Assembly (NCBI RefSeq): GCF_001021385.1
Contig: NZ_CP011773.1
Span: 806,001 to 870,000 of the forward strand
DNA from: Mycobacterium sp. EPa45
Lineage (GTDB): Bacteria > Actinomycetota > Actinomycetes > Mycobacteriales > Mycobacteriaceae
DNA length: 64,000 bases
Direction of reading: 5' to 3'
Below the pieces are notes generated by a model. The model was given only the letters and a program-made list of their open reading frames with translations, had not been told where the DNA came from and did not search any database. The position numbers and the translations under genes were made by a program. Of this stretch, positions 1 to 64,000 are shown piece after piece. Every line of letters begins with the position of its first letter. Positions within the stretch are counted from its first letter, which is position 1.

Positions 1-2
1 GG

Positions 3-719
3 GACTGGCCCGGCAAGATGACGGCGACCTACGAGGACGCCACCTCGCCGGAGGCGATCACCGGTCGTGACCTCATCAAGAACGACCATCTGCTGGAGGA
101 CCTCGCCGACGATGTCAGCCAGTCGTTGAAGCTGCCCTACGACATTCCGCTGATCGGCAAGCAGTGCGGTACGGCGAACGCCTATTGGAGTCCCGACGCC
201 AAGTCGATCACGATCTGCTACGAAGATGCGGCGGACGCCCTGGACATCTACACCAAGGCCGGCGACGCCGACCCGAGAACCGCGGCGATCAACTCCGAGC
301 TCGCCACGTTCTTCCACGAGACCGGCCACATGGTGATCGACCTCTATGACTTGCCGGTGACCGGCAGGGAGGAGGATGTCGCCGACCAGCTGGCCGCCTA
401 CATCCTGCTGACGCCCGGACCCGACGGCAAGATCGACCCGCAAGCCCTACAGGCGGTCAAGGACTTCGCCCGCGAGTTCAAGGGTTACAGCGACCAGAAG
501 GGCGGCCAGATCGATGAGGGCCAGCTGGCCGATGTGCACACCCTCGATCTGGCGCGGATGTACAACCTCGAATGCTGGGTCTATGGCGCCGACCCCGTCG
601 GCAATGCCGATCTGGTCAAGGAGGGTGGGCTGCCCCAGGATCGCGCCGACGGGTGCGAGGACGAGTACACGAAACTGAGCAGCTCCTGGGACAAGTTGCT
701 CAGCCCGTACTTCAAGTAA
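3..719 (+). CDS. DUF4344-like putative zinc metallopeptidase, 5' partial
   Basis: The reading frame is open to the window edge (Asp-Trp-Pro-Gly-Lys precede the first Met at 18), so the N-terminus and any signal peptide lie outside. The visible part carries a zincin-type motif FFHETGHMVID, with the HExxH-like core HETGH, followed by the segment EEDVADQLAAYILL, which probably supplies the third zinc ligand. This matches the DUF4344 family of putative metallopeptidases, which are usually secreted. Three Cys are visible (in KQCGT, TICYED and DGCEDE), compatible with an exported protein. Substrate unknown. The 3' end overlaps the end of the convergent TetR gene by 8 bp. Confidence 0.7.
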   Translation, partial: DWPGKMTATYEDATSPEAITGRDLIKNDHLLEDLADDVSQSLKLPYDIPLIGKQCGTANAYWSPDAKSITICYEDAADALDIYTKAGDADPRTAAINSELATFFHETGHMVIDLYDLPVTGREEDVADQLAAYILLTPGPDGKIDPQALQAVKDFAREFKGYSDQKGGQIDEGQLADVHTLDLARMYNLECWVYGADPVGNADLVKEGGLPQDRADGCEDEYTKLSSSWDKLLSPYFK

Positions 720-1452
720 GCGTCGGCAGCTCGGGCGACGGATGCGGGCCGGAGCTGAACCTGTCCAGCGATCCGCCCGCCTCGACGATGCCGCACAGGG
801 CATTCCAGCACAGCATCGTCAGGTAGTCGATCAGCTCGTCACTGGTCATCCGCGGGTTGGACATCCACGAGTGGGTCGCCAGCTGCACCCCGCCGACGAT
901 CAGGTAGGCCCACGGCTCGACACCGCCGGTGTCCATCCCGGCCCGCTGCATGCGCCTGCGCAGGACCACCGCGAGCATTCTGGCGATGATTTGCTCCGAG
1001 TCGGCGATGACTTTGGTTTTGCTAGCGGAACTGTTTGCCATCACGAATTGGTACGTGGCGGGCTCGGCGGCGACGGTGTCCACGTACACCCGGATGATCT
1101 CCCGGGTGAGGTCGAAACCGTCCATGTTCGACGACAGCGCTGCCGCCATGTTCGGGATGAGCGTGGTTTGCGCGAAGCGCATCATGACCGCGGTGGTCAG
1201 GTCGTTCTTGTCGACGAAATATCGATACAAGACGGTCTTCGACACACCGATTTCCGCAGCTATCTCGTCCATGCTGACGTCGCGGCCGCGCTGGCGGACG
1301 GCTTCGAGCGCGCCGTCTACCAGCTCGGTGCGTCGCTCGACCTTGTGCTGATGCCAGCGTCTTTTGCGACCGTCGGTCTTGGCCCGGGCATTTTCCAGGC
1401 CATGGCTCGTCTTCGGTGCCACTATCGCGGAGTCCGTTCCCCTCGTTCTCAA
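712..1452 (-). CDS. TetR family transcriptional regulator (Rv0472c-like)
   Basis: The N-terminal third has a TetR helix-turn-helix: VSMDEIAAEIGVSKTVLYRY followed by FVDKNDLTTAV. The C-terminal domain is helical and probably binds a ligand. Position next to the DUF445 gene matches Rv0472c of M. tuberculosis. The 246-residue frame starts with TTG at 1452. A GTG at 1422 would give 236 residues, closer to the usual length, and removes a non-conserved basic extension, so it is a good alternative. The gene is divergent from the DUF445 gene with about 70 bp between them, where it may autoregulate. Ligand unknown. Confidence 0.85.
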   Translation of the reverse strand: MRTRGTDSAIVAPKTSHGLENARAKTDGRKRRWHQHKVERRTELVDGALEAVRQRGRDVSMDEIAAEIGVSKTVLYRYFVDKNDLTTAVMMRFAQTTLIPNMAAALSSNMDGFDLTREIIRVYVDTVAAEPATYQFVMANSSASKTKVIADSEQIIARMLAVVLRRRMQRAGMDTGGVEPWAYLIVGGVQLATHSWMSNPRMTSDELIDYLTMLCWNALCGIVEAGGSLDRFSSGPHPSPELPTLT

Positions 1453-1520
1453 CGATTCTACGGTCTAATCAAACGGCAGCGTCACATTAACTGGGTCATG
1501 CGATAGCGGATGATGGTGGT

Positions 1521-2855
1521 GTGGCAGCCAAACATCGCCTTCCGGCGTTGCCGAATGAGGTAGCGCGCGCGGGTACGTCGATTGCGGAGTCGTTCGCTGG
1601 GGCGGACCCCGAGGCGGACGCGCAGCGACGCCGAGCGCTGCGCCGGATGAAGGCCGTCGCCCTGGGATTCCTGGTCGGTGCGACGCTGATTTTCCTGGCC
1701 TGCCGGTGGGGCCAGTCGCAGGGCGGGCCGCCCTGGATCGGCTACGTGGGCGCCGCTGCCGAAGCCGGGATGGTCGGCGCGCTTGCCGATTGGTTCGCCG
1801 TCACGGCGCTTTTCCGCCATCCGCTCGGGCTGAAGATCCCCCACACCGCCATCATCAAACGGAAGAAAGATCAGCTCGGCGAGGGCCTCGGCGCTTTCGT
1901 CCGGGAGAACTTTTTGTCGCCCGCGGTGGTGGAGACCAAGCTGCGCGACGCGGAAGTGGCTGGGCGCCTTGGCAAGTGGCTGTCCGAACCGTCGCACGCC
2001 GAACGAGTGGCCAGCGAGACCGGCACCGTGTTGCGGGTCGTGGTCGAATTACTCAACGACGACGACATCCAACAGGTCATCGACCGGACCATCGTCCGGC
2101 GCATTGCAGAACCGCAGTGGGGGCCGCCGGTGGGGCGCGTGCTGGGCCAACTCATCGCCGAGAATCGCCAGGAAGCACTCATCCAATTGCTGTGCGACCG
2201 GGCGTTCGAATGGGCGCTCAACGCCGGCGACACGATCGAACGCGTCGTCACCCGTGACTCACCCAGCTGGTCCCCCCGATTCGTCGACCAGTTGGTGGGT
2301 GACCGGATCCACCGCGAGCTGATGGACTTCACCGACAAGGTGCGCCGCAACCCGAATCATGAACTGCGCCAATCGGCTAACCGATTCTTGTTCGAGTTCG
2401 CCAACGATCTGCAGAACGACGAGGCGACCATCGCCCGCGCCGAGGCGGTCAAAGAGCAGCTGATGGAGCGCGACGAGGTCACGCGTGCGGCCGAGACGGC
2501 GTGGAAGACGCTGAAGCGCCTGGTGCTCGAGGGCGTGGACGATCCGAGCAGCACCCTGCGCACCCGCGTCACCGACTCGGTGGTCGCGATCGGGGAGTCG
2601 CTGCGCGACGACGCCGAGCTGCGCGACAAGGTGGACAACTGGATCGTTCGCGGGGCGCAGCATCTGGTCGCTCAATACGGCGCGGAGATCACCACGATCA
2701 TCACCGACACCATCGAGCGCTGGGACGCCGATGAAGCCAGCCGCCGTATCGAATTGCACGTCGGCCGCGATCTGCAATTCATCCGGATCAACGGCACCGT
2801 GGTGGGTGCGCTGGCCGGCTTGATCATCTATACCGTGGCGCAATTACTGTTCTGA
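1521..2855 (+). CDS. DUF445 family membrane protein (Rv0473-like)
   Basis: This 444-residue protein belongs to the DUF445 (YjiN-like) family. Two predicted membrane segments lie near the N-terminus (ALGFLVGATLIFLACRW, then the hydrophobic stretch before GMVGALADWFAVTALFRHP) and one at the extreme C-terminus (TVVGALAGLIIYTVAQLLF), so the long charged helical middle (about residues 120-420) probably sits between membrane anchors. The motif ADWFAVTALFRHPLG, followed by IPHTAIIKRKKD, is typical of the family. Biochemical role is unknown. GTG at 1521 is the chosen start. It is divergent from the TetR gene and about 95 bp before the XRE regulator. Confidence 0.85.
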   Translation: MAAKHRLPALPNEVARAGTSIAESFAGADPEADAQRRRALRRMKAVALGFLVGATLIFLACRWGQSQGGPPWIGYVGAAAEAGMVGALADWFAVTALFRHPLGLKIPHTAIIKRKKDQLGEGLGAFVRENFLSPAVVETKLRDAEVAGRLGKWLSEPSHAERVASETGTVLRVVVELLNDDDIQQVIDRTIVRRIAEPQWGPPVGRVLGQLIAENRQEALIQLLCDRAFEWALNAGDTIERVVTRDSPSWSPRFVDQLVGDRIHRELMDFTDKVRRNPNHELRQSANRFLFEFANDLQNDEATIARAEAVKEQLMERDEVTRAAETAWKTLKRLVLEGVDDPSSTLRTRVTDSVVAIGESLRDDAELRDKVDNWIVRGAQHLVAQYGAEITTIITDTIERWDADEASRRIELHVGRDLQFIRINGTVVGALAGLIIYTVAQLLF

Positions 2856-2870
2856 CCAGCGCTAGCAGGA

Positions 2871-2903
2871 GTGCTTGCAAAAGTTAGCACCCCCACGTAG
2901 TGT
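2871..2903 (+). promoter_or_regulatory. Promoter with overlapping inverted repeat upstream of XRE regulator
   Basis: A -35-like TTGCAA (2875-2880) is separated by 17 nt from a -10-like TAGTGT (2898-2903). An imperfect inverted repeat, GTGCTTGC-AAAA-GTTAGCAC (2871-2890), covers the -35 box and is a plausible autoregulatory operator. The inferred transcript would start near 2910, leaving about 40 nt of leader with a strong GGGAGGTGA Shine-Dalgarno before the ATG at 2950. Confidence 0.45.
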
Positions 2904-2949
2904 GGCGATGGTACGCACCGGATATCCATCGCGACGGGAGGTGAACCCC

Positions 2950-3342
2950 ATGGCGCAAGACGGCGATCTTCATGCCGTGGTGTCGAATGCCGCGCAGGAT
3001 ATCGGTGGCTTCATCAGGGCGCAGCGTGAAGCCGCTCAGGTTTCGGTGCGGCAGTTGGCCGAGAAGGCCGGTGTCAGCAACCCCTACCTCAGTCAGATCG
3101 AACGGGGGTTACGGAAACCCTCCGCAGAGGTGCTGAGTCAGATCGCCAAGGCGCTGCGGCTTTCGGCCGAGGTGCTCTACATCCGGGCGGGAATCCTTGA
3201 GCCCGGGGAGGTCAGCAAGGTGCACGACGCAATCATCGGAGACACCGTGATCACCGAGCGTCAGAAGCAGGTGCTGCTCGACATCTACACGTCGTTCTGT
3301 CAACAGAACGAAGCTGCCCGTGAGGAGCTCCTCACTGAGTAA
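2950..3342 (+). CDS. XRE family regulator (Rv0474-like)
   Basis: A 130-residue DNA-binding protein with an HTH_3/Cro-type domain (about residues 20-80): VRQLAEKAGVSNPYLSQIER followed by GLRKPSAEVLSQIAKAL. The frame opens earlier (2875), but the ATG at 2950 has an excellent GGGAGGTGA ribosome-binding site and matches the compact length of Rv0474, so it is preferred. It lies directly upstream of hbhA, as in M. tuberculosis. From memory, Rv0474 has been described as a copper-responsive repressor; whether this orthologue responds to copper is inference. Confidence 0.88.
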   Translation: MAQDGDLHAVVSNAAQDIGGFIRAQREAAQVSVRQLAEKAGVSNPYLSQIERGLRKPSAEVLSQIAKALRLSAEVLYIRAGILEPGEVSKVHDAIIGDTVITERQKQVLLDIYTSFCQQNEAAREELLTE

Positions 3343-3407
3343 CAGACCAGCAACTGACGAAAACCCCTAACTGACAACACATTTCAAATCCCGAAAGGAG
3401 CCATCCG

Positions 3408-4028
3408 ATGGCTGAGAACAACCCCAATGTCGAAGACCTGAAGGCCCCCCTTCTCGCCGCCGTCGGCGCGGCCGATTTGGCCCTGGCCACCGTCAACGAG
3501 ATCCTCGCGACACTTCGTGATCGCGCCGAAGAGGCTCGTAGCGAGGCCAGCACCCGCGTCGAGGAGCGTCGCGCTGCGCTGACCAAGCTGCAGGAAGACC
3601 TGCCGCAGCGTGCCGAGGAGCTGCGCGGCCGGCTGTCCAGCGAGGAACTGCGCAAGGCCGCCGAGGGTTACGTGGAGCAGGCGACCGCGACCTACAACAC
3701 CCTCGTCGAGCGCGGCGAGGCGGCTCTGGAGCGCCTGCGCAACCAGTCCGACCTCAAGGATGTCGCCGCTCGTGCCGAGGGCTACGTCGACCAGGCCGTC
3801 GAGCTGACCCAGGAAGCCCTGGGCAACGTGTCGTCGCAGACCCGCGCCGTGGGTGAGCGCGCCGCCAAGCTGGTGGGCGTCGAGCTGCCCGCCAAGAAGG
3901 GCGCTCCGGCCAAGAAGGCCGCTCCGGCCAAGAAGGCCACTCCGGCCAAGAAGGCCGCTCCGGCCAAGGCTGCGGCCAAGAAGGCTCCGGCCAAGAAGGC
4001 TCCGGCCAAGAAGGTCACCCAGAAGTAA
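3408..4028 (+). CDS. hbhA: Heparin-binding hemagglutinin HbhA
   Basis: A 206-residue surface adhesin. The order is diagnostic: a short N-terminal segment beginning [19 protein letters not shown], a long coiled-coil (about residues 25-155, rich in Glu, Arg and Ala), then a Lys/Ala/Pro-rich tail of repeated PAKKA units that binds heparan sulfate. In M. tuberculosis the tail lysines are methylated. No signal peptide is visible, as is usual for HbhA. Start ATG 3408 has a GAAAGGAG ribosome-binding site. It follows the XRE gene by 65 bp. Confidence 0.95.
3889..4022 (+). repeat. Tandem codon repeat encoding the Lys-Ala-Pro tail of HbhA
   Basis: Near-identical 15-nt units (GCTCCGGCCAAGAAG and variants) encode consecutive PAKKA motifs. 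The DNA similarity between units makes this segment prone to slippage, so the number of repeats is expected to vary between strains. Confidence 0.8.
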
Positions 4029-4092
4029 TCGGAGAGCAGGAGCGAAGCGACCCGAGAGGCGAGCCCGGCTCGTCCTAGGGACAAGACCCGCC

Positions 4093-4098
4093 TACGCT
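4093..4098 (+). promoter_or_regulatory. -10 box for leaderless DUF2516 gene
   Basis: TACGCT is followed by 7 nt and then GTG at 4106, the spacing expected when transcription starts at the first base of the start codon. It supports GTG 4106 over ATG 4109. Confidence 0.4.
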
Positions 4099-4105
4099 TG
4101 TAGCC

Positions 4106-4387
4106 GTGATGCTGCAAGGTGTGGCGGGTCTTGTTCTTCAGGTCGTCTTCTGGGTGGTCACCGCGGTGACCATCTATGCGTTCGTCAATGCGGCAATGCA
4201 GCGGCCTGATGCCTACACCGCGGCCGAGAAGCTCACCAAGCCGGTTTGGCTGGTGATTCTCGGTGTCGCGGGTTTGTTGTCGCTGTTCCTGGGTGTCACG
4301 GGCGTGGCGATTGCCGCCGTGGCCACCGGCGTCTACCTGGTGGACGTCCGGCCCAAGCTGCTCGAGGTTCAGGGGAAGTCGCGCTGA
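4106..4387 (+). CDS. DUF2516 family small membrane protein (Rv0476-like)
   Basis: A 93-residue protein with three hydrophobic segments: about residues 5-28 ([20 protein letters not shown]), 47-66 ([17 protein letters not shown]) and 66-84, then a short charged tail ([14 protein letters not shown]). This fits DUF2516, a mycobacterial family of unknown function. The segment [17 protein letters not shown] between helices 1 and 2 is probably a loop. Its stop codon overlaps the probable start of the next gene (CTGA at 4384-4387), so the two are likely translationally coupled. Confidence 0.82.
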
Positions 4388-4803
4388 GCGCTCGACACCG
4401 CGTGGCCGCAGTTCTCGTCGCTGTCCCGGTGGGGCTGTGCCTCGCCGCCCCGGCCGCGGCTGACCCCACTGCAGCCACGCCGTACATCGACCATGTCACG
4501 TGGGCGGACTGGGGTGATCTGAAGAGCCTCCGGGTCTACCCGACGCCGGCCGGCCGCGTGGTGGCGGCGCAGCTGCTGAAGCCGCAGAACGATATCGACG
4601 AGGCGTGGGGTGAGGTGTTGGCTTTGGCGCCCGAAGCCGACCTGCCCGGAATGCGAGACCAGTTCGTCTGCCATTTCCGCTTCGCCGAGATCGCCCAGCC
4701 CGGCAAGACCAGCTGGAATCTGGAGCCGTGGCGACCGGTCGTCGACGACCAGACCATGACGGCCACCGGCTGCAATCCCGGTGGTCTCGAGGAGCCGTTC
4801 TGA
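4384..4803 (+). CDS. Secreted protein with Sec signal peptide (Rv0477-like)
   Basis: A small exported protein. It begins with a signal peptide (basic SARHR, hydrophobic [13 protein letters not shown], cleavage after AAPAAA) and has a mature domain ending [13 protein letters not shown]. Conserved WxxWG ([13 protein letters not shown]) and EPWRPVVDD motifs match Rv0477; two Cys in the mature part may form a disulfide. There is no ATG or GTG that both fits the operon and keeps the basic n-region. A CTG at 4384 has AGGGGAAG six nt upstream and overlaps the previous stop, while GTG at 4402 would remove the basic residues. I favour CTG 4384 (139 residues). Its own stop overlaps the deoC ATG. Confidence 0.7.
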
Positions 4804-5486
4804 TGCGTTCGCGGGCTGCAATAGCCGCGCTGGTGGACCACACGCTGCTGAAACCCGAAGCCACCGACGCCGACGTCGTCGCGCTCGTCGACGAGGCCGC
4901 CGAATTGGGCGTGCTGGCGGTCTGCGTCTCCCCGTCGATGGTGGCAACCGCTCACGCGGCCGCGAGCAGGCATCCGGAGAGCCTGGTCATCGCGAGCGTC
5001 GCCGGCTTCCCGTCCGGCAAGCATCTACCGGCCATCAAGGCCCGGGAAGCTGCGGCGGCGGTCGAAGAAGGGGCCACCGAGGTCGACATGGTCATCGACG
5101 TCGGCTCCGCGCTCGCAGGCAACTTCGCACAGGTGGCAGCCGACATCGCGACGGTGCGATCTGCAGTTCCCGGCGCAGTGTTGAAAGTCATCATCGAATC
5201 GGCCGTGCTGCTGAGCCTGGCCGACGAGGACACGTTGGTCGCGGTGTGCCGGGCCGCCGAAGAATCCGGCGCCGACTTCGTCAAGACCTCGACCGGATTT
5301 CATCCCGCGGGTGGGGCGTCGGTGGTCGCGATCGAACTGATGGCGGCGACCGTCGGCGGCCGGCTCGGTGTCAAAGCCAGCGGCGGGATCCGGACCGCCG
5401 AGCACGCGCTGGCGATGCTCGACGCCGGTGCCACCAGGCTCGGGTTATCCGGGACGCGCGCAGTGCTCGACGGGTTGTCCGGCTAG
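4803..5486 (+). CDS. deoC: Deoxyribose-phosphate aldolase DeoC
   Basis: A 227-residue class I aldolase that cleaves 2-deoxyribose 5-phosphate to acetaldehyde and glyceraldehyde 3-phosphate in deoxynucleoside catabolism. Family motifs are in order: [10 protein letters not shown] near the N-terminus, [19 protein letters not shown] (Schiff-base region with Lys), [13 protein letters not shown] (catalytic Lys) and [20 protein letters not shown]. Start ATG 4803 overlaps the preceding stop (TGATG). The 3' end overlaps the convergent DUF2993 gene by 4 bp. Confidence 0.95.
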
Positions 5487-6424
5487 ACGCCGGTGAAGCA
5501 GGGATCCTGCTTGCCGTTGGGGATCGTCGCGTTCTGAGTGACGAACTTGGCCGTGACGCCAGCGTCGGTGACCCCGACACTCTGCGCGTGGATGCCCATC
5601 GGCAGGTTCTTGGTCAGCGTGGACATGAAGGCGTCCAACGCCGGCTGCACCGTTTCCTTCGGCAGCGTGAAACCCAACCCCGTCAGGTTGACCACCTGCA
5701 GAGTGAGACCGCCGTTGGAGACCGCCGGCTTGATCGTCACGGCGCCCATCGCGCTCTGCAACTCGATGGTGCCGTCCGACGGCGACGTGGACACCCCGCT
5801 GACCAGGCTGCCCAGGAACGGGATGGCGTTCTGCACCGTCTCCTTGATGCCGTCCTTGGTCCACGAGATCGTGGCGTCCAGCGAGCCCATCGTGCCCGCC
5901 GACTCCGCGGTCTGCTGGAGCCGGATGTCATCGAGCCACAGGTCGAGCTTCATGCCCTTGGCCCCGCGGATCTGATTACCCGCCGTCTCCACGTGGATGT
6001 CGCTGTAGTGCTTCGACAGGTGCTGCAGCACGAAGGGCCGAGCGCCGAACGAGACGTCTGCCTGGTCCTGCACCACGCAGGAGACGGCCCGGGATACCAC
6101 GGTGTCGGCCTCGTGGCGCACGTAGAGCTCGGTGCCCAGCAGGCCGGCGATCACCACGGCCACGACGATGATCAGCACCAGGGCGATCGAAAGCGGGTCA
6201 CGCAGGAATCTGCGCTTGCCCTCGGCGGGCTCCTCACCCGGCGACGACGGCGGCGTCTGCGACGGCGGCGCCTGATGCGGGATGTGCTGGGTCGGTGCGT
6301 CGGCGGGGCCACCCGGCCGGGGGATGTACTCGGTGGGGGTGCCCTGACCCTGCGCGGGCCAAGCCGGCGTGGTCGGGTCGCCGGGGCCGACGGGATGGTT
6401 GGGGCCCTGTGGCGGATTCGTCAC
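5483..6424 (-). CDS. DUF2993 (LmeA-like) membrane-anchored protein (Rv0479c-like)
   Basis: A 313-residue protein with three parts: a Pro/Gln-rich cytoplasmic N-terminus (residues 1-73), one transmembrane helix (about 77-97, [20 protein letters not shown]) and an extracytoplasmic DUF2993 domain (about 100-313). The DUF2993 fold resembles LmeA, a periplasmic protein with lipid-binding and phosphoinositide-binding properties that acts in lipomannan synthesis. The role of this protein is not established. Two Cys (SCVVQD and DPCFTGV) may form a disulfide. Its GTG start overlaps the stop of the hydrolase gene upstream (GTGA), suggesting an operon. Confidence 0.85.
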
Positions 6425-7242
6425 CTGGGCGATTCTGCCTTATCAATCTGAGCGAACTCTGAGCGGTTACGCAGCACCGCGAGCGTTTCCCGCGTCGGCG
6501 CGACCCGGTCGATGTCGATATCGGTCACCAAGAGCTGCGGATCATCACCCGCCGAAGCGACCACTTCACCGAGCGGCGAGGCGACCACACTGCCGCCGAC
6601 GCCGGTCGGCGCCTTGGTCGACGTCGCCAGCTCGTCGCCCGGGTAGCCCTGGTCGACCGCGGCGACAAAAGACTGCGAGTCCAGCGCCCGAGCGCGGGCC
6701 AGCAGAGTCCACTGATCCAGTTTGCCGGGCCCTGCGCCCCATGATGCGTGGACGGTGATCAGCTGCGCCCCGCGATCCGCGAGTTCGGCGTAGAGGGCGG
6801 GGAAGCGGATGTCGTAGCACAGGGTCAGCCCGACACCGACGTCGTCGACGGTGATCACCACCGGTTCGCGGCCGGGTGCGACCGCGTCGGATTCAGCAAA
6901 TCCGAACGCGTCGTACATGTGGATCTTGTGATAGTGCGCGTCGACATCCGGTCCGACCGCGAGGATCGTGTTGGTGACCCGGCCGTCGGGTGCGGGGGTG
7001 AACATCCCGGCCAGCACCGTGATGCCCGCGCTCTGCGCGATACGGCGGACGTCGTCGGCCCACGGGCCGTCGAGCGGCTCGGCCACGGCAGCCAGTGGCA
7101 CACCGAAGCGGCACATCGTGCCTTCGGGGAAGGCCACCAACCGCGCACCGGCGTCGGCCGCGCGGCGGGTGTAGTCCTCGACCAGCTTCAGGTTCACGGC
7201 CGGGTCGGTGTCCGAGAGCAGCTGGGCCAGCGCAATCCGCAT
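6421..7242 (-). CDS. Carbon-nitrogen hydrolase, nitrilase superfamily (Rv0480c-like)
   Basis: A 273-residue amidohydrolase of the nitrilase/omega-amidase fold. The catalytic triad is visible: Glu40 in VAFPEGT, Lys106 in HYHKIHMYDAF and Cys142 in LTLCYDIRFP. The sequence resembles the Nit2/omega-amidase or deaminated-glutathione amidase branch, but the substrate cannot be fixed from motifs alone. It is the first gene of a two-gene minus-strand operon with the DUF2993 protein. Confidence 0.9.
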   Translation of the reverse strand: MRIALAQLLSDTDPAVNLKLVEDYTRRAADAGARLVAFPEGTMCRFGVPLAAVAEPLDGPWADDVRRIAQSAGITVLAGMFTPAPDGRVTNTILAVGPDVDAHYHKIHMYDAFGFAESDAVAPGREPVVITVDDVGVGLTLCYDIRFPALYAELADRGAQLITVHASWGAGPGKLDQWTLLARARALDSQSFVAAVDQGYPGDELATSTKAPTGVGGSVVASPLGEVVASAGDDPQLLVTDIDIDRVAPTRETLAVLRNRSEFAQIDKAESPR

Positions 7243-7246
7243 GTGT

Positions 7247-7948
7247 TCAGCCTACGTCCGGGGCGACCGTCGACCAGGGCACGGTGAGCACGGCATCGCG
7301 AACGGTGCGCCGTTGCGGCTCGACGGGGACACCGCTCGCACGCAGGTCGGCCAGCATCGCCCGCCAGCGGTCTCGCGGGCCGAACACCGAGTGCCCGGCC
7401 GCCGTTGCCCACGCACGATCCGCCTTGGCCAGCAGATTATGAATCGGCTGGCCCGGAACATTGTGGTGGATAAGGACTTTCGGCAACCGCTCAGCCAAAT
7501 CCGAGGGGCGGTCGATATGCCGGGGATCGCAGGCCAGCGTCAGGCTGACCGGACCGTCACGGTCCAGCAGCACCCAACAGCAACGCCGGCCGAGCTCGTC
7601 ACAGGTGCCGTCGAGGATCAGCCCACCCGAAGCCAGCTGCGCGCGCATCTGCGCCCAAGCCTGCTGCACCGCATCTTCGGGATACTGGCGCAGCACATTG
7701 AACGCTCGCACCAGTACCGGATGCAGACCCGAGAGTTCGAAACCACCGACCCGGAATTCGACACCGTCGGCGTCGGGTACCACCCGCGCGGGGTCGATCT
7801 CCAATCCGACCACACGGACGTCCGGCCGCACTGCACGCAGGCGCGTCGCCAATTCCAGTGTGGTGACCGGCAATCGGCCATAGCCGAGGTCGACGATCAC
7901 CGGGGCGGTCGACGACTCCAGCGCAGCGCGGACGCGGGAAGAGTTCAC
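7247..7948 (-). CDS. Class I SAM-dependent methyltransferase-like protein
   Basis: A 233-residue frame from GTG 7948. The N-terminal motif VIVDLGYGRLPVTTLELA followed by VVGLEIDPARV is a Rossmann SAM-binding site (motif I and the acidic ribose-binding loop). The middle RQYPEDAVQQAWAQM and LASGGLILDGTCDELGRRCC resemble an actinobacterial methyltransferase-like family. The frame continues upstream for at least 28 codons (to 8032), encoding TRGTTNANRLRRADRWL, which looks conserved, yet no ATG, GTG or TTG occurs there. The true start may be a rare codon such as ATC at 8032. Substrate unknown. Confidence 0.7.
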   Translation of the reverse strand: MNSSRVRAALESSTAPVIVDLGYGRLPVTTLELATRLRAVRPDVRVVGLEIDPARVVPDADGVEFRVGGFELSGLHPVLVRAFNVLRQYPEDAVQQAWAQMRAQLASGGLILDGTCDELGRRCCWVLLDRDGPVSLTLACDPRHIDRPSDLAERLPKVLIHHNVPGQPIHNLLAKADRAWATAAGHSVFGPRDRWRAMLADLRASGVPVEPQRRTVRDAVLTVPWSTVAPDVG

Positions 7949-8024
7949 CAGCCAGCGATCGGCGCGGCGCAGCCGGTTGGCATTGGTGGTGCCGCGGGTA
8001 GGAACACCGACCGGGCGTGGTGGT

Positions 8025-8537
8025 CTAGTGATGGCGGGCGATCCAGTCGCGGGTGAAATCCCGTTCGTTGTCGAACAATCCGCGTAGACCGTCCAGCACC
8101 CACTTCTCGATCTTGCCGCCGACCAGCGGCACGTTGACCTTGCAGAGGCTGCGCAGGCGCAATTCGCTTCCCGCGGCCGTCTGCTGCAAGACGTAGGTGC
8201 CGTCGAAGTTCATCGGCGCGGCGGGCACCAACGCCCGGTAATGCCCGTCTGCGGAGCTGGTCGCGGAGTCGAACGGATCGAAGTGCTGTTCACGGGTGAT
8301 GGTGAGCCGCAACGGAACCACGGCGGCGATCATCGACGGCATGTCCCGGCGCGACACGGTGTGGGTGAACACGATGTCGGTGCCGCCCGCATGGGAGTCG
8401 AACCGGGTGAGTTCGGAATCGGTGTGCTGCTGATGTTCGGCGATCAGATCTTCCCAGTACGCACGGCTGGTGAAGCTGCGGTAGAGCTCGGCGACAGGTT
8501 TGTCGAGCGCGATGACGTAGTCCATGCGGCGGGACAT
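8025..8537 (-). CDS. DUF2505 (SRPBCC-like) protein, copy 1
   Basis: A 170-residue protein of the DUF2505 family, related to the START/SRPBCC hydrophobic-pocket fold. It has the typical opening MDYVIALDKPVAELYRSF, a central beta-rich region and a C-terminal amphipathic helix with VPLVGGKIEKWVLD. It is a tandem paralogue of the next gene: both share VPLVGGKIE and the ending (T)RDWIA/TRWIA. The locus corresponds to Rv0481c. Function unknown; lipid or other hydrophobic ligand binding is inference from the fold. Confidence 0.82.
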   Translation of the reverse strand: MSRRMDYVIALDKPVAELYRSFTSRAYWEDLIAEHQQHTDSELTRFDSHAGGTDIVFTHTVSRRDMPSMIAAVVPLRLTITREQHFDPFDSATSSADGHYRALVPAAPMNFDGTYVLQQTAAGSELRLRSLCKVNVPLVGGKIEKWVLDGLRGLFDNERDFTRDWIARHH

Positions 8538-8558
8538 GTGCCCACGGTACCTGGGGCG

Positions 8559-9065
8559 TCAGCCGTTCTCGGCGATCCATCGGGTGGTGAACTGTTGCTC
8601 GGCGATCAGCAGGTCGACGAGCTGGTGGCCGATGAAGTTCTCGATCTTGCCGCCGACCAGCGGGACGCGTACTTCGACGGTGGCGCGAAAAGACAAGTGC
8701 GCCCGCAGATCTGACGGCGTCAAGAGGGCGCTTCCGGACAGCGACACCGGCGCTCCGGGGATGGAGCCGCTGACGGTGGCGTCGGCCTTGCCCTCGAGGA
8801 GTCCGGTCCAGCTTTCCACCCGGCGGATCTCGAGATCACCGTGGTGGAACTGGGTGACGACGGCGGGGAGCCGGTCGACCCGCAGCACCTGGGTGGTGGC
8901 CACGTCGACGCCCCCGTCGGGCGTCACATGAATCGAGTCGAGGGAGGCGTGGTCGGCACCGGAATCGGCCAGCCGGGCCAGCCAGTAATGCTCGTCGCGT
9001 AATGCTTCATGCACTTGTTCGACGCTGCCTTCGTACTCGGTGGCCATGTCGAATGAGCGAGGCAT
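8559..9065 (-). CDS. DUF2505 (SRPBCC-like) protein, copy 2
   Basis: A 168-residue paralogue of the downstream DUF2505 protein. Shared features are the N-terminal FDMATEYEGSVEQVHEALRD region, TTQVLRVDRLPAVV, and the C-terminal VPLVGGKIENFIGHQLVDLL followed by TTRWIAENG. The spacing of 21 bp indicates one transcript. It is divergent from murB with less than 30 bp between the likely starts, so both promoters overlap there. Function unknown. Confidence 0.82.
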   Translation of the reverse strand: MPRSFDMATEYEGSVEQVHEALRDEHYWLARLADSGADHASLDSIHVTPDGGVDVATTQVLRVDRLPAVVTQFHHGDLEIRRVESWTGLLEGKADATVSGSIPGAPVSLSGSALLTPSDLRAHLSFRATVEVRVPLVGGKIENFIGHQLVDLLIAEQQFTTRWIAENG

Positions 9066-9077
9066 AGCTGGTGAGGC

Positions 9078-9083
9078 TACCGT
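9078..9083 (+). promoter_or_regulatory. -10 box for murB
   Basis: TACCGT is followed 8 nt later by an in-frame GTG at 9092. This is consistent with a leaderless murB transcript and favours the 9092 start. Confidence 0.35.
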
Positions 9084-9091
9084 TACGGGCC

Positions 9092-10195
9092 GTGGCAGCA
9101 GGGGACCGGCGCGGCGGGGTGCAGCGAAGCGACCCAGGGATGGCGTATGGCGGCGCGACGGTCGCCGAGAACGTGCCGCTGGCGCCGCTGACCACCCTGC
9201 GGGTCGGTCCGGTCGCGCGACGCCTCGTCACCTGCACCACCACCGGGCAGGTCGTCGACACGCTGCGCACCGTCGACGGTGACGCCGGCGGCCCGGTTCT
9301 GGTCCTGGCCGGCGGCTCCAACGTGGTGCTCGCCGACGACCTCGCCGACCTGACCGTCGTTCTGCTGGCCAATCGGGCCATCAGCGTGGAGGGGCGACTG
9401 CTGAGGGCCGAAGCCGGCGCGGTGTGGGACGACGTCGTCGGTGCGGCTGTGGCGGCCGGATTGGGCGGCCTGGAGTGTCTGTCCGGTATTCCCGGGTCGG
9501 CCGGAGCGACGCCGGTGCAGAACGTCGGCGCCTACGGCGTGGAAGTGTCCGACTATCTCACCCGGGTTCGGCTGTTGGACCGCCGTAGCTCACAGGTGCG
9601 CTGGGTCCCCGCCGGCGAGCTCGGGCTCGGATACCGGCACAGCGACCTGAAGAACTCCTCGGACGCGGTGGTGCTGGAGGTGGAATTCGCCCTCGAGGCC
9701 GACGGCCGCTCGGCGCCACTGCGATATGCGGAGCTGACGGACAGGCTCGGTGTGGCTGCGGGGGAGCGCGCGGCGCCCGCCGAGGTGCGTGACGCCGTGC
9801 TGGCGCTGCGCGCCCGCAAGGGCATGGTGCTCGACGCCGACGACCACGACACCTGGAGCGTCGGGTCGTTCTTCACCAATCCCGTGGTCGCAGTCGACCG
9901 GTTCGATGAACTGCAACGCGGCTGGGACGGTCCGGTGCCGCATTACCCGGCCGACGACGGGGTCAAGCTGGCGGCTGGCTGGTTGGTCGAGAACGCCGGC
10001 TTCGGCAAGGGCTACCCGGACCGTGACGATGCGCGGTGCCGGCTGTCGACCAAGCATGCGCTGGCCTTGACCAACCGCGGCAGCGCAACCACCGCCGACG
10101 TGTTGGCCCTGGCACGTGCCGTTCGCGACGGTGTGCGCGACGCGTTCGGCATCACGTTGAGGCCCGAACCGGTGCTCGTCGGCTGTTCGCTGTAA
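9092..10195 (+). CDS. murB: UDP-N-acetylenolpyruvoylglucosamine reductase MurB
   Basis: A flavoenzyme that reduces enolpyruvyl-UDP-GlcNAc to UDP-MurNAc in peptidoglycan synthesis. It has the FAD-binding motifs [33 protein letters not shown] and GAYGVEVSD. The catalytic region [14 protein letters not shown] contains the proton-donating Ser. Near the C-terminus RPEPVLVG carries the catalytic Glu. GTG 9092 gives 367 residues, close to the 369 of the M. tuberculosis enzyme. GTG 9119 and ATG 9140 are alternatives. Divergent from the DUF2505 pair. Confidence 0.95.
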
Positions 10196-10350
10196 AACCG
10201 CATATCGTCGATGAACGGCGTAGTCATGGACGCCTCGGCGACACGAATCGGCGAATATCGGCAAAATTAACCCGCGCGACGAAAAATGGGGAGAATGGTC
10301 GGTGGCAGCCCGCTCACGGGTTTGCTTAGACCATCTACGGGGGATGTGAA

Positions 10351-11307
10351 ATGACCACTGACATCAATCAAACCGTCAAGCGCGCGCGCGGCCGCACGCT
10401 CGGAGTCAAGACTTGGCTGGGCGCGGGCGCTGTGACCCTGGGCGTGGGTGCCGCCCTTGCGGGGGCGACGGCCGTCGCTGCGGCCGACACCGGCGGTCAT
10501 TCGGCCCCGAATTCGGCGTCGAGCCCGTCGACCAAATCCGATACCGGGCCCAAGCGCACGGTGGCCGGATCGGCTCGGACCGTCGCCAAGGTGACGACGG
10601 CCCCGGCCGGCGCGGCGGTCGCGAAGCCGTCGGCCAGTGCCAAGCCGGCCACCGGAGGCAGGACGGCAACCGCCAACGCGAGCCTTCCGCCGATCAACCA
10701 GACCATCAACACCCCGTTCGGACCGATCTCGCTGGTGGCAAACGTGACGGCCCCGACGCCGCCCGACCCGGGCGCCGTCACGGTGGACGTCAACGCGAGT
10801 ACGCCTATCGGCGGTGCCCAGTTCGGGCTGGCCGGGAACTCGACGTTTGACGCGCCCACCCTCACGTACACGACGGCGTTGACCAGCGGGACGCTCCAGG
10901 TGCCCTCGGTGGTCGCATTCGCCGCAAGCACCGCCGGCGCGTTCCTCGGCGCCGGGCTCACCGCCTACAACAGCCTGAACACCTTCGTCTCGGCTGTGAG
11001 CAGTGGCAACATCGGGGGCGCGATCTTCGCCTGGGCCGAGGCCGCGCCGAAGTTCGCCAACGCTCTGTTGTTCGGCAGCCAGACGCTCGACCTGCCGCTG
11101 CCGACCGGCGGAACGGGACCCGCCATCGTGGCGCACATCCCCGTCGGTGGGTTGTTCTCGCCGGCCCAGTCGCTGTCGGTGAGCTGGGACGAGTACAGCA
11201 CCACCCAATCCGGCATCACGGTCAAGCTGGCGGCCGGCAACATCGCGTTCGCGGGCACGAAGTTCGGCGGGGCGGCACCGGCCTTCTTCGCCATCTTCGG
11301 CCTCTGA
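10351..11307 (+). CDS. Exported protein of unknown function
   Basis: A 318-residue protein. A long basic n-region (TVKRARGRTLGVKTW) precedes a hydrophobic core (LGAGAVTLGVGAALAGATAV) and a probable cleavage site after AVAAA. Residues about 47-110 are a low-complexity Ser/Ala/Lys/Thr linker. The rest (about 110-318) is a Gly/Ala/Thr-rich, probably beta-rich domain with TPFGPISLVANVTAP and a hydrophobic stretch near VVAFAASTAGAFLGAGL. I do not recognise the family; similar exported proteins are frequent in fast-growing mycobacteria. It is inserted between murB and lprQ, adjacent in M. tuberculosis. ATG at 10351 follows a GGGGGATG purine stretch. Confidence 0.7.
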   Translation: MTTDINQTVKRARGRTLGVKTWLGAGAVTLGVGAALAGATAVAAADTGGHSAPNSASSPSTKSDTGPKRTVAGSARTVAKVTTAPAGAAVAKPSASAKPATGGRTATANASLPPINQTINTPFGPISLVANVTAPTPPDPGAVTVDVNASTPIGGAQFGLAGNSTFDAPTLTYTTALTSGTLQVPSVVAFAASTAGAFLGAGLTAYNSLNTFVSAVSSGNIGGAIFAWAEAAPKFANALLFGSQTLDLPLPTGGTGPAIVAHIPVGGLFSPAQSLSVSWDEYSTTQSGITVKLAAGNIAFAGTKFGGAAPAFFAIFGL

Positions 11308-11310
11308 CAC

Positions 11311-11342
11311 CGACGGGGTGGGGCGAAGCCCACACTCCGTCG
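11311..11342 (+). terminator. Imperfect hairpin after the exported-protein gene
   Basis: CGACGGGGTGGGGC (11311-11324) pairs with GCCCACACTCCGTCG (11328-11342), with one mismatch, one bulge and a 3-nt loop. It lies 4 nt after the stop codon. There is no T tract, as is usual for mycobacterial terminators. Confidence 0.5.
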
Positions 11343-11368
11343 ATTGGCAGCCGGACGGCTGGGTTCCG

Positions 11369-11374
11369 TATCTT
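11369..11374 (+). promoter_or_regulatory. -10 box for lprQ
   Basis: TATCTT is 8 nt before GTG 11383, consistent with a leaderless or near-leaderless transcript. It argues against the upstream TTG at 11344. Confidence 0.35.
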
Positions 11375-11382
11375 GGATTGAC

Positions 11383-12702
11383 GTGAGCCCAGCCGACCGA
11401 CCGCCGATCAACCGGCGACGCGCTTTGACAGCGCTGGTCGTCGGCGTTGCCGCGCCCAGCGCGCTGGCGGCCTGCGTAAACGGCGCCGGCAAACAGGCCG
11501 CGAAGCAGGAAGCTCCGCCGAAGGCGACGCTGAACTTCACTCCGGCCAAGGACGCCAAGGATGTGCTGCCCACGACCCCGGTGAGCCTCGAGGTCAAGGA
11601 CGGCTGGCTGCAACACGTCGCGCTGACCAACGCCGATGGCAAGCCCGTTGCCGGCACGCTCAACCGGGACCGCACCACCTTCACCGCCACCGAACCGTTG
11701 GGCTACGGCGCGTCCTACAGCTGGACCGGTTCAGCGGTCGGGCGCGACGGGCAGGCACTGCCGATCGCCGCGGCGTTCACCACGATCAACCCCACCAAAC
11801 AGGTCAACGGGCAGTTCCAGCTCTCTGACGGGCAGACCGTCGGCGTGGCTGTGCCGATCATCCTGCAGTTCGACGCCGCGATCGACGACGAGCACAAAGC
11901 CGACGTCGAGAAGGCACTGAACGTCACCACGACGCCGCCGACCGAGGGCAGCTGGGCCTGGCTGCCCGACGAGGTGGGCGGCTCTCGGGTGCACTGGCGC
12001 ACCAAGGAGTACTACCAGCCCGGCACCAAGGTCCACGTCGACGCCAAGCTCTACGGCGTCAAGTTCGGCGACGACTCCTTCGGCGCCTCGGACTCGACGC
12101 TGGACTTCGAGATCGGCCGTCGCCAGGTGGTCAAGGCCGACGCCACCTCGCACCGCATCCAGGTGATCACCGACGAGGGCGTCACCATGGACTTCCCCTG
12201 CAGCTACGGCGAAGCCGACAAGCCCCGCAACGTCACCCGCAGCGGCATCCACGTCGTCAGCGAGAAGTACGCCGACTTCTACATGACCAACCAGGCCGCC
12301 GGATACAGCAATGTCCATGAGCGCTGGGCGGTTCGGATCTCGAACAACGGCGAGTTCATCCACGCCAACCCGGCCAGCTCCGGGGCTCAGGGCAACACCA
12401 ACGTCACCAACGGCTGCATCAATCTGTCCACCGGCGACGCCGAGCAGTATTTCGGAACGGCCATGTACGGCGACCCTGTCGAGGTGACCGGTACGTCGAT
12501 CCAGCTGTCTTACGCCGACGGTGACATCTGGGACTGGGCGGTGGACTGGAACGAGTGGAAGTCGATGTCTGCGTTGTCGGATCAAAAGCCCGAGACCAGC
12601 ATTCCGAGCAGCGCGCCGGCCACCCCGACCGATGCCCCGACCCTGTCGGGTACGCCCACGACGACGCCGACGACGTCGCGCTCGGCTACGACCGGCGGTT
12701 GA
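11383..12702 (+). CDS. lprQ: L,D-transpeptidase lipoprotein (LprQ, LdtMt5-like)
   Basis: A 439-residue cell-wall enzyme that forms 3-3 peptidoglycan crosslinks outside the membrane. The N-terminus has [11 protein letters not shown], a hydrophobic core and lipobox LAAC, so it is a lipoprotein. It continues with Ig-like domains (about 45-260) and a YkuD catalytic domain. The active site is visible: His327 in EFIHANPAS and Cys345 in [11 protein letters not shown], a variant of the usual SHGC(R/H)N. The C-terminal tail (about 405-439) is Ser/Thr/Pro-rich, probably a flexible wall-spanning segment. Orthologue of Rv0483 by order and sequence. Confidence 0.92.
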
Positions 12703-13435
12703 ACCGGCTGGCGCTGGCCTGATCGCGGGGCCGGAGCACGATCTGGTCGAGGTTGACGTGCGACGGGCGTGATGCGACGAAGCCGATCACCTCGGCGACG
12801 TCGGCGGCCACCAGCGGCGTGATCCCCGAGTAGACGGCGTCGGCGCGCTGCTCGTCGCCGGCGAAGCGCACCAGGGCGAACTCCGTCTCCACCGCACCGG
12901 GCGCAATCTCGGTGAGCCGCACCGGTTTTCCGAGTAACTCACCGCGCAGCGTTCGATGCAGCGCACCCTGGGCATGCTTGGCCGAGGTATATCCGCCGCC
13001 GTTGTCATACACCTCCAGTGCGGCGATCGAGGTGACGGTGACGATCAGTCCGTCGCCGGATTCGACGAGCTTGGGCAGCAGCGCCCTGGTCACGCGCAAC
13101 GTCCCGAGCACGTTGGTCTCCCACATCCAGCGCCAGTGGTCGAGGTTGGCCTCGGCGATCGGTTCCAGTCCTTTGGCGCCGCCGGCGTTGTTGACCAGCA
13201 CATCGACCCGGGGCAAACCGGCCGCCAGGGCGGCGACGGCGTCGTCGTCTGTGACGTCGGCCACAATGGCGGTACCACTGATCTCGTCGGCCAACCGCTG
13301 GATGCGATCAGCCCGGCGCGCTACTGCGACAACGTGAAAGCCAAGGGCGGCAAGGGTTTTGGCGGTCGCCTCGCCGATACCGGAGCTGGCGCCGGTGACT
13401 ACCGCTACGCGGGAATGGGCGTCTGGAAACGTCAT
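12686..13435 (-). CDS. SDR family oxidoreductase (Rv0484c-like)
   Basis: A 249-residue classical short-chain dehydrogenase. Motifs: NAD(P)-binding [11 protein letters not shown] with [10 protein letters not shown] (an Arg pair suggesting NADP preference), VLVNNAGG, a catalytic Ser in VTSIAALE and YTSAKHA with catalytic Tyr and Lys. The frame extends far upstream, but ATG 13435 gives the standard SDR N-terminus and has a -10 box 7 nt before it. The 3' end overlaps the convergent lprQ gene by 17 bp. Substrate unknown. Confidence 0.9.
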
Positions 13436-13442
13436 CGGACCA

Positions 13443-13448
13443 ACTCTA
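13443..13448 (-). promoter_or_regulatory. -10 box for leaderless SDR gene
   Basis: On the minus strand TAGAGT is followed by 7 nt and the ATG at 13435. It sits back to back with the plus-strand promoter at 13459, so the two divergent promoters overlap. Confidence 0.5.
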
Positions 13449-13455
13449 GTAACTG

Positions 13456-13464
13456 TGCTAAATT
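13456..13464 (+). promoter_or_regulatory. Extended -10 promoter for the polycysteine uORF
   Basis: TGC followed by TAAATT (13459-13464) is an extended -10 element. Exactly 6 nt later is GTG 13471, so the transcript should begin at the first base of this start codon and be leaderless. Confidence 0.6.
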
Positions 13465-13470
13465 CCTCTC

Positions 13471-13545
13471 GTGATCCGAATCGGTCTGACCAGCTGTCTG
13501 GTCGCGCACACCGCGTGTTGTTGTCACGCGATTCGCTGCGCCTGA
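13471..13545 (+). CDS. Leaderless polycysteine uORF, putative cysteine-responsive attenuator
   Basis: A 24-codon ORF (GTG to TGA) beginning MIRIGLTSC and containing ACCCHAIRCA, so five Cys including three in a row (TGT TGT TGT). The Cys codons sit in the loop of a perfect 6-bp stem: CGCGTG 13512-13517 with CACGCG 13525-13530. It lies 85 nt upstream of the ROK gene that precedes mshA, whose pathway consumes cysteine. Leaderless polycysteine mini-ORFs acting as cysteine-responsive attenuators have been reported in mycobacteria. Assignment here is by sequence features; the function at this site is inference. Confidence 0.7.
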   Translation: MIRIGLTSCLVAHTACCCHAIRCA

Positions 13546-13630
13546 CAGACCCGGACACTCTTCTTCTCTCGTCCCGCTCACGTCGCCAGGTGTGGCACAA
13601 GCCCCCACCCCGACTCGAGAAGGACACCCA

Positions 13631-14938
13631 ATGCGTACCGTCGCACTTTCCTCCCACGATCCGCTCCGTACTTCCGCCCGTGACGCGGCCCGCGTCGGAG
13701 CCCGCCCGCATCCGCTGCGAACCCGGCACCACATCGTGGCTCCTTCGCTGCGGATCCCCGATGCCGCCGCCGCATCGGTCTTCGCGGCGGTGCGCCAGCG
13801 CGGCGCCATCGGCCGCGATGTGATCGCCCAGGTCACCAACCTGTCGATCGCCACGGTGAACCGCCAGGTCACCTCCCTGCTGGAGGCTGGAATCCTGCGT
13901 GAGCGCGCCGATCTGGCGGTTTCGGGCGCCATCGGCCGCCCGCGGGTGCCGGTCGAGGTCAATCACGAACCGTTCCTGACCCTCGGTATCCACATCGGTG
14001 CGCGCACCACGAACATCGTCGCCACCGACCTGCTCGGCCGCACCCTCGACGCGGTCGAGACGCCGACGCCGCGGGGCGGACAGGCTGCCGCGCTGGCCTC
14101 ACTGGCCGGCAGCGCCCGTCGCTACCTGAGCCGCTGGCATCGACGGCGCCCGCTGTGGATCGGCGTCGCGATCGGTGGTGTGGTGGACAGCGTCACCGGA
14201 CATGTCGACCACAGCAGGCTGAGCTGGACGCAGGCCCCGGTGGGACCCGTGCTCGCCGAAGCGCTGGGCCTGCCGGTGTCGGTGGCATCCCACGTGGATG
14301 CGATGGCCGGTGCCGAGGTTCTGCTCGGGCTGCGTCGCCCGCCTGCCCCGGCGTCGAGCAGCCTGTATGTCTACGCCCGTGAGACCGTCGGCTTCGCCCT
14401 GGTGATCGGTGGACGGGTGCACAGCCCGATCAGCGGCCCGGGCACGATCGCCGCGCTGCCGGTGTCTTCCGAATTGCTCGGCGGCAGTGGGCAACTGGAG
14501 TCGACGGTCAGTGACGAGGCGGTGCTGGCCGCCGCTCGCAAACGCGGCATCGTGCCGGTCTCCGGGCCCGCCGCCTCGATGGCCACGCTGCTGCGGGCCG
14601 CCCGCCAGGGCGATACGCCTGCCGGTGTCGGGGCGCAGGAACTGCTGGCCGAGCGAGCCCGTGTTCTCGGCGGCGCGGTGGCGCTGCTGCGCGACATGCT
14701 CAACCCCGACGACCTGGTCGTCGGCGGCCAGGCGTTCACCGAGTACCCCGAGGGCATGCAGTTGGTCGAGGCCGCGTTCGCCGAGCGGTCGGTGCTGCCG
14801 GCCCGCGATATCAGGGTGACGGCGTTCGGCAACCGAGTGCAGGAGGCCGGCGCCGGCATCGTCTCGCTGGGTGGTCTGTATGCCGACCCGATCGGCGCAC
14901 TGAGACGGGCCCAGAATCGCCGCGAAGCCGCGGTGTAA
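13631..14938 (+). CDS. ROK family transcriptional regulator (Rv0485-like)
   Basis: A 435-residue regulator with an N-terminal winged helix-turn-helix (about 45-100, [20 protein letters not shown] followed by [13 protein letters not shown]) and a C-terminal ROK sugar-kinase-like domain (about 115-430). The ROK part has [18 protein letters not shown] and [15 protein letters not shown] motifs, but the usual ROK zinc-site CxCGxxGC is not seen, so it is probably not a kinase. ATG 13631 has GAGAAGGA upstream and is preferred to GTG 13592. In M. tuberculosis Rv0485 regulates a PE/PPE pair. It precedes mshA by 10 bp and is likely co-transcribed. Confidence 0.88.
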
Positions 14939-14948
14939 AGATGGAGGC

Positions 14949-16286
14949 GTGCGGCACGCCCGGGAACTGACCGACAGTTCGACCGATGGGATGCCGCGTC
15001 GCGTCGCGGTGTTGTCCGTGCACACCTCCCCGTTGGCGCAGCCCGGGACCGGGGACGCCGGCGGGATGAACGTCTACGTGCTCCAGACCGCGCTGCAGAT
15101 GGCGCGGCGCGGGGTCGAGGTGGAGATCTTCACCCGGGCGACGTCGTCGTCGGATCAGCCGGTGGTTCGGGTGGCACCCGGGGTGCTGGTGCGCAACGTC
15201 GTGGCAGGTCCTTTCGAAGGGCTCGACAAGTACGACCTGCCGACCCAGTTGTGTGCGTTCACCGCCGGGGTATTGCGGGCCGAGGCCAACCACGAGCCCG
15301 GCTACTACGACATCGTGCATTCCCACTACTGGCTCTCCGGGCAGGTCGGCTGGCTGGCTCGCGACCGCTGGGCAGTGCCGCTGGTGCACACCGCCCACAC
15401 GCTGGCCGCGGTGAAGAACGCGGCGTTGGCCGACGGCGACGCACCGGAACCGCCGCTGCGCTCGGTGGGGGAGCAGCAGGTGGTCGACGAGGCCGACCGC
15501 CTGGTTGTCAACACAGAAGACGAAGCGCACCAACTCATTTCGCTGCACAACGCCGACCCGCGACGCATCGACGTGGTATACCCGGGCGTCGACCTGGAAA
15601 CGTTCACCCCAGGGAACCGGCACGCCGCACGCGCGGCACTCGGCCTCCCTGACGGCGAGCGCGTAGTCGCCTTCGTCGGGCGCATCCAGCCCCTGAAGGC
15701 ACCCGATGTGCTGTTGCGTGCGGCCGCGCGGCTGCCCGGTGTGCGGGTGCTGGTCGCCGGCGGCCCGTCCGGCAGTGGACTGGCCGCACCCGACGCGCTC
15801 GTGGGTCTCGTTGCCGAACTGGGTATGGCAGACCGGGTGACTTTTCTTCCCCCGCAGTCGCGCGAGCAACTGGTCAACGTCTACCGCGCCGCGGACCTGG
15901 TCGCCGTGCCCAGCTATTCGGAGTCGTTCGGCCTGGTCGCCGTGGAGGCGCAGGCTTGCGGGACTCCGGTGGTGGCCGCGGCGGTGGGTGGTCTGCCGGT
16001 GGCGGTGGCCGACGGCGTCAGCGGCGCCCTGGTCGCCGGCCACGAGCCCGGCCAGTGGGCCGATGCGATCGACGGTCTGCTGGCCCGCGACCCCGGGGAA
16101 CTCAGCGCCGCCGCCGAGGCGCACGCCCAGCGATTTTCCTGGGCACACACCGTCGACGGCCTGCTGGCCAGTTACTCCCGGGCGATCACCGACTACGCCA
16201 GCGTCCGGCGGCGGCACGCGGCCGGCGACGCGCTGGCCCGGCGCAACGGCCGGCGCTGGACGATGCGGCGGGGCGTGCGGCTATGA
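14949..16286 (+). CDS. mshA: D-inositol-3-phosphate glycosyltransferase MshA
   Basis: A GT4 enzyme (445 residues) that joins GlcNAc from UDP-GlcNAc to 1D-myo-inositol 3-phosphate, the first step of mycothiol synthesis. The motifs [15 protein letters not shown] (here [20 protein letters not shown]), [29 protein letters not shown] and [19 protein letters not shown] (the E-x7-E donor site) match the family closely. GTG 14949 is chosen as upstream start, though ATG 14991 begins directly before the conserved core and is possible. Stop overlaps the next start (ATGA). Confidence 0.96.
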
Positions 16287-16789
16287 CCGGCAACGTCCAA
16301 CAGATCATCGAGAAGACGCTCGACGAGCACGGGCTGGTCTACAGCCGCCACGAAGGCGCGCATGGCGGCTTGCCCGGGCTGATCGTCGAGCTGCCCGGGG
16401 AGCGCAAGCTCAAGACCAACACCCTGCTCAGCATCGGCGAGCATTCGGTGCGCGTCGAGGCGTTCGTCTGCCGCCAGCCCGATGAAAACCACGAGGGTGT
16501 GTACCGCTTCCTGCTCAAGCGCAATCGCCGGCTCTACGGGGTGGCCTACACGCTGGACAACGTCGGCGACATCTACCTGATCGGGCGGATGGCGTTGGAC
16601 TCGGTGAACCCCGACGAGCTCGACCGGGTGCTCGGGCAGGTGCTCGAGGCCGTCGACACCGACTTCAACACCCTGCTGGAACTCGGTTTCAAGTCGTCCA
16701 TCCAGAAGGAGTGGGCGTGGCGGGTGTCGCGCGGTGAATCGCTGAAGAACCTCGCCGCGTTCGAGCATCTGATCGACGACGACGACTGA
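16283..16789 (+). CDS. YbjN domain-containing protein (Rv0487-like)
   Basis: A 168-residue protein of the YbjN family, which has a fold related to type III secretion chaperones and unknown biochemical role. It has [20 protein letters not shown] near the start, [20 protein letters not shown] in the middle and an acidic end LIDDDD. ATG 16283 overlaps the mshA stop, so it is translationally coupled to mycothiol synthesis, as in M. tuberculosis. Confidence 0.88.
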
Positions 16790-16814
16790 TCGGTGCCGTG
16801 AGAAGATTTCCGGC

Positions 16815-17561
16815 ATGGCTGACTCCACACTGATTCTGCTGCGGCACGGCGAGAGCGAATGGAACGCGCTCAACCTCTTCACCGGCTGGGTGGACGTCGA
16901 CCTGACCGACAAGGGCCGCGCCGAGGCGGTGCGCGGCGGCAAGCTGATGGCCGAACAGGGCCTGCTGCCCGATGTGCTGTACACCTCGCTGCTGCGTCGC
17001 GCGATCACGACCGCGCACCTGGCGCTGGATGCCGCGGACCGGCTGTGGATCCCCGTGACGCGCAACTGGCGACTCAACGAGCGGCACTACGGCGCGCTGC
17101 AGGGTCTGGACAAAGCCGAGACCAAGGAGAAGTACGGCGAGGAGCAGTTCATGCTGTGGCGGCGCAGCTACGACACGCCGCCGCCGCCGATCGAGCGGGG
17201 CAGCACCTACAGCCAGGATGCCGACCCGCGGTACGCCGACATCGACGGCGGCCCGCTGACCGAATGCCTGGCCGACGTCGTGGCCCGCTTCGTCCCGTAC
17301 TTCACCGAAACCATCGTTCCGGACCTGCAGGCCGGCAAGACGGTGTTGATGGTCGCGCACGGCAACTCGCTGCGGGCATTGGTGAAATACCTGGACAACA
17401 TGTCCGACGCCGACGTCGTGGGCCTCAACATCCCGACCGGCATTCCCCTGCGCTACGACCTGGACGCCGATCTGAAGCCGCGGGTGCCCGGCGGTACCTA
17501 CCTGGATCCCGAGGCCGCCGCCGCCGGCGCTGCCGCGGTGGCCAGCCAGGGCGCCAAATAA
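16815..17561 (+). CDS. gpmA: 2,3-bisphosphoglycerate-dependent phosphoglycerate mutase
   Basis: A 248-residue glycolytic enzyme interconverting 3- and 2-phosphoglycerate. The catalytic phosphohistidine motif is [10 protein letters not shown] (His11). The motifs [32 protein letters not shown] (substrate-binding Glu and Arg) and [14 protein letters not shown] (second His) are all present. The neighbour order mshA, YbjN, gpm, senX3 is the same as in M. tuberculosis. Confidence 0.96.
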
Positions 17562-17570
17562 GCGGGTCAA

Positions 17571-17588
17571 TTGCCGTGAATTCGGCAA
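17571..17588 (+). terminator. Small hairpin after gpm
   Basis: TTGCCG (17571-17576) pairs with CGGCAA (17583-17588) around a TGAATT loop, 9 nt after the stop codon. A short stem without a T tract; a weak terminator candidate before the senX3 promoter. Confidence 0.3.
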
Positions 17589-17682
17589 ACGCAGGGTAAA
17601 CGGCGGCGGAATACATGCGCGCTCAGAGTGTGACGTGTCCCGAATTGGCCGCACGCTGCTGGGATGACGTTCACCGGATGCG

Positions 17683-17688
17683 TACCCT
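17683..17688 (+). promoter_or_regulatory. -10 box for leaderless senX3
   Basis: TACCCT is followed by exactly 6 nt and GTG 17695, so transcription should start at the first base of the senX3 start codon. Confidence 0.5.
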
Positions 17689-17694
17689 TCTCCT

Positions 17695-18900
17695 GTGAGT
17701 GTTGGCTCGGTGGCAGTACTGGCCACGGCCGCGGCGCTGGTAGCGCTTGCTTTCGGACTCGGGATCGGGGCCGCGCTCACCCCACGGATTCTGGAGCGCA
17801 AGCAGCGCCGGGCGATCACCGAAGCTGGGATCACCGTGTCGCAGATGCTGCAGCATGTCGTGTCGTTGGCACCGATCGGGATGGTGGTCGTCGACTCGCA
17901 TCGCGATGTGGTGTTCATCAACGACCGCGCCACGGAACTGGGCATCGTGCGTGACCGCCAGCTCGACGAGCGGGCCTGGACCGCCACTCAACGGGTTCTT
18001 GCCACCGGCGAGGGCGTCGAGGTCGACCTGTCCCAGCCGCAGCGCGCCGCAGCCGGCCGGTCCGGGCTCTCGGTGCGCGGGCACGTGCGGCTGCTGAGCA
18101 AGCAGGACCCGCGCTTCGTCGTCGTCTACGTCGACGACCAGTCCGAGCAGGCGCGCATGGAGGCCAGCCGGCGCGACTTCGTGGCCAACGTCAGCCATGA
18201 ACTCAAGACGCCCGTCGCCGCGATGGGCGTGCTGGCCGAGGCGCTGCTGGAGTCCGCCGACGATGCCGAGACCGTGCACCACTTCGGCCAGAAGATCCTC
18301 ACCGAATCCCAACGGCTGGCCAGCATGGTGCGCGAGCTGATCGAGCTGTCCCGTCTGCAGGGTGCCGAGCCGCTTCCCGACCTCGACGGCGTCGACGTCG
18401 ATTCCGTTGTCAGTGAGGCGATCTCACGTCACAAAGTGGCCGCCGACAACGCCGACATCTCGGTCACCACCGACGCGCCCAGCGGTTTTCGCGTGCTGGG
18501 TGATCAGTCGTTGTTGGTCACCGCGCTGGCCAACCTCATCTCCAACGCGATCGCGTACTCGCCCAACGGGTCGAAGGTGTCGATCAGTCGTCGCCGCCGC
18601 GGCGACAACATCGAAATCGCGGTCACCGACCGGGGTATCGGCATTGCCCGCGCAGATCAAGAGCGGGTCTTCGAACGATTCTTCCGGGTCGACAAGGCGC
18701 GTTCGCGTGCTACCGGCGGCACCGGATTGGGGCTGGCCATCGTCAAACACGTGGCCGCCAATCACAACGGCAGCATCCGGCTGTGGAGCCAGCCGGGCAC
18801 CGGCTCGACGTTCACCCTGTCCATTCCCGCCTATCCGCATACCGATGACGACGAACCGGCCGACCAATCGGCCATTGACGAGGAGGCGCTACGCCAATGA
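17695..18900 (+). CDS. senX3: Sensor histidine kinase SenX3
   Basis: A 401-residue membrane kinase of the phosphate-responsive SenX3-RegX3 system. One clear hydrophobic segment lies at the N-terminus (about residues 4-27, [19 protein letters not shown]). A PAS-like domain follows (about 45-150) with [20 protein letters not shown]. The phosphoacceptor His168 sits in [17 protein letters not shown]. The ATP-binding domain has [13 protein letters not shown] (N box), [20 protein letters not shown] (G1/F boxes) and [11 protein letters not shown]. The stop overlaps the regX3 start, unlike M. tuberculosis, where repeated MIRU sequence separates the two. Confidence 0.96.
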
Positions 18901-19583
18901 CCAATGTGTTGATCGTGGAAGATGAAGAGTCGCTGGCAGATCCGTTGGCCTTCCTGCTGCGCAAGGAGGGGTTCGAGGCCACCGTGGTCGGCGACGGCCC
19001 GTCGGCGCTGGCCGAATTCGATCGGTCGGGAGCCGATATCGTGCTGCTCGATCTGATGCTGCCGGGGATGACCGGGACCGACGTGTGTAAGCAACTTCGT
19101 GCCCGCTCCAGCGTCCCGGTGATCATGGTGACCGCACGCGACAGCGAGATCGATAAGGTCGTCGGCCTCGAGCTGGGCGCCGACGACTACGTCACCAAGC
19201 CGTACTCGGCTCGCGAACTGATCGCGCGCATCCGGGCCGTGCTGCGCCGTGGCAGCGACGCCGAGGACGCCGGCATCGGCGACGCCATCCTCGAAGCCGG
19301 CCCGGTGCGGATGGATGTCGAGCGGCACGTCGTGACCGTGGGCGGCGAGCCGATCACCTTGCCGCTCAAGGAGTTCGACCTGCTCGAGTACCTCATGCGC
19401 AACAGCGGACGGGTGCTCACTCGCGGCCAGCTCATCGACCGGGTATGGGGTGCGGACTACGTGGGTGACACCAAGACCCTCGACGTCCACGTCAAGCGTC
19501 TGCGCTCGAAGATCGAAGCCGATCCGGCCAACCCGGTGCACCTGGTCACAGTGCGCGGCCTGGGCTACAAGCTGGAGGGCTAG
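18897..19583 (+). CDS. regX3: Response regulator RegX3
   Basis: A 228-residue OmpR/PhoB-type regulator. The receiver domain (1-115) has the acidic pair EDEE, phosphoacceptor Asp52 in VLLDLMLPG, Thr in VMVTARD and Lys in [10 protein letters not shown]. The C-terminal winged helix (about 130-228) includes [20 protein letters not shown] and [14 protein letters not shown]. The ATGA overlap couples it to senX3. It controls phosphate-starvation genes in mycobacteria. The adjacent polysaccharide island might be a target, but no RegX3 box was identified here. Confidence 0.96.
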
Positions 19584-19590
19584 TGACGAG

Positions 19591-19614
19591 GCCCAGCCGC
19601 TTCGGCGGCTGGGC
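19591..19614. terminator. Bidirectional terminator between regX3 and the sugar transferase gene
   Basis: A perfect 10-bp stem, GCCCAGCCGC (19591-19600) with GCGGCTGGGC (19605-19614), closed by a stable TTCG tetraloop. It lies 8 nt after the regX3 stop and directly abuts the stop codon of the convergent gene, so it probably serves both. Confidence 0.8.
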
Positions 19615-21162
19615 TCAGTACGCGCCGTCGCCGCTCAACACGGTCTTGATGGTCTTGGCGATGATCACCAGATCACGGATGGGCGACCAGTTCTCGATGT
19701 AGCTGAGGTCGAGGCGGACGGCGTCCTCGAGGGCCAGATCCGAGCGGCCGCTGACCTGCCAGAGGCCGGTCAGCCCCGGCTTCACCGTCAGCCGTCTGCG
19801 AACCAGATCGTCGTACGAGTCGACCTCACGGCGAACCTGCGGCCGCGGTCCGACGACGCTCATGTCGCCACGCAGCACGTTGATGAACTGCGGCAGCTCA
19901 TCAATGCTGTACTTGCGAATAATCTTGCCCACCCGCGTGATTCGTGGGTCGTGCTTGTCCTTCCAGAACAGCGGATCACTGCCGTCTGCCGCGATCATCG
20001 CCGGCGCTACCGCATCGGCGCCGTCGACCATGCTGCGGAACTTCAGCATCTTGAACGTGGTGCCCTTGAGACCGATTCGTTCCGACACGTAGAACACCGG
20101 CCCGGGGCTGGACAGGCGGACCGCGAGAGCGGCGAGGAAGAACACCGGTGCGACCACGACCATCGCGCAGATCGTGAAGACGATGTCGAAGACCCGCTTG
20201 GCCACCGAGTTGGCCCCGTCGTACTGCGGCTTGGCCACCTCGAACATGGCCATGCCGGCGACGGGCCGGCTGTACAACCGATCCTCGGCGATGTCCACCA
20301 ATCCGGGGGCGATCATCAGATCGACGCCCAATGAGTCGAGTTCCCAGATCAATCGGCGGATCTCGGTGGGGTGCAGGTGGTCGGTGGCGGCCAGAGCGAC
20401 GGTATGGGCATGTGTGCGCCGGACGGCGTCGGCAATCGCCTGGTCGATCCCGACGACCGGGACGGCTTGGCCGTCGATCTCGATAGCGTCGTTCTGGGCG
20501 GTCGGTCCCGCCGGAGTGCAGATGCCGACGACGCGGTAACCGGCGGCCGGATCTCGAACGAAGGTGGCGGCGACCTCTTCGGCGGTTCGGGGGCTGCCGA
20601 CGACGAGCACCGAGATCTGGTGTTCGGCACGGCTGAGTTCGGCGGTGACTATCCGGCGCCAATGCATGCGGCTCGCGAGGAGTCCGAGCAGTCCGGCCGG
20701 GAAGACGATCGCGAGATAGGGCCGTGACACGTCGACGTGCAGTAGCAGCGCACCGATGGCGATGAGGCCGAACAGCTGGAGCGTCGCGAGCACGACGCTC
20801 ATGTATTCACCAACGTCCCGGCCGACGACGCGGCGTGCGCGGTACCCGTTGATGCCGAGCGCCGCCATCCAGAGCGCTGCCAGCGCGACCGAACCGATGG
20901 AGTAGGTCAGCAGGGCGGTCGGCTGCTCGGCGAACAGGACCGCGGTCGCAAGTCCCAGGGTGAGGCAAATAATTGCCGCATCGCTCAAGATCAGCCGCTT
21001 GGAATGCCGGAAGTGCCGGGTCTCGCGCCGTGAGGCCCGCGCTTCTTGCCAGAGCGGGGGGATGCTGTTCTCGTCAAATAACGGCGAGGTCGAGTTTTGG
21101 CGAACATTCTCGGCGCGACCGTTATCAACTGAGATCCGGCTATCGGACTGTTCAGCCAACAC
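19615..21162 (-). CDS. Exopolysaccharide polyprenyl glycosylphosphotransferase (initiating sugar transferase)
   Basis: A 515-residue WbaP/CpsE-type enzyme that transfers a sugar phosphate to undecaprenyl or decaprenyl phosphate, the first step of polysaccharide repeat assembly. Four hydrophobic segments lie in the N-terminal third (from LILSDAAIICLTLGLATAVL to about 180), then a Rossmann-like region with SVLVVGSPRTAEEV, a fifth hydrophobic segment (VFDIVFTICAMVVVAPVFFL), and the catalytic domain with FYVSERIGLKGTTFKMLKFR, YSIDELPQFINVLRGDMS and VGPRPQVRREV. GTG start at 21162. First gene of the island, transcribed leftward and convergent with regX3. Confidence 0.93.
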   Translation of the reverse strand: MLAEQSDSRISVDNGRAENVRQNSTSPLFDENSIPPLWQEARASRRETRHFRHSKRLILSDAAIICLTLGLATAVLFAEQPTALLTYSIGSVALAALWMAALGINGYRARRVVGRDVGEYMSVVLATLQLFGLIAIGALLLHVDVSRPYLAIVFPAGLLGLLASRMHWRRIVTAELSRAEHQISVLVVGSPRTAEEVAATFVRDPAAGYRVVGICTPAGPTAQNDAIEIDGQAVPVVGIDQAIADAVRRTHAHTVALAATDHLHPTEIRRLIWELDSLGVDLMIAPGLVDIAEDRLYSRPVAGMAMFEVAKPQYDGANSVAKRVFDIVFTICAMVVVAPVFFLAALAVRLSSPGPVFYVSERIGLKGTTFKMLKFRSMVDGADAVAPAMIAADGSDPLFWKDKHDPRITRVGKIIRKYSIDELPQFINVLRGDMSVVGPRPQVRREVDSYDDLVRRRLTVKPGLTGLWQVSGRSDLALEDAVRLDLSYIENWSPIRDLVIIAKTIKTVLSGDGAY

Positions 21163-21285
21163 AGCGAAATTCTGCCTTCGTAGTCACCGAACTGCTATTA
21201 ACTGCACCGTAACTCCGGTTAGGCCAGAGCGCAACCACTGGAGCGGATGGCGTACATCACTAGAATTGTGCAAGCGGGTGCAGAT

Positions 21286-22563
21286 TCAGCAAAGACTGAA
21301 TTCGTCGCGGCACACTGAGAACGCGGTGTCGTACGCCGCGAATACCGCTGACCGGGAGTACGTCGTACGAAAATGCTCGCGCGCCTGCGCCGAAATCTCG
21401 GCATTGACGGCGGGCTCGGTGAGCGAGCAGAGCAGCTCCACGAATTCGGCCGGTTGGCGGCCGAGGAGCACTCCGGTGCCCGGTCCACTGGCGATGCCCT
21501 CTGCGCCGATGGGCGTGGACACCACGGGTAACGCCCGGCCCAGCGCCTCGATCACCTTGAGCTTGATTCCAGACCCGAAGCGAAGCGGATTGACCAATGC
21601 CGCGACGCCGGCAAGAGCGGTACCCAGATCCGGGACGAAGCCCTCCAAGACGACGCTGTCACCCCATTTCGCCGCGAGGGCCAGCAGTTCGGGCCGTGCC
21701 TCGCGGCCGATGATCCGCAGCCGGGCATCGGGATGCCGCTTCAGGATCAGCGGCCACGCCGTCTCGAGGAACGATCTGAGTCCGTCGTCATTGTGGGGCA
21801 GCGACAGCAGTCCGAGAAACGCGAATTCAGGGGCGCCGTCGTAATGCCGCTCCGGCCCGGCCGGGACGGCGATCAGCGGCGGAATGCTCTGAATTCGGTC
21901 GGGCCCCATGCCCGTACGCTGCATCAGCACATCCGCCTCGTCGGCGTTGACCAACAGGCTCCGCCGGAAGCGACGCGCCGTGCGGTCCTCGCTACGGCGG
22001 ACCAGGGAGCGTTCCGCCCGCAGCAGCATCGTCTGGCTGCGACGGTGGGTCGCCAGCGGGCGCAGTTTCGCCGGCACGTGTTCGGCGAAATTGCCGAGCG
22101 GGCTGATGTTGATGTCGCCGAACTCGTCGGCGGCTCGCAGCATCCGGTCGTAGCGCTCGGAGAACAGATCGTCGAGATAACACACCTGCTGAGCAGCTAT
22201 CGCGTTCGGCGCGTACTGGGCCATTCGGACGGTGTCGTAGATCTGCAGGTCAGGGTGGATCTGATCGAGTAATTCGGCGATGCCGGCCGCCGTCTGCGAC
22301 GATCCGAGGAAAGCCTCCTGCAAACTCATACGCCCGGTCAACACCCGGGTCATGACGTTGCCGAGCACCTCGCGCCGGCTGGGGCCGGGCACGACATGCA
22401 TGCGCACTGGAAATTGCTGATTCGGCACCGACCCGACTTTTATGTAGTGCACGTTGTCGTGCCCGTACCGCTCGGTCAGGTAGTCGACGAACCCTGCGAG
22501 GACCACTTTCTTGCCCGCATCCGTCGGATACGGGTCGACAGCACTGATCAGGGCGACAGCCAC
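21286..22563 (-). CDS. Glycosyltransferase, GT-B fold
   Basis: A 425-residue protein. The N-terminal opening VALISAVDPYPTDAGKKVVL resembles the acceptor-side domain of GT4 enzymes. The C-terminal half has VPAGPERHYDGAPEFAFLGL, RLRIIGREARPELLAL, and the donor-binding segment NPLRFGSGIKLKVIEALGRA with PVVSTPIGAEGI. This form (GSGIKLKVIEAL) is common in sugar transferases of exopolysaccharide clusters. GTG start. It is transcribed away from the Wzz-like gene; 146 bp between them hold the divergent promoters. Confidence 0.85.
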   Translation of the reverse strand: MAVALISAVDPYPTDAGKKVVLAGFVDYLTERYGHDNVHYIKVGSVPNQQFPVRMHVVPGPSRREVLGNVMTRVLTGRMSLQEAFLGSSQTAAGIAELLDQIHPDLQIYDTVRMAQYAPNAIAAQQVCYLDDLFSERYDRMLRAADEFGDINISPLGNFAEHVPAKLRPLATHRRSQTMLLRAERSLVRRSEDRTARRFRRSLLVNADEADVLMQRTGMGPDRIQSIPPLIAVPAGPERHYDGAPEFAFLGLLSLPHNDDGLRSFLETAWPLILKRHPDARLRIIGREARPELLALAAKWGDSVVLEGFVPDLGTALAGVAALVNPLRFGSGIKLKVIEALGRALPVVSTPIGAEGIASGPGTGVLLGRQPAEFVELLCSLTEPAVNAEISAQAREHFRTTYSRSAVFAAYDTAFSVCRDEFSLC

Positions 22564-22709
22564 CCGGTGATATTAGCTAATCTCAAAAAATTTGCCACAC
22601 TTAACCCACATGGTAGGACTGGGCCGGTGGCGTCGCCGCGGAGCGCTTCGCTATTAAGCTGCATGGCAGCACGGTTCGGTCGCCAACGAAACCCGACTAA
22701 GGAACAACC
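22564..22709. promoter_or_regulatory. Divergent promoter region of the polysaccharide island
   Basis: The first 60 bases are AT-rich for this genome (GATATTAGCTAATCTC, AAAAAATTTGCC). On the plus strand TATTAA (22652-22657) is a possible -10 giving a 45-50 nt leader with AAGGA before the ATG at 22710. No clear RegX3 direct repeat is visible. Promoter positions are tentative. Confidence 0.35.
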
Positions 22710-23357
22710 ATGGCCAAGTACCGCCTCACCATCGCGGCCTTCGCAGTGATCGGTGCTCTTCTCGGCGCCGCGCTGGGGTATGTCCTAGCTCCCCAACCGC
22801 ACCGCTACCAGGCCGCGGCGCGCGTCGCGCTGCTTCCGGCCCCCGATCTGACGATCGGGGAAGCATCCCCGTTCTGGGAGGTGCTCAGCCGCGGCCAGAT
22901 CAGCCGAACCGCGGCGGTGCTCTACAACGACCAGCGTTGGTTGCCCTCGGCCGCGACCGCCGCGAAGGTCCCGCAGGGCGAGTTGTCGCTCACCGCCGCC
23001 GCGCTGCCGGACACCACGATCCTGACGGTGACGGTCGATGCCGGTTCGGCGAAGGCCGCCGAGGCGGCCTTGAACGATGTGCTCACCAAAGCGACCCCGG
23101 AAGTCACCCAGCTGAGCGCGCCCTACGCCGTGAAGGTGCTGTGGCCGCCGGAGGGCAGCGCGGCACCGGTTCCCGTTCCCGGCGCGACGCAGGTCGCGGC
23201 GGCCGGCGCCTTGGGCGGTCTGCTGATCGGTGGCGGTGTCGGGTGGCTGGTACTGCGGGCCCGCCGCCAGCGACGTGACACCGCGCCGGTCACGCGCGTC
23301 CGCTCCCTCAACGACGACACCCGTCCGATCGACGAAGAGGTGCTACCCCGGTTATGA
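22710..23357 (+). CDS. Wzz-like chain-length regulator/polysaccharide co-polymerase
   Basis: A 215-residue protein with a two-helix membrane hairpin topology. The N-terminal helix (about 7-28, AAFAVIGALLGAALGYVLAP) is followed by an extracytoplasmic domain (about 30-150) and a C-terminal helix (about 155-180, VAAAGALGGLLIGGGVGWLV) preceded by the Pro-rich VPVPGATQ. This layout, with a short basic cytoplasmic tail, is typical of Wzz/YveK proteins lacking the kinase domain. No Walker motifs or Tyr cluster are present. It overlaps the polymerase gene by 4 bp (ATGA). Confidence 0.75.
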   Translation: MAKYRLTIAAFAVIGALLGAALGYVLAPQPHRYQAAARVALLPAPDLTIGEASPFWEVLSRGQISRTAAVLYNDQRWLPSAATAAKVPQGELSLTAAALPDTTILTVTVDAGSAKAAEAALNDVLTKATPEVTQLSAPYAVKVLWPPEGSAAPVPVPGATQVAAAGALGGLLIGGGVGWLVLRARRQRRDTAPVTRVRSLNDDTRPIDEEVLPRL

Positions 23358-25357
23358 CCGGGCTGATCCGATTCGCACCCTCCCCGGGGGAGTACGCGGC
23401 CATGGCTTTGGCCGGCGGGGCTGCGACCTTCGGTGCAATCGTCATGTTCGGGTCGCGGAATCCCCTGCTCCTCGCGGCGGCGACGATCGGTGGCGTCGGA
23501 CTGGTGTTCGCAGCGCGTAGACCGGTATTCGCCCTTGCGGTCATCGTCTTCATCGAGGTCTGCAACCTGTCCGGGGTGCTCGACCAGTACGGCAGCATCC
23601 CGGTGTTCCAAGGGTCGATGCTGCTCGGAGTGGTCACAATCGGGTTGGCCCTCCGCGATCCCGAACTTCGTGGACGCCTCAACGCGTGGACCGCGATCTG
23701 TGCCGGCTTCGCCGGGATCTTCCTTGCCACACAATTGGTTTCGGTGATCGGAAGTGTCGACGCCACAGCGTCGCTGGCCTCTGCGCGCCGCACCGCCATC
23801 GATCTGGTCTTCCTACTGATCGTCTTGATGCTCACCCAGATGACGGCACGGCCGTGGCTGGTGGCCGCCGTGTTCGTGGTGGTGCTCGCCGCGTTGTCGG
23901 TGTTGACGGTGATCGACCAGGTGGTCTACGCGGGATCGACCTCGTTCGGCGGATTCTCGGTCGTCACAACGTCTTCCGGCGAAGACGTGACCACCTTGCG
24001 ATACGGCGGCCCGCTACCGGACTCCAACTTCTGGGGACGCCACCTGATCATGGGGCTGCCGATGGCGGCAGCCCTGTTGACGCGCTCGCTGAGGGCCTCC
24101 CAGCGGCCGGTCGCGTTCGCGTGGGGCTTTTCGATCCTGGCCCTGCTGGCCGGTATCTACCTGACCCAGTCGCGCGGCACGTTCCTGTCCGCGGCGATCG
24201 CGATGGTCGTGTGGTTCCTTGCGACCGAGCGTCCGGTGCGCCGCTGGGGACTGGTGAGTCTGCCGCTCGCATTCGGGTTGGTGCTGGTGCCGGGCGTCGG
24301 CAACCGGCTTCAGAAGATGTTCACCGAAATCAGTCAGGGTCCGGACAGTGGTCACATCGATCCGTCCTTGCTCGGCCGACTGGCCGCCCAGCAGCAGGCG
24401 GGGATGATGTGGGACGAGCGACCGCTTTTCGGCTTCGGTCCCGGCACTTTCCCGGGCCAGGTGTTCAACTTCGCCGGCCGGGTTGCCACCGCACAGCTGG
24501 AAGCGCCCGACGGTGCGCACAACACCTATCTTTCATTGGCAGCGGAATCCGGCCTCCTCGGTATCACCGGTTGGGTGGTCATGGTCGTCGGGTTCCTCGC
24601 CGTGCTCGTGATGCGCAACACCGCGCAGCCACGGTCGCCGGATCGTGTCCTGGTCGCGGCGTTGATTGCGGCGATCATCGGGTGGTCGGTGTCCAGCGCC
24701 TGGCTACATCTGGCCTACTTCCGCACCTTCGCCGTCGTGCTGGCGATGGTGGCTGCTGTCGCCCCCGCCTTACCGATTCCGGCCGAGGCGCTACGGACCT
24801 TCTGGCGCGCCGCGGGGGTCTGGCTGATGGCCGCCGTCGTGGGATTCGGCGTCGTCTGGGCGTATCTGTCGGTGACCGGTCCGTCGAAGGTGCGGGCCGT
24901 TCAGCGCGCGACGTTGGTTCCGGCCGTTCCGACCGACGGGTGGTACGCCTACGCACTCGACATCCGGTCCCGAATGCAGATGTTGCCGACCTTCGCCGTC
25001 GTCTTGCGCGACGAGAAGTCACCGGTCTCGATCGACGCCGACTCGGTGCGTGGTCTGCTGGTCTTCACGGTCGAGGCCGACACCGCGTCGCAGGCTCGCG
25101 ACGAGCTGCAACTGGCCGTGGCCCAGGCCGGCAACCGGCTCAGTGACTCGATCGGCTTCAACCAGTATGTGATGCAGGGGATCGCCAGCATGGAGTTGAC
25201 CGAGGTGCGGGACCGCTCGACGGTGGTCACCGGGATCGGTCTCGGTGTGGCCGCGGGTTTGGTGACCGGGCTGACACTGTCGTCGGTCACCGCCCGACGG
25301 CGGCGACCCGAAGAGCATGCCGCGGTTCGTCCGTTGGCTGCCCTCAGATCAGGATGA
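23354..25357 (+). CDS. Wzy-like O-antigen polymerase/ligase with C-terminal Wzz-like region
   Basis: A 667-residue polytopic protein with about ten hydrophobic segments up to residue ~500. The Wzy_C/O-antigen ligase signature is visible around residues 330-400, including LFGFGPGTFPGQV and GAHNTYLSLAAESGLLGITG. After the last helix of this part (about 495-515) an extracytoplasmic segment of about 110 residues carries SPVSIDADSVRGLLVFTVEA and TASQARDELQLAVAQAG, followed by a final helix (about 622-643, VVTGIGLGVAAGLVTGLTLS) and a basic tail. That end resembles a Wzz second half. It starts within the Wzz-like gene stop and overlaps the lipoprotein gene by 4 bp. Confidence 0.85.
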   Translation: MTGLIRFAPSPGEYAAMALAGGAATFGAIVMFGSRNPLLLAAATIGGVGLVFAARRPVFALAVIVFIEVCNLSGVLDQYGSIPVFQGSMLLGVVTIGLALRDPELRGRLNAWTAICAGFAGIFLATQLVSVIGSVDATASLASARRTAIDLVFLLIVLMLTQMTARPWLVAAVFVVVLAALSVLTVIDQVVYAGSTSFGGFSVVTTSSGEDVTTLRYGGPLPDSNFWGRHLIMGLPMAAALLTRSLRASQRPVAFAWGFSILALLAGIYLTQSRGTFLSAAIAMVVWFLATERPVRRWGLVSLPLAFGLVLVPGVGNRLQKMFTEISQGPDSGHIDPSLLGRLAAQQQAGMMWDERPLFGFGPGTFPGQVFNFAGRVATAQLEAPDGAHNTYLSLAAESGLLGITGWVVMVVGFLAVLVMRNTAQPRSPDRVLVAALIAAIIGWSVSSAWLHLAYFRTFAVVLAMVAAVAPALPIPAEALRTFWRAAGVWLMAAVVGFGVVWAYLSVTGPSKVRAVQRATLVPAVPTDGWYAYALDIRSRMQMLPTFAVVLRDEKSPVSIDADSVRGLLVFTVEADTASQARDELQLAVAQAGNRLSDSIGFNQYVMQGIASMELTEVRDRSTVVTGIGLGVAAGLVTGLTLSSVTARRRRPEEHAAVRPLAALRSG

Positions 25358-26295
25358 ACCAGCACCGCGCAATCGGGCGGACGTTGACCGTCGTCGCCAT
25401 GGCGACAGCGGTGCTCTGGGCCGGCGTGACGGGCTGCTCCAAATCCGGTCCCACTGCGTTGAACGCCCCGTTCGCCTCGGATAGTTCCTGGCGGCAACCG
25501 ATTCCGCCGAAACCGGCGATCGATCCGAACAGTGCGGCAATGATCGCCGGGATCCAGTCCGAACGCGCGTTGCACGCAAACCTCGTGGAGTTCGGGATTC
25601 CGATCTACCAGGTGCACGGGGACAAGCCCAGCCACGCGGTGGAGTGCACCGGCGGTGACTGGGGTGCGTGTCCTTTCGGCGGTACGGCAGTGCCGATTCC
25701 GGCTGATGCTGCGCCGAATTCGGGGTCCGACGGCGCGATGGTCATCGTCGATGAGTCGTCGTCGAAGGTCTACGAGTTCTGGCGCGCGGCCAAGCACGGT
25801 GATCGGTGGTCGTCGGAATGGGGAGCGGTGAACAGTCTGAAGGGGCCCGGCTGGGGTGGGTCGTCGACCGGGTCCGGCGCATCGCGGCTGGCCGGTGTGA
25901 TTCGCGTCGACGAGGTCGCCGCAGGGAAGGTTTCCCACGCGTTGGCCCTGCAGACCAGCAACGCCTGCAAGACATTTCGCCCACCCGCCATCAAAGCCGA
26001 CGGGACCTCCGGACGTCCCGACTGCATCCCGGAGGGCGCTCGGCTGCAGTTGGACCCCGGGCTGGATCTGCATTCCCTCGGTCTCAACAAGGGTGAGCTC
26101 GCCGTGGCCACCGCCATGCAGCGGTACGGCGGTTACGTCGTCGACGTCGGTGGCGCACCGCTCAGTGTGAGTTTCGAACTGGATCGCTCGGCGGCCGCCG
26201 GCACGTTGGGCAAGGTCTATCAGGACGCGGGATTCCGTTGGGATTACGACGCGATGGAGCGCGTCCCATGGGACAAGCTACGAGTGTTGGGATGA
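25354..26295 (+). CDS. Lipoprotein of unknown function in the polysaccharide island
   Basis: A 313-residue protein with an N-terminal signal and lipobox VTGC (Cys at about residue 28), so it is probably anchored outside the membrane. The mature part includes SSWRQPIPPKPAIDPNSA, GIPIYQVHGDKPSHAV, AHGDR/AKHGDRWSSEWGAVNS and DVGGAPLSVSFELD. I do not recognise a catalytic family. Position between polymerase and methyltransferase, with 4-bp overlaps on both sides, implies a role in the same pathway, perhaps binding or trimming the polymer outside the cell. Confidence 0.75.
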   Translation: MNQHRAIGRTLTVVAMATAVLWAGVTGCSKSGPTALNAPFASDSSWRQPIPPKPAIDPNSAAMIAGIQSERALHANLVEFGIPIYQVHGDKPSHAVECTGGDWGACPFGGTAVPIPADAAPNSGSDGAMVIVDESSSKVYEFWRAAKHGDRWSSEWGAVNSLKGPGWGGSSTGSGASRLAGVIRVDEVAAGKVSHALALQTSNACKTFRPPAIKADGTSGRPDCIPEGARLQLDPGLDLHSLGLNKGELAVATAMQRYGGYVVDVGGAPLSVSFELDRSAAAGTLGKVYQDAGFRWDYDAMERVPWDKLRVLG

Positions 26296-27149
26296 CAGTG
26301 ACTTCTTCGGGATATCGTGCACGGGTGAACATCAAGCACGCCGCGTACGGAGCGCTCAACCGGCCTTCGACTCGGTGGTTGCTCGGCGTCGCCGCCTCGG
26401 CGCGCACCGTGCTGGGGGACGAGCGTGCCTGGATCACCTACGACGCGCCGACCGGGGACTGGCTCAAGCGGACGCGGGCCGGTGCCATGCTGATGTCCGA
26501 TCTTCGCAATGGCGGCGGGATGAGCGCCGAGCAGTGCGCCGACGCCGCTCAAGACATGTTCCTGCACCGGTATTCTCTCGGCCCCGGTGACGTGGTGCTC
26601 GACATCGGCGCCGGGATCGGGACCGAGATGCTGCCGTTCTCCAGAATCGTCGGGGACTCCGGCAAGGTCGTCGCCGTCGAGGCGCACCCCGCGACGTATC
26701 GCCGGCTCGAGCGGGTTCGCGAGCTGAACGATCTGCGCAACGTCACGCTGCTTCACGCGGCCGTGATGGACACCAACGACCCGGTGTACATCAGTGACCT
26801 CCAGGCCGAGGACTATCTGGAGAACAAGATCGGCGCGGACGGGGTCGAGGTTCCCGCGCTCACGCTCGCAGATCTGGTCTCCCGGCTGAAGCTCGACCGC
26901 ATCGACTTTCTGAAGATGAACATCGAAGGGGCCGAACTGCCGGCCCTTCGCGGCGCGACCGATGTGCTGCCCCTCGTGCGGCACGCCGCGATCGGATGCC
27001 ACGACTTCCTGGCCAGGGAGACCGGTGACGACTCGTACCGCACCAAGGACGCGGTGCGCGCCTTGTTGATCGAGGCGGGGTTCACCGTGACCACGCGGCC
27101 CGATGATCCGCGCCCCTGGGCCGCCGACTACCTCTTCGCGTCCCGCTGA
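26292..27149 (+). CDS. FkbM family methyltransferase
   Basis: A 285-residue SAM-dependent methyltransferase. The FkbM domain (about 95-270) has VVLDIGAGIGTEMLPFSRIV (motif I), VVAVEAHPATYRRLER and the characteristic DFLKMNIEGAELPALRGA. It probably O-methylates a sugar of the polysaccharide. The frame opens at 26238, but ATG 26292 overlaps the previous stop (ATGA) and is the coupled start. An N-terminal region (1-90) upstream of the Rossmann domain is unassigned. Confidence 0.87.
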   Translation: MTVTSSGYRARVNIKHAAYGALNRPSTRWLLGVAASARTVLGDERAWITYDAPTGDWLKRTRAGAMLMSDLRNGGGMSAEQCADAAQDMFLHRYSLGPGDVVLDIGAGIGTEMLPFSRIVGDSGKVVAVEAHPATYRRLERVRELNDLRNVTLLHAAVMDTNDPVYISDLQAEDYLENKIGADGVEVPALTLADLVSRLKLDRIDFLKMNIEGAELPALRGATDVLPLVRHAAIGCHDFLARETGDDSYRTKDAVRALLIEAGFTVTTRPDDPRPWAADYLFASR

Positions 27150-27169
27150 GATCGGCCGGGGACGCGCGG

Positions 27170-28675
27170 GTGGGGCCTGAGCAGCGGAATGTAGACGGCG
27201 AAAGCACGGATAGCGTCGCGCCCGCTGCGGATGCAACGCCAGCGACCGGGCGCCAAGCCGCTTGGAATTACCTGGTTTTCGGGCTGAGCAAGAGCTCGAC
27301 CCTGATCATGACGATCGTCGCCGCGCGACTGCTCGACCCTGCTGACTTCGGCCTGTTCACCCTGGCGCTGTTGGTGGTCAACCTCTTCGACTACATGAAG
27401 GACCTCGGAGTAGGGGCTGCGCTGGTGCAGAGCCCCGGCAAATGGGAGCGCCTTGCGCCCACCGGGTTGACCCTCACGGTCATCTTCGGCGTCGTCGCCG
27501 GCGCACTGCTCGCGCTCACCGCGCCGCTGGGGGCCGCGCTGCTGCATCAGCCGGGGTTGTCACCGTTGATCCGGGTGCTGGCAATCGGGCTGACCATCTC
27601 CGCGCTCAGCGCCATTCCGGCTGCCCGGTTGCGACGCGATCTCGACTTCCGGCAGCGCATGTGGCCGGAATTCCTCGGTTCGGTCGTCAAGGCCACGGTC
27701 ACCATCGTCCTGGCCGCCCAAGGTCATGGTGTCTGGAGCCTGGTCTACGGGCAGCTCGCCGGAACCGTCGTGTTGACGGTCTTGTATTGGTGGGTTGCCC
27801 GGACCCCCATCGTGTTCGGCTTCGACCGGCAACAAGCAACAGGCCTGGTTCGGTACGGAGCCGCGCTCACCGGGGTCTCCCTGCTCAGCTTCGCGATGTT
27901 CAACATGGACTACCTGTTCATCGGCATGCGCCGCGGCGACGAGCAGTTGGGTCTCTACACCCTGGCCTACCGGCTTCCCGACCTTCTGGTCCTCGCCCTC
28001 TGCAGCGTGATCAGTGACGTGCTGTTCAGTGCGCTCTCCCGTCTGCAGCACGATCGAGAACGCCTCGGTGGTCACTACCTCGAAGTCATCGCCGCCACGA
28101 TGGCGTTGAGCGCGCCGATCAGCGTCGCCCTGGCCGCCGCGGCGCCCGCTGTTATCGGGACCCTGTATGGGCCCGAATATGCCGGTGCCGCACCGGTACT
28201 CGTGGTGCTGGCCCTCTACGCCCTGCTCTTTTCGGTCTCATGGCACGCCGGCGACGTGTTCAAAGCCATGGGCCGGCCGACCCTTCTCATCGCGACCGGC
28301 ACCGGGCGACTCGCGTTGATGGTCGGTCCGGTCTGGTGGGCGGCGGGTCACAGCATCGTCCTGGTGGGGTTGATGCTGCTCGCGGTCGAGTCGGTGATGT
28401 TCACGGTGAACACGCTGCTGGTGCGCAGGGTCGCCGGAATCGGCCTGCGCGACCTCGGGATTGCCGTGGTGCGCCCGCTGCCCGCGGCAGCCGCGATGGG
28501 CGCGGTGATGTTCGGGTTGACCTGGCTGGCCGCCGGTCTGCCGGCACCGGTCGTGCTGCTGATCGCCATCCCGGCCGGCCTGCTGACATACGCTCTCGGA
28601 CTGCGATTGACCGCGCGTGCGCTCTACGATGCCGGAGCGGGCGTGGCTCGCAAGGTGATCGGGGGATCGCGTTGA
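27170..28675 (+). CDS. Wzx-like oligosaccharide flippase (MOP/MATE superfamily)
   Basis: A 501-residue membrane protein with about 12-14 hydrophobic segments, typical of polysaccharide transporters that flip the lipid-linked repeat. Near the N-terminus VFGLSKSSTLIMTIVAARLL with DPADFGLFTLALLVVN matches the PST/Wzx family; ALVQSPG and LAYRLPDLLV are further family-like parts. Start GTG 27170 is the first in frame. Its stop overlaps the TTG start of the next glycosyltransferase. Confidence 0.9.
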   Translation: MGPEQRNVDGESTDSVAPAADATPATGRQAAWNYLVFGLSKSSTLIMTIVAARLLDPADFGLFTLALLVVNLFDYMKDLGVGAALVQSPGKWERLAPTGLTLTVIFGVVAGALLALTAPLGAALLHQPGLSPLIRVLAIGLTISALSAIPAARLRRDLDFRQRMWPEFLGSVVKATVTIVLAAQGHGVWSLVYGQLAGTVVLTVLYWWVARTPIVFGFDRQQATGLVRYGAALTGVSLLSFAMFNMDYLFIGMRRGDEQLGLYTLAYRLPDLLVLALCSVISDVLFSALSRLQHDRERLGGHYLEVIAATMALSAPISVALAAAAPAVIGTLYGPEYAGAAPVLVVLALYALLFSVSWHAGDVFKAMGRPTLLIATGTGRLALMVGPVWWAAGHSIVLVGLMLLAVESVMFTVNTLLVRRVAGIGLRDLGIAVVRPLPAAAAMGAVMFGLTWLAAGLPAPVVLLIAIPAGLLTYALGLRLTARALYDAGAGVARKVIGGSR

Positions 28676-29799
28676 CGCACAGCAAGCGATCGCCCTTAAG
28701 GGTGCTGATGATTCTGGATTCGTACAACTTCGGCGGTGCTGAGAATCTGATCGCCGAACTCGGCCGGTTCGAACCCCTGGCGCTGCAGGTGTCGGTTGCC
28801 AGCCTCGCACCGGAGACCAGCGGGCGCAATGCGCTGTTCGGCAGGCTCGCCGACGCGCGCCTGAACCCGACGTACATTTCGGTGCGGAAGCTGTTGGATT
28901 TCAGAGGTTTTCTCCGGCTCGTGCGCACCCTGCGGAATGCCGATGTCGACGTCGTCCATGCGCATCTGGGCTACTCGGCGATCCTGGTCCCCCTGGCCGC
29001 GCGACTGGTGGGCAAGCCGGTGGTCGCGACCCTGCATCTGAGTCCGCAGCCCCACAGCAGCCGCGGAGAGTGGCTCAAGGAACGGATGTCGGTGCGGATA
29101 CCGGCCCGCCTGGGCCGACTGGTGCTGGTCTCTCAACATGCGTTCGATCAGTATGCTCGCCGGCACGGCCCGGCCCGGTCCACGTGGCGGGCGATCCCCA
29201 ACGGGGTGAACATCACGCGCTATAGCGCACGGGGCGGGCCGCGTTCGACGGACCGGCCGGTCTGGGCGATGGTCGCGGCGCTGCGCCCGGACAAGAACCA
29301 TGTGGACCTCATCCGCGCCTGGGGCGGGGTTGTCGAGGTTTATCCCGGCGCGACACTGCTGATCATCGGTGACGGTCCGAGTCGGGGTGACATCGAGCGG
29401 GCAGTTGCCGATGCGGGGCTGGAGGATTCGATTCAGCTCCTCGGTCGTCGTGAGGATGTCCCCGACATCTTGCGCACCGTCGACGGGGTGGTGTCGTCAT
29501 CCGTCGACGAAGCCCTGCCGACCGCGCTCATCGAGGCCGGCGCATGCGGTCTGCCGGTCGTTGCCTCCGATGCCGGCGGTACCCGCGAGATCGTCGTCGA
29601 CGGGGTCACCGGCCGACTGGTTCCGTTGCGCGACGTGCCCGCGCTGACCGCAGCGCTGGTGGAAGTCATCGGAAACCCTGACCTGGCAGCACGATTCGGC
29701 GCGGCCGGCCGGGCGCAGGCCGAGGAGAAGTACTCGATGCGAACGTGGATAGCCCGGCTGGAAGCGCTCTACCGGGAGGTCATCGATGGGCACCCCTGA
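28672..29799 (+). CDS. GT4 family glycosyltransferase
   Basis: A 375-residue retaining glycosyltransferase. The N-terminal domain begins VLMILDSYNFGGAENLIAEL (Gly-rich acceptor loop) with VDVVHAHLGYSAIL. The C-terminal domain has AIPNGVNITRY, VAALRPDKNHVDLIRAW and the donor motif SSSVDEALPTALIEAGACG, with both Glu of the E-x7-E pair. TTG 28672 is the start because it overlaps the flippase stop (TTGA). A short overlap of 14 bp with the next gene indicates coupling. Confidence 0.9.
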   Translation: MTHSKRSPLRVLMILDSYNFGGAENLIAELGRFEPLALQVSVASLAPETSGRNALFGRLADARLNPTYISVRKLLDFRGFLRLVRTLRNADVDVVHAHLGYSAILVPLAARLVGKPVVATLHLSPQPHSSRGEWLKERMSVRIPARLGRLVLVSQHAFDQYARRHGPARSTWRAIPNGVNITRYSARGGPRSTDRPVWAMVAALRPDKNHVDLIRAWGGVVEVYPGATLLIIGDGPSRGDIERAVADAGLEDSIQLLGRREDVPDILRTVDGVVSSSVDEALPTALIEAGACGLPVVASDAGGTREIVVDGVTGRLVPLRDVPALTAALVEVIGNPDLAARFGAAGRAQAEEKYSMRTWIARLEALYREVIDGHP

Positions 29800-32134
29800 C
29801 AATCCGGCACCGCTGACTGTTGCTCATGTGATCCACTCTCTCGGCGCCGGCGGCGCCGAAGCGGTGCTCGTCGAGCTGGCTCGCGCGGCACCGTCCGCCG
29901 GGATGCGGCTGATCGTCGTCGGGCTGTCCGATGCGGTGTCCGACGACGGTGTCGACAACCGCGTCGTACCGCTGCTGCGCGAACAGGGTGCCATCGTCCA
30001 CGAAATGCATTCGGGCCGTTACGATGTGACCGCGACCGCCCGGCTGGCCAAACTGTTCCGCGACGAACGCGTCGACATCGTGCACACCCACCTCAAGCAC
30101 GCCGACCTGGTCGGCGGTCTGGCCGCGCGTCTGGTCGGGGTGCCGTCGGTATCGACTCTGCATGTGATCGACATCGCGACGTCGCGTATGCATCGGCTGC
30201 GCGTCAAGGTGGCGCTGGTGGGCCGAAGATTCCTGTCCCGTGCGGTGATCGCACTGTCCAGTGCCCAACAAAGTTGGTATGCCCACTATGCCGGCGCGGC
30301 AGCGCCGATCGTGCTGCTGCCCAACGGCATCGTCGAACCACAGGCCACCCGTGACCGGGAACAGGTTCGCGCCGAACTCGGGGTGCCCGACGACGGTGTG
30401 CTGGCGCTGAGCGCGAGCCTGATGCGTCCGGAGAAGGGCCATGCCGACCTGCTCGACGCGGTGCGTCTGCTGCCCGCCGACAGCCCGGTGATCGTTGCGA
30501 TGGCCGGTGACGGTCCGCTCTTCGAGGAGATTCGCTCCGCGGTCGACACCGATCCGGTTCTGAAGAAACGGATTCGGCTTCTGGGATTCCGCAGCGATAT
30601 CGCCGATCTGATCGCCGCATCCGACTTCGTGGTCCAGCCGTCGCTGGAGGACGCGCTGCCGACGTCGCTGATCGCCGCGCTGGCCGGCGGTCGGCCGATC
30701 GTCGCGACACGGGTCGGCGGTATTCCTGACATCGTCGGACCAGGGTGCGGAGTTCTGGTTGCGCCGGGGGAGCCGTCCGCGCTCAGTGCCGGCATCGTGC
30801 AGATGGCAACCACGATCGGAACCGATGCCCAAGCGCTGGCCGCGATCAGCCGGGCCGCTCGCGAGCGCTACGAGACCCTGTTCAGCTCGGACGTCTGGGT
30901 GTCGAAGCTTCGCGCACTGTACGAAAAGGTGATCAGCGGCAACGGTATTCAGCGTCGCATCGTGCTGGTGGAGTTTCCGCCGTCCGGCGGGCTGTACCAG
31001 TTCGCGCTTCAACTGGGTGAGGCACTGGCCCGCGCCGGCATGAGCGTCGACCTGGTCACCGGTCCGTCACCGGAATTGGACTCCCGGGAACCGAACTGCC
31101 GGGTTCGCAGCATTCTGCCGACATGGCATCCGACCGCCGGTGCGGATGCGCCGGCGTGGTGGCGCAAGGCGCGGCGTGTGGTGCGCGCCGGACAACACAC
31201 CGCCGCATGGATCGTGCTGTGGGCGTACCTGGCGCGAGTCCGTCCCGATGTCATCGTGTGGTCGGCATGGCGATTCCCGATCGACGGGTGGGGGGTTCGG
31301 GTCGCGCGACGACTCCTCCCGAAGGCGGTGCTCGCGCTGGTGGCCCACGAGCCCCGTCCGCTGGTCGAACAGCCTGGGCACCAAGGCATGTACAAGACTT
31401 CGAGCGCCACTGCACGCGCACTGGCCCCGGCCTACGCCGACCTCGACACCGTGTTCGTGCTTGGCGAATCCGCCAAGGACGTGCTCGTCGAAACCTGGCC
31501 GATCTCGGCGCCTGTGCACGTCATTCCGCACGGCGACGAGGGCATCTTCGCCCGGGACGCCCTCCCCGGTGCGGAAACAACTGAGCCGGTGGCACTTTCG
31601 TTCGGCACGATAACCGCCTACAAGGGCATCGACACACTGTGCGAGGCGTGGCCGTCGGTGCGGGCGCGGGTGCCCGCCGCCGAGCTGGTCATCGCAGGCG
31701 CACTGAGCGCCGATATCGACGAGGTGGCACTGCGTGCGCAAGTTGCCGCTCTGCCCGGTGTCAGCCTGCGGACCGGCTACGTGCCGGTGCCCGAGGTGGC
31801 CGACTGTTTCGCACGGGCCCGCTGCGTGGTCCTGCCGTACAAGCGCAGCTCGCAATCGGGCGTCGCGCACCTCGCCTTCACCATGGGCCGACCCGTGGTC
31901 GCGACGCGGGTCGGCGACATCCCCGCGGTCGTCCGCGACGAGGTCTCCGGTCTGCTGGTCGCTCCCGAGGATCCGGCTGCGCTCGCCGGAGCCGTCATCC
32001 GGCTGCTCACCGATGCCGAACTGGCGGCATCGATGGGCAAAGCCGGCGCCGAGAGCCTTGTCGAGGGAGCGTCGTGGGACGAGGTCGCCGAGCGGTTCCT
32101 GCGGGCGCTGCCGCCGGTGCGCAGGCCGGGTTAG
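29786..32134 (+). CDS. Double-domain glycosyltransferase (GT4-GT4 fusion)
   Basis: A 782-residue protein with two complete GT-B units in tandem. Unit 1 (about 1-385): VAHVIHSLGAGGAEAVLVEL, VDIVHTHLKHADLVGG, SLMRPEKGHADLLDAV and the donor region QPSLEDALPTSLIAALAGG, where the second acidic residue of E-x7-E is replaced by Ala297. Unit 2 (about 390-782): RRIVLVEFPPSGGLYQFALQ, VALSFGTITAYKGIDTLCEA, and PYKRSSQSGVAHLAFTMGRP. Two separate linkages may be made by one protein, or unit 1 may be impaired. Last gene of the island. Confidence 0.88.
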   Translation: MGTPDNPAPLTVAHVIHSLGAGGAEAVLVELARAAPSAGMRLIVVGLSDAVSDDGVDNRVVPLLREQGAIVHEMHSGRYDVTATARLAKLFRDERVDIVHTHLKHADLVGGLAARLVGVPSVSTLHVIDIATSRMHRLRVKVALVGRRFLSRAVIALSSAQQSWYAHYAGAAAPIVLLPNGIVEPQATRDREQVRAELGVPDDGVLALSASLMRPEKGHADLLDAVRLLPADSPVIVAMAGDGPLFEEIRSAVDTDPVLKKRIRLLGFRSDIADLIAASDFVVQPSLEDALPTSLIAALAGGRPIVATRVGGIPDIVGPGCGVLVAPGEPSALSAGIVQMATTIGTDAQALAAISRAARERYETLFSSDVWVSKLRALYEKVISGNGIQRRIVLVEFPPSGGLYQFALQLGEALARAGMSVDLVTGPSPELDSREPNCRVRSILPTWHPTAGADAPAWWRKARRVVRAGQHTAAWIVLWAYLARVRPDVIVWSAWRFPIDGWGVRVARRLLPKAVLALVAHEPRPLVEQPGHQGMYKTSSATARALAPAYADLDTVFVLGESAKDVLVETWPISAPVHVIPHGDEGIFARDALPGAETTEPVALSFGTITAYKGIDTLCEAWPSVRARVPAAELVIAGALSADIDEVALRAQVAALPGVSLRTGYVPVPEVADCFARARCVVLPYKRSSQSGVAHLAFTMGRPVVATRVGDIPAVVRDEVSGLLVAPEDPAALAGAVIRLLTDAELAASMGKAGAESLVEGASWDEVAERFLRALPPVRRPG

Positions 32135-32147
32135 GCCACCGGCTGCG

Positions 32148-32924
32148 TCACTGCGCGGCCCTGGTCGCCGGGTGGATGGCGATCAGCGGGAAACCTGCCC
32201 GTCGCCGGCACATCGCGGCCAGCTCCGAGTACGCCTTCTCGCCGAGCAGCTCGGTGAGCTCAGGGGCGTAGGACTGCCACACCTGCTTGGCCCCCACGTG
32301 GGCGGCGGGATCACCGGTGCAGTACCAGTGCAGATCGGCACCGCCCTCGCCCCAGCCGCGCCGGTCGTATTCGGTGATGGTGGATTTCAAGATCTCGGTG
32401 CCGTCCGGTCGGGTGATCCATTCCTGGACGCGCCGGATGGGGAGTTGCCAGCACACCTCGGGCTTCATCGTCAGCGGCTCGACCCCGAGCTTGAGCGCCT
32501 TGGTGTGCAGCGCGCAGCCGATGCCGGCCGGGAAGCCCGGGCGGTTGAGGAAGATGCAGGCGCCCTTGTATTTGCGCGTGCGCAGGCTGGGTTTGTCGTC
32601 GTACTCGTCCAACTCGAGGTAGCCCTTACGGCCCAGCCCCTTGTCCCGGAACTGCCAATCCTCGTCGGTCAGGTGCTTGACGGCGTCGTCGAGATTGGCG
32701 CGGTCGTCGTCGTCGGACAGGAACGCCCCGTGCGAACAGCAACCGTCGTCCGGGCGGCCTTCGACGGTGCCCTTGCAGGCGGGCGTGCCGAACACGCAGG
32801 TCCAATTCGACAGCAGCCAAGTCAGATCCGCGGCGATCAGGTGCTCGGGATTGTCCGGGTCGTAGAACTCCACCCACTCGCGGGGGAAGTCCAAGTCAAC
32901 CTCGCCAGGGTGCCCATGCGTCAC
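32148..32924 (-). CDS. Cys-rich conserved protein, DUF3109/YkgJ-like (Rv0495c-like)
   Basis: A 258-residue protein with conserved Cys motifs [37 protein letters not shown] and PEVCWQLP. Such spaced Cys and His resemble the YkgJ/DUF3109 putative metal-binding cluster. GTG 32924 is chosen because it follows a -10 box by 8 nt; the upstream frame to 33056 is not typical of the family. Convergent with the polysaccharide island and divergent from ppx. Function unknown. Confidence 0.85.
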
Positions 32925-32932
32925 AGCGCCCA

Positions 32933-32938
32933 ACCGTA
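32933..32938 (-). promoter_or_regulatory. -10 box for leaderless Rv0495c-like gene
   Basis: On the minus strand TACGGT precedes GTG 32924 by 8 nt, consistent with a leaderless transcript. Confidence 0.4.
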
Positions 32939-33008
32939 GTCCACCTGCGCGCCACCTTCTCGGTGGGCATTTGCCCCATGTCGCAAGTGCCGGGCAGGTG
33001 TCGCAGGC

Positions 33009-33014
33009 TAGTTT
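33009..33014 (+). promoter_or_regulatory. -10 box for leaderless ppx
   Basis: TAGTTT is followed by 7 nt and GTG 33022, which fixes the likely start of ppx. Confidence 0.4.
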
Positions 33015-33021
33015 TGTTGAC

Positions 33022-34035
33022 GTGCGATTAGGCGTGCTCGACGTGGGCAGCAACACGGTTCATCTGCTGGTGGTCGATGCCCACCGCGGCGGGCATCCAA
33101 CTCCGATGAGCTCGACCAAGGCCTCGCTTCGGCTCGCCGAGGCGATCGACGACTCCGGCAAGCTCACCCGCCGCGGTGCGGACAAGCTGATCGACACCAT
33201 CGACGAATTCGCCAAGATCGCCGCCAGCTCGGGCTGCGCCGATCTGATGGCGTTCGCCACCTCGGCGGTCCGTGACGCCAAGAACTCCGAGGACGTCTTG
33301 GCCCGCGTGCTCGCCGAGACCGGCGTGAAGTTACAGGTGCTGTCCGGTGCCAACGAGTCTCGGCTGACCTTTCTCGCGGTGCGCCGCTGGTACGGCTGGA
33401 GCGCGGGCCGGATCATCAACCTCGACATCGGTGGCGGCTCCCTGGAGCTGTCCAACGGCGTCGACGAGGCGCCCGAGGTGGCGCTGTCCCTGCCACTGGG
33501 CGCCGGGCGGCTCACCCGCGAGTGGCTTCCCGACGATCCGCCCGGCCGGCGCCGGGTCGCGATGCTGCGCGACTGGCTGGACAACGAGCTGGCCGAGGCC
33601 AGCACGTTCGTCCTGGAAGCCGGCGTGCCGGACCTCGCAGTGGCGACATCCAAGACGTTCCGATCGCTGGCCCGCCTCACCGGTGCGGCCCCATCGGCTG
33701 CCGGGCCCAGGGTCAAGCGAACGCTGACTGCCAACGGCCTGAGGCAACTCATATCTTTCATCTCTAGGATGACCACGACAGATCGTGCCGAGTTGGAGGG
33801 AGTCAGTGCCGAGCGGGCGCCACAGATCGTGGCCGGTGCTCTGGTGGCGGAGGCAAGCATGCGAGCACTGTCATTGGAATCCGTAGACATATGTCCGTGG
33901 GCACTGCGCGAGGGTCTCATCCTGCGCCGACTCGATAGTGAAGCTGACGGAACCGCCCTGGTGGAAACCGCCGTGGGGGATGCTGGAAGCAAGAATTTTG
34001 ATCGGTCGACTGCCCGATCGAGAGGCACACGATGA
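33022..34035 (+). CDS. ppx: Exopolyphosphatase Ppx1-like (Ppx/GppA family)
   Basis: A 337-residue Ppx/GppA-family protein of the ASKHA fold that hydrolyses polyphosphate or pppGpp. The first ATPase motif is [16 protein letters not shown]; the second is [16 protein letters not shown]; the loop [17 protein letters not shown] and [14 protein letters not shown] are typical. The short form without the HD and C-terminal domains matches mycobacterial Ppx1 (Rv0496). It overlaps the next gene by 4 bp (ATGA). Confidence 0.92.
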
Positions 34036-35003
34036 CAGCACCAGACGACAGCGAGAACAGCCGGCCGATTTCGGTGGCCGAGCTGCTCGCCAAGAACGGA
34101 ACGATCGGCTCACCGCCGGTCGGAGGCCGCCGCCGCCGCCGACGCGGCAACAGCGATGCGGTGACTGTCGCCGAACTGACCGGCGAGATCCCGATCATCC
34201 GGACCGGCGAGATTCCCGTCGTACGCGACGTCGAGGTCACCGAGGAACCGGAAACGGAAGAACCGGCCGAGGCCCCTGAGCCGCCGGTCGCCGCCACCAA
34301 CGGCTCGGCCGCCGCAACAGAGCTGGTCGAGGACGAGCAGGTCGAGCACGAGGACGAAGGGCCGGAGCGGCCGTTCGATGGACCTCCCCCGCGCTCGGAG
34401 AGCCCGCTTCCGCGTCGCGAGGTGGGCCCGGAACGCAGCTACGACCCCCGTCCGCTGCGCCGGCCCGATTTCAAGTCCGACGTTGACGCGGACTCCGACG
34501 CCGAGCACATGACCTTCGACCCGGTCGACGAATCGGCACCCGTGCTGGACCTGGGCGCCGACGAGCAGGTCGACGAAGCCGCCGAGCTGCAGTCCTATCT
34601 GCGATCCTCGGCCGGCACCCTGTTCGGCGGCGGCACCGTGGCCGACGACATCGCCCGCGGCGGCGTGACGGTCGATGAGCGCGACGGCGACGCGGGGGCG
34701 AGCCAGACCGAAGCCGAGGACTATCCGCGCGAGGGCAAGCTCGCCGCGTTGTGGCGCGGGCTGCTGGTGGTGGGCCAGTCGATCCTCGCCGTCGCATTCG
34801 GTGCCGGGCTGTTCATCGCGTTCGACCAACTGTGGCGGTGGAACAACATCGTCGCACTGGTGCTGTCGGTGTTGGTCATCCTCGGTTTGGTGGTGGCCGT
34901 CCGAATCGTCCGCAAGACCGAGGACATCGCCAGCACGCTGATCGCCGTGGCGGTCGGCGCGCTGGTGACACTCGGACCGCTGGCGCTGCTGCAGTCGACC
35001 TGA
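34032..35003 (+). CDS. Conserved membrane protein (Rv0497-like)
   Basis: A 323-residue protein. The first ~240 residues are cytoplasmic and charged, rich in Pro, Glu, Arg, with GGRRRRRRGNSDAVTVAELT and repeats of EIPIIRTGEIPVVRD. Two hydrophobic segments lie at the C-terminus (about 250-275 SILAVAFGAGLFIAFDQL, 277-297 and 300-320). It is conserved in mycobacteria next to ppx; function unknown. ATGA overlap with ppx. Confidence 0.85.
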   Translation: MTAPDDSENSRPISVAELLAKNGTIGSPPVGGRRRRRRGNSDAVTVAELTGEIPIIRTGEIPVVRDVEVTEEPETEEPAEAPEPPVAATNGSAAATELVEDEQVEHEDEGPERPFDGPPPRSESPLPRREVGPERSYDPRPLRRPDFKSDVDADSDAEHMTFDPVDESAPVLDLGADEQVDEAAELQSYLRSSAGTLFGGGTVADDIARGGVTVDERDGDAGASQTEAEDYPREGKLAALWRGLLVVGQSILAVAFGAGLFIAFDQLWRWNNIVALVLSVLVILGLVVAVRIVRKTEDIASTLIAVAVGALVTLGPLALLQST

Positions 35004-35010
35004 TTCGTCA

Positions 35011-35856
35011 GTGCGCCCAGCCATCAAGGTCGGTCTGTCGACGGCCTCGGTCTATCCACTGAGGACCGAGGCGGCTTTCGAGTACGCGGCCGAATTGGGT
35101 TACGACGGAGTTGAACTCATGGTTTGGGCGGAAACCGTGAGCCAGGACATCGGCGCCATCGCCAAGCTGTCTCGTCGGTACGACGTGCCGGTGTTGTCGG
35201 TGCACGCGCCGTGTTTGTTGATCTCACAGCGGGTGTGGGGAGCCAATCCCATACCGAAGCTGACCCGAAGCGTGCAGGCCGCCGAGCGGCTCGGCGCACA
35301 GACCGTCGTGGTCCACCCGCCGTTCCGGTGGCAGCGCCGCTACGCCGAGGGGTTCAGTGAGCAGGTGGCTGAATTGGAAAGCCGCAGCGACGTTCTGGTG
35401 GCAGTGGAGAACATGTTCCCGTTCCGGGCCGACCGGTTCTTCGGCTCTGGAGACCCGTCGATCGAGCGGATGCGCAAACGTGGCGGCCGACCCGGTGTCG
35501 GTATTTCGGCGTTCGCGCCGTCCTACGATCCGCTGGACGGCAACCATGCGCACTACACGCTGGACCTGTCGCACACCGCCACGGCGGGCACCGATGCCCT
35601 GGACATGGCCGAGCGGATGGGCGACGGCCTGGTGCACCTGCACCTGTGTGACGGCAACGGTGCATCCACCGACGAACATCTGGTGCCGGGCCGGGGAACC
35701 CAGCCGACGGTCGAGGTCTGCCAGAGGCTGGCCGCGAGTGACTTCACCGGGCATGTGATCCTGGAGGTCACCACCTCGGGTGCCCGCACCAAGGCAGAGC
35801 GCGAGGCGCTCCTGGTCGAGTCGCTTCAGTTCGCGCGCACCCATCTGCTGCGGTGA
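35011..35856 (+). CDS. Sugar phosphate isomerase/epimerase, AP endonuclease family 2 fold (Rv0498-like)
   Basis: A 281-residue TIM-barrel protein. Metal ligands are suggested by VLSVHAPCLL, VVVHPPFRWQ, LVAVENMFPF, LDLSHTATAG, GLVHLHLCDGNG and ILEVTTSG, the usual His/Glu/Asp positions of xylose isomerase-like barrels. The substrate is not known. GTG start at 35011 is 7 bp after the preceding stop, so it is probably in the same operon as ppx. Confidence 0.9.
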   Translation: MRPAIKVGLSTASVYPLRTEAAFEYAAELGYDGVELMVWAETVSQDIGAIAKLSRRYDVPVLSVHAPCLLISQRVWGANPIPKLTRSVQAAERLGAQTVVVHPPFRWQRRYAEGFSEQVAELESRSDVLVAVENMFPFRADRFFGSGDPSIERMRKRGGRPGVGISAFAPSYDPLDGNHAHYTLDLSHTATAGTDALDMAERMGDGLVHLHLCDGNGASTDEHLVPGRGTQPTVEVCQRLAASDFTGHVILEVTTSGARTKAEREALLVESLQFARTHLLR

Positions 35857-35895
35857 CTACCGCGGTGCGCACACCTGTTGTCTGAGAAAGGATTG

Positions 35896-36729
35896 ATGTA
35901 TCCCCGGTTCGCTGACGCGATGACGCTGCACCCTGTCGACGGTGGCTTCGAGGCAAACCTCAACGAGCACTGGACAATTGGGCCCAAGATCCACGGTGGG
36001 GTGATGCTGGCACTGTGCGCCAACGCCGCCCGGGCGGCGTACGCGCAGCAGTCCGGCGGCCTGGATCGAAGCGACCGGGAAATGAACACAGCCGAGCCGG
36101 TGGCGGTGTCGGCGGACTTTCTGTCCGCGCCCGATCCCGGATCGGTACGACTGATCACGACCGTGCAGAAGCGTGGCCGCCGGATCGGTCTGGTCGACGT
36201 CGCGCTGACCCAGGGCGAGCGGACCTGCGTGCGGACCGTCGTCACCCTCGGTGATCCCGAGCACCACGTCGAGCCCCTGCTGTCGGCCAACCCGGTGACA
36301 CCGCTGATGAGCGCCGAGCCGCCCGCGCACATCGAGCCGATCGGTCCCGGCCATCCGGCGGCGGCGATCAACAACCTGGCCCGCGGCTGCGATATTCGGC
36401 CTGACCTCGACGAGACGCGCACCGAGGCCGGCGCGCCGGTGTACAAGATCTGGGTGCGGCCCAAGGACGGCCCGGTTGACGTGCTGTTCGCGCTGATGTG
36501 CGGCGACATCTCGGTTCCGGCCTGCTACGCCGTCGGCCGCCGCGGCTGGGCCCCGACGGTGCAGATGACGGCATACCTGAGGGGCATGCCCGACGACGGA
36601 TGGCTGCGGGTGGCGTGCACGACGGCGCAGATCGGCCAGGACTGGTTCGACGAGGACCACACCGTGGTCGACAGCGCCGGGCGGATCGTCGTGCAGACCC
36701 GCCAACTGGCGTTGGTGCCCAGCGAATGA
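35896..36729 (+). CDS. Acyl-CoA thioesterase-like double-hotdog protein (Rv0499-like)
   Basis: A 277-residue protein with a hotdog fold: YPRFADAMTLHPVDGGFEAN and KIHGGVMLALCANAARAA in the first hotdog, SADFLSAPDPGSVRLIT then GRRIGLVDVALTQGERTCV, and a second unit ending DSAGRIVVQTRQLALVP. This is the TesB-like/thioesterase family layout. The frame has a TTG at 35878, but ATG 35896 has AGAAAGGA just upstream and is preferred. Followed by a strong hairpin. Confidence 0.85.
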   Translation: MYPRFADAMTLHPVDGGFEANLNEHWTIGPKIHGGVMLALCANAARAAYAQQSGGLDRSDREMNTAEPVAVSADFLSAPDPGSVRLITTVQKRGRRIGLVDVALTQGERTCVRTVVTLGDPEHHVEPLLSANPVTPLMSAEPPAHIEPIGPGHPAAAINNLARGCDIRPDLDETRTEAGAPVYKIWVRPKDGPVDVLFALMCGDISVPACYAVGRRGWAPTVQMTAYLRGMPDDGWLRVACTTAQIGQDWFDEDHTVVDSAGRIVVQTRQLALVPSE

Positions 36730-36776
36730 TTTCGGCGCGCAACCCGCCGCCGGGCGAACGAACGCGCGCCGAAATC
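36728..36776 (+). terminator. 13-bp stem hairpin after the thioesterase gene
   Basis: GATTTCGGCGCGC (36728-36740) pairs perfectly with GCGCGCCGAAATC (36764-36776) across a 23-nt loop. The left arm overlaps the stop codon. A second small hairpin, GTGCCGC/GCGGCAC (36790-36806), follows before proC. Confidence 0.5.
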
Positions 36777-36821
36777 GCTGGGGTCGTTCGTGCCGCAAAG
36801 CGGCACGCATCGTCGCCCCGC

Positions 36822-36827
36822 TAGGGT
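36822..36827 (+). promoter_or_regulatory. -10 box for leaderless proC
   Basis: TAGGGT is followed by 7 nt and ATG 36835, supporting this start for proC over the in-frame upstream codon at 36790. Confidence 0.45.
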
Positions 36828-36834
36828 TCCCCGC

Positions 36835-37698
36835 ATGGCCAGAATCGCGATCATCGGCGGCGGGAGCATGGGCGAGGCGATCCTTGCGGGACTGCTTCGA
36901 GCGGGCCGGCAGGTCAAGGATCTCGTGATCTCCGAGCGCATGCCGGAGCGTGCCCGCTATTTGGGGGAGAAGTACTCGGTTCAGCTCGCTTCGGTGTCCG
37001 AGGCGGTCGAGACCGCGGCATTCGTGATCGTCGCGGTGAAGCCGGGCGATGCCGAGACCGTCGTCGCGGAGATCGCCGAGGCTGCTGCCCGGGCCGACAG
37101 CGACACCATCGAGCAGGTCTTCGTGACCGTTGCCGCGGGAGTGACGATCGGCTTCTACGAAGCGCGACTGCCCGCCGGGTCGCCGGTGATCCGGGTGATG
37201 CCCAATACGCCGGCTCTGGTGGGTGCAGGCGTCAGCGCCATGGCCGCGGGCCGGTTCGCCACCGCTGAGCAGCTCGCTGACGTCGCGGCGGTGTTCCGAT
37301 GCGTCGGCGACGTGTTGACCGTCCCGGAGAGCCAGCTGGACGCCGTCACGGCCGTCTCCGGGTCGGGTCCCGCCTACTTCTTCCTGTTCGTCGAAGCGTT
37401 GGTCGACGCGGCGGTCGCCAACGGGCTCGGCAGGGCGGTCGCGACCGACCTCGCCGTGCAGACCATGGCCGGATCAGCGGCGATGCTGCTGGAACGCCTC
37501 GACGGCCAGCGCGCGGCCGGCGAAGACGCCGGGCTGGACACCTCTCCGGCCCGGCTGCGGGCGATGGTCACGTCCCCGGGCGGCACCACTGCCGCTGGCC
37601 TGCGGGAACTCGAGATTGGTGGGGTGCGTGCGGCTGTGGCGGCCGCCGTCGACGCCGCAAAAACCCGCTCTGAGCAGCTAGGAATTACATCAGAGTAG
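36835..37698 (+). CDS. proC: Pyrroline-5-carboxylate reductase ProC
   Basis: A 287-residue enzyme reducing 1-pyrroline-5-carboxylate to proline with NAD(P)H. The N-terminal Rossmann motif IAIIGGGSMGEAILAGLL, VIVAVKPGDAE, RVMPNTPALVGAGVSAM, and the C-terminal dimerisation region DAVTAVSGSGPAYFFLFVEA with MVTSPGGTTAAGLRELE are diagnostic. It is preceded by a leaderless -10 box. Confidence 0.95.
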   Translation: MARIAIIGGGSMGEAILAGLLRAGRQVKDLVISERMPERARYLGEKYSVQLASVSEAVETAAFVIVAVKPGDAETVVAEIAEAAARADSDTIEQVFVTVAAGVTIGFYEARLPAGSPVIRVMPNTPALVGAGVSAMAAGRFATAEQLADVAAVFRCVGDVLTVPESQLDAVTAVSGSGPAYFFLFVEALVDAAVANGLGRAVATDLAVQTMAGSAAMLLERLDGQRAAGEDAGLDTSPARLRAMVTSPGGTTAAGLRELEIGGVRAAVAAAVDAAKTRSEQLGITSE

Positions 37699-37837
37699 TT
37701 CAAGAAATTTCTGATGGATTGACCCACACCCGTCGCAGTAACCCCATCCGCCACGCTATTCTCCTCGTGTATGCACGGCTGGGTGCCAGCGGTGGGGAAG
37801 CCGCTGGAACTGCCCGTGCCTGACGGATTGGGTTGCG

Positions 37838-38101
37838 ATGACGTCTATGAACGGGCCATCGGCGCGGGATTCGGCTGGAAAATCGGCGCGTGATGCCGGC
37901 GGCGCCGACAGCCCGCCCGCCGCTCGAGCTCAATTTCTCACCGTCGCCGAAGTCGCCGCGCTGATGCGCGTCAGCAAGATGACGGTCTACCGCCTGGTGC
38001 ACAACGGCGAGTTGCCCGCTGTGCGGGTGGGCCGGTCGTTCCGGGTGCATGCCAAGGCCGTCCACGACCTGCTGGAGACGTCGTACTTCGACGCCGGCTG
38101 A
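37838..38101 (+). CDS. Small HTH protein, excisionase/BldC type (Rv0500A-like)
   Basis: An 87-residue protein. A disordered N-terminus (1-30) is followed by a MerR/excisionase-like helix-turn-helix: FLTVAEVAALMRVSKMTVYR, then LVHNGELPAVRVGRSFRVH with a Phe/Tyr wing. It is conserved between proC and bS22 in mycobacteria. ATG 37838 or ATG 37847 may be the start. Upstream (37789-37812) a 7-bp hairpin CCAGCGG/CCGCTGG is present. Confidence 0.85.
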   Translation: MTSMNGPSARDSAGKSARDAGGADSPPAARAQFLTVAEVAALMRVSKMTVYRLVHNGELPAVRVGRSFRVHAKAVHDLLETSYFDAG

Positions 38102-38182
38102 TCGGTCGTCGCGCAGGCGCTCATCGCTGGGTGACCAGCTGGTCGGCAACAGGTCGTTTTCCGTTCCGCATGCCTGCTTAGG

Positions 38183-38222
38183 TAAGGTGTCCGGGACACA
38201 AGAAGCCTGCTCTGGTGCAGGC
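38183..38222 (+). promoter_or_regulatory. Structured leader upstream of bS22
   Basis: TAAGGT (38183-38188) is a candidate -10. It overlaps a short palindrome GTGTCCGGGACAC (38187-38199). A hairpin GCCTGC (38205-38210)/GCAGGC (38217-38222) follows in the presumed 5' leader, 28 nt before the bS22 ATG. Confidence 0.35.
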
Positions 38223-38250
38223 ACTGCGAGGATTTAGGTAGCGGATTTTC

Positions 38251-38352
38251 ATGGGTTCAGTCATCAAGAAGCGGCGTAAGCGCATGTCGAAGAAGAAGCA
38301 CCGCAAGCTGCTGCGTCGTACCCGGGTCCAGCGCAGAAAACTCGGCAAGTAG
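38251..38352 (+). CDS. Small ribosomal protein bS22 (Rv0500B-like)
   Basis: A 33-residue, extremely basic protein (starting [20 protein letters not shown] and ending RRKLGK), matching the AURKAIP1/COX24 domain family. In M. smegmatis the orthologue is a real subunit of the 30S ribosome, bS22, located near the decoding centre. The gene has a weak AGGT ribosome-binding site, its own hairpin-containing leader, and an independent position between the HTH gene and the epimerase gene. Confidence 0.92.
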
Positions 38353-38412
38353 TCGTCGCAACCCGGTCTGGCTCGGCCGCCGTCGAGCCGTGCCGGGTTT
38401 CGGATGAGCCGA

Positions 38413-38418
38413 TAGGCT
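38413..38418 (+). promoter_or_regulatory. -10 box for leaderless epimerase gene
   Basis: TAGGCT is followed by 7 nt and ATG 38426, so ATG 38426 rather than TTG 38420 is the likely start. Confidence 0.45.
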
Positions 38419-38425
38419 GTTGAAG

Positions 38426-39499
38426 ATGTCTTCCGGCGGTATCGACAACGAAGCTCCGCATTACCCGAAGGTCGTGCTGGTCACCGGGGCGTGCAGGTTC
38501 CTCGGTGGGTACCTCACCGCGCGCCTGGCGCAGAACCCGTTGATCAACAAGGTCATCGCCGTGGACGCCGTCGCGCCCAGCAAGGACCTGCTGCGCCGGA
38601 TGGGCCGCGCCGAGTTCGTCCGCGCTGACATTCGAAATCCGTTCATCGCCAAGGTGATTCGCAACGGCGAGGTCGACACCGTGGTGCATGCGGCCGCAGC
38701 CTCCTACGCTCCGCGCTCTGGTGGGCGCGCAACGTTGAAGGAAATCAACGTCATGGGCGCCATGCAGTTGTTCGCCGCCTGTCAGAAGGCGCCGTCGGTG
38801 CGACGGGTGATCCTCAAGTCGACCTCCGAGGTCTATGGCTCCCATCCGCACGATCCGGTGGCCTTCACCGAGGACAGCAGCAGCCGCCGTCCGCCCGCGG
38901 AGGGTTTCGCCCGCGACAGCATCGACATCGAGGGCTATGCGCGCGGCCTGGGCCGGCGCAGGCCCGACATCGCGGTCACCATCCTGCGGCTGGCCAACAT
39001 GATCGGCCCGGGGATGGATACCGCGCTCTCGCGTTATCTGGCCGGACCTCTGGTGGCCACGGTGCTCGGCCACGATGCGCGGCTGCAGCTGCTGCATGAG
39101 CAGGATGCGCTCGGCGCGCTGGAGCGGGCCACGATGGCGGGCAAATCGGGCACCTTCAACATCGGCGCCGACGGCGTGATCATGATGTCGCAGGCAATCC
39201 GGCGGTCCGGGCGAGTTGCGATTCCACTGCCGAATTCCGCGGTTTGGGCACTGTATTCGTTGCGCAGGGCAGGCCGGACCTCCGACCTCAACCGTGACCA
39301 GATGGACTGGTTAAATTACGGCCGCGTCATGGACACCACCAGGATGCGCTCCGAGTTGGGCTTTACGCCGAAATGGACGACGATGGAGGCATTCGACGAC
39401 TACGTGCGCGGCCGAGGATTGACCCCGATCATCGATCCGAAATGGGTACGATCTGTGGAGAGTCGCGCGGTCGCCGTTGCGCAGCGGTGGGGCGGCTGA
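38426..39499 (+). CDS. NAD-dependent epimerase/dehydratase, extended SDR (Rv0501, GalE2-like)
   Basis: A 357-residue extended SDR. The nucleotide motif is unusual: VVLVTGACRFLGGYLTARL, with Cys-Arg in the place of the usual Gly-Phe/Gly. Other motifs: VVHAAAASYAP, LKSTSEVYGSHP in place of the usual YxxxK Tyr region, and RLANMIGPGMDTAL. The canonical YxxxK pair is not evident, so catalysis may differ or be lost. M. tuberculosis Rv0501 is annotated galE2; the substrate is unproven. The gene is followed by the acyltransferase gene by 26 bp. Confidence 0.85.
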   Translation: MSSGGIDNEAPHYPKVVLVTGACRFLGGYLTARLAQNPLINKVIAVDAVAPSKDLLRRMGRAEFVRADIRNPFIAKVIRNGEVDTVVHAAAASYAPRSGGRATLKEINVMGAMQLFAACQKAPSVRRVILKSTSEVYGSHPHDPVAFTEDSSSRRPPAEGFARDSIDIEGYARGLGRRRPDIAVTILRLANMIGPGMDTALSRYLAGPLVATVLGHDARLQLLHEQDALGALERATMAGKSGTFNIGADGVIMMSQAIRRSGRVAIPLPNSAVWALYSLRRAGRTSDLNRDQMDWLNYGRVMDTTRMRSELGFTPKWTTMEAFDDYVRGRGLTPIIDPKWVRSVESRAVAVAQRWGG

Positions 39500-39525
39500 G
39501 ACCGATGGTGGGGAGAAGGTAAGAA

Positions 39526-40590
39526 GTGCCGGGTGAATCAAAAGCGAAAGTGATTCCGCTGCACTCGAATACGAGTCGGGTTGCGGCCGCTCGCCGCGCC
39601 GCGCAGCGTGCCGAAGCCGCGCGCCGACATCCCTCGCTGCTGTCCGATCCCGGTACTCGCGCCTCGGCGGAGGAGATCGCCGCCGTCGTCCGGGAAATCG
39701 ATTCGCGCCGCGGAGCCAGTGGAATGGGGCCCATCGATGAGGCTCCCAATGAACTGGCGCAACGTATTTCGGCAGTCGCCGATTACGTCACCAAGCGATT
39801 CACCGGTGACTATTCGGTCGACGAATTCGGCTTCGACCCGATGTTCAACGACGCCGTCGTCATGCCTTTGCTGCGGGTGTTTTTCAAGAATTGGTTCCGG
39901 GTCGAGGTCAGTGGCATCGAGAATCTGCCGAAAAAGGGCGCCGGACTGGTGGTGGCCAATCACGCCGGAACGTTGCCGATCGACGGGATGATGTTGTCGG
40001 TGGCGGTACACGACCATCACCCGGCGAACCGGGATGTGCGGTTGCTGGCCGCGGACATGGTCTTCGACATGCCGGTGCTCGGACCCATCGCGCGCAAGGC
40101 CGGGCACACGATGGCGTGCACCACCGACGCCCATCGCCTGCTGGCGGGCGGCGAACTGACCGCCGTCTTCCCCGAGGGATACAAGGGTTTGGGCAAGCCC
40201 TTCCGGGACCGGTACAAGCTGCAGCGCTTCGGTCGTGGCGGGTTCGTCTCCGCGGCACTTCGCACCAAGGCGCCCATCATCCCGTGTTCGATCGTCGGGT
40301 CCGAGGAGATCTATCCGATGATCGCCGACGTCAAGCTCTTGGCGCGGGTGCTCGGACTGCCGTACTTCCCGATCACGCCGCTGTTCCCGCTGGCCGGCCC
40401 GGCCGGGCTCATCCCGCTTCCGTCCAAGTGGCACATCGCTTTCGGCAAGCCGATCGAGACGGCGAGCTACGACGAGGCCGCGGCCGACGACCCGATGATC
40501 ACCTTCGATCTCACCGACCAGGTGCGGGAGACCATCCAGCAGACGCTGTACCAGTTGCTGACCAAGCGCCGCAACATGTTCTTCGGCTGA
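39526..40590 (+). CDS. Lysophospholipid acyltransferase family protein (Rv0502-like)
   Basis: A 354-residue membrane-associated acyltransferase of the PlsC/AGPAT type. The H-x4-D catalytic motif is in VVANHAGTLPIDGMML, the acceptor motif is TAVFPEGYKGLGKP and a later motif is IIPCSIVGSEEIYP. An N-terminal ~90-residue basic extension is present. The exact lipid made is not known. GTG 39526 is the start. Convergent with the HadA-like gene. Confidence 0.9.
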   Translation: MPGESKAKVIPLHSNTSRVAAARRAAQRAEAARRHPSLLSDPGTRASAEEIAAVVREIDSRRGASGMGPIDEAPNELAQRISAVADYVTKRFTGDYSVDEFGFDPMFNDAVVMPLLRVFFKNWFRVEVSGIENLPKKGAGLVVANHAGTLPIDGMMLSVAVHDHHPANRDVRLLAADMVFDMPVLGPIARKAGHTMACTTDAHRLLAGGELTAVFPEGYKGLGKPFRDRYKLQRFGRGGFVSAALRTKAPIIPCSIVGSEEIYPMIADVKLLARVLGLPYFPITPLFPLAGPAGLIPLPSKWHIAFGKPIETASYDEAAADDPMITFDLTDQVRETIQQTLYQLLTKRRNMFFG

Positions 40591-40626
40591 GCGGCCGTAG
40601 GTCTGCTCGGAGCCGACGAAAAAGCT

Positions 40627-41130
40627 TTAGGTTTGCCGGCCCATCGCTGCCGCGGCAATTGCCGCGACCTGAGCGTTGGTCTCCTCGGCGCCGGCTTCAC
40701 CGATCATGGTCACGACGGTCGTCATCACCGGTTTGCCCTCTTCGTCGGTGACTTCGCTGCGCAATTCGCTGATCACCGTGCCGTGCGATTCGACCACTGA
40801 ATCCAGCCAGGAATCGAAGAACAATTTGTCGCCCGCCACGATCCGGCGGTGATATTTGATCTTCTGATCGCGATGAATGACGCGGGCGATATTGATGCCG
40901 ACATCGAAGTTGCGGAAGATGTCGAGCTGCACCTGCCGTCCCGGGATCGCGATGAAGGTCAGCGGTGCCACCACATCGGGGTAACCGGCGGCCCTGGCCG
41001 CCTCCTCGCTGAAATGCAGCGGATTGTCGGACTGAATCGCCTTGGCGTACTCGCGGATTTTCTCCCGGCCGACCAGGTAATAGTCCGGATAGCGGTAGTG
41101 GGTTCCGATGATGTCGCTGGCGATTGACAC
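40627..41130 (-). CDS. HadA-like (3R)-hydroxyacyl dehydratase subunit (Rv0504c-like)
   Basis: A 167-residue single hotdog protein. The N-terminal part [20 protein letters not shown] with [20 protein letters not shown] followed by [10 protein letters not shown] is close to the HadA/HadC FAS-II subunits (UPF0336). HadA-type subunits supply the substrate-binding half and need a HadB partner for catalysis; no HadB is encoded here. It could act in mycolic or related acyl-chain metabolism. GTG start at 41130. Confidence 0.88.
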
Positions 41131-41136
41131 CCGGGG

Positions 41137-41142
41137 AGCCTA
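41137..41142 (-). promoter_or_regulatory. -10 box for leaderless HadA-like gene
   Basis: On the minus strand TAGGCT is followed by 6 nt and GTG 41130. Confidence 0.45.
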
Positions 41143-41168
41143 TCAGCGGCTATTCCGGCGCCTGTGAA

Positions 41169-42098
41169 TCAGCGCCGACGGGACACCGCTGCCGCGAGCG
41201 CGCCGCCGACCGCTCCCAGCGCCAGCGCCGAGGGCACCCCGATGCGCGCCGCCTTGCGCGCGGTGCGGAAGTCGCGGATTTCCCAGCCGCGCTCGCGGGC
41301 CAGCTCGCGCAGGTCGGCATCCGGGTTGATCGCGACCGCGGTGCCCACCAGCGACAGCATCGGAACGTCGTTGTAGCTGTCGGAGTAGGCGGTGCAGCGC
41401 CTGAGGTTCAGCCCTTCGCGAACGGCCAGCTGGCGCACCGCATGCGCCTTGCCGACGCCGTGCAGGATGTCGCCCACCAGGCGGCCGGTGAACACCCCGT
41501 TCTCCGACTCCGCGACCGTACCCAGCGCGCCGGTGAAGCCCAGCCGGCGGGCGATCGTGTCGGCCAGCTCGAAGGGCGTCGCCGTGACCAGCCACACCTG
41601 CTGGCCGGCGTCGAGGTGCATCTGCGCCAGCGCGCGGGTACCGGGCCAGATCTTGTCGGCGATGATCTCGTCGTAGATTTCCTCGCCCGCGGCGATCAGC
41701 TCGGCGGTCGACCGTCCCTCGATGAACGCCAGCGCCTTGCGCCGGCCCTCGGCGACGTCATCGCTGTTCTCCCGCCCGGTCAGCTGGAACTTGGCCTGTG
41801 CGTAGATGAATTTGGCCATGTCGCCGTAGGTGAAGTACTTGCGCGCGGCCAGGCCGCGGCCGAAGTGCACCAGCGACGAGCCCTGCACGAGGGTGTTGTC
41901 CACGTCGAAGAACGCGGCGGCGGTGAGGTCGGCGGGCGGTGGCAGGCTCGGCTCGGCGGCCTGCGGCCCCGGCTCACGATGCGCGGCCATGCTGGCATCG
42001 CGTGCCACAGCACTGGCTTGCTCGGCGACCAACTCGTCGACGGCCCGCGCGGCGCTGGCATCGCCTGCAAGCTCCTGGTCGTGGTCCCCAGAACCCAT
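41169..42098 (-). CDS. SerB1-like HAD phosphatase (Rv0505c-like)
   Basis: A 309-residue HAD-IB hydrolase. The catalytic Asp pair is Asp65 and Asp67 in [15 protein letters not shown]. Motif II is [10 protein letters not shown], and motif III/IV is [19 protein letters not shown] hydrophobic or basic C-terminus ([19 protein letters not shown]) may associate with membrane. The family covers phosphoserine phosphatases and CicA-like proteins; the activity is uncertain. Divergent from the glutaredoxin-like gene by 30 bp. Confidence 0.88.
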
Positions 42099-42128
42099 GG
42101 GACAACCCTAACTGCGACACTGGATCAG

Positions 42129-42389
42129 GTGAGCCGCGCACACGTCGAGCTGTTGACCCGGGCCGGGTGCACCATCTGCCAACAGGTGTACCAACGCCTG
42201 GCCGAGCTGGCCGCCGAGCTGGATTTCGAGCTGACGGCCACCGACGTCGATGCGGCTGCGGCCGGGGGGGACAACGCTTTACGGGCCGAATTCGGCGACC
42301 GGCTGCCGGTTGTCCTGCTCGACGGCCGCGAGCACAGCTACTGGGATGTCGACGTCGAGCGGCTTCGCGCCGACCTGTCCCAGCGGTGA
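42129..42389 (+). CDS. Glutaredoxin-like protein (Rv0508-like)
   Basis: An 86-residue thioredoxin-fold protein of the DUF836/glutaredoxin-like family with the CxxC motif RAGCTICQQVYQ and a cis-Pro region at DRLPVVLLDGREHSYWDVD. GTG 42129 is the start. It is conserved just upstream of hemA, but 106 bp separate them. Confidence 0.85.
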   Translation: MSRAHVELLTRAGCTICQQVYQRLAELAAELDFELTATDVDAAAAGGDNALRAEFGDRLPVVLLDGREHSYWDVDVERLRADLSQR

Positions 42390-42484
42390 ACACCGGCGGA
42401 ATTTGGCCAGCCGCCTGCGCAGCGTTTACCGTGGAAGTAAGTTTCACTAACGGAGCATTCCGTCACAGCGAGGGAGCGGGCCAG

Positions 42485-42499
42485 GTGATCGTGCCGTGA
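42485..42499 (+). other. Four-codon mini-ORF overlapping the hemA start
   Basis: GTG ATC GTG CCG TGA. Its stop overlaps the hemA GTG (42496). The only good Shine-Dalgarno, AGGGAG (42471-42476), is 8 nt before this mini-ORF but 19 nt before hemA. This may couple hemA initiation to the mini-ORF. Confidence 0.35.
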
Positions 42500-43863
42500 G
42501 CGTGCTGCTGTTCGGAGTGTCGCATCGCAGCGCTCCCGTGTCGGTTCTCGAGCAACTGTCCACCGATGAGTCGGACCAGCTCAAGATCATCGACCAGCTG
42601 CTGCAGTCGTCGCTGGTGACCGAGGCGATGGTGCTGTCCACCTGCAACCGTGTCGAGGTCTACGCGGTGGTCGACGCCTTCCACGGCGGCCTGTCGGCCA
42701 TCGGCCAGGTGCTGGCCGAGCACTCCGGCATGTCGATGGGCGATCTGACCAAATACGCCTACGTCCGCTACGCCGAGGCCGCCGTCGAGCACCTGTTTGC
42801 GGTAGCCAGCGGCCTGGACAGCGCGGTGATCGGCGAACAGCAGGTACTCGGCCAGGTCCGCCGCGCATACGCCACCGCCGAGGCCAACAAGACCGTCGGC
42901 CGCATCCTGCACGACCTGTCCCAGCGCGCGCTCTCGGTGGGCAAGCGGGTGCACTCCGAGACCGCGATCGACGCCGCCGGCGCCAGCGTGGTGTCCGTCG
43001 CACTGGACATCGCCGCCTCCCGGTTGGACGGCTTGGCCGGTCGCACCGCCGCCGTCGTCGGCGCCGGATCGATGGGCGGGCTGTCGGTCGCGCACCTGTT
43101 GCGGGCCGGTATCACCCACATCGACGTCGTGAACCGGTCCCTGCCGCGTGCGGAGCGGTTGGCCGAGAACATCCGCGCCCAGGGCGCGACGGCACGGGCG
43201 CTGAGCCTCGAGGAGCTGCCGGCCGCGCTGGCCGCTGCGGATGTGGTGGTCAGCTGTACCGGCGCGGTCCGTCCGGTGGTCACGCTGGCTGATGTGCACC
43301 ACGCGCTGGCCAGCGTCCGTCGCGACGAGACCGCCCCGCCGCTTGTGCTCTGTGACCTGGGGATGCCTCGCGACGTCGACGCCGCCGTGGCCGGACTGCC
43401 CGGTGTGACCGTGATCGACATGGACCGGGTGCAGCGCGAGCCATCGGCGCGGGCCGCGGCCACCGATGCCGAAGCCGCCCGCCAGATCGTCGCCGCCGAG
43501 GTTGCCAGCTATCTGACCGGTCAGCGGATGTCGGAAGTCACGCCGACAGTGACCGCATTGCGCCAGCGCGCCGCCGATGTGGTCGAGTCCGAACTGCTGC
43601 GGCTGGACAACCGGCTGCCCGGCCTGGACGAGGCCCAGCGTGACGAGGTCGCCCGCACCGTGCGCCGGGTGGTCGACAAGCTGCTGCACGCCCCGACGGT
43701 GCGGGTCAAGCAGCTGGCCAGCGCGCCCGGCGGGGACAGCTACGCCGAGGCGTTGCGGGAACTCTTCGAACTCGATCCACAGGCCGTCGATGCCGTGGCC
43801 GCAGGTGAATTGCCCCTGCTGGCACCGGAATTCGATCAGCGCCGAGCCGACGGTACCGGGTAG
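42496..43863 (+). CDS. hemA: Glutamyl-tRNA reductase HemA
   Basis: A 455-residue enzyme that reduces glutamyl-tRNA to glutamate 1-semialdehyde, the first committed step in the C5 heme pathway. Catalytic Cys50 is in [16 protein letters not shown]. The NADPH domain has [18 protein letters not shown], and the dimerisation domain ends [23 protein letters not shown] start is consistent with the conserved N-terminus [14 protein letters not shown]. It heads a hemA-hemC-hemD-hemB operon. Confidence 0.97.
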
Positions 43864-43868
43864 CACGG

Positions 43869-44822
43869 TTGGCCGGCAGTAACGACGCGGTGATCCGGAT
43901 CGGTACCCGGGGCAGTCTGCTGGCGACCACGCAGGCCGGGACCATTAGAGACGAATTGATCGAGCGCGGGCACCGCGCCGAGCTGGTCATCGTCAGCACC
44001 GAGGGTGACCGATCGGAGGCGCCCGTCGCCGAAATCGGGGTCGGGGTCTTCACCGCCGCCCTGCGTGAAGCCATCGCCGACGGCCGCGTCGACATGGCCG
44101 TGCACTCGTACAAGGATTTGCCGACGGCATTCGACGACCGGTTCACCATCGCGGCGATCCCCCGCCGGGAGGACGCCCGCGACGCGTTGGTGGCCCGCGA
44201 CGGGATGGTTTTGGGGGAGTTGCCTGCGGGCTCGGTGATCGGCACGAGCTCCGTGCGACGGGCTGCGCAGCTTAGAGCACTGGGTCTCGGTTTGGAAATC
44301 CGCCCCCTACGAGGCAACCTAGATACCAGGTTGAACAGGGTAAGCAGTGGTGATCTCGACGCCATCGTGGTTGCCCGGGCGGGCCTGGCCCGCCTCGGGC
44401 GACTCGGCGATGTCACCGAGACGCTGGAGCCGGTGCAGATGTTGCCAGCGCCGGCCCAAGGTGCGCTGGCGGTCGAGTGCCGCGCGGGCGATACCGAGCT
44501 CGCGGCGCTGTTGGGATCACTCGATGATCCCGACACCCGCGCCGCGGTCACCGCGGAGCGAACCCTGTTGGCTGAACTGGAGGCGGGCTGTTCCGCACCG
44601 GTGGGCGCGATCGCCGAGGTGGTCGAATCCATCGATGACGACGGTCGCGTCTTCGAGGAGCTGTCACTACGCGCATGCGTGGCGGCAGCAGACGGATCCG
44701 ACGTGATTCGTGCGTCCGGTATCGGCACGCCCGGCCGGTCCGCAGAGCTGGGGCTCTCGGTCGCCGCGGAGTTGTTCGAGCTGGGTGCGCGCGAAGTCAT
44801 GTCGGCACAGACTCCGCAATGA
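43869..44822 (+). CDS. hemC: Porphobilinogen deaminase HemC
   Basis: Condenses four porphobilinogens to hydroxymethylbilane. Motifs: [51 protein letters not shown], and the dipyrromethane-cofactor Cys in [15 protein letters not shown] (Cys241 from TTG 43869). TTG 43869 gives 317 residues and sits 5 bp after hemA. GTG 43890 would match the M. tuberculosis N-terminus (VIRIGTRGS) and is an equally good start. Confidence 0.95.
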
Positions 44823-44848
44823 CCGTGGAGTAGAGCGGGAGTGAAGCG

Positions 44849-46510
44849 ATGACTGGTCACATGAGCGGTCGGGGACGCAAGGCGAAGCCGGGACACATCA
44901 CGTTCGTCGGCTCGGGTCCGGGCGACCCCAACCTCTTGACGACGCGAGCCCGCACCGTGTTGGCCAACGCCGCGCTGGTGTTCACCGACCCCGACGTGCC
45001 GCCGGCCGTCCTGAACGTGGTCGGCACCGAACTGCCCCCGGCAGTCGGCCCGGCGCCGGCGCCGGACGGCTCACCCGCCGAGGGCCACGACGAGACCGCA
45101 CCGCCGGTCGTCTCGGTCGGCCCGGACATCCGCCCCGCGCTCGGCGACCCGGCCGAGGTGGCCAAGACGCTGGTCCATGAGGCCAAGGCCGGCTTCGACG
45201 TGGTGCGCCTGGTCGCCGGTGACCCGCTGTCGATCGATTCGGTCATCACCGAGGTCAACGCCGTCGCCAAGGCCCACGCCGAATTCGAGATCGTTCCCGG
45301 CCTGCCGGCCACCAGCGCAGTCCCGACCTATGCGGGTCTGCCGCTGGGCTCGGCGCACACCGTTGCCGACGTGCGTGGCGAGGTCGACTGGGCGGCACTG
45401 GCCGCCGCACCCGGTCCACTGATCCTCACCGCGAGCGCCTCGCACCTGCCGGAGGCCGCACGCACCCTGATCGAGTACGGCTTGGCCGAAAGCACCCCCT
45501 GCGTGGTGACCTCCAACGGCACCACGTGTGGCCAGCGTTCGGTCGAGACAACCCTGCACGGCCTCACCGATCGCGCCACCCTGGCCTGCAACAGTGATCC
45601 GGCCGGCCCGCTGACCGGCACCCTGGTGGCCACTATCGGCAAGACCGTGGCGCATCGCGCCAAGCTGAACTGGTGGGAGAGCCGGGCGCTGTACGGCTGG
45701 ACCGTGCTGGTGCCGCGCACCAAGGATCAGGCAGGCGAGATGAGTGACCGGCTGGTCGGCCACGGGGCGCTGCCCGTCGAGGTGCCGACCATCGCCGTCG
45801 AACCGCCGCGCAGCCCGGCCCAAATGGAAAGGGCCGTCAAGGGTTTGGTGGACGGTCGCTACCAGTGGGTGGTCTTCACCTCCACCAATGCGGTGCGTGC
45901 GGTGTGGGAGAAGTTCGGCGAGTTCGGCTTGGATGCCCGGGCGTTCTCCGGTGTGAAGATCGCCTGCGTGGGCGAATCGACCGCCGACCGGGTACGCGCC
46001 TTCGGTGTGAGCCCCGAGCTGGTGCCCGCCGGTGAGCAGTCCTCACTCGGTCTGCTCGACGAATTCCCGGAGTACGACAGCATTTTCGACCCGGTCAACC
46101 GGGTGCTGCTGCCGCGCGCCGACATCGCCACCGAGACCCTGGCCGAAGGTCTGCGCGACCGTGGCTGGGAAATCGAGGACGTCACCGCCTACCGCACCGT
46201 GCGCGCGGCACCGCCGCCGGCCGAGACCCGCGAGATGATCAAGACCGGCGGGTTCGACGCGGTGTGCTTCACCTCCAGCTCGACGGTGCGCAACCTGGTC
46301 GGTATCGCCGGTAAGCCGCACGCTCGCACCATCGTGGCGTGCATCGGGCCCAAGACCGCCGAGACAGCCGCGGAGTTCGGGTTGCGGGTCGACGTCCAGC
46401 CGGAGACGGCCGCGGTCGGACCGCTGGTCGACGCGCTCGCCGAGCACGCCGCCCGGTTGCGGGCCGAGGGCGCTTTGCCGCCGCCGCGCAAGAAGAGCCG
46501 ACGCCGCTAA
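44849..46510 (+). CDS. hemD: Uroporphyrinogen-III synthase with N-terminal SAM:uroporphyrinogen methyltransferase-like domain
   Basis: A 553-residue fusion. The N-terminal half (about 15-275) resembles tetrapyrrole methylase (ITFVGSGPGDPNLLTTRART, VVRLVAGDPLSID, VPGLPATSAVPTYAGLPLG). The C-terminal half (about 285-545) is HemD, uroporphyrinogen-III synthase, with TVLVPRTKDQAGEMSDRL, VVFTSTNAVRAVWEKF and AVCFTSSSTVRNLVGIAG. The same architecture occurs in M. tuberculosis Rv0511. Whether the methylase half is active is unknown. Confidence 0.94.
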   Translation: MTGHMSGRGRKAKPGHITFVGSGPGDPNLLTTRARTVLANAALVFTDPDVPPAVLNVVGTELPPAVGPAPAPDGSPAEGHDETAPPVVSVGPDIRPALGDPAEVAKTLVHEAKAGFDVVRLVAGDPLSIDSVITEVNAVAKAHAEFEIVPGLPATSAVPTYAGLPLGSAHTVADVRGEVDWAALAAAPGPLILTASASHLPEAARTLIEYGLAESTPCVVTSNGTTCGQRSVETTLHGLTDRATLACNSDPAGPLTGTLVATIGKTVAHRAKLNWWESRALYGWTVLVPRTKDQAGEMSDRLVGHGALPVEVPTIAVEPPRSPAQMERAVKGLVDGRYQWVVFTSTNAVRAVWEKFGEFGLDARAFSGVKIACVGESTADRVRAFGVSPELVPAGEQSSLGLLDEFPEYDSIFDPVNRVLLPRADIATETLAEGLRDRGWEIEDVTAYRTVRAAPPPAETREMIKTGGFDAVCFTSSSTVRNLVGIAGKPHARTIVACIGPKTAETAAEFGLRVDVQPETAAVGPLVDALAEHAARLRAEGALPPPRKKSRRR

Positions 46511-46523
46511 CCGGGGAGAAGGC

Positions 46524-47513
46524 GTGACATTGCCGGGCTTCCCGAGACAGCGCCCCCGCCGGTTGCGCTCCACCCCGGCGCTGCGCCGGTTGGTGGCCGA
46601 AACAACCTTGGAACCAAGGCATCTGGTGCTCCCGATGTTCGTCGCCGACGGGATATCGGAATCCCGGCCCATACCTTCCATGCCGGGGGTGCATCAGCAC
46701 ACCCGCGACTCGTTGCGCCGCGCGGCGGAACAGGCCGTGGCCGCCGGAGTCGGCGGATTGATGCTGTTCGGGGTTCCGCGTGACTCGGACAAGGATGCCC
46801 TGGGTTCCTGCGGTGTGGATCCCGACGGAATACTCAACGTCGCCCTACGTGACCTCGCCAAAGACCTCGGTGACGACACCGTGCTGATGGCCGACACCTG
46901 TCTCGACGAGTTCACCGACCACGGGCACTGCGGTGTGCTCGACGCCCGCGGCAGGGTGGACAATGACGCCACGAACATGCAATACGTCAAACTGGCTGTG
47001 GCACAAGCAGAATCAGGTGCCCACGTGGTGGGTCCGAGCGGCATGATGGACGGCCAGGTGGCGGCCATCCGCGATGGGCTGGATGCGGCCGGATTCACCG
47101 ACGTGCTGATCCTGGCGTACGCAGCCAAATTCGCCTCCGCGTTCTACGGCCCGTTCCGCGACGCGGTGGCCTCCAGCCTCCAGGGCGACCGGCGTACCTA
47201 TCAGCAGGACAGCGGCAACGCCCGGGAAGCGTTGCGCGAGATCGCTCTTGACCTCGACGAGGGGGCCGACATCATCATGGTCAAGCCGGCCATGGCCTAT
47301 CTGGACGTGGTACGCGCGGCCGCCGACGTCTCGCCGGTTCCGGTGGCCGCCTACCAGGTGTCAGGGGAGTACTCGATGATCAGCGCCGCGGCGGCCAACG
47401 GATGGATCGACGGCCGGGCGGCCGCGCTGGAGTCGCTGACCAGCATCCGGCGCGCCGGCGCCGACGTGGTGTTGACCTACTGGGCTGCCGACGTCGCGGG
47501 CTGGCTGGCGTGA
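46524..47513 (+). CDS. hemB: Delta-aminolevulinic acid dehydratase HemB
   Basis: A 329-residue enzyme condensing two aminolevulinates to porphobilinogen. The motifs RLRSTPALRRLVAETTLEPR, LMADTCLDEFTDHGHCGVLD (metal and active-site region), LILAYAAKFASAFYGPFRDA (Lys) and DIIMVKPAMAYLDVVR (Schiff-base Lys) are diagnostic. GTG 46524 is preceded by GGGGAGAAGG. Its stop overlaps the next GTG (GTGA), extending the heme operon. Confidence 0.97.
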   Translation: MTLPGFPRQRPRRLRSTPALRRLVAETTLEPRHLVLPMFVADGISESRPIPSMPGVHQHTRDSLRRAAEQAVAAGVGGLMLFGVPRDSDKDALGSCGVDPDGILNVALRDLAKDLGDDTVLMADTCLDEFTDHGHCGVLDARGRVDNDATNMQYVKLAVAQAESGAHVVGPSGMMDGQVAAIRDGLDAAGFTDVLILAYAAKFASAFYGPFRDAVASSLQGDRRTYQQDSGNAREALREIALDLDEGADIIMVKPAMAYLDVVRAAADVSPVPVAAYQVSGEYSMISAAAANGWIDGRAAALESLTSIRRAGADVVLTYWAADVAGWLA

Positions 47514-47932
47514 CCCAACAACCGCCGTCCGGGGCTCCTACGCGCCCAGCCGACGTCGACACCGGATTCTGGCTGTGGCTGGTCGCCCTGCCGCTGATGG
47601 TCATCGGCTATCTCGCCGACGCCTACTTCACCGCGAGCAAGCATTCGTCGTACTTCGTCATCGGGATCACCGTGCTGTTCGCGGTCACGGTATCGGCCGT
47701 GGTGGTGACGTTCCTGTTCTTGATGCGGTCCGGGTATCGCTGGACCCGCACGGTCCTGACCGGCGGTGGGCTGGCCAGCGTCATCTACACCGCGGCCAGC
47801 CTGTTCAGCACCGACCGGGACACGGTGCAAGCCCTGATCTTCGCGGTCACCGGAATCATCGGCTCGGTGCTCATTGTCGGCGGCGCCTTCCTGCTGCACC
47901 GGCCGGACGCGCAGGGGTTCTTCACCAAGTGA
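47510..47932 (+). CDS. Four-helix membrane protein (Rv0513-like)
   Basis: A 140-residue protein with four hydrophobic segments (about 20-40 WLWLVALPLMVIGYLADAYF, 47-70, 80-98 and 105-128). It is translationally coupled to hemB through a GTGA overlap, and conserved at this place in mycobacteria. Function unknown; no catalytic motif seen. Confidence 0.8.
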   Translation: MTQQPPSGAPTRPADVDTGFWLWLVALPLMVIGYLADAYFTASKHSSYFVIGITVLFAVTVSAVVVTFLFLMRSGYRWTRTVLTGGGLASVIYTAASLFSTDRDTVQALIFAVTGIIGSVLIVGGAFLLHRPDAQGFFTK

Positions 47933-47952
47933 ACCGATAGGCTGGCCCGACC

Positions 47953-48342
47953 ATGACCGCAACCGAACCCCGGCCGCGCGCCCTGACCACCGCGTTCTGG
48001 CTGCTCGTAGTGGGTGCTGTGATGCTCATGGGCGGTGGGCTGGTCGCGGTGACCGCGAGCATCCCCGCGATCTTCCGCGGAGCCGGAATCGTTTGCGTTC
48101 TCGCCGGCGCGGCGATCGCGTTCCTCGCCGGGCAGGTCCGCAAGAACGGTGACGCCCGCTTCCGCCGTGCGACGCTGGCGCTGACGTTGACCGTCGTCGT
48201 CCTGGTGTGTGTTGTCGCCGCGCTCGGCGTTGTCCACATCCTGGCGCTGCTGTCGGTCTTGCCCCTGATCGTGGGCGCGATGCTGTTGAGCCGTCCTGCG
48301 GCGGCCGGCTGGTCCACCGAAGCGCCGAAGTCCGATGTCTGA
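47953..48342 (+). CDS. Small integral membrane protein
   Basis: A 129-residue protein with four hydrophobic segments (about 12-35, 39-60, 72-92 and 94-113). A TAGGCT -10-like box (47938-47943) is 9 nt before the ATG, suggesting its own promoter. Function unknown. Overlaps the next gene by 8 bp. Confidence 0.75.
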   Translation: MTATEPRPRALTTAFWLLVVGAVMLMGGGLVAVTASIPAIFRGAGIVCVLAGAAIAFLAGQVRKNGDARFRRATLALTLTVVVLVCVVAALGVVHILALLSVLPLIVGAMLLSRPAAAGWSTEAPKSDV

Positions 48343-48844
48343 GGATCAGCTGCTCGAGCAGCCCGAGCCACCGCTGTTCGTCGAAACCGGCGCCAGCTGG
48401 TACTGGCTGCTGGCCGGCCCGGCATCGGCGATCGCGATGCTGCTGATCCAGATCAAGGGCGGGGTGGGATTCCAGCCGGTCGTGCCGCTGATCTTCCTGG
48501 TTCTCGTGACCGGCTTCCTGGCCATCCAGGTCAAGGCCGCCCGCATCCACACCAGCGTGGAGCTGACCCGCGATGCCTTGCGTCAGGGCACGGAGGTCAC
48601 AAAGCTGATTCACATCGTGCGGGTGTTCCCGCCGGCCGAACACTCGGCGAAATCCAAAGAGCTACTGGAGAAGTGGCAAACCTCGCGTGCGCTCGGTGAG
48701 TTGTCCGGGGTGCCCCGCGGCCGGACCGGGATCGGCGTCGAGCTCACCGGGAAACGCACCGCGCAAGCCTGGGCGCGCAACCACCGCGCCCTTCGCGCCG
48801 CGCTCAACGAGCTGGTCGAGGGCAAGACGGCGGACGCCTCATGA
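48335..48844 (+). CDS. Membrane protein of the DUF3093/PH-like type
   Basis: A 169-residue protein with two N-terminal hydrophobic helices (about 22-42 SWYWLLAGPASAIAMLLIQ and 47-67 VVPLIFLVLVTGFLAIQV), then a cytoplasmic domain with HTSVELTRDALRQGTEVTK and TGIGVELTGKRTAQAWARNH. The layout resembles bacterial membrane proteins with a DUF3093-like domain. Function unknown. ATGA overlap with the following small membrane gene. Confidence 0.7.
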   Translation: MSEDQLLEQPEPPLFVETGASWYWLLAGPASAIAMLLIQIKGGVGFQPVVPLIFLVLVTGFLAIQVKAARIHTSVELTRDALRQGTEVTKLIHIVRVFPPAEHSAKSKELLEKWQTSRALGELSGVPRGRTGIGVELTGKRTAQAWARNHRALRAALNELVEGKTADAS

Positions 48845-49122
48845 GGCACGTCATCCAGCTGATCGTGGCCGCGCTGGCCATAGCCGGCGCCGTGGTGACC
48901 GGACTGGCCGCCCGCAGCGTGGTCGTGGTGGCACCGATCGCCGACGGTCAGCCGTCGACCACGTCGGCGGCTTTCGACCCGCCGCTGATGCTGCTGACCT
49001 GGCTGCTGATCACCGCGGCCGGGGTGCTCGCGGTGCTTGGAGTGGCCGGGCTGGTTCGCACCAGGCGCGCCCGCGCCGTCAGAACACCCGCGTCTGACCC
49101 TCCAGTACTGGAACCGTCGTAG
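48841..49122 (+). CDS. Small membrane protein (Rv0514-like)
   Basis: A 93-residue protein with two hydrophobic segments (about 4-25 IQLIVAALAIAGAVVTGLAA and 48-73 LMLLTWLLITAAGVLAVLGV) separated by a short loop with VAPIADGQPSTTSAAFDPP. Similar in plan to Rv0514. Its end overlaps the convergent amidohydrolase gene by 44 bp. Function unknown. Confidence 0.68.
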   Translation: MRHVIQLIVAALAIAGAVVTGLAARSVVVVAPIADGQPSTTSAAFDPPLMLLTWLLITAAGVLAVLGVAGLVRTRRARAVRTPASDPPVLEPS

Positions 49123-50224
49123 GCAGCTTGTAGGTTTCGACACCGTTGCGCCACATGACTGCGTCGCGGGCCTGCTCGGGCAGGTGTTTGACCAGCCAGC
49201 GCGGGTCGTCGTAGGTCCAGTGCGGGTAGTCGGAGGAGAACAGCAGGATCTTCTCGCATTCCATCCACTCGAAGGCCCGCAGCAGTTCGGTCTTGTCCTC
49301 GGGATAATCCAGCGGCTGGGTGGTGAATTTGATGTGGTCCTTGACGTATTCACTCGGCTTGCGCTTGATGTCGACCCAGGATTTGCGGGCTTCGTAGATG
49401 GCGTCCATGCGCCACATCAACGGCAGGATCCAGTTGAACGCATGCTCGACGAACACGATCCGCAACGTCGGGTAGCGGTCGAAGACGCCGTCGAAGATCA
49501 AGCTCATGACCTGGTTGGCGGCCAGCAGTGAATAGGTGACCATGAAGTCGTGGTTGTAGCTGGGGAAGCCGACCGGCGGGATCGGCAGGGTCTCGAACTT
49601 GCCCCGGCCCAGATGACAGCTGACCGTGATGTCGTGTTCGGTGGCGGCCTTCCACACCGGGTCGTACTGCGGATGCCCCCACGCCGGGCGCGGTTCGGCC
49701 TTGATCAAGATCTGGGACATGAACGGGTGTCCCGCCCAGTGCTCGATCTCCCGGGCCGCGCCGTCGGGATCTTCGATCGCCACCGTGATCGATCCGCGCC
49801 AGCGCTGGTGCCAGTTGTTGCGGCTGTCCAGCCAGTGTTCGTCGAGCCAGCGATTGGTCGCGATGGCTGACGCGTGCGATGCCTCGGGCAGCCGTCCACC
49901 GGGAGCCAGCGGCTCCAAAATGCAGATGTCGGCGCCGGCCTCCATGACCAGCTGACGGAAGGCCAGGTCAGGGTCGCTGCCGGCGAACTCGCCGTCGGGC
50001 GGGAACGTATCGGTACGCATCGCGTAGGCGTGCGCGTAATCGGGCGCGTCGTAATAGATCTGCTCACCGATGGGGTGGGAGAGGAAGTACTTCGTGCGCC
50101 AGGGTTCAGGGATGTAGTCGATCAGTACGCCGCGGCGCGGTACCGGGTGGACGTCGGAATCCACGCACCGCACCGCAACGTGTTCGGTCGGTGCTGACCG
50201 CTGTTCGATGTGGGTCAGAGTCAT
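49079..50224 (-). CDS. Amidohydrolase family 2 protein
   Basis: A 381-residue TIM-barrel metal-dependent hydrolase of the ACMSD/LigW type. Metal-site motifs are CVDSDVHPVPRRG (the DxH pair), ITVSCHLGRGKFE and EHAFNWILP (His), and LLFSSDYPHWTYDDPRW (Asp, His). Members decarboxylate or hydrolyse aromatic acids; the substrate here is unknown. The frame extends to 50263, but ATG 50224 is preferred. Convergent with the small membrane gene. Confidence 0.87.
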   Translation of the reverse strand: MTLTHIEQRSAPTEHVAVRCVDSDVHPVPRRGVLIDYIPEPWRTKYFLSHPIGEQIYYDAPDYAHAYAMRTDTFPPDGEFAGSDPDLAFRQLVMEAGADICILEPLAPGGRLPEASHASAIATNRWLDEHWLDSRNNWHQRWRGSITVAIEDPDGAAREIEHWAGHPFMSQILIKAEPRPAWGHPQYDPVWKAATEHDITVSCHLGRGKFETLPIPPVGFPSYNHDFMVTYSLLAANQVMSLIFDGVFDRYPTLRIVFVEHAFNWILPLMWRMDAIYEARKSWVDIKRKPSEYVKDHIKFTTQPLDYPEDKTELLRAFEWMECEKILLFSSDYPHWTYDDPRWLVKHLPEQARDAVMWRNGVETYKLPTTVPVLEGQTRVF

Positions 50225-50362
50225 CCGGTCTTCTCTTCGTCGTCGGTGTGTCCATTGTCCCACTCCACCCGACGGCGCTCGGGGAAAAAATTGAGTAGTC
50301 GCCTACGCATGTTCTCTCGTGCTGGGTAGTTCAGAGTTGGATCCGGGGAGCGAGGAGGGGGC

Positions 50363-51037
50363 ATGGAGAACATCGGCGGTCCGCCGGCTGAGTTCTCGCA
50401 GGTGCCTCCGACCCTTCACGGGCAGCTGTTTCTGCTGGCTTTCGATCCGAAAAGCCGTCGATTCGACGGTTACGACCCCACGCTCTTCAGTTTCGCGCTC
50501 CGTGCTGCGATGTTGACCGAACTCCATCTGCGGGGATTTCTGACGGAGCGTGCCGGTTGGGCGGTCCCGGCCAGAGCCGCCAGCCCGGACAACCCGATCT
50601 TGCGTGCGGCGTTCGCTCAGATTGGAGTGCACAACCGCGCGACCTGGACGCAGCTGATCGCCGGCGACGAGCACGAAGCGATCTCCGCAGTCCGCGAGCA
50701 GTTGGTCAACGAGGGTTGGTTGCGGACCCGCCAACAGCCTGGGTCCGCCGTGTGCGATGCCCGCCTCGAGCCTTATGACGAATCCCGGGTCGCTGCACTG
50801 GCCGACGAGGTGGGCGGAGCGCTTCGAAACGCGATCGCGGGCCTTGCCGCAGAGCCATGGTCGGTGGGATGCGCACTGCTCGCTGCGCTGGCCGAGCTAC
50901 CCACGATGGCCGATGTCCAGGACAGGGATCGCCTCGACGAGTTGGCGAGCGGTGCGCTGGTGCCGGTCTCCGGGTTGGCCGAGGCGATCCGGAATCACCG
51001 CGGCGGCAGCCGTACGTGGATCGCGGGTGGATCGTGA
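50363..51037 (+). CDS. GOLPH3/VPS74-like (GPP34) domain protein
   Basis: A 224-residue protein whose content fits the bacterial GPP34 family: TLHGQLFLLAFDPKSRRFDG, FALRAAMLTELHLRGFLTE, VREQLVNEGWLRTR and the C-terminal ALAELPTMADVQDRDRLDEL. Eukaryotic relatives bind phosphatidylinositol 4-phosphate at the Golgi; the bacterial role is unknown. ATG 50363 has GAGGAGGGGG upstream. The stop overlaps a tiny acidic ORF. Confidence 0.78.
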   Translation: MENIGGPPAEFSQVPPTLHGQLFLLAFDPKSRRFDGYDPTLFSFALRAAMLTELHLRGFLTERAGWAVPARAASPDNPILRAAFAQIGVHNRATWTQLIAGDEHEAISAVREQLVNEGWLRTRQQPGSAVCDARLEPYDESRVAALADEVGGALRNAIAGLAAEPWSVGCALLAALAELPTMADVQDRDRLDELASGALVPVSGLAEAIRNHRGGSRTWIAGGS

Positions 51038-51165
51038 CCGGTCGCGAGCCCCGGCACCTGCGGTCGGTGCCCCCGCCGAACAGTCCGGACGACGACCCCG
51101 AGCCACCGGACGGCGACGATCCCGAACCTCCGGAGGAGACGGACACTCGGGTGCTGTTGTGGTGA
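51034..51165 (+). CDS. Possible small acidic ORF
   Basis: A 43-codon frame (GTG 51034 overlapping the previous stop as GTGA) encoding a Pro/Asp/Glu-rich peptide with PPPNSPDDDPEPPDGDDPEP. It precedes the copper ATPase promoter. The coupling suggests expression, but low complexity makes coding status uncertain. Confidence 0.35.
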   Translation: MTGREPRHLRSVPPPNSPDDDPEPPDGDDPEPPEETDTRVLLW

Positions 51166-51176
51166 TCCGGTAGACA

Positions 51177-51205
51177 CTGGACAATATACCCCCTAGGGGT
51201 ATCAT
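51177..51205 (+). promoter_or_regulatory. Copper ATPase promoter with CsoR-type operator
   Basis: ATACCCC-CTA-GGGGTAT (51186-51202) is the G-tract dyad typical of CsoR operators. It lies between a weak -35 (CTGGAC, 51177-51182) and a -10 (TATCAT, 51200-51205) that is 6 nt before ATG 51212, implying a leaderless, copper-repressed transcript. The csoR gene itself is not in the window. Confidence 0.75.
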
Positions 51206-51211
51206 CGAAGC

Positions 51212-53323
51212 ATGACGACGACCGACCTTCAGTTGAGCGGTATGAGCTGCGCGTCGTGCGCGGCGCGGATCGAACGGGGCCTCAACGACCTGGACGGCGT
51301 GCAGGCCACGGTGAACTTCGCGGTCGAGCGCGCGCACGTCGAACACGGGCCGCAGGTCTCCGAGCACGACCTGATTCACGCCGTCGAATCCACGGGTTAC
51401 CACGCCTCGGTGATCGACCACTCCGGTCACGGCCAGAACCACATGGACCATGACGTCCCTACCGAACAGTTACGCCCCAGGCTCATCGGCTCGACGGTGC
51501 TGGCGGTACCGGTGCTGGCGTTGTCGATGGTGATGCCGTGGCAGTTCACCGGCTGGTTGTGGGTGGTGCTGGCGCTGACGACGCCGATCGTGTTCTGGGG
51601 CGGCTATCCCTTCCATAAGGCCGCGATCAACAGCGCACGCCATGGGGCGTCGACGATGGACACGTTGGTGTCGCTTGGCACGCTGGCCGCCTACCTGTGG
51701 TCGCTCTACGAGGTTGTGACCGGGGCGGCCACGCACGGTCATGGCCATGTGTACTTCGAGGTCGCTGCTGCGGTGACGGTGTTCCTGTTGGCCGGCCGGT
51801 ATGCCGAGGCCAAAGCCAAGCGCTCGGCGGGCGCCGCACTGCGAGCGCTGCTGTCGCTGGGCGCCAAGGATGCGACCGTCGTGCGAGATGGCGCCGAAGT
51901 GCGAATCCCGGTGGGGGAGTTGCATGTTGATGACGTGATCGTTGTCCGACCCGGTGAGCGGGTGGCCACCGACGGTGTCGTGGTGGACGGTGCTTCGGCA
52001 CTGGACACCTCTGCGATGACCGGCGAGTCGGTGCCCGCGGATGTGCGCCCCGGTGACGAGGTGCTCGGCGGGGCGGTGAACACCTATGGACGGATTTTGG
52101 TGCGCGCCAAGCGGGTCGGCGCTGACACGCAGCTCGCCCGGATGGCCCGGATGGTCGCCGACGCGCAGAGCGGCAAGGCGTCCATCCAGCGGCTGGCCGA
52201 TCGGGTGTCGGCGGTCTTCGTGCCGGTCGTGTTGGTCATCGCGGTGGTCACGCTCGGTGCGTGGCTGTTGGCCGGTGGTTCGGCGACGGCGGCGTTCACC
52301 GCGGCGGTGGCCGTGCTGATCATCGCCTGCCCATGCGCGCTCGGCCTGGCGACGCCGACCGCGATCCTGGTCGGCACCGGCCGGGGTGCTCAGCTCGGGG
52401 TGCTGATCAAGGAGCCGAGCGTCCTCGAAACCGTCAAGGGCATCGACGCCGTCGTCCTGGACAAGACCGGCACGGTGACCACCGGCACGATGGCCGTCGC
52501 GGCCGTCGAGACCGAATCCGGCACCGATGCTGACGCCGTGCTGGCGCAGGCGGCCGCCGTCGAATCGGCGTCCGAGCATCCGGTGGCCGCGGCGATCGTG
52601 GCCGCCGCCCGCGAGCAGGGACTGCGCGTGCCGGCGGTGACGGAGTTCGCCAACGACCCCGGGACCGGGGTCAGCGGCATCGTCGAGGGGGTCCGGGTGC
52701 GGGTGGTCCGCGCCTCGGACGACGACGGGCGCACCAGTGTCGAGGTCATCGCCGACGGCGACCGTCGCGGGGTGATCCGGTTGGTCGACGCGGTCAAGCC
52801 GACCAGTGCCGAGGCGATCGCTGAGTTGAAGGCCATGGGCATCACGCCGATCCTGCTGACCGGCGACAATCCAGCGGTCGCGGCGCGGGTGGCCGCCGAG
52901 GTCGGTATCGCGTCGGACAACGTGATCGCGGGCGTGCTTCCTGCGGAGAAGGCCGACGCGATCGCCCGACTGCAGGCGCAGGGCCACAAGGTCGCGATGG
53001 TCGGTGACGGGGTCAACGATTCGGTCGCGCTGGCCACCGCTGATGTCGGCATGGCGATGGGAACCGGAACCGACGCCGCGATCGAGGCCGGCGACATCAC
53101 GCTGGTCCGCGGCGACCTGCGGACCGTGCCCACCGCGCTGCTGCTGTCGTCGCGCACGCTGCGGATCATCAAGCAGAACCTGTTCTGGGCATTCGGCTAC
53201 AACGTCGCGGCCATCCCGCTGGCCGCGCTGGGCCTGCTCAATCCGATGATCGCCGGTGCGGCAATGGCCTTCTCTTCGGTTCTGGTGGTGACCAACAGCC
53301 TGCGCCTCAAGCGTTTCTCCTGA
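51212..53323 (+). CDS. Copper-translocating P1B-type ATPase
   Basis: A 703-residue Cu(I) exporter, CopA/CtpA-like. N-terminal HMA domain (1-70) has GMSCASCAARIERG (Cys13, Cys16), then a His-rich linker HSGHGQNHMDHD. Membrane helices carry the CPC ion site (Cys373-Pro-Cys375 in IIACPCALGLATP). TGES is present. The phosphorylated residue is Asp417 in LDKTGTVT, with SEHPVAAAI and MVGDGVNDSVALA in the nucleotide domain. The last helices contain FGYNVAAIP and AMAFSSVLV, the YN and MxxSS signatures of Cu(I) specificity. Operator upstream fits copper induction. Confidence 0.93.
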   Translation: MTTTDLQLSGMSCASCAARIERGLNDLDGVQATVNFAVERAHVEHGPQVSEHDLIHAVESTGYHASVIDHSGHGQNHMDHDVPTEQLRPRLIGSTVLAVPVLALSMVMPWQFTGWLWVVLALTTPIVFWGGYPFHKAAINSARHGASTMDTLVSLGTLAAYLWSLYEVVTGAATHGHGHVYFEVAAAVTVFLLAGRYAEAKAKRSAGAALRALLSLGAKDATVVRDGAEVRIPVGELHVDDVIVVRPGERVATDGVVVDGASALDTSAMTGESVPADVRPGDEVLGGAVNTYGRILVRAKRVGADTQLARMARMVADAQSGKASIQRLADRVSAVFVPVVLVIAVVTLGAWLLAGGSATAAFTAAVAVLIIACPCALGLATPTAILVGTGRGAQLGVLIKEPSVLETVKGIDAVVLDKTGTVTTGTMAVAAVETESGTDADAVLAQAAAVESASEHPVAAAIVAAAREQGLRVPAVTEFANDPGTGVSGIVEGVRVRVVRASDDDGRTSVEVIADGDRRGVIRLVDAVKPTSAEAIAELKAMGITPILLTGDNPAVAARVAAEVGIASDNVIAGVLPAEKADAIARLQAQGHKVAMVGDGVNDSVALATADVGMAMGTGTDAAIEAGDITLVRGDLRTVPTALLLSSRTLRIIKQNLFWAFGYNVAAIPLAALGLLNPMIAGAAMAFSSVLVVTNSLRLKRFS

Positions 53324-53371
53324 TCCCGCCCAAACCGACGATCCGCCGGGAAAGTGCGAGGCGATGTCAAG

Positions 53372-54619
53372 CGGTGATGGAAACATTTAGGCGGCTTGGC
53401 TAATGAGGGCGGCGAGTCGTTGGGCTGGAGTCTGTAGCCCTAGGGTGGGCCGTGGTCGGGTGTTGAGTTTGTCCTGGATGCGTTTGAGATCGGCTTTGGT
53501 ATAGCCGGCCAGGTCGGTGCCTTTTTCGAACCAGAACCGCAGCAGCCGGTTGGTGTTCTCGTTGGTGCCGCGTTGCCAGGGCGAATGTGGGTTACAGAAA
53601 AACACCGGCGCTGTGAGCTGTAGCTGGATCCTCTTCCAGTCGGCCATCTCGCTGCCCCGGTCCCAGGTGATCGACCGACGCAGATGCGCGGGCAGCTCGC
53701 CCATGGCCTCGATCATCGCTGCGGCCACCGACTCCGCGGTGTGGTCGATAGGGAGATGCAACAAGATGGTGAACCGGGTGCTGCGTTCGACCAGAGTGCC
53801 GATCGCGCTGGTATTTCCGGCCCCCATGATCAAATCGCCCTCCCAATGACCTGGCACGGCCCGATCAGCGGCTTCGGCTGGGCGGTCACTGATGGTGAAT
53901 ATTTCGGCGCCATACACCCCGGTGCGGCCGGGGTGACCATGAGGTTTGCGGGCCGACCGCTTCGTGGACAGACACTGGTGCAAATCGGCGCGCAGACTGC
54001 CACGAGTCTGCACATACAGCGCCTTGTAGACGGTTTCGTGGCTCACCTGCATCAGCTTGTCATCGGGGTGATCGTGAGCCAACATCTGTGCAATCAGCCG
54101 CGGACTCCACCCCTCATCCATCCACGTTTCGATCGCCGCGCACAACCGGGGATCTTTAAGCTTGAAATCCTTGGGACGCTTGGCTTTATCGCCGGCACGG
54201 GCATGAGCCATTAACGCGTGATAGTCCCCGTCATCACCGCGATTACGGGCGACCTCCTTGAACACCACCGACCGGTGGCGACCGATCCGACGCCCGATCT
54301 CGGCGTAGCCCAGCCCGTCATCCATGCCTCGCATGATTTCGACCCGCTCGGCCAAGTTGACCCGATGCCCCCGACCTCCCGGCCCGTCACGATCCATCGC
54401 ATCGGCCACGCCCCCGCGCTGCCCTGTCGCCAGTTTCATCCCGCCAGCCTTATGCCACCACTGATGACCCAGCCCGTGCGCCACGCCTAACGCCGCCCCA
54501 GCCGCCGTCACCGACTGCCCTAAGCAGACCCGGTCGAACAACTCCCGTTTCACCGACCGCGCAGCTGGAACTCCTCTGGGCACAGCAAACCTCCACGATC
54601 AGACACGTTTCCCTGACCG
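53372..54619. mobile_element. IS30 family insertion sequence
   Basis: An element of about 1.25 kb with one complete transposase gene. Imperfect terminal inverted repeats are visible: GGTGATGGAAACATTT (53373-53388) and, on the opposite strand, GGTCAGGGAAACGTGT (54618-54603), 12 of 16 matching. The exact ends and target duplication could not be fixed. It lies between the copper ATPase and the MpaB-like gene and does not break a recognisable gene. Confidence 0.75.
53387..54583 (-). CDS. IS30 family transposase
   Basis: A 398-residue transposase that looks intact. The N-terminal region has an HTH (VNLAERVEIMRGMDDGLGYA followed by EIGRRIGRHRSVVFKEVARN). The DDE catalytic domain is readable: Asp in VPGHWEGDLIMGAGN, Asp in SITWDRGSEMADW and Glu in WQRGTNENTNRLLRFWF. 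The full-length frame spans the element nearly end to end. Confidence 0.9.
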   Translation of the reverse strand: MPRGVPAARSVKRELFDRVCLGQSVTAAGAALGVAHGLGHQWWHKAGGMKLATGQRGGVADAMDRDGPGGRGHRVNLAERVEIMRGMDDGLGYAEIGRRIGRHRSVVFKEVARNRGDDGDYHALMAHARAGDKAKRPKDFKLKDPRLCAAIETWMDEGWSPRLIAQMLAHDHPDDKLMQVSHETVYKALYVQTRGSLRADLHQCLSTKRSARKPHGHPGRTGVYGAEIFTISDRPAEAADRAVPGHWEGDLIMGAGNTSAIGTLVERSTRFTILLHLPIDHTAESVAAAMIEAMGELPAHLRRSITWDRGSEMADWKRIQLQLTAPVFFCNPHSPWQRGTNENTNRLLRFWFEKGTDLAGYTKADLKRIQDKLNTRPRPTLGLQTPAQRLAALISQAA

Positions 54620-54726
54620 TACGAATCCGCCCGAGAAAACCCCTGCATTTCGTCGATCTCGGTGGTGCAGTGACGCTGGTCACGAACCTGTTGGTACAAA
54701 GTGCGAAATCTGTAACACTGTTGCAC

Positions 54727-55590
54727 ATGACGGACCTCGCCGAATCCCACTCCGCGACCGACGCACTTCCGCTGGGCCCGCAGTCGCTGGTGTGGCGATA
54801 CTTCGGCGACAACCGGATGTTCCTGATCGGACCGCGCCCGGCGGTGCTGCAGAACATGCTGGCCGAGCTCGGCCAGGGCGTCCTCGACCACTCGGTGTTC
54901 TTCGCCGATACCGCCGCCCGGGTCAAGCGATCGCTGCCGCCGATCTTCCGCACCGTGTACGGCAGCGATGATGACAACGCCGGCACCCAGGTCCGCGACT
55001 TCCATCACGACATCAAGGGCGATATGCCCGACGGCAGCCGCTACCACGCGCTGGACCCCGACACCTACTTCTGGGCGCACGCGACGTTCTTGGACCAGGC
55101 GCTCTACTTCGCGGACACCTTCGTCAAGAAGCTCACCCGCGCCGAGAAGGAGCAGATGTACCTGGAATCCAAGACCTGGTACCGCCGGTACGGCGTCAGC
55201 GATCGGCCGATGCCCGCCGACTATGCCGAGTTCGAACGCTACTGGGACCGGATGATCGACGAGGTGCTGGTCGCCCACTCCACGGCCAAATACGGGGTCG
55301 GCTATGTCACCAAGGGCTTCCCGAAGCCCAAGGCCGTCAACCCGATCGTCTGGCGGCTGGTGGCGCCGGTGTTCAATCCCGCCGCAGCGTTTCTCACCAC
55401 CGGGGGCATGCCGCCGCGCACGCGCGAAATCCTCGGGCTGCCCTGGAGTGCACGCAAAGAACGCAACTACCAGCGATTCGCGGCGTTCTGGCGCTCGCGA
55501 CCGGTCAACTGGCTGTGGGATCATCTGCCGATGAACATCCGCTACAACGGTTACGCCAGAGCGGGTTTCGCGCGGGCGGGGCATGCCTGA
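54727..55590 (+). CDS. Oxygenase MpaB family (DUF2236) protein
   Basis: A 287-residue protein of the MpaB/latex-clearing-protein superfamily, often b-type heme enzymes. It has [60 protein letters not shown] and [19 protein letters not shown], the usual order of conserved His and Asp. The frame starts at GTG 54670, but ATG 54727 is preferred because upstream residues are non-family. It is followed, with 8 bp overlap, by a TetR regulator. Confidence 0.85.
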
Positions 55591-56170
55591 CCAGGCGACC
55601 GAAGCGATCCTCGACGCCGCGCTCGTCGAGTTCGATCGGTATGGCATCCGGCGGGTCGCCCTCGATGACGTGGCGCGCCGGGCCGGGGTGAGTCGGACCA
55701 CGATCTACCGCCGTTTCGCCAACAAGGACGACCTGGTGTCCGCAGTGATGGACCGGGAAAACCTGCGGTTGTTCACCGATATCGCCGATGAGCTCAAAGC
55801 CGGACGGCCGCAATCGAATTACTACGTCGAAGCCTTTACGCAGGCGATTCTGCGAACCCGACGGCATCGGGTGCTCAACCGCATGGTCGTCGATGAGCCG
55901 GCGCTGACGCTGGAGTTGGCCCGGCTGCACTACGCTGCCGCGGTACAGCGCATCGAGGCGGCGCTGCAGGTGATCTTTCCGCCCGGCTTCGCCGAACGTA
56001 TCGGGCCGCAAGCGGTCCATGAGCTGGCCGACAACATCTGGCGCTACGCGCTGATGGCAATGCTACTGCCCAGCCCGGTGCCGCTCGAAACGGCGGACGA
56101 CATCCGCGTATTCGCCACCAAGCACTTCTTACCCAGCCTGCCCGAAGCACTGCGTGCGGTGCCGGTTTAG
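55583..56170 (+). CDS. TetR family transcriptional regulator
   Basis: A 195-residue regulator with an N-terminal [23 protein letters not shown] followed by [19 protein letters not shown]. The C-terminal domain is helical. The overlap with the MpaB-like gene suggests it controls that gene. Ends against the convergent small secreted protein gene (4-bp overlap). Ligand unknown. Confidence 0.9.
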
Positions 56171-56391
56171 TCGTTGCTGGTGCAGTCCAGATCCACGTAC
56201 GCGGTGGGCATCGACTGATGCACACCGGTGACGGTGCACTGGGATAGCCCTCCGCTGGGCTGGCCGTTGAGTTGGACATCGTAGCCCTGGCTCTGCAGTT
56301 GGCTGATGATGTCGGGCGCAGAACCGGTTCCGGACGAGGACACGATGTGCGCGACGCTTATGAGTGCTGCGCCAATTATGTTGCTGTACAT
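56167..56391 (-). CDS. Small secreted protein
   Basis: A 74-residue protein with an N-terminal hydrophobic segment ([17 protein letters not shown]) and a mature part with [20 protein letters not shown] and two Cys (QCTVTG, LDCTSND) probably disulfide-linked. Similar tiny exported proteins are common in mycobacteria; function unknown. Confidence 0.7.
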
Positions 56392-56421
56392 ACCTTTAGA
56401 TAGGTATGCAGGTTACAGCCG

Positions 56422-57132
56422 TCAGGTGCTCCGGGTCGGCGGGGCCAGCACTTCCACGACGCCGTCGCGTTCGCGGACTTCGAAGTGCGGCAACGGCTTC
56501 GGCGCGATCGGCAGGGCGTGCGTGACGACTGCGCCGGCCGGCGAGAACGATGTCGCGTGGCACGGGCAGCGCAGCCGGTCGTCGCCCTGGTCGAACCACA
56601 GCTTGCAGCCCTGGTGGGTGCACACCCCGGACACCGCATCGACCCGGCCGTTGACCCGGCGGACGAATCCGCTGACCGAGCCCAGGTCAAAGGCATGCAC
56701 CGCACCTTCGGGCAGGTCGCCGCTGGACGCCACGGTCTGCCAGGAGCCGTCGGTCGGCACCAGATGCGGGTCGGCGACTTGCTGCTCATCGGTATGGGGA
56801 CGGACCACCAATCTATCCACCGACACACCGGCCACCGCAGCCGTTGCCGCCGCGGAGGTGCCAACAATCACCTGCCTGCGAGTGGCCGACATTCTCGGCT
56901 TCGGGGATGGTGTACCGGGCGAAGGCGCAGTATCCGAGGACATTTCGGCAGCCAGTCGTGCCTTGAGGCCGTCGACGAATTCCGGTCGTGGCTCACCGGC
57001 GTCCTCGCGGGCGGCGGTCAGGTCGATCGCGGTGCGCAGCTGTGCCGCCTCGAACTCGTTCGGGGTGAAGGGCTTCGGTTGACGGCCGGCCTGCATGTCG
57101 TCGATGTAGCGGCGAAGATCGCGGCGGGTCAT
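56422..57132 (-). CDS. Membrane-anchored Rieske protein, candidate anti-sigma partner
   Basis: A 236-residue protein. The N-terminal ~80 residues are cytoplasmic and helical (MTRRDLRRYIDDM, PEFVDGLKARLAAEM). One hydrophobic stretch (about 88-108, after TRRQVIVGTSAAATAAVAG) anchors it. The extracytoplasmic domain (about 130-236) is a Rieske [2Fe-2S] fold with both ligand boxes, VCTHQGCKLWF and CPCHATSFSPAGAVV. ATG at 57132 overlaps the ECF sigma stop. Topology plus coupling resembles an anti-sigma factor with a redox sensor outside, but it lacks a ZAS zinc motif. It may alternatively be a Tat-exported electron carrier. Confidence 0.82.
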   Translation of the reverse strand: MTRRDLRRYIDDMQAGRQPKPFTPNEFEAAQLRTAIDLTAAREDAGEPRPEFVDGLKARLAAEMSSDTAPSPGTPSPKPRMSATRRQVIVGTSAAATAAVAGVSVDRLVVRPHTDEQQVADPHLVPTDGSWQTVASSGDLPEGAVHAFDLGSVSGFVRRVNGRVDAVSGVCTHQGCKLWFDQGDDRLRCPCHATSFSPAGAVVTHALPIAPKPLPHFEVRERDGVVEVLAPPTRST

Positions 57133-57689
57133 GGCAGTGCCCCCTCGCTGATCTGCGCGGCCAGCCGCAACGCCCGATGTTGCAGTACTTTGGCGTTCGC
57201 GACGCTGATGCCGAGCGTACTGGCCGCCTCCCGTACCGAACAGCCCTGTAGAAAGCGCAGTTCCAGGACGCGGCGGTAGTTGTCGGGCAGGGCGTCGAGA
57301 AGTGCGGCGACGCGCTGCGGGGCAGTGCTCGGCGCGGCGGGACCGAAGACGGTGTCGGGCACGTCCTCGATCGTGGTGATCTCGGTGCCGAGGGTGGCTC
57401 GCCAGTGCGCCGCCAACACGGTGCGAGCGGTGGCCCGCAGGTACGCGCGCACCTCGGGAATGCTGGCCGTCAGGCGCAGCGGCCGCATCGCGGCCAGGAA
57501 CACCTCCGAGGTCAGGTCCTCGGCGTCGGCGCGAGTTCCCACCCGACCGAAGATCAACCGGTAGACCCAGGTGATGTTGTCGTCGTACACGGCTTCCCAG
57601 TCCGGATAGCGCGCTTCCGCGACCAGACGCAGGTCTGGTCGCGGGCGTCGATCGTCGTCGGCCGCCATCGTGGTGTGCCTTCCGCTCAT
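57129..57689 (-). CDS. ECF-type RNA polymerase sigma factor
   Basis: A 186-residue sigma factor with region 2 (about 30-95, VYDDNITWVYRLIFGRVGTR with ADAEDLTSEVFLAAM) and region 4 (about 125-180, LDALPDNYRRVLELRFLQGC then SVREAASTLGISVANAKVLQ). Alternative ATG at 57668 gives 179 residues. Its start lies in one arm of the palindromic divergent promoter. Coupled to the Rieske gene by a 4-bp overlap. Cognate signal unknown. Confidence 0.9.
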   Translation of the reverse strand: MSGRHTTMAADDDRRPRPDLRLVAEARYPDWEAVYDDNITWVYRLIFGRVGTRADAEDLTSEVFLAAMRPLRLTASIPEVRAYLRATARTVLAAHWRATLGTEITTIEDVPDTVFGPAAPSTAPQRVAALLDALPDNYRRVLELRFLQGCSVREAASTLGISVANAKVLQHRALRLAAQISEGALP

Positions 57690-57755
57690 CGATAAGAGAT
57701 AGGCGGCGGGGTTACACGACCCTGGCGTGTAACCGCCGCCCTACCTCTTGATGAG
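57685..57755. promoter_or_regulatory. Palindromic divergent ECF-type promoter
   Basis: A 71-nt dyad. CTCATC (57685-57690) mirrors GATGAG (57750-57755), and GGTTACACG/CGTGTAACC-type arms flank an ACCCTGG loop (57719-57725), with a few bulges. Read in either direction it gives TGTAACC, then a C/G-rich spacer, then CTCTT and GATGAG, so both divergent genes have the same -35/-10-like elements. This suggests that the sigma factor drives both operons. Confidence 0.6.
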
Positions 57756-57798
57756 ACGGTCCGCGCCGCGGACTTGGTTCAGCCCAGGAGGCAGGTTC

Positions 57799-58254
57799 AT
57801 GCACCACACCCGTATCGCGCTGACGTGCGCGGCGGTCGCTGTCGGCGTCGCCGCGTGCTCCACGCCGGCGAAGGCCCCACCACCGTCGGTCGACTTCGGA
57901 CCGAACGGTGGTACGTCGGTCGGCATGCCGGGAATGTCGAGCATGCCCGGCATGCCCGGGACGATGCCGCAAGCGACGACGGCGGTCCCGGCCCCGCCCG
58001 TTGCCGGAACCGCGGTGAGCATCACCAATTTCGCGTTCGCCCCGGCCAACCTCAGCGTCAAGGTCGGCGACACCGTCACCTGGACGAATAAGGACGAAGA
58101 GCCGCACAACGTCGTCGCAAGCGACGGTTCGTTCCGCTCACCGGGCATGGACGCCAACGGCACCTACAGCTACACGTTCACCAAACCGGGCACCGTCGAC
58201 TACATCTGCGGCATCCACCCGTTCATGCGCGGCACCGTGGTGGTGAACCCGTGA
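57799..58254 (+). CDS. Plastocyanin-like cupredoxin lipoprotein
   Basis: A 151-residue exported copper protein. N-terminal signal and lipobox VAAC (Cys about residue 17) predict a lipoprotein. A Met-rich linker MPGMSSMPGMPGTMP could bind Cu(I). The cupredoxin domain (about 65-151) has NFAFAPANLSVKVGDTVTWT, the first His in EEPHNVVASD, and the Cys-His-Met loop CGIHPFMRGTVVV, i.e. a complete type 1 site. ATG 57799 has CCCAGGAGG upstream. An in-frame ATG at 57751, inside the dyad, is possible for a leaderless form. Confidence 0.88.
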   Translation: MHHTRIALTCAAVAVGVAACSTPAKAPPPSVDFGPNGGTSVGMPGMSSMPGMPGTMPQATTAVPAPPVAGTAVSITNFAFAPANLSVKVGDTVTWTNKDEEPHNVVASDGSFRSPGMDANGTYSYTFTKPGTVDYICGIHPFMRGTVVVNP

Positions 58255-59174
58255 CCGGCGACCCGCATCAGATGAGCCGGCGACAGCTGATCCGGCACGG
58301 CGCCTGGTTCGGTGCGGCGGTCGGGCTGGCCGTCGTCGGCGGGGAGGTGCTGTCCCATGTCGCGAGCGCGCCGGCCGCGACCGACGCCCGGCCCACCCTT
58401 AGATTCGCCCAGATCAGTGACAGCCACCTCGGGTTCAACGGGACGGCCAATCCGGACGTCACAGGATCTTTCGAGCGGGCCATCCGGCAGATCAACAGCT
58501 TCGGGTACACACCGGATTTCGTCATCCACACCGGCGACCTCACACATCTCGCCACACCGGCTCAGTTCGACCAGGTCAACCAGATGATGGGCGGTCTGAA
58601 CACCCCGCACGTGTTCACCGTGCCGGGCGAGCACGACTCGGTGGACGACGCGGGGCAGAAGTACCGCGCGGTGTTCGGCGCCGGCACCCGGGGCGACGGC
58701 TGGTACAGCTTCGACATCGCCGGCGTGCACGTCATCGGATTGGTGAACACGTTGAACCTCAAGAAGCTCGGGCACCTCGGGGCCGATCAGTTGGAGTTCA
58801 TCGAGAAGGATGTGGCACCGCTGTCCGCCGACACCCCGATCATCGTGTTCAGTCACATCCCGCTGTTCGCGATGTACCCGGACTGGGGGTGGGGCACCGA
58901 CGACGCCACCCAGGCGCTGAGCTATCTGCGCCGGTTCTCATCCGTCACCTGTCTGAATGGCCATGTCCACCAGTTGTTTTCCAAGACCGAGGACAACGTG
59001 ACGTTCTACAGCGGCACGACCACCGCATACCCGCTGCCGCATCCCGGTGACGGGCCCGCGCCCAAGCCGCTGACCCTGCCGGCCGGCCGGCTCCACGATG
59101 CCCTCGGCATCCGCGAGGTCAGCTACACCAAAGGCCAGACCATGCTGGCGCTGAAAGAGGAGACGCTGCAGTGA
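58251..59174 (+). CDS. Tat-exported metallophosphoesterase
   Basis: A 307-residue calcineurin-like phosphoesterase. The twin-arginine signal is SRRQLIRHGAWFGAAVGLAV. Metal-binding motifs are in order: FAQISDSHLGFN, VIHTGDLTHLA, FTVPGEHDS (GEHD in place of GNHD), VFSHIPLFAM and CLNGHVHQLF. GTG 58251 overlaps the cupredoxin stop, so it is in the same operon. Substrate unknown. Confidence 0.9.
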   Translation: MTGDPHQMSRRQLIRHGAWFGAAVGLAVVGGEVLSHVASAPAATDARPTLRFAQISDSHLGFNGTANPDVTGSFERAIRQINSFGYTPDFVIHTGDLTHLATPAQFDQVNQMMGGLNTPHVFTVPGEHDSVDDAGQKYRAVFGAGTRGDGWYSFDIAGVHVIGLVNTLNLKKLGHLGADQLEFIEKDVAPLSADTPIIVFSHIPLFAMYPDWGWGTDDATQALSYLRRFSSVTCLNGHVHQLFSKTEDNVTFYSGTTTAYPLPHPGDGPAPKPLTLPAGRLHDALGIREVSYTKGQTMLALKEETLQ

Positions 59175-59563
59175 CCCGCCTGATCGGTCTCGGAATCGCT
59201 GCCAGCCTGCTTGTCAGTGCGGCCAGCCACGGCTACCTCTACCTGCACGGGTACTCGTCCATCCCGAGCATCGGCCGCGGATTCCTGGTACTGACGAGCC
59301 TCTTCGTCGCGCTGGCGATCCTGATCGCGGTCGGCGGCCCGGCCTGGTTGCGTGCGGTGGCGTTGGTGGCGGCGCTCGGTTCGATCGTGGCGTTCGCCCT
59401 GTCGCGCACCGTCGGGCTGCAGGGCTTCCTCGAGCGCGGCTGGCAGCCGGCGCCGCATGCCCTGATCAGTGTGCTCGCCGAGGCGATCACCGTGGCGCTG
59501 TGCGCGTGGTCGCTGCTCAGGACCGGGTCAGCAGTACGGCGGTCTCGAACGGCAACAACGTGA
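59171..59563 (+). CDS. Four-helix membrane protein of the cupredoxin operon
   Basis: A 130-residue protein with four hydrophobic segments (about 2-22, 35-57, 60-80 and 93-115). GTG 59171 overlaps the phosphoesterase stop (GTGA). No motif recognised. Its end overlaps the convergent reductase-like gene by 47 bp. Confidence 0.75.
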   Translation: MTRLIGLGIAASLLVSAASHGYLYLHGYSSIPSIGRGFLVLTSLFVALAILIAVGGPAWLRAVALVAALGSIVAFALSRTVGLQGFLERGWQPAPHALISVLAEAITVALCAWSLLRTGSAVRRSRTATT

Positions 59564-59897
59564 AGAGCGGGCGCCACGGTGACGAAACATGTTGGGCGGC
59601 TTCGGCTCTGGGCATCATCCGCGGGTTTTCGACGGCGAAGGTCCGGCCGTAGCGCTTGAGCCGGCCGCCGCCGGCCGCGGTGATGTTCTTCAACCAGTCC
59701 CGATCCGGCCCGTAGGTGAGCAGGATCGCGATGCCGTCGTCGGTGGTGAACACCGTGAGCGGAGTGCGATAGTGCCTGCCGGAGCGGCGTCCGACGTGCT
59801 CGAGGATCGCCATCGTAGGAACGAAGCCGGCCCACAACCGCTGCACCGGATTGGTGACGTACCGGTTGAACCTGGCCAGCCATTGCGGCAGTTGCAT
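59517..59897 (-). CDS. Ddn/FDOR-type nitroreductase family protein
   Basis: A 126-residue split-barrel protein of the F420-dependent nitroreductase (Ddn-like) family: FNRYVTNPVQRLWAG, VGRRSGRHYRTPLTVFTTDD, LLTYGPDRDWLKNITAAGGG and AENPRMM-type (VENPRMMP) motifs. F420 binding is inferred from the family. ATG 59897 is preferred over the long upstream frame. Divergent from a related gene with 21 bp between starts. Confidence 0.82.
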   Translation of the reverse strand: MQLPQWLARFNRYVTNPVQRLWAGFVPTMAILEHVGRRSGRHYRTPLTVFTTDDGIAILLTYGPDRDWLKNITAAGGGRLKRYGRTFAVENPRMMPRAEAAQHVSSPWRPLFTLLPFETAVLLTRS

Positions 59898-59918
59898 CAG
59901 ACGATCAAACTCTGACCC

Positions 59919-60314
59919 ATGGCGTACCTCAAGCCTCCGTGGTTCACCGCCAAGGTGTTCAACAAGATCGCGATGGCCACCGGCGTCTCGGGCACCGAGA
60001 CGCTCACGGTGACGGCCCGCAGCAGCGGACAGGAGCAGAAGATTCCGGTGATCAGTGTCGAGGTCGACGGCACCCGGTACCTGGTGTCGACGCGAGGGGA
60101 GTCGCAGTGGGTGAAGAACGTGCGGGCCAACCCGGTGGTGATCTTGGACACCAAAGTCGGCGCTGCCCGGTTCACCGCCGCGGAGGTGCCGGTTGATGCG
60201 CGGCCACCGGTGCTGGCCGCTTACCGCGCCAAGGCGGGAAAGACGGTCGACGGCTACTTCACCAAGCTGCCCGACGCTGCTGACCACCCGGTTTTCTCGC
60301 TCGACCCGGTCTGA
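59919..60314 (+). CDS. FDOR-like nitroreductase/F420-type family protein
   Basis: A 131-residue split-barrel protein with ETLTVTARSSGQEQKIPVIS, YLVSTRGESQWVKNVRANPV and a C-terminal HPVFSLDPV. It is related to the divergent neighbour. The W(V/L)KN motif is shared. Probably binds F420 or another flavin-like cofactor; the substrate is unknown. A long hairpin follows. Confidence 0.82.
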   Translation: MAYLKPPWFTAKVFNKIAMATGVSGTETLTVTARSSGQEQKIPVISVEVDGTRYLVSTRGESQWVKNVRANPVVILDTKVGAARFTAAEVPVDARPPVLAAYRAKAGKTVDGYFTKLPDAADHPVFSLDPV

Positions 60315-60327
60315 GCGCGGCCCTTCG

Positions 60328-60388
60328 CGCGAGATTGGCATGACGCAGAGGTTCACTCGAACTCTGGCTGCGTGAGTTCAATCTCGCG
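60328..60388 (+). terminator. Large imperfect hairpin between FDOR-like gene and hemL
   Basis: CGCGAGATTG (60328-60337) pairs with CAATCTCGCG (60379-60388), and inside, ACGCAG...GGTTC (60343-60353) pairs with GAACTC...CTGCGT. It may end the upstream transcript or be a dispersed inverted repeat. Confidence 0.45.
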
Positions 60389-60439
60389 TGTCCTACACCC
60401 TGTAGTTGAGCATCCCCGCAGTCTGGGACACTGGTGGCC

Positions 60440-61756
60440 ATGAGCAGTACGGATCAGGCCGCCTCCACGGCGATATCGGCCGGGCTGTTCGCCGACGCCT
60501 GTGCGGTCATCCCCGGCGGAGTGAACTCGCCGGTCCGGGCCTTCAACTCCGTCGGCGGCACGCCTCGCTACATCACCTCGGCCAAGGGCTACTGGCTGAC
60601 CGACGCCGACAGCAACCGCTACATCGATCTGGTCTGCTCCTGGGGTCCGATGATCCTCGGTCACGCCCACCCGGCGGTCGTCGAGGCCGTGCAACGCGCC
60701 GCCGCCGACGGGCTGTCGTTCGGGGCGCCCACTCCTGGTGAGACCGAGCTGGCCGCCGAGATCGTCGCCCGGGTGAAGCCGGTCGAGCGGGTGCGGCTGG
60801 TCAACTCCGGTACCGAGGCCACCATGAGCGCGGTGCGCCTGGCCCGTGGTTTCACCGGCCGTTCCAAGGTCATCAAGTTCTCCGGCTGTTACCACGGCCA
60901 CGTCGACGCCCTGCTGGCCGACGCCGGTTCGGGCGTTGCCACCCTGGGCCTGCCGTCCTCCCCGGGCGTCACCGGCGCCACCGCTGCTGACACGATCGTG
61001 CTGCCCTACAACGACGTTGCCGCGGTGGAGGAGTCCTTCGCCACGTTCGGCGACACCATCGCCGCGGTGATCACCGAGGCCTGCCCGGGCAACATGGGCG
61101 CAGTCCCGCCGCTGCCCGGCTACAACGCCGCCCTGCGGCGCATCACCGCCGAGTACGGCGCTCTGCTGATCGTCGACGAGGTGATGACCGGCTTCCGGTT
61201 GAGCCGAAGTGGTTGGTATGGAATCGATCCCGTCGATGCCGACCTGTTCACCTTCGGCAAGGTGATGAGCGGCGGGTTGCCCGCGGCAGCATTCGGCGGC
61301 CGCAGGGACGTGATGGAGCGACTCGCGCCGTTGGGCCCGGTGTACCAAGCCGGCACCCTGTCCGGTAACCCGGTGGCGGTGGCCGCCGGACTGGCGACAC
61401 TGCGCAATGCCGACGACGCGGTGTACGCCGCCCTCGATGCCAACGCCGACCGGCTGGCCGGACTGCTCACTGCTGCCCTGACCGAAGCCGGTGTGGCGCA
61501 TCAGGTCCCGCGGGCAGGCAACTTCTTGTCGGTGTTCTTCACCGACGCCCCGGTCAACAATTTCGCCGAGGCCAAGGCCAGCGCAACCTGGCGATTCCCG
61601 GCGTTCTTCCACGCCCTCCTCGACGCCGGCGTCTATGCCCCGCCGAGCGCGTTCGAAACCTGGTTCGTCTCAGCCGCACTCGATGACGCCGCCTTCGACC
61701 GAATCGCCGACGCCCTGCCGGCGGCGGCACGCGCGGCCGCGGGAGCCAAGCAATGA
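60440..61756 (+). CDS. hemL: Glutamate-1-semialdehyde 2,1-aminomutase HemL
   Basis: A PLP enzyme that converts glutamate 1-semialdehyde to aminolevulinate, the product used by HemB in this window. Motifs: [60 protein letters not shown], and the PLP Lys274 in [23 protein letters not shown] 60440 (438 residues) or GTG 60434 may start it. ATGA overlap with the phosphatase gene. Confidence 0.96.
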
Positions 61757-62361
61757 CCGAGCGCACGACCGTGCACGTGATGCGCCATGGCGAAGTCCAC
61801 AATCCGGAGGGCATCCTCTACGGACGCCTGCCCGACTTCCACCTCTCCGAGCGGGGACGTGCCCAGGCCGAGGCAGTGGCCAGCTGGTTGGCCGCCCGTG
61901 ACATCGTCTACGTCGTGGCCTCGCCGCTGGAGCGAGCGCAGGAAACGGCTGCCCCGATCGCACGCCACCACGGCCTCGAGATCGATACCGATGACGAACT
62001 CATCGAGTCGCACAACGTCTTTCAGGGCGAGCGGGTATCCCCGGGCGACGGCGCTCTGCGTGACCCGCGTAACTGGTGGCACCTGCGCAACCCGCGTTCA
62101 CCGTCTTGGGGGGAGCCCTACCGCGAAATCGCCGTGCGGATGAAACGAGCCGTCGAACGAGCCCGGGTCCACGGGGCCGGTCACGAGGCGGTCTGCGTCA
62201 GCCATCAACTGCCCGTCGAGACACTGCGCAGGTCGATGACCGGTGCGAAGCTGCACCACTTTCCGACCCGGCGGCTGTGCAACCTGGCATCGCTGACCTC
62301 GTTCTACTTCGATGGGGACGACTACGTCGGCTGGGGTTACGCGGAGCTCGCCGGGCGGTGA
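61753..62361 (+). CDS. Histidine phosphatase family protein (Rv0525-like)
   Basis: A 202-residue phosphoglycerate-mutase-like phosphatase with [20 protein letters not shown] (catalytic His), [16 protein letters not shown] (Arg) and [17 protein letters not shown] (second His). It is conserved between hemL and the ccd genes in mycobacteria. GTGA overlap with the next gene. Substrate unknown. Confidence 0.9.
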
Positions 62362-62954
62362 AGTGGCTGTTGGTCCTCCTGGTGGCGGCGTCGGTGTTGG
62401 CCGGCTGCTCCACTGGCGACGACGCGGTCGCCCAGGGCGGCACGTTCGAGTTCGTCGCTCCGGGGGGCAAGACCGATATCTTCTACGACCCGCCGTCCAG
62501 CCGCGGCACCCCTGGGCCGCTGTCCGGGCCAGAGCTGACGGATCCCTCGAAAACCGTGTCGCTGAAGGACTTCGAGGGCAAGGTCGTGGTGATCAACGTG
62601 TGGGGCCAATGGTGCGGTCCGTGCCGGTCCGAGATCACCCAGCTGGAGCAGGTCTACGCGCAGACCCGTGATCTGGGTGTGGCATTCCTCGGGATCGACG
62701 TGCGGGACAACGACATCACCGCGCCCCAGGACTTCGTCACTGACCGCAAGGTCACGTACCCGTCGATCTACGACCCGGCGATGCGCACCATGATCGCCTT
62801 CGGCGGCAAGTACCCCGCCACGGTGATCCCGTCGACGGTGGTCCTCGACCGTCAGCACCGGGTGGCCGCCGTGTTCCTGCGCGAACTGCTGGCCGAGGAT
62901 CTACTGCCGGTGGTGCAGCGGCTGGCCGCCGAACCGAAACCGGCTGCACCGTGA
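62358..62954 (+). CDS. TlpA/ResA-like thioredoxin lipoprotein (Rv0526-like)
   Basis: A 198-residue protein with a short signal peptide and lipobox LAGC (Cys16), and a thioredoxin domain with the reducing motif WGQWCGPCRSEITQLE, then GIDVRDNDITAPQDFV, and cis-Pro at YPATVIPSTVVLDRQ. It probably delivers electrons outside the membrane for cytochrome c maturation. GTG 62358 overlaps the previous stop; it overlaps ccdA by 4 bp. Confidence 0.9.
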   Translation: MKWLLVLLVAASVLAGCSTGDDAVAQGGTFEFVAPGGKTDIFYDPPSSRGTPGPLSGPELTDPSKTVSLKDFEGKVVVINVWGQWCGPCRSEITQLEQVYAQTRDLGVAFLGIDVRDNDITAPQDFVTDRKVTYPSIYDPAMRTMIAFGGKYPATVIPSTVVLDRQHRVAAVFLRELLAEDLLPVVQRLAAEPKPAAP

Positions 62955-63721
62955 CCGGTTTCGCCCAGACCGCCGCTGCGGGTCCGCTACTGCTGGCCCT
63001 GGGCGTTTGTGTGCTCGCCGGATTGGTGTCGTTCGCCTCGCCGTGCGTGGTTCCGCTGGTCCCCGGTTACCTGTCCTACCTGGCGGCCGTCGTCGGGGTG
63101 GATGACACGGCCGGCCCGGTCGCGTTACGGACTCAGCGTCTGCGGGTGGCCGGATCGGCGCTGCTGTTCGTGGCCGGCTTCACCGTGGTGTTCGTGCTCG
63201 GGACAGTGGCAGTGCTGGGCATGACCACCACCTTGATCACCAATCAGCTTGTCCTGCAACGTGTCGGCGGAGTGCTGACCATCGTCATGGGCCTGGCGTT
63301 CATCGGCTTCATCCCGGCGTTGCAGCGGCAGGCCCGCTTCACCCCGAAAAGGCTCGCCGGAGTGGCCGGCGCCCCGTTACTGGGTGCGGTGTTCGGGCTG
63401 GGCTGGACGCCGTGCCTGGGGCCGACACTGACCGGGGTGATCGCTGTTGCTTCGGCCACCGATGGCGCGAGCGTCGCCCGTGGTGTGGCGCTGGTGATCG
63501 CCTACTGCCTTGGTCTGGGCATCCCGTTTGTGGTTCTGGCGCTCGGGTCGAGTTGGGCGGCCAACGGGTTGAGCTGGCTTCGCCGTCACACCCGGACCAT
63601 CCAGGTCGTCGGTGGGGTGCTGTTGATCATCGTCGGGCTGGCCCTGGTCACCGGGATCTGGAACGACTTCATCTCCTGGGTGCGCGACGCGTTCGTCTCC
63701 GACGTGAGGCTGCCGATTTGA
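62951..63721 (+). CDS. ccdA: Cytochrome c biogenesis protein CcdA (Rv0527-like)
   Basis: A 256-residue membrane protein with six helices of the DsbD/CcdA family. The two conserved Cys are in SFASPCVVPLVPGYLSYLAA and GLGWTPCLGPTLTGVIAVAS. It moves reducing equivalents across the membrane to the TlpA-like protein. Coupled by GTGA to the thioredoxin gene and by TTGA to ccsB. Confidence 0.94.
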   Translation: MTGFAQTAAAGPLLLALGVCVLAGLVSFASPCVVPLVPGYLSYLAAVVGVDDTAGPVALRTQRLRVAGSALLFVAGFTVVFVLGTVAVLGMTTTLITNQLVLQRVGGVLTIVMGLAFIGFIPALQRQARFTPKRLAGVAGAPLLGAVFGLGWTPCLGPTLTGVIAVASATDGASVARGVALVIAYCLGLGIPFVVLALGSSWAANGLSWLRRHTRTIQVVGGVLLIIVGLALVTGIWNDFISWVRDAFVSDVRLPI

Positions 63722-64000
63722 CCAACTCGCCACCGCCAGCAGACGCAGAATCGCCCAAAACCGGGGGTTTTGGGGCGATTCTGCGTCTGCTCGGCAGGTC
63801 AGCCCGCACCCTGTGGCGGGCTCTGACGTCCATGGGCACCGCGCTGGTGCTGCTGTTCCTGCTCGCGCTCGCCGCGGTGCCCGGCGCGTTGCTTCCGCAG
63901 CGCAGCCTCAACGACGCCAAGGTCGAGCAGTACATCGCCGAACACAACATCATCGGGCCGTGGCTGAATCGCCTGCAGTTCTTCGAAGTGTTCTCCAGCT
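63718..64000 (+). CDS. Cytochrome c biogenesis protein ResB/CcsB, 3' truncated by the window
   Basis: The first 94 codons are visible, starting with TTG 63718 that overlaps the ccdA stop. After a disordered N-terminus (containing PPPADAESPKTGG) comes a hydrophobic helix with MGTALVLLFLLALAAVPGAL, then LLPQRSLNDAKVEQYIAEH, typical of ResB (Rv0528). The N-terminal codons carry a long inverted repeat (63739-63790). The rest lies beyond the window. Confidence 0.85.
   Translation, partial: MTNSPPPADAESPKTGGFGAILRLLGRSARTLWRALTSMGTALVLLFLLALAAVPGALLPQRSLNDAKVEQYIAEHNIIGPWLNRLQFFEVFSS
63739..63790. repeat. Long inverted repeat inside the start of ccsB
   Basis: A 24-nt arm (63739-63762, GCAGACGCAGAATCGCCC then AAAACC) pairs with a 25-nt arm (63766-63790) with a single G bulge and a GGG loop. 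It lies in codons 8-25 of the gene. It may be a mycobacterial dispersed inverted repeat or an mRNA hairpin that affects translation. Confidence 0.75.

Follow-up and report, generated by a model that had tools for sequence, protein, structure and literature searches.

A leaderless, polycysteine upstream open reading frame (uORF) precedes the gene for a ROK-family regulator in the window, the whole 64,000-nt stretch of the Mycobacterium sp. EPa45 genome analysed here, and it probably acts in cis as a cysteine-sensing leader of that gene and, in mycobacteria, of the adjoining mshA. The parts of the leader, the ROK gene and the glycosyltransferase gene behind it all lie on the plus strand. As the first-pass annotation had stated, and as the coordinates confirm, an extended -10 element (TGC-TAAATT, 13456-13464) stands 6 nt before a GTG at 13471 that opens a leaderless frame of 24 codons, MIRIGLTSCLVAHTACCCHAIRCA (13471-13545, TGA at 13543-13545), with three consecutive Cys codons and two more. 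Cys falls at codons 9, 16–18 and 23, and the putative sensor run, UGU-UGU-UGU (13516-13524), has its first Cys 9 codons ahead of the stop. A strict scan (TANNNT, 5–8 nt, RTG, frame of fewer than 60 codons with CCC) returned this single match in 64 kb on both strands and none in 20 first-order Markov simulations of 64 kb, and a looser scan, which asked for CC and three Cys in a leaderless frame, found the window element once in the 64 kb. Judged by sequence, the -10 box and its spacing suit an mRNA 5' end at the RTG. Consensus scans found no sigma-70-type -35/-10 pair at the leader promoter, and the sole intrinsic-terminator match lies inside the uORF (13503-13517), with the Cys run as its tail and 0.1 matches expected in shuffles. 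Rfam gave no match up to E 1 within 13300-13800.

The core of this finding is already known, because the ortholog before Rv0485/Msmeg_0932 is in print; the first-pass annotation, which did not recall whether a mycothiol locus was among the known leaders, is corrected on this point. The section on uORFs in Shell 2015 (PMC4633059) describes small leaderless ORFs that are conserved, rich in Cys and placed ahead of cysA2, Rv0485/Msmeg_0932 and nirA; for the ortholog in M. smegmatis it includes profiles from RNA-seq and ribosome profiling (Fig. 7B). The Rv0485/Msmeg_0932 uORF there shares gene, place, leaderless start and Cys richness with the window element, is conserved between M. tuberculosis and M. 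smegmatis, and is proposed to work by attenuation. The text of the paper presents the genes behind such uORFs as putative hypothetical or cysteine-metabolic and never uses the word mycothiol, and the section contains neither an RNA structure nor a motif-type relative. The actinobacterial cys-operon leader peptides of Seliverstov 2005 (PMC1262725) are likewise short frames with Cys runs near the stop, and mshA, ROK and nirA are absent as terms from the text of that paper. Smith 2022 (PMC9094748) predicts that six M. tuberculosis ORFs act as Cys attenuators, with Rv0485 and mshA absent from its main text, and a 2026 paper on rifampicin resistance (PMC13236596) shows cysteine uORFs, with Rv0485, mshA and mycothiol absent from its main text. 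Apart from the papers cited, a search of largely open-access literature turned up none that describes a cysteine leader tied to mycothiol.

Two further cysteine leaders occur in the same genome. The one before the rhodanese-pair (cysA2-like) operon matches Ms5788A (NF042933) at 54.9 bits, and the nirA leader, detected only once the -10 rule was dropped, scores 43.2 bits with Ms4527A (NF042936), just below the cut-off of 45 that applies to both. We also noted that these leaders of one genome (L258:364-456 before the rhodanese pair, L254:801-893 before nirA) read MSARLELMLTKRRAVDLCRVAGCCCCCCSC and MTAPQTLRSPALVVRRHVDFKRVCTCCCLA, both with RRxVDxxRV before the Cys run. The ROK leader resembles Ms4527A (nirA) and Ms5788A (cysA2) in its leaderless start, its Cys run near the C terminus and its sulfur-linked setting; the ROK leaders tried, the window uORF among them, had no match to NF042936, NF042933 or the cis_reg_atten model NF042934.

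To follow the uORF across the genus, as the first-pass annotation had proposed, we looked ahead of the Rv0485-mshA genes in 170 Mycobacterium loci (L001-L170, which include the window's own locus and species repeats) and found a leaderless, Cys-rich frame before ROK in 168 of them, corresponding to 141 distinct leaders. Among 80 named relatives, which overlap partly in species with the unnamed loci, 79 carried the frame, and the one miss, L051, begins 22 nt from a contig edge. L051 and L097 were dropped for their contig edges, and manual correction gave L004 and L010 another ROK start and L071 another uORF; here and below, identical leaders or uORFs enter a "unique" count a single time. The 168 uORFs start with GTG (158) or ATG (10), 6 nt (141) or 7 nt (27) behind a TANNNT box. 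Consecutive Cys codons were found near the uORF end, in a run of at least three in 156 of the 168, and the distance from the first Cys of the run to the stop is 9 codons in 119 and 10 codons in 32 (together 151 of 168). The search itself demanded a TANNNT box 4–8 or 4–9 nt ahead of the start along with two or more Cys, which in part predetermines the spacing and the Cys counts; the sharp spacing peak and the fixed place of the Cys run are no product of the search rule. Codon choice in the run is skewed, with TGT to TGC at 380 to 63 in 130 unique mycobacterial uORFs, against 71 to 85 for single Cys codons of the same uORFs and 1 to 22 in the ROK coding pieces examined.

In the window, the ROK-family gene (Rv0485-like; PF00480, E 2.7e-14) spans 13631-14938, its ATG at 13631 chosen by the Shine-Dalgarno, and an mshA-like glycosyltransferase gene (14949-16286; PF00534, PF13579), named as in the first-pass annotation, begins 10 nt behind it; the gene before the leader promoter encodes a short-chain dehydrogenase on the opposite strand. 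The proposed link to mycothiol held for the sampled mycobacteria, with mshA at most 300 nt behind ROK in 99 of 110 loci (691–1114 nt in 8, contig end in 3). It did not hold for the leader itself: in other genera mshA was found behind ROK in 1 of 11 contexts (stretches reaching 1–2.7 kb past ROK), and the 12 contexts beyond those 110 have two such cases, one of them an early Mycobacterium. In at least 6 of the 12 (L241, L243-L246 and L250), the first GC3-rich frame behind ROK, in unannotated sequence, is on the other strand. Because the leader stays with ROK and mshA is rarely behind ROK outside Mycobacterium, the target kept across genera is the ROK gene; the leader's conserved partner is ROK, not mshA.

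The Cys run sits in a hairpin, H0 (13512-13530; stem CGCGTG 13512-13517 with CACGCG 13525-13530), which is present in the predicted fold of the window leader. The first-pass annotation had placed the Cys codons in the loop of a perfect 6-bp stem; the stem is real and exceeds its controls, but the first TG of the run belongs to the stem, and the 7-nt loop takes 7 of the run's 9 nt. Among the 120 unique uORFs whose run has at least three Cys, 89 have a stem of at least 6 bp around it, versus 22% of flank-shuffled controls. Over the first 7 stem positions, 80.6% of cells are paired (0.806), compared with 72.2% (0.722) when 3' arms are swapped between species, a level of pairing reached by 0 of 2000 swaps and, on the 49 unique arm pairs only, by 2 of 2000; the swap test covered the 119 of 130 uORFs with an in-frame TTGTTGY loop, and relatedness remains in the control. 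Among species, stem position 6 shows T-A, C-G and G-C pairs.

The uORF end and the sequence behind it allow two mutually exclusive pairings. In H1, the uORF end, CTGCGCCTG (13536-13544), pairs with CAGGTGTGG (13587-13595), and GGAC (13553-13556) pairs with GTCC (13571-13574), giving a 5' arm at 13536-13556 and a middle arm at 13571-13595. In H2 (13571-13625), the same middle arm is used by the ROK Shine-Dalgarno, GAGAAGGAC (13617-13625), with predicted pair probabilities of 0.98–1.0 across the site except for two unpaired A. The conserved elements follow the uORF stop in the order CGGAC, GTCC(n)GCTGAGTCG, AGGTGTGG, CCACC, CGACT and AAGGAC, and a single middle segment offers a pairing partner to either the uORF end or the ROK Shine-Dalgarno in many mycobacteria. 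Because RNAalifold returned no pairs, and thus no common fold, on a gapped MAFFT alignment of 80 leaders, we tested the structure arm by arm. The outer H1 helix forms 8 or 9 of its 9 pairs in 110 of 135 leaders (4 of 139 without a GGTGTGG-like site were excluded), and its arms show no covariation across these 135, with 7.985 of 9 paired versus 7.988 in swaps; the fixed bases of the H1 arms may in part reflect codon bias. In 89 leaders (90 with L046 left out), mean energies were -21.2 for H1 and -23.8 for H2, and H1 was the stabler in 24. Because H2 beats H1 in the window (-24.1 versus -17.0 kcal/mol), H1 would need to win kinetically there.

For fold strength we kept 170 leaders, excluding those with a gap outside 40–175 nt or no GGA near the start. 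Where the gap is 69 nt or longer, as in 112 mycobacterial leaders, the spacer folds more stably than shuffles (mean z -2.2, 72 of 112 below -2), and the Shine-Dalgarno core is paired at 0.695 versus 0.610 in shuffles, singly significant in 22 of 112. The window leader has a fold energy z of -3.2, with its Shine-Dalgarno paired at 0.60 versus 0.71 in shuffles and so not above them. A ribosome at the Cys codons was expected to release the Shine-Dalgarno, and simulated ribosome positions under equilibrium folding gave almost no such release: mean accessibility over 90 unique leaders was 0.33 at the first Cys versus 0.30 at the stop, rising by more than 0.05 in 23 and falling by more than 0.05 in 7, and in the window the position of the ribosome left it unchanged. 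The first-pass annotation had held that stalling would remodel the downstream RNA; such remodelling is plausible in many mycobacteria, and equilibrium folding disfavours a strong effect.

Taken as a mechanism, these elements would work as follows. The mRNA would start at the GTG, and ribosomes would translate the 24-codon frame from the 5' end. With charged Cys-tRNA scarce, a ribosome would pause at the UGU run, and it would otherwise run on to the stop. At the stop it would cover the uORF end, leaving the middle segment to pair with the Shine-Dalgarno (H2, off); paused at Cys, it would leave the uORF end free to pair with the emerging middle segment (H1) and the Shine-Dalgarno would be freed (on). 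The readout in this species would likely be translational. Canestrari is said to have reported in 2020 a response of polycysteine leaders to cysteine, in which paused ribosomes prevent the folding that otherwise conceals the ribosome site further down. We infer the stalling at Cys, the direction of the switch and the co-transcriptional order from the arrangement of these parts; an H1/H2 switch would need co-transcriptional folding, and we put the two-hairpin detail a little short of an even chance.

The paused uORF ribosome might instead act on transcription, altering Rho access or early termination in the leader with no release of the Shine-Dalgarno, which we regard as rather unlikely. The treatment of mycobacterial cys leaders in Seliverstov 2005 (PMC1262725) points this way, finding no conserved terminator behind them and proposing Rho, and equilibrium folding does not favour the translational switch. 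Nor do all leaders have a spacer hairpin. On average none is significant in the 25 mycobacterial leaders with a gap below 69 nt (mean z 0.04; Shine-Dalgarno paired at 0.26 versus 0.37 in shuffles) or in 33 leaders of other genera or early mycobacteria (mean z -0.74), and the readout in the short-gap mycobacterial leaders must differ from a Shine-Dalgarno hairpin. Short-gap leaders (for example L080 and L147) are often longer uORFs of the type MHLSALSSTTTACLCAAGACCCRALCRS. Against control at transcription, a stable hairpin in the spacer extends to the Shine-Dalgarno in many long-gap leaders, and a consensus scan of the stretch from the uORF to ROK detected no intrinsic terminator of the kind that a classical trp-type attenuator has, although Rho requires no such terminator. 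Whichever readout applies, the regulatory role in cis proposed by the first-pass annotation for this conserved leaderless polycysteine uORF is supported as likely.

Outside Mycobacterium, the leaderless leader before ROK takes another form, mostly a peptide of 30–37 aa with the core VTYVTxALGxRLPxxRELCC. By a loose rule, 37 of 40 other-genus loci have a frame, of which 31 carry the motif, 5 have CC without it and one (L194) is probably due to chance; L204 is one of the three misses, and its genome (G310) nonetheless has the peptide before ROK. The motif loci of other genera lie within L171-L203, L211-L216 and L239-L250, with some overlap. A profile of the leader, A2, matched 101 of 151 genomes in a sample of the family, none of them among the 10 Mycobacterium within it, and in 97 genomes the match ends 83–349 nt before a ROK match on the same strand. 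Within Mycobacterium, the motif matched strongly (E < 1e-15) in 10 of 396 genomes, with 14 further weak matches (E 0.001–0.01), and in a sample of the class it occurred in 6 of 246 genomes, all belonging to the window's family. Ten ROK homologs of another family (36–46% identity) had no Cys-pair or RLPxxR frame in the roughly 580 nt before the match. The VTYVTxALGxRLPxxRELCC leader had no Pfam or NCBIfam match, and a literature text search for pieces of the motif found no paper. Cys-pair leaders lacking RLP also stand before ROK at L192, L196, L199, L201 and L210, with ends such as RMCCMHCC, RMCCMRCCL, RMCCRPS and SRMCCR.

Across the codons of ALG, RLP and the next R in the 31 motif leaders, differences are about 0 at position 2, 0–0.12 at position 1 and 0.49–0.70 at position 3, and because variation concentrates at the third position, these residues are conserved as peptide. 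VTYV is fixed as DNA too, as the palindrome GTCACNTAYGTGAC, which occurs once in each of 38 loci (some overlap), always inside a V-T-Y-V..RLP frame; the 687 kb of loci contain no other copy, and L001-L170 have none. We considered this palindrome in the VTYV codons (L171-L250) as a candidate operator.

Conservation of the core at the amino-acid level would suit a small protein acting in trans, its Cys serving metal or thiol chemistry, yet we judge this improbable: in Mycobacterium the N-terminal half is free to differ, whereas the leaderless start and the position of the Cys run are retained; in the motif leaders all three codon positions are variable just outside the core, both ahead of VTYV and behind CC; and none of the peptides tried matched Pfam or NCBIfam. 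Short frames are common in GC-rich DNA, but a chance frame beside a promoter has next to no likelihood and is already refuted by conservation, since the frame recurs at 168 of 170 genus loci, 97 genomes of the family have a matching leader peptide immediately ahead of ROK, the simulated windows were empty and, for the ortholog, ribosome profiling is in print in the uORF section of PMC4633059.

For the putative cysteine-sensing leader, a ROK tree suggests a history of its two forms. Of its 41 rows, 11 come from other genera, and every one of these has the motif form, as does the G050 lineage of early mycobacteria; because the tree places it in both, the motif form is most simply the older. The G050 lineage pairs, at modest support (81/85), with the polycysteine row L046, and because a motif-type lineage pairs there with a polycysteine one, two changes of form would be needed instead of one. 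In the early form, L168, the peptide terminates in CCRCVCRCA, and folding predicts an H1-like pairing between the uORF end and the GGGCGTGG that follows it. Two genomes carry a further copy of the motif leader (L237:558-670 and L238:563-695), each ahead of an operon of transporter genes (SBP_bac_5, BPD_transp_1) that points away from its neighbour, a TauD gene in one genome and a Sulfatase gene in the other; these copies fit a portable sulfur leader.

The conserved stretch of some 20 residues in the motif form stops exactly at the Cys codons, which are mostly UGU, and this invites comparison with leaders of the TnaC/ErmCL type. Those are nascent-chain arrest leaders; the motif is absent from most of the window's genus, and arrest in the motif form is putative. 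Help from the nascent chain in the motif form is possible rather than probable. With the same reserve, we offer tentatively that the polycysteine leader may be a decayed two-part sensor: by gripping the exit tunnel, the nascent core would convert a slight slowing at the Cys codons into a firm, regulated arrest for which two Cys would be enough, and most mycobacteria would have lost the grip and gained a longer Cys run in an RNA loop. Such a module would be portable and would mark ROK as a regulator of sulfur status.

The window feature bears out a leader already in print and adds to it. Within the reach of our searches, the new part is the history: across the family the leader combines a conserved peptide core with two Cys, and inside Mycobacterium it has probably turned into a bare Cys run. 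The leader points to the ROK protein of the Rv0485 type as a cysteine-controlled regulator, which offers a direct way of searching for its regulon. If the core is indeed an arrest peptide, this one locus would show nascent-chain arrest and codon-run sensing replacing each other.
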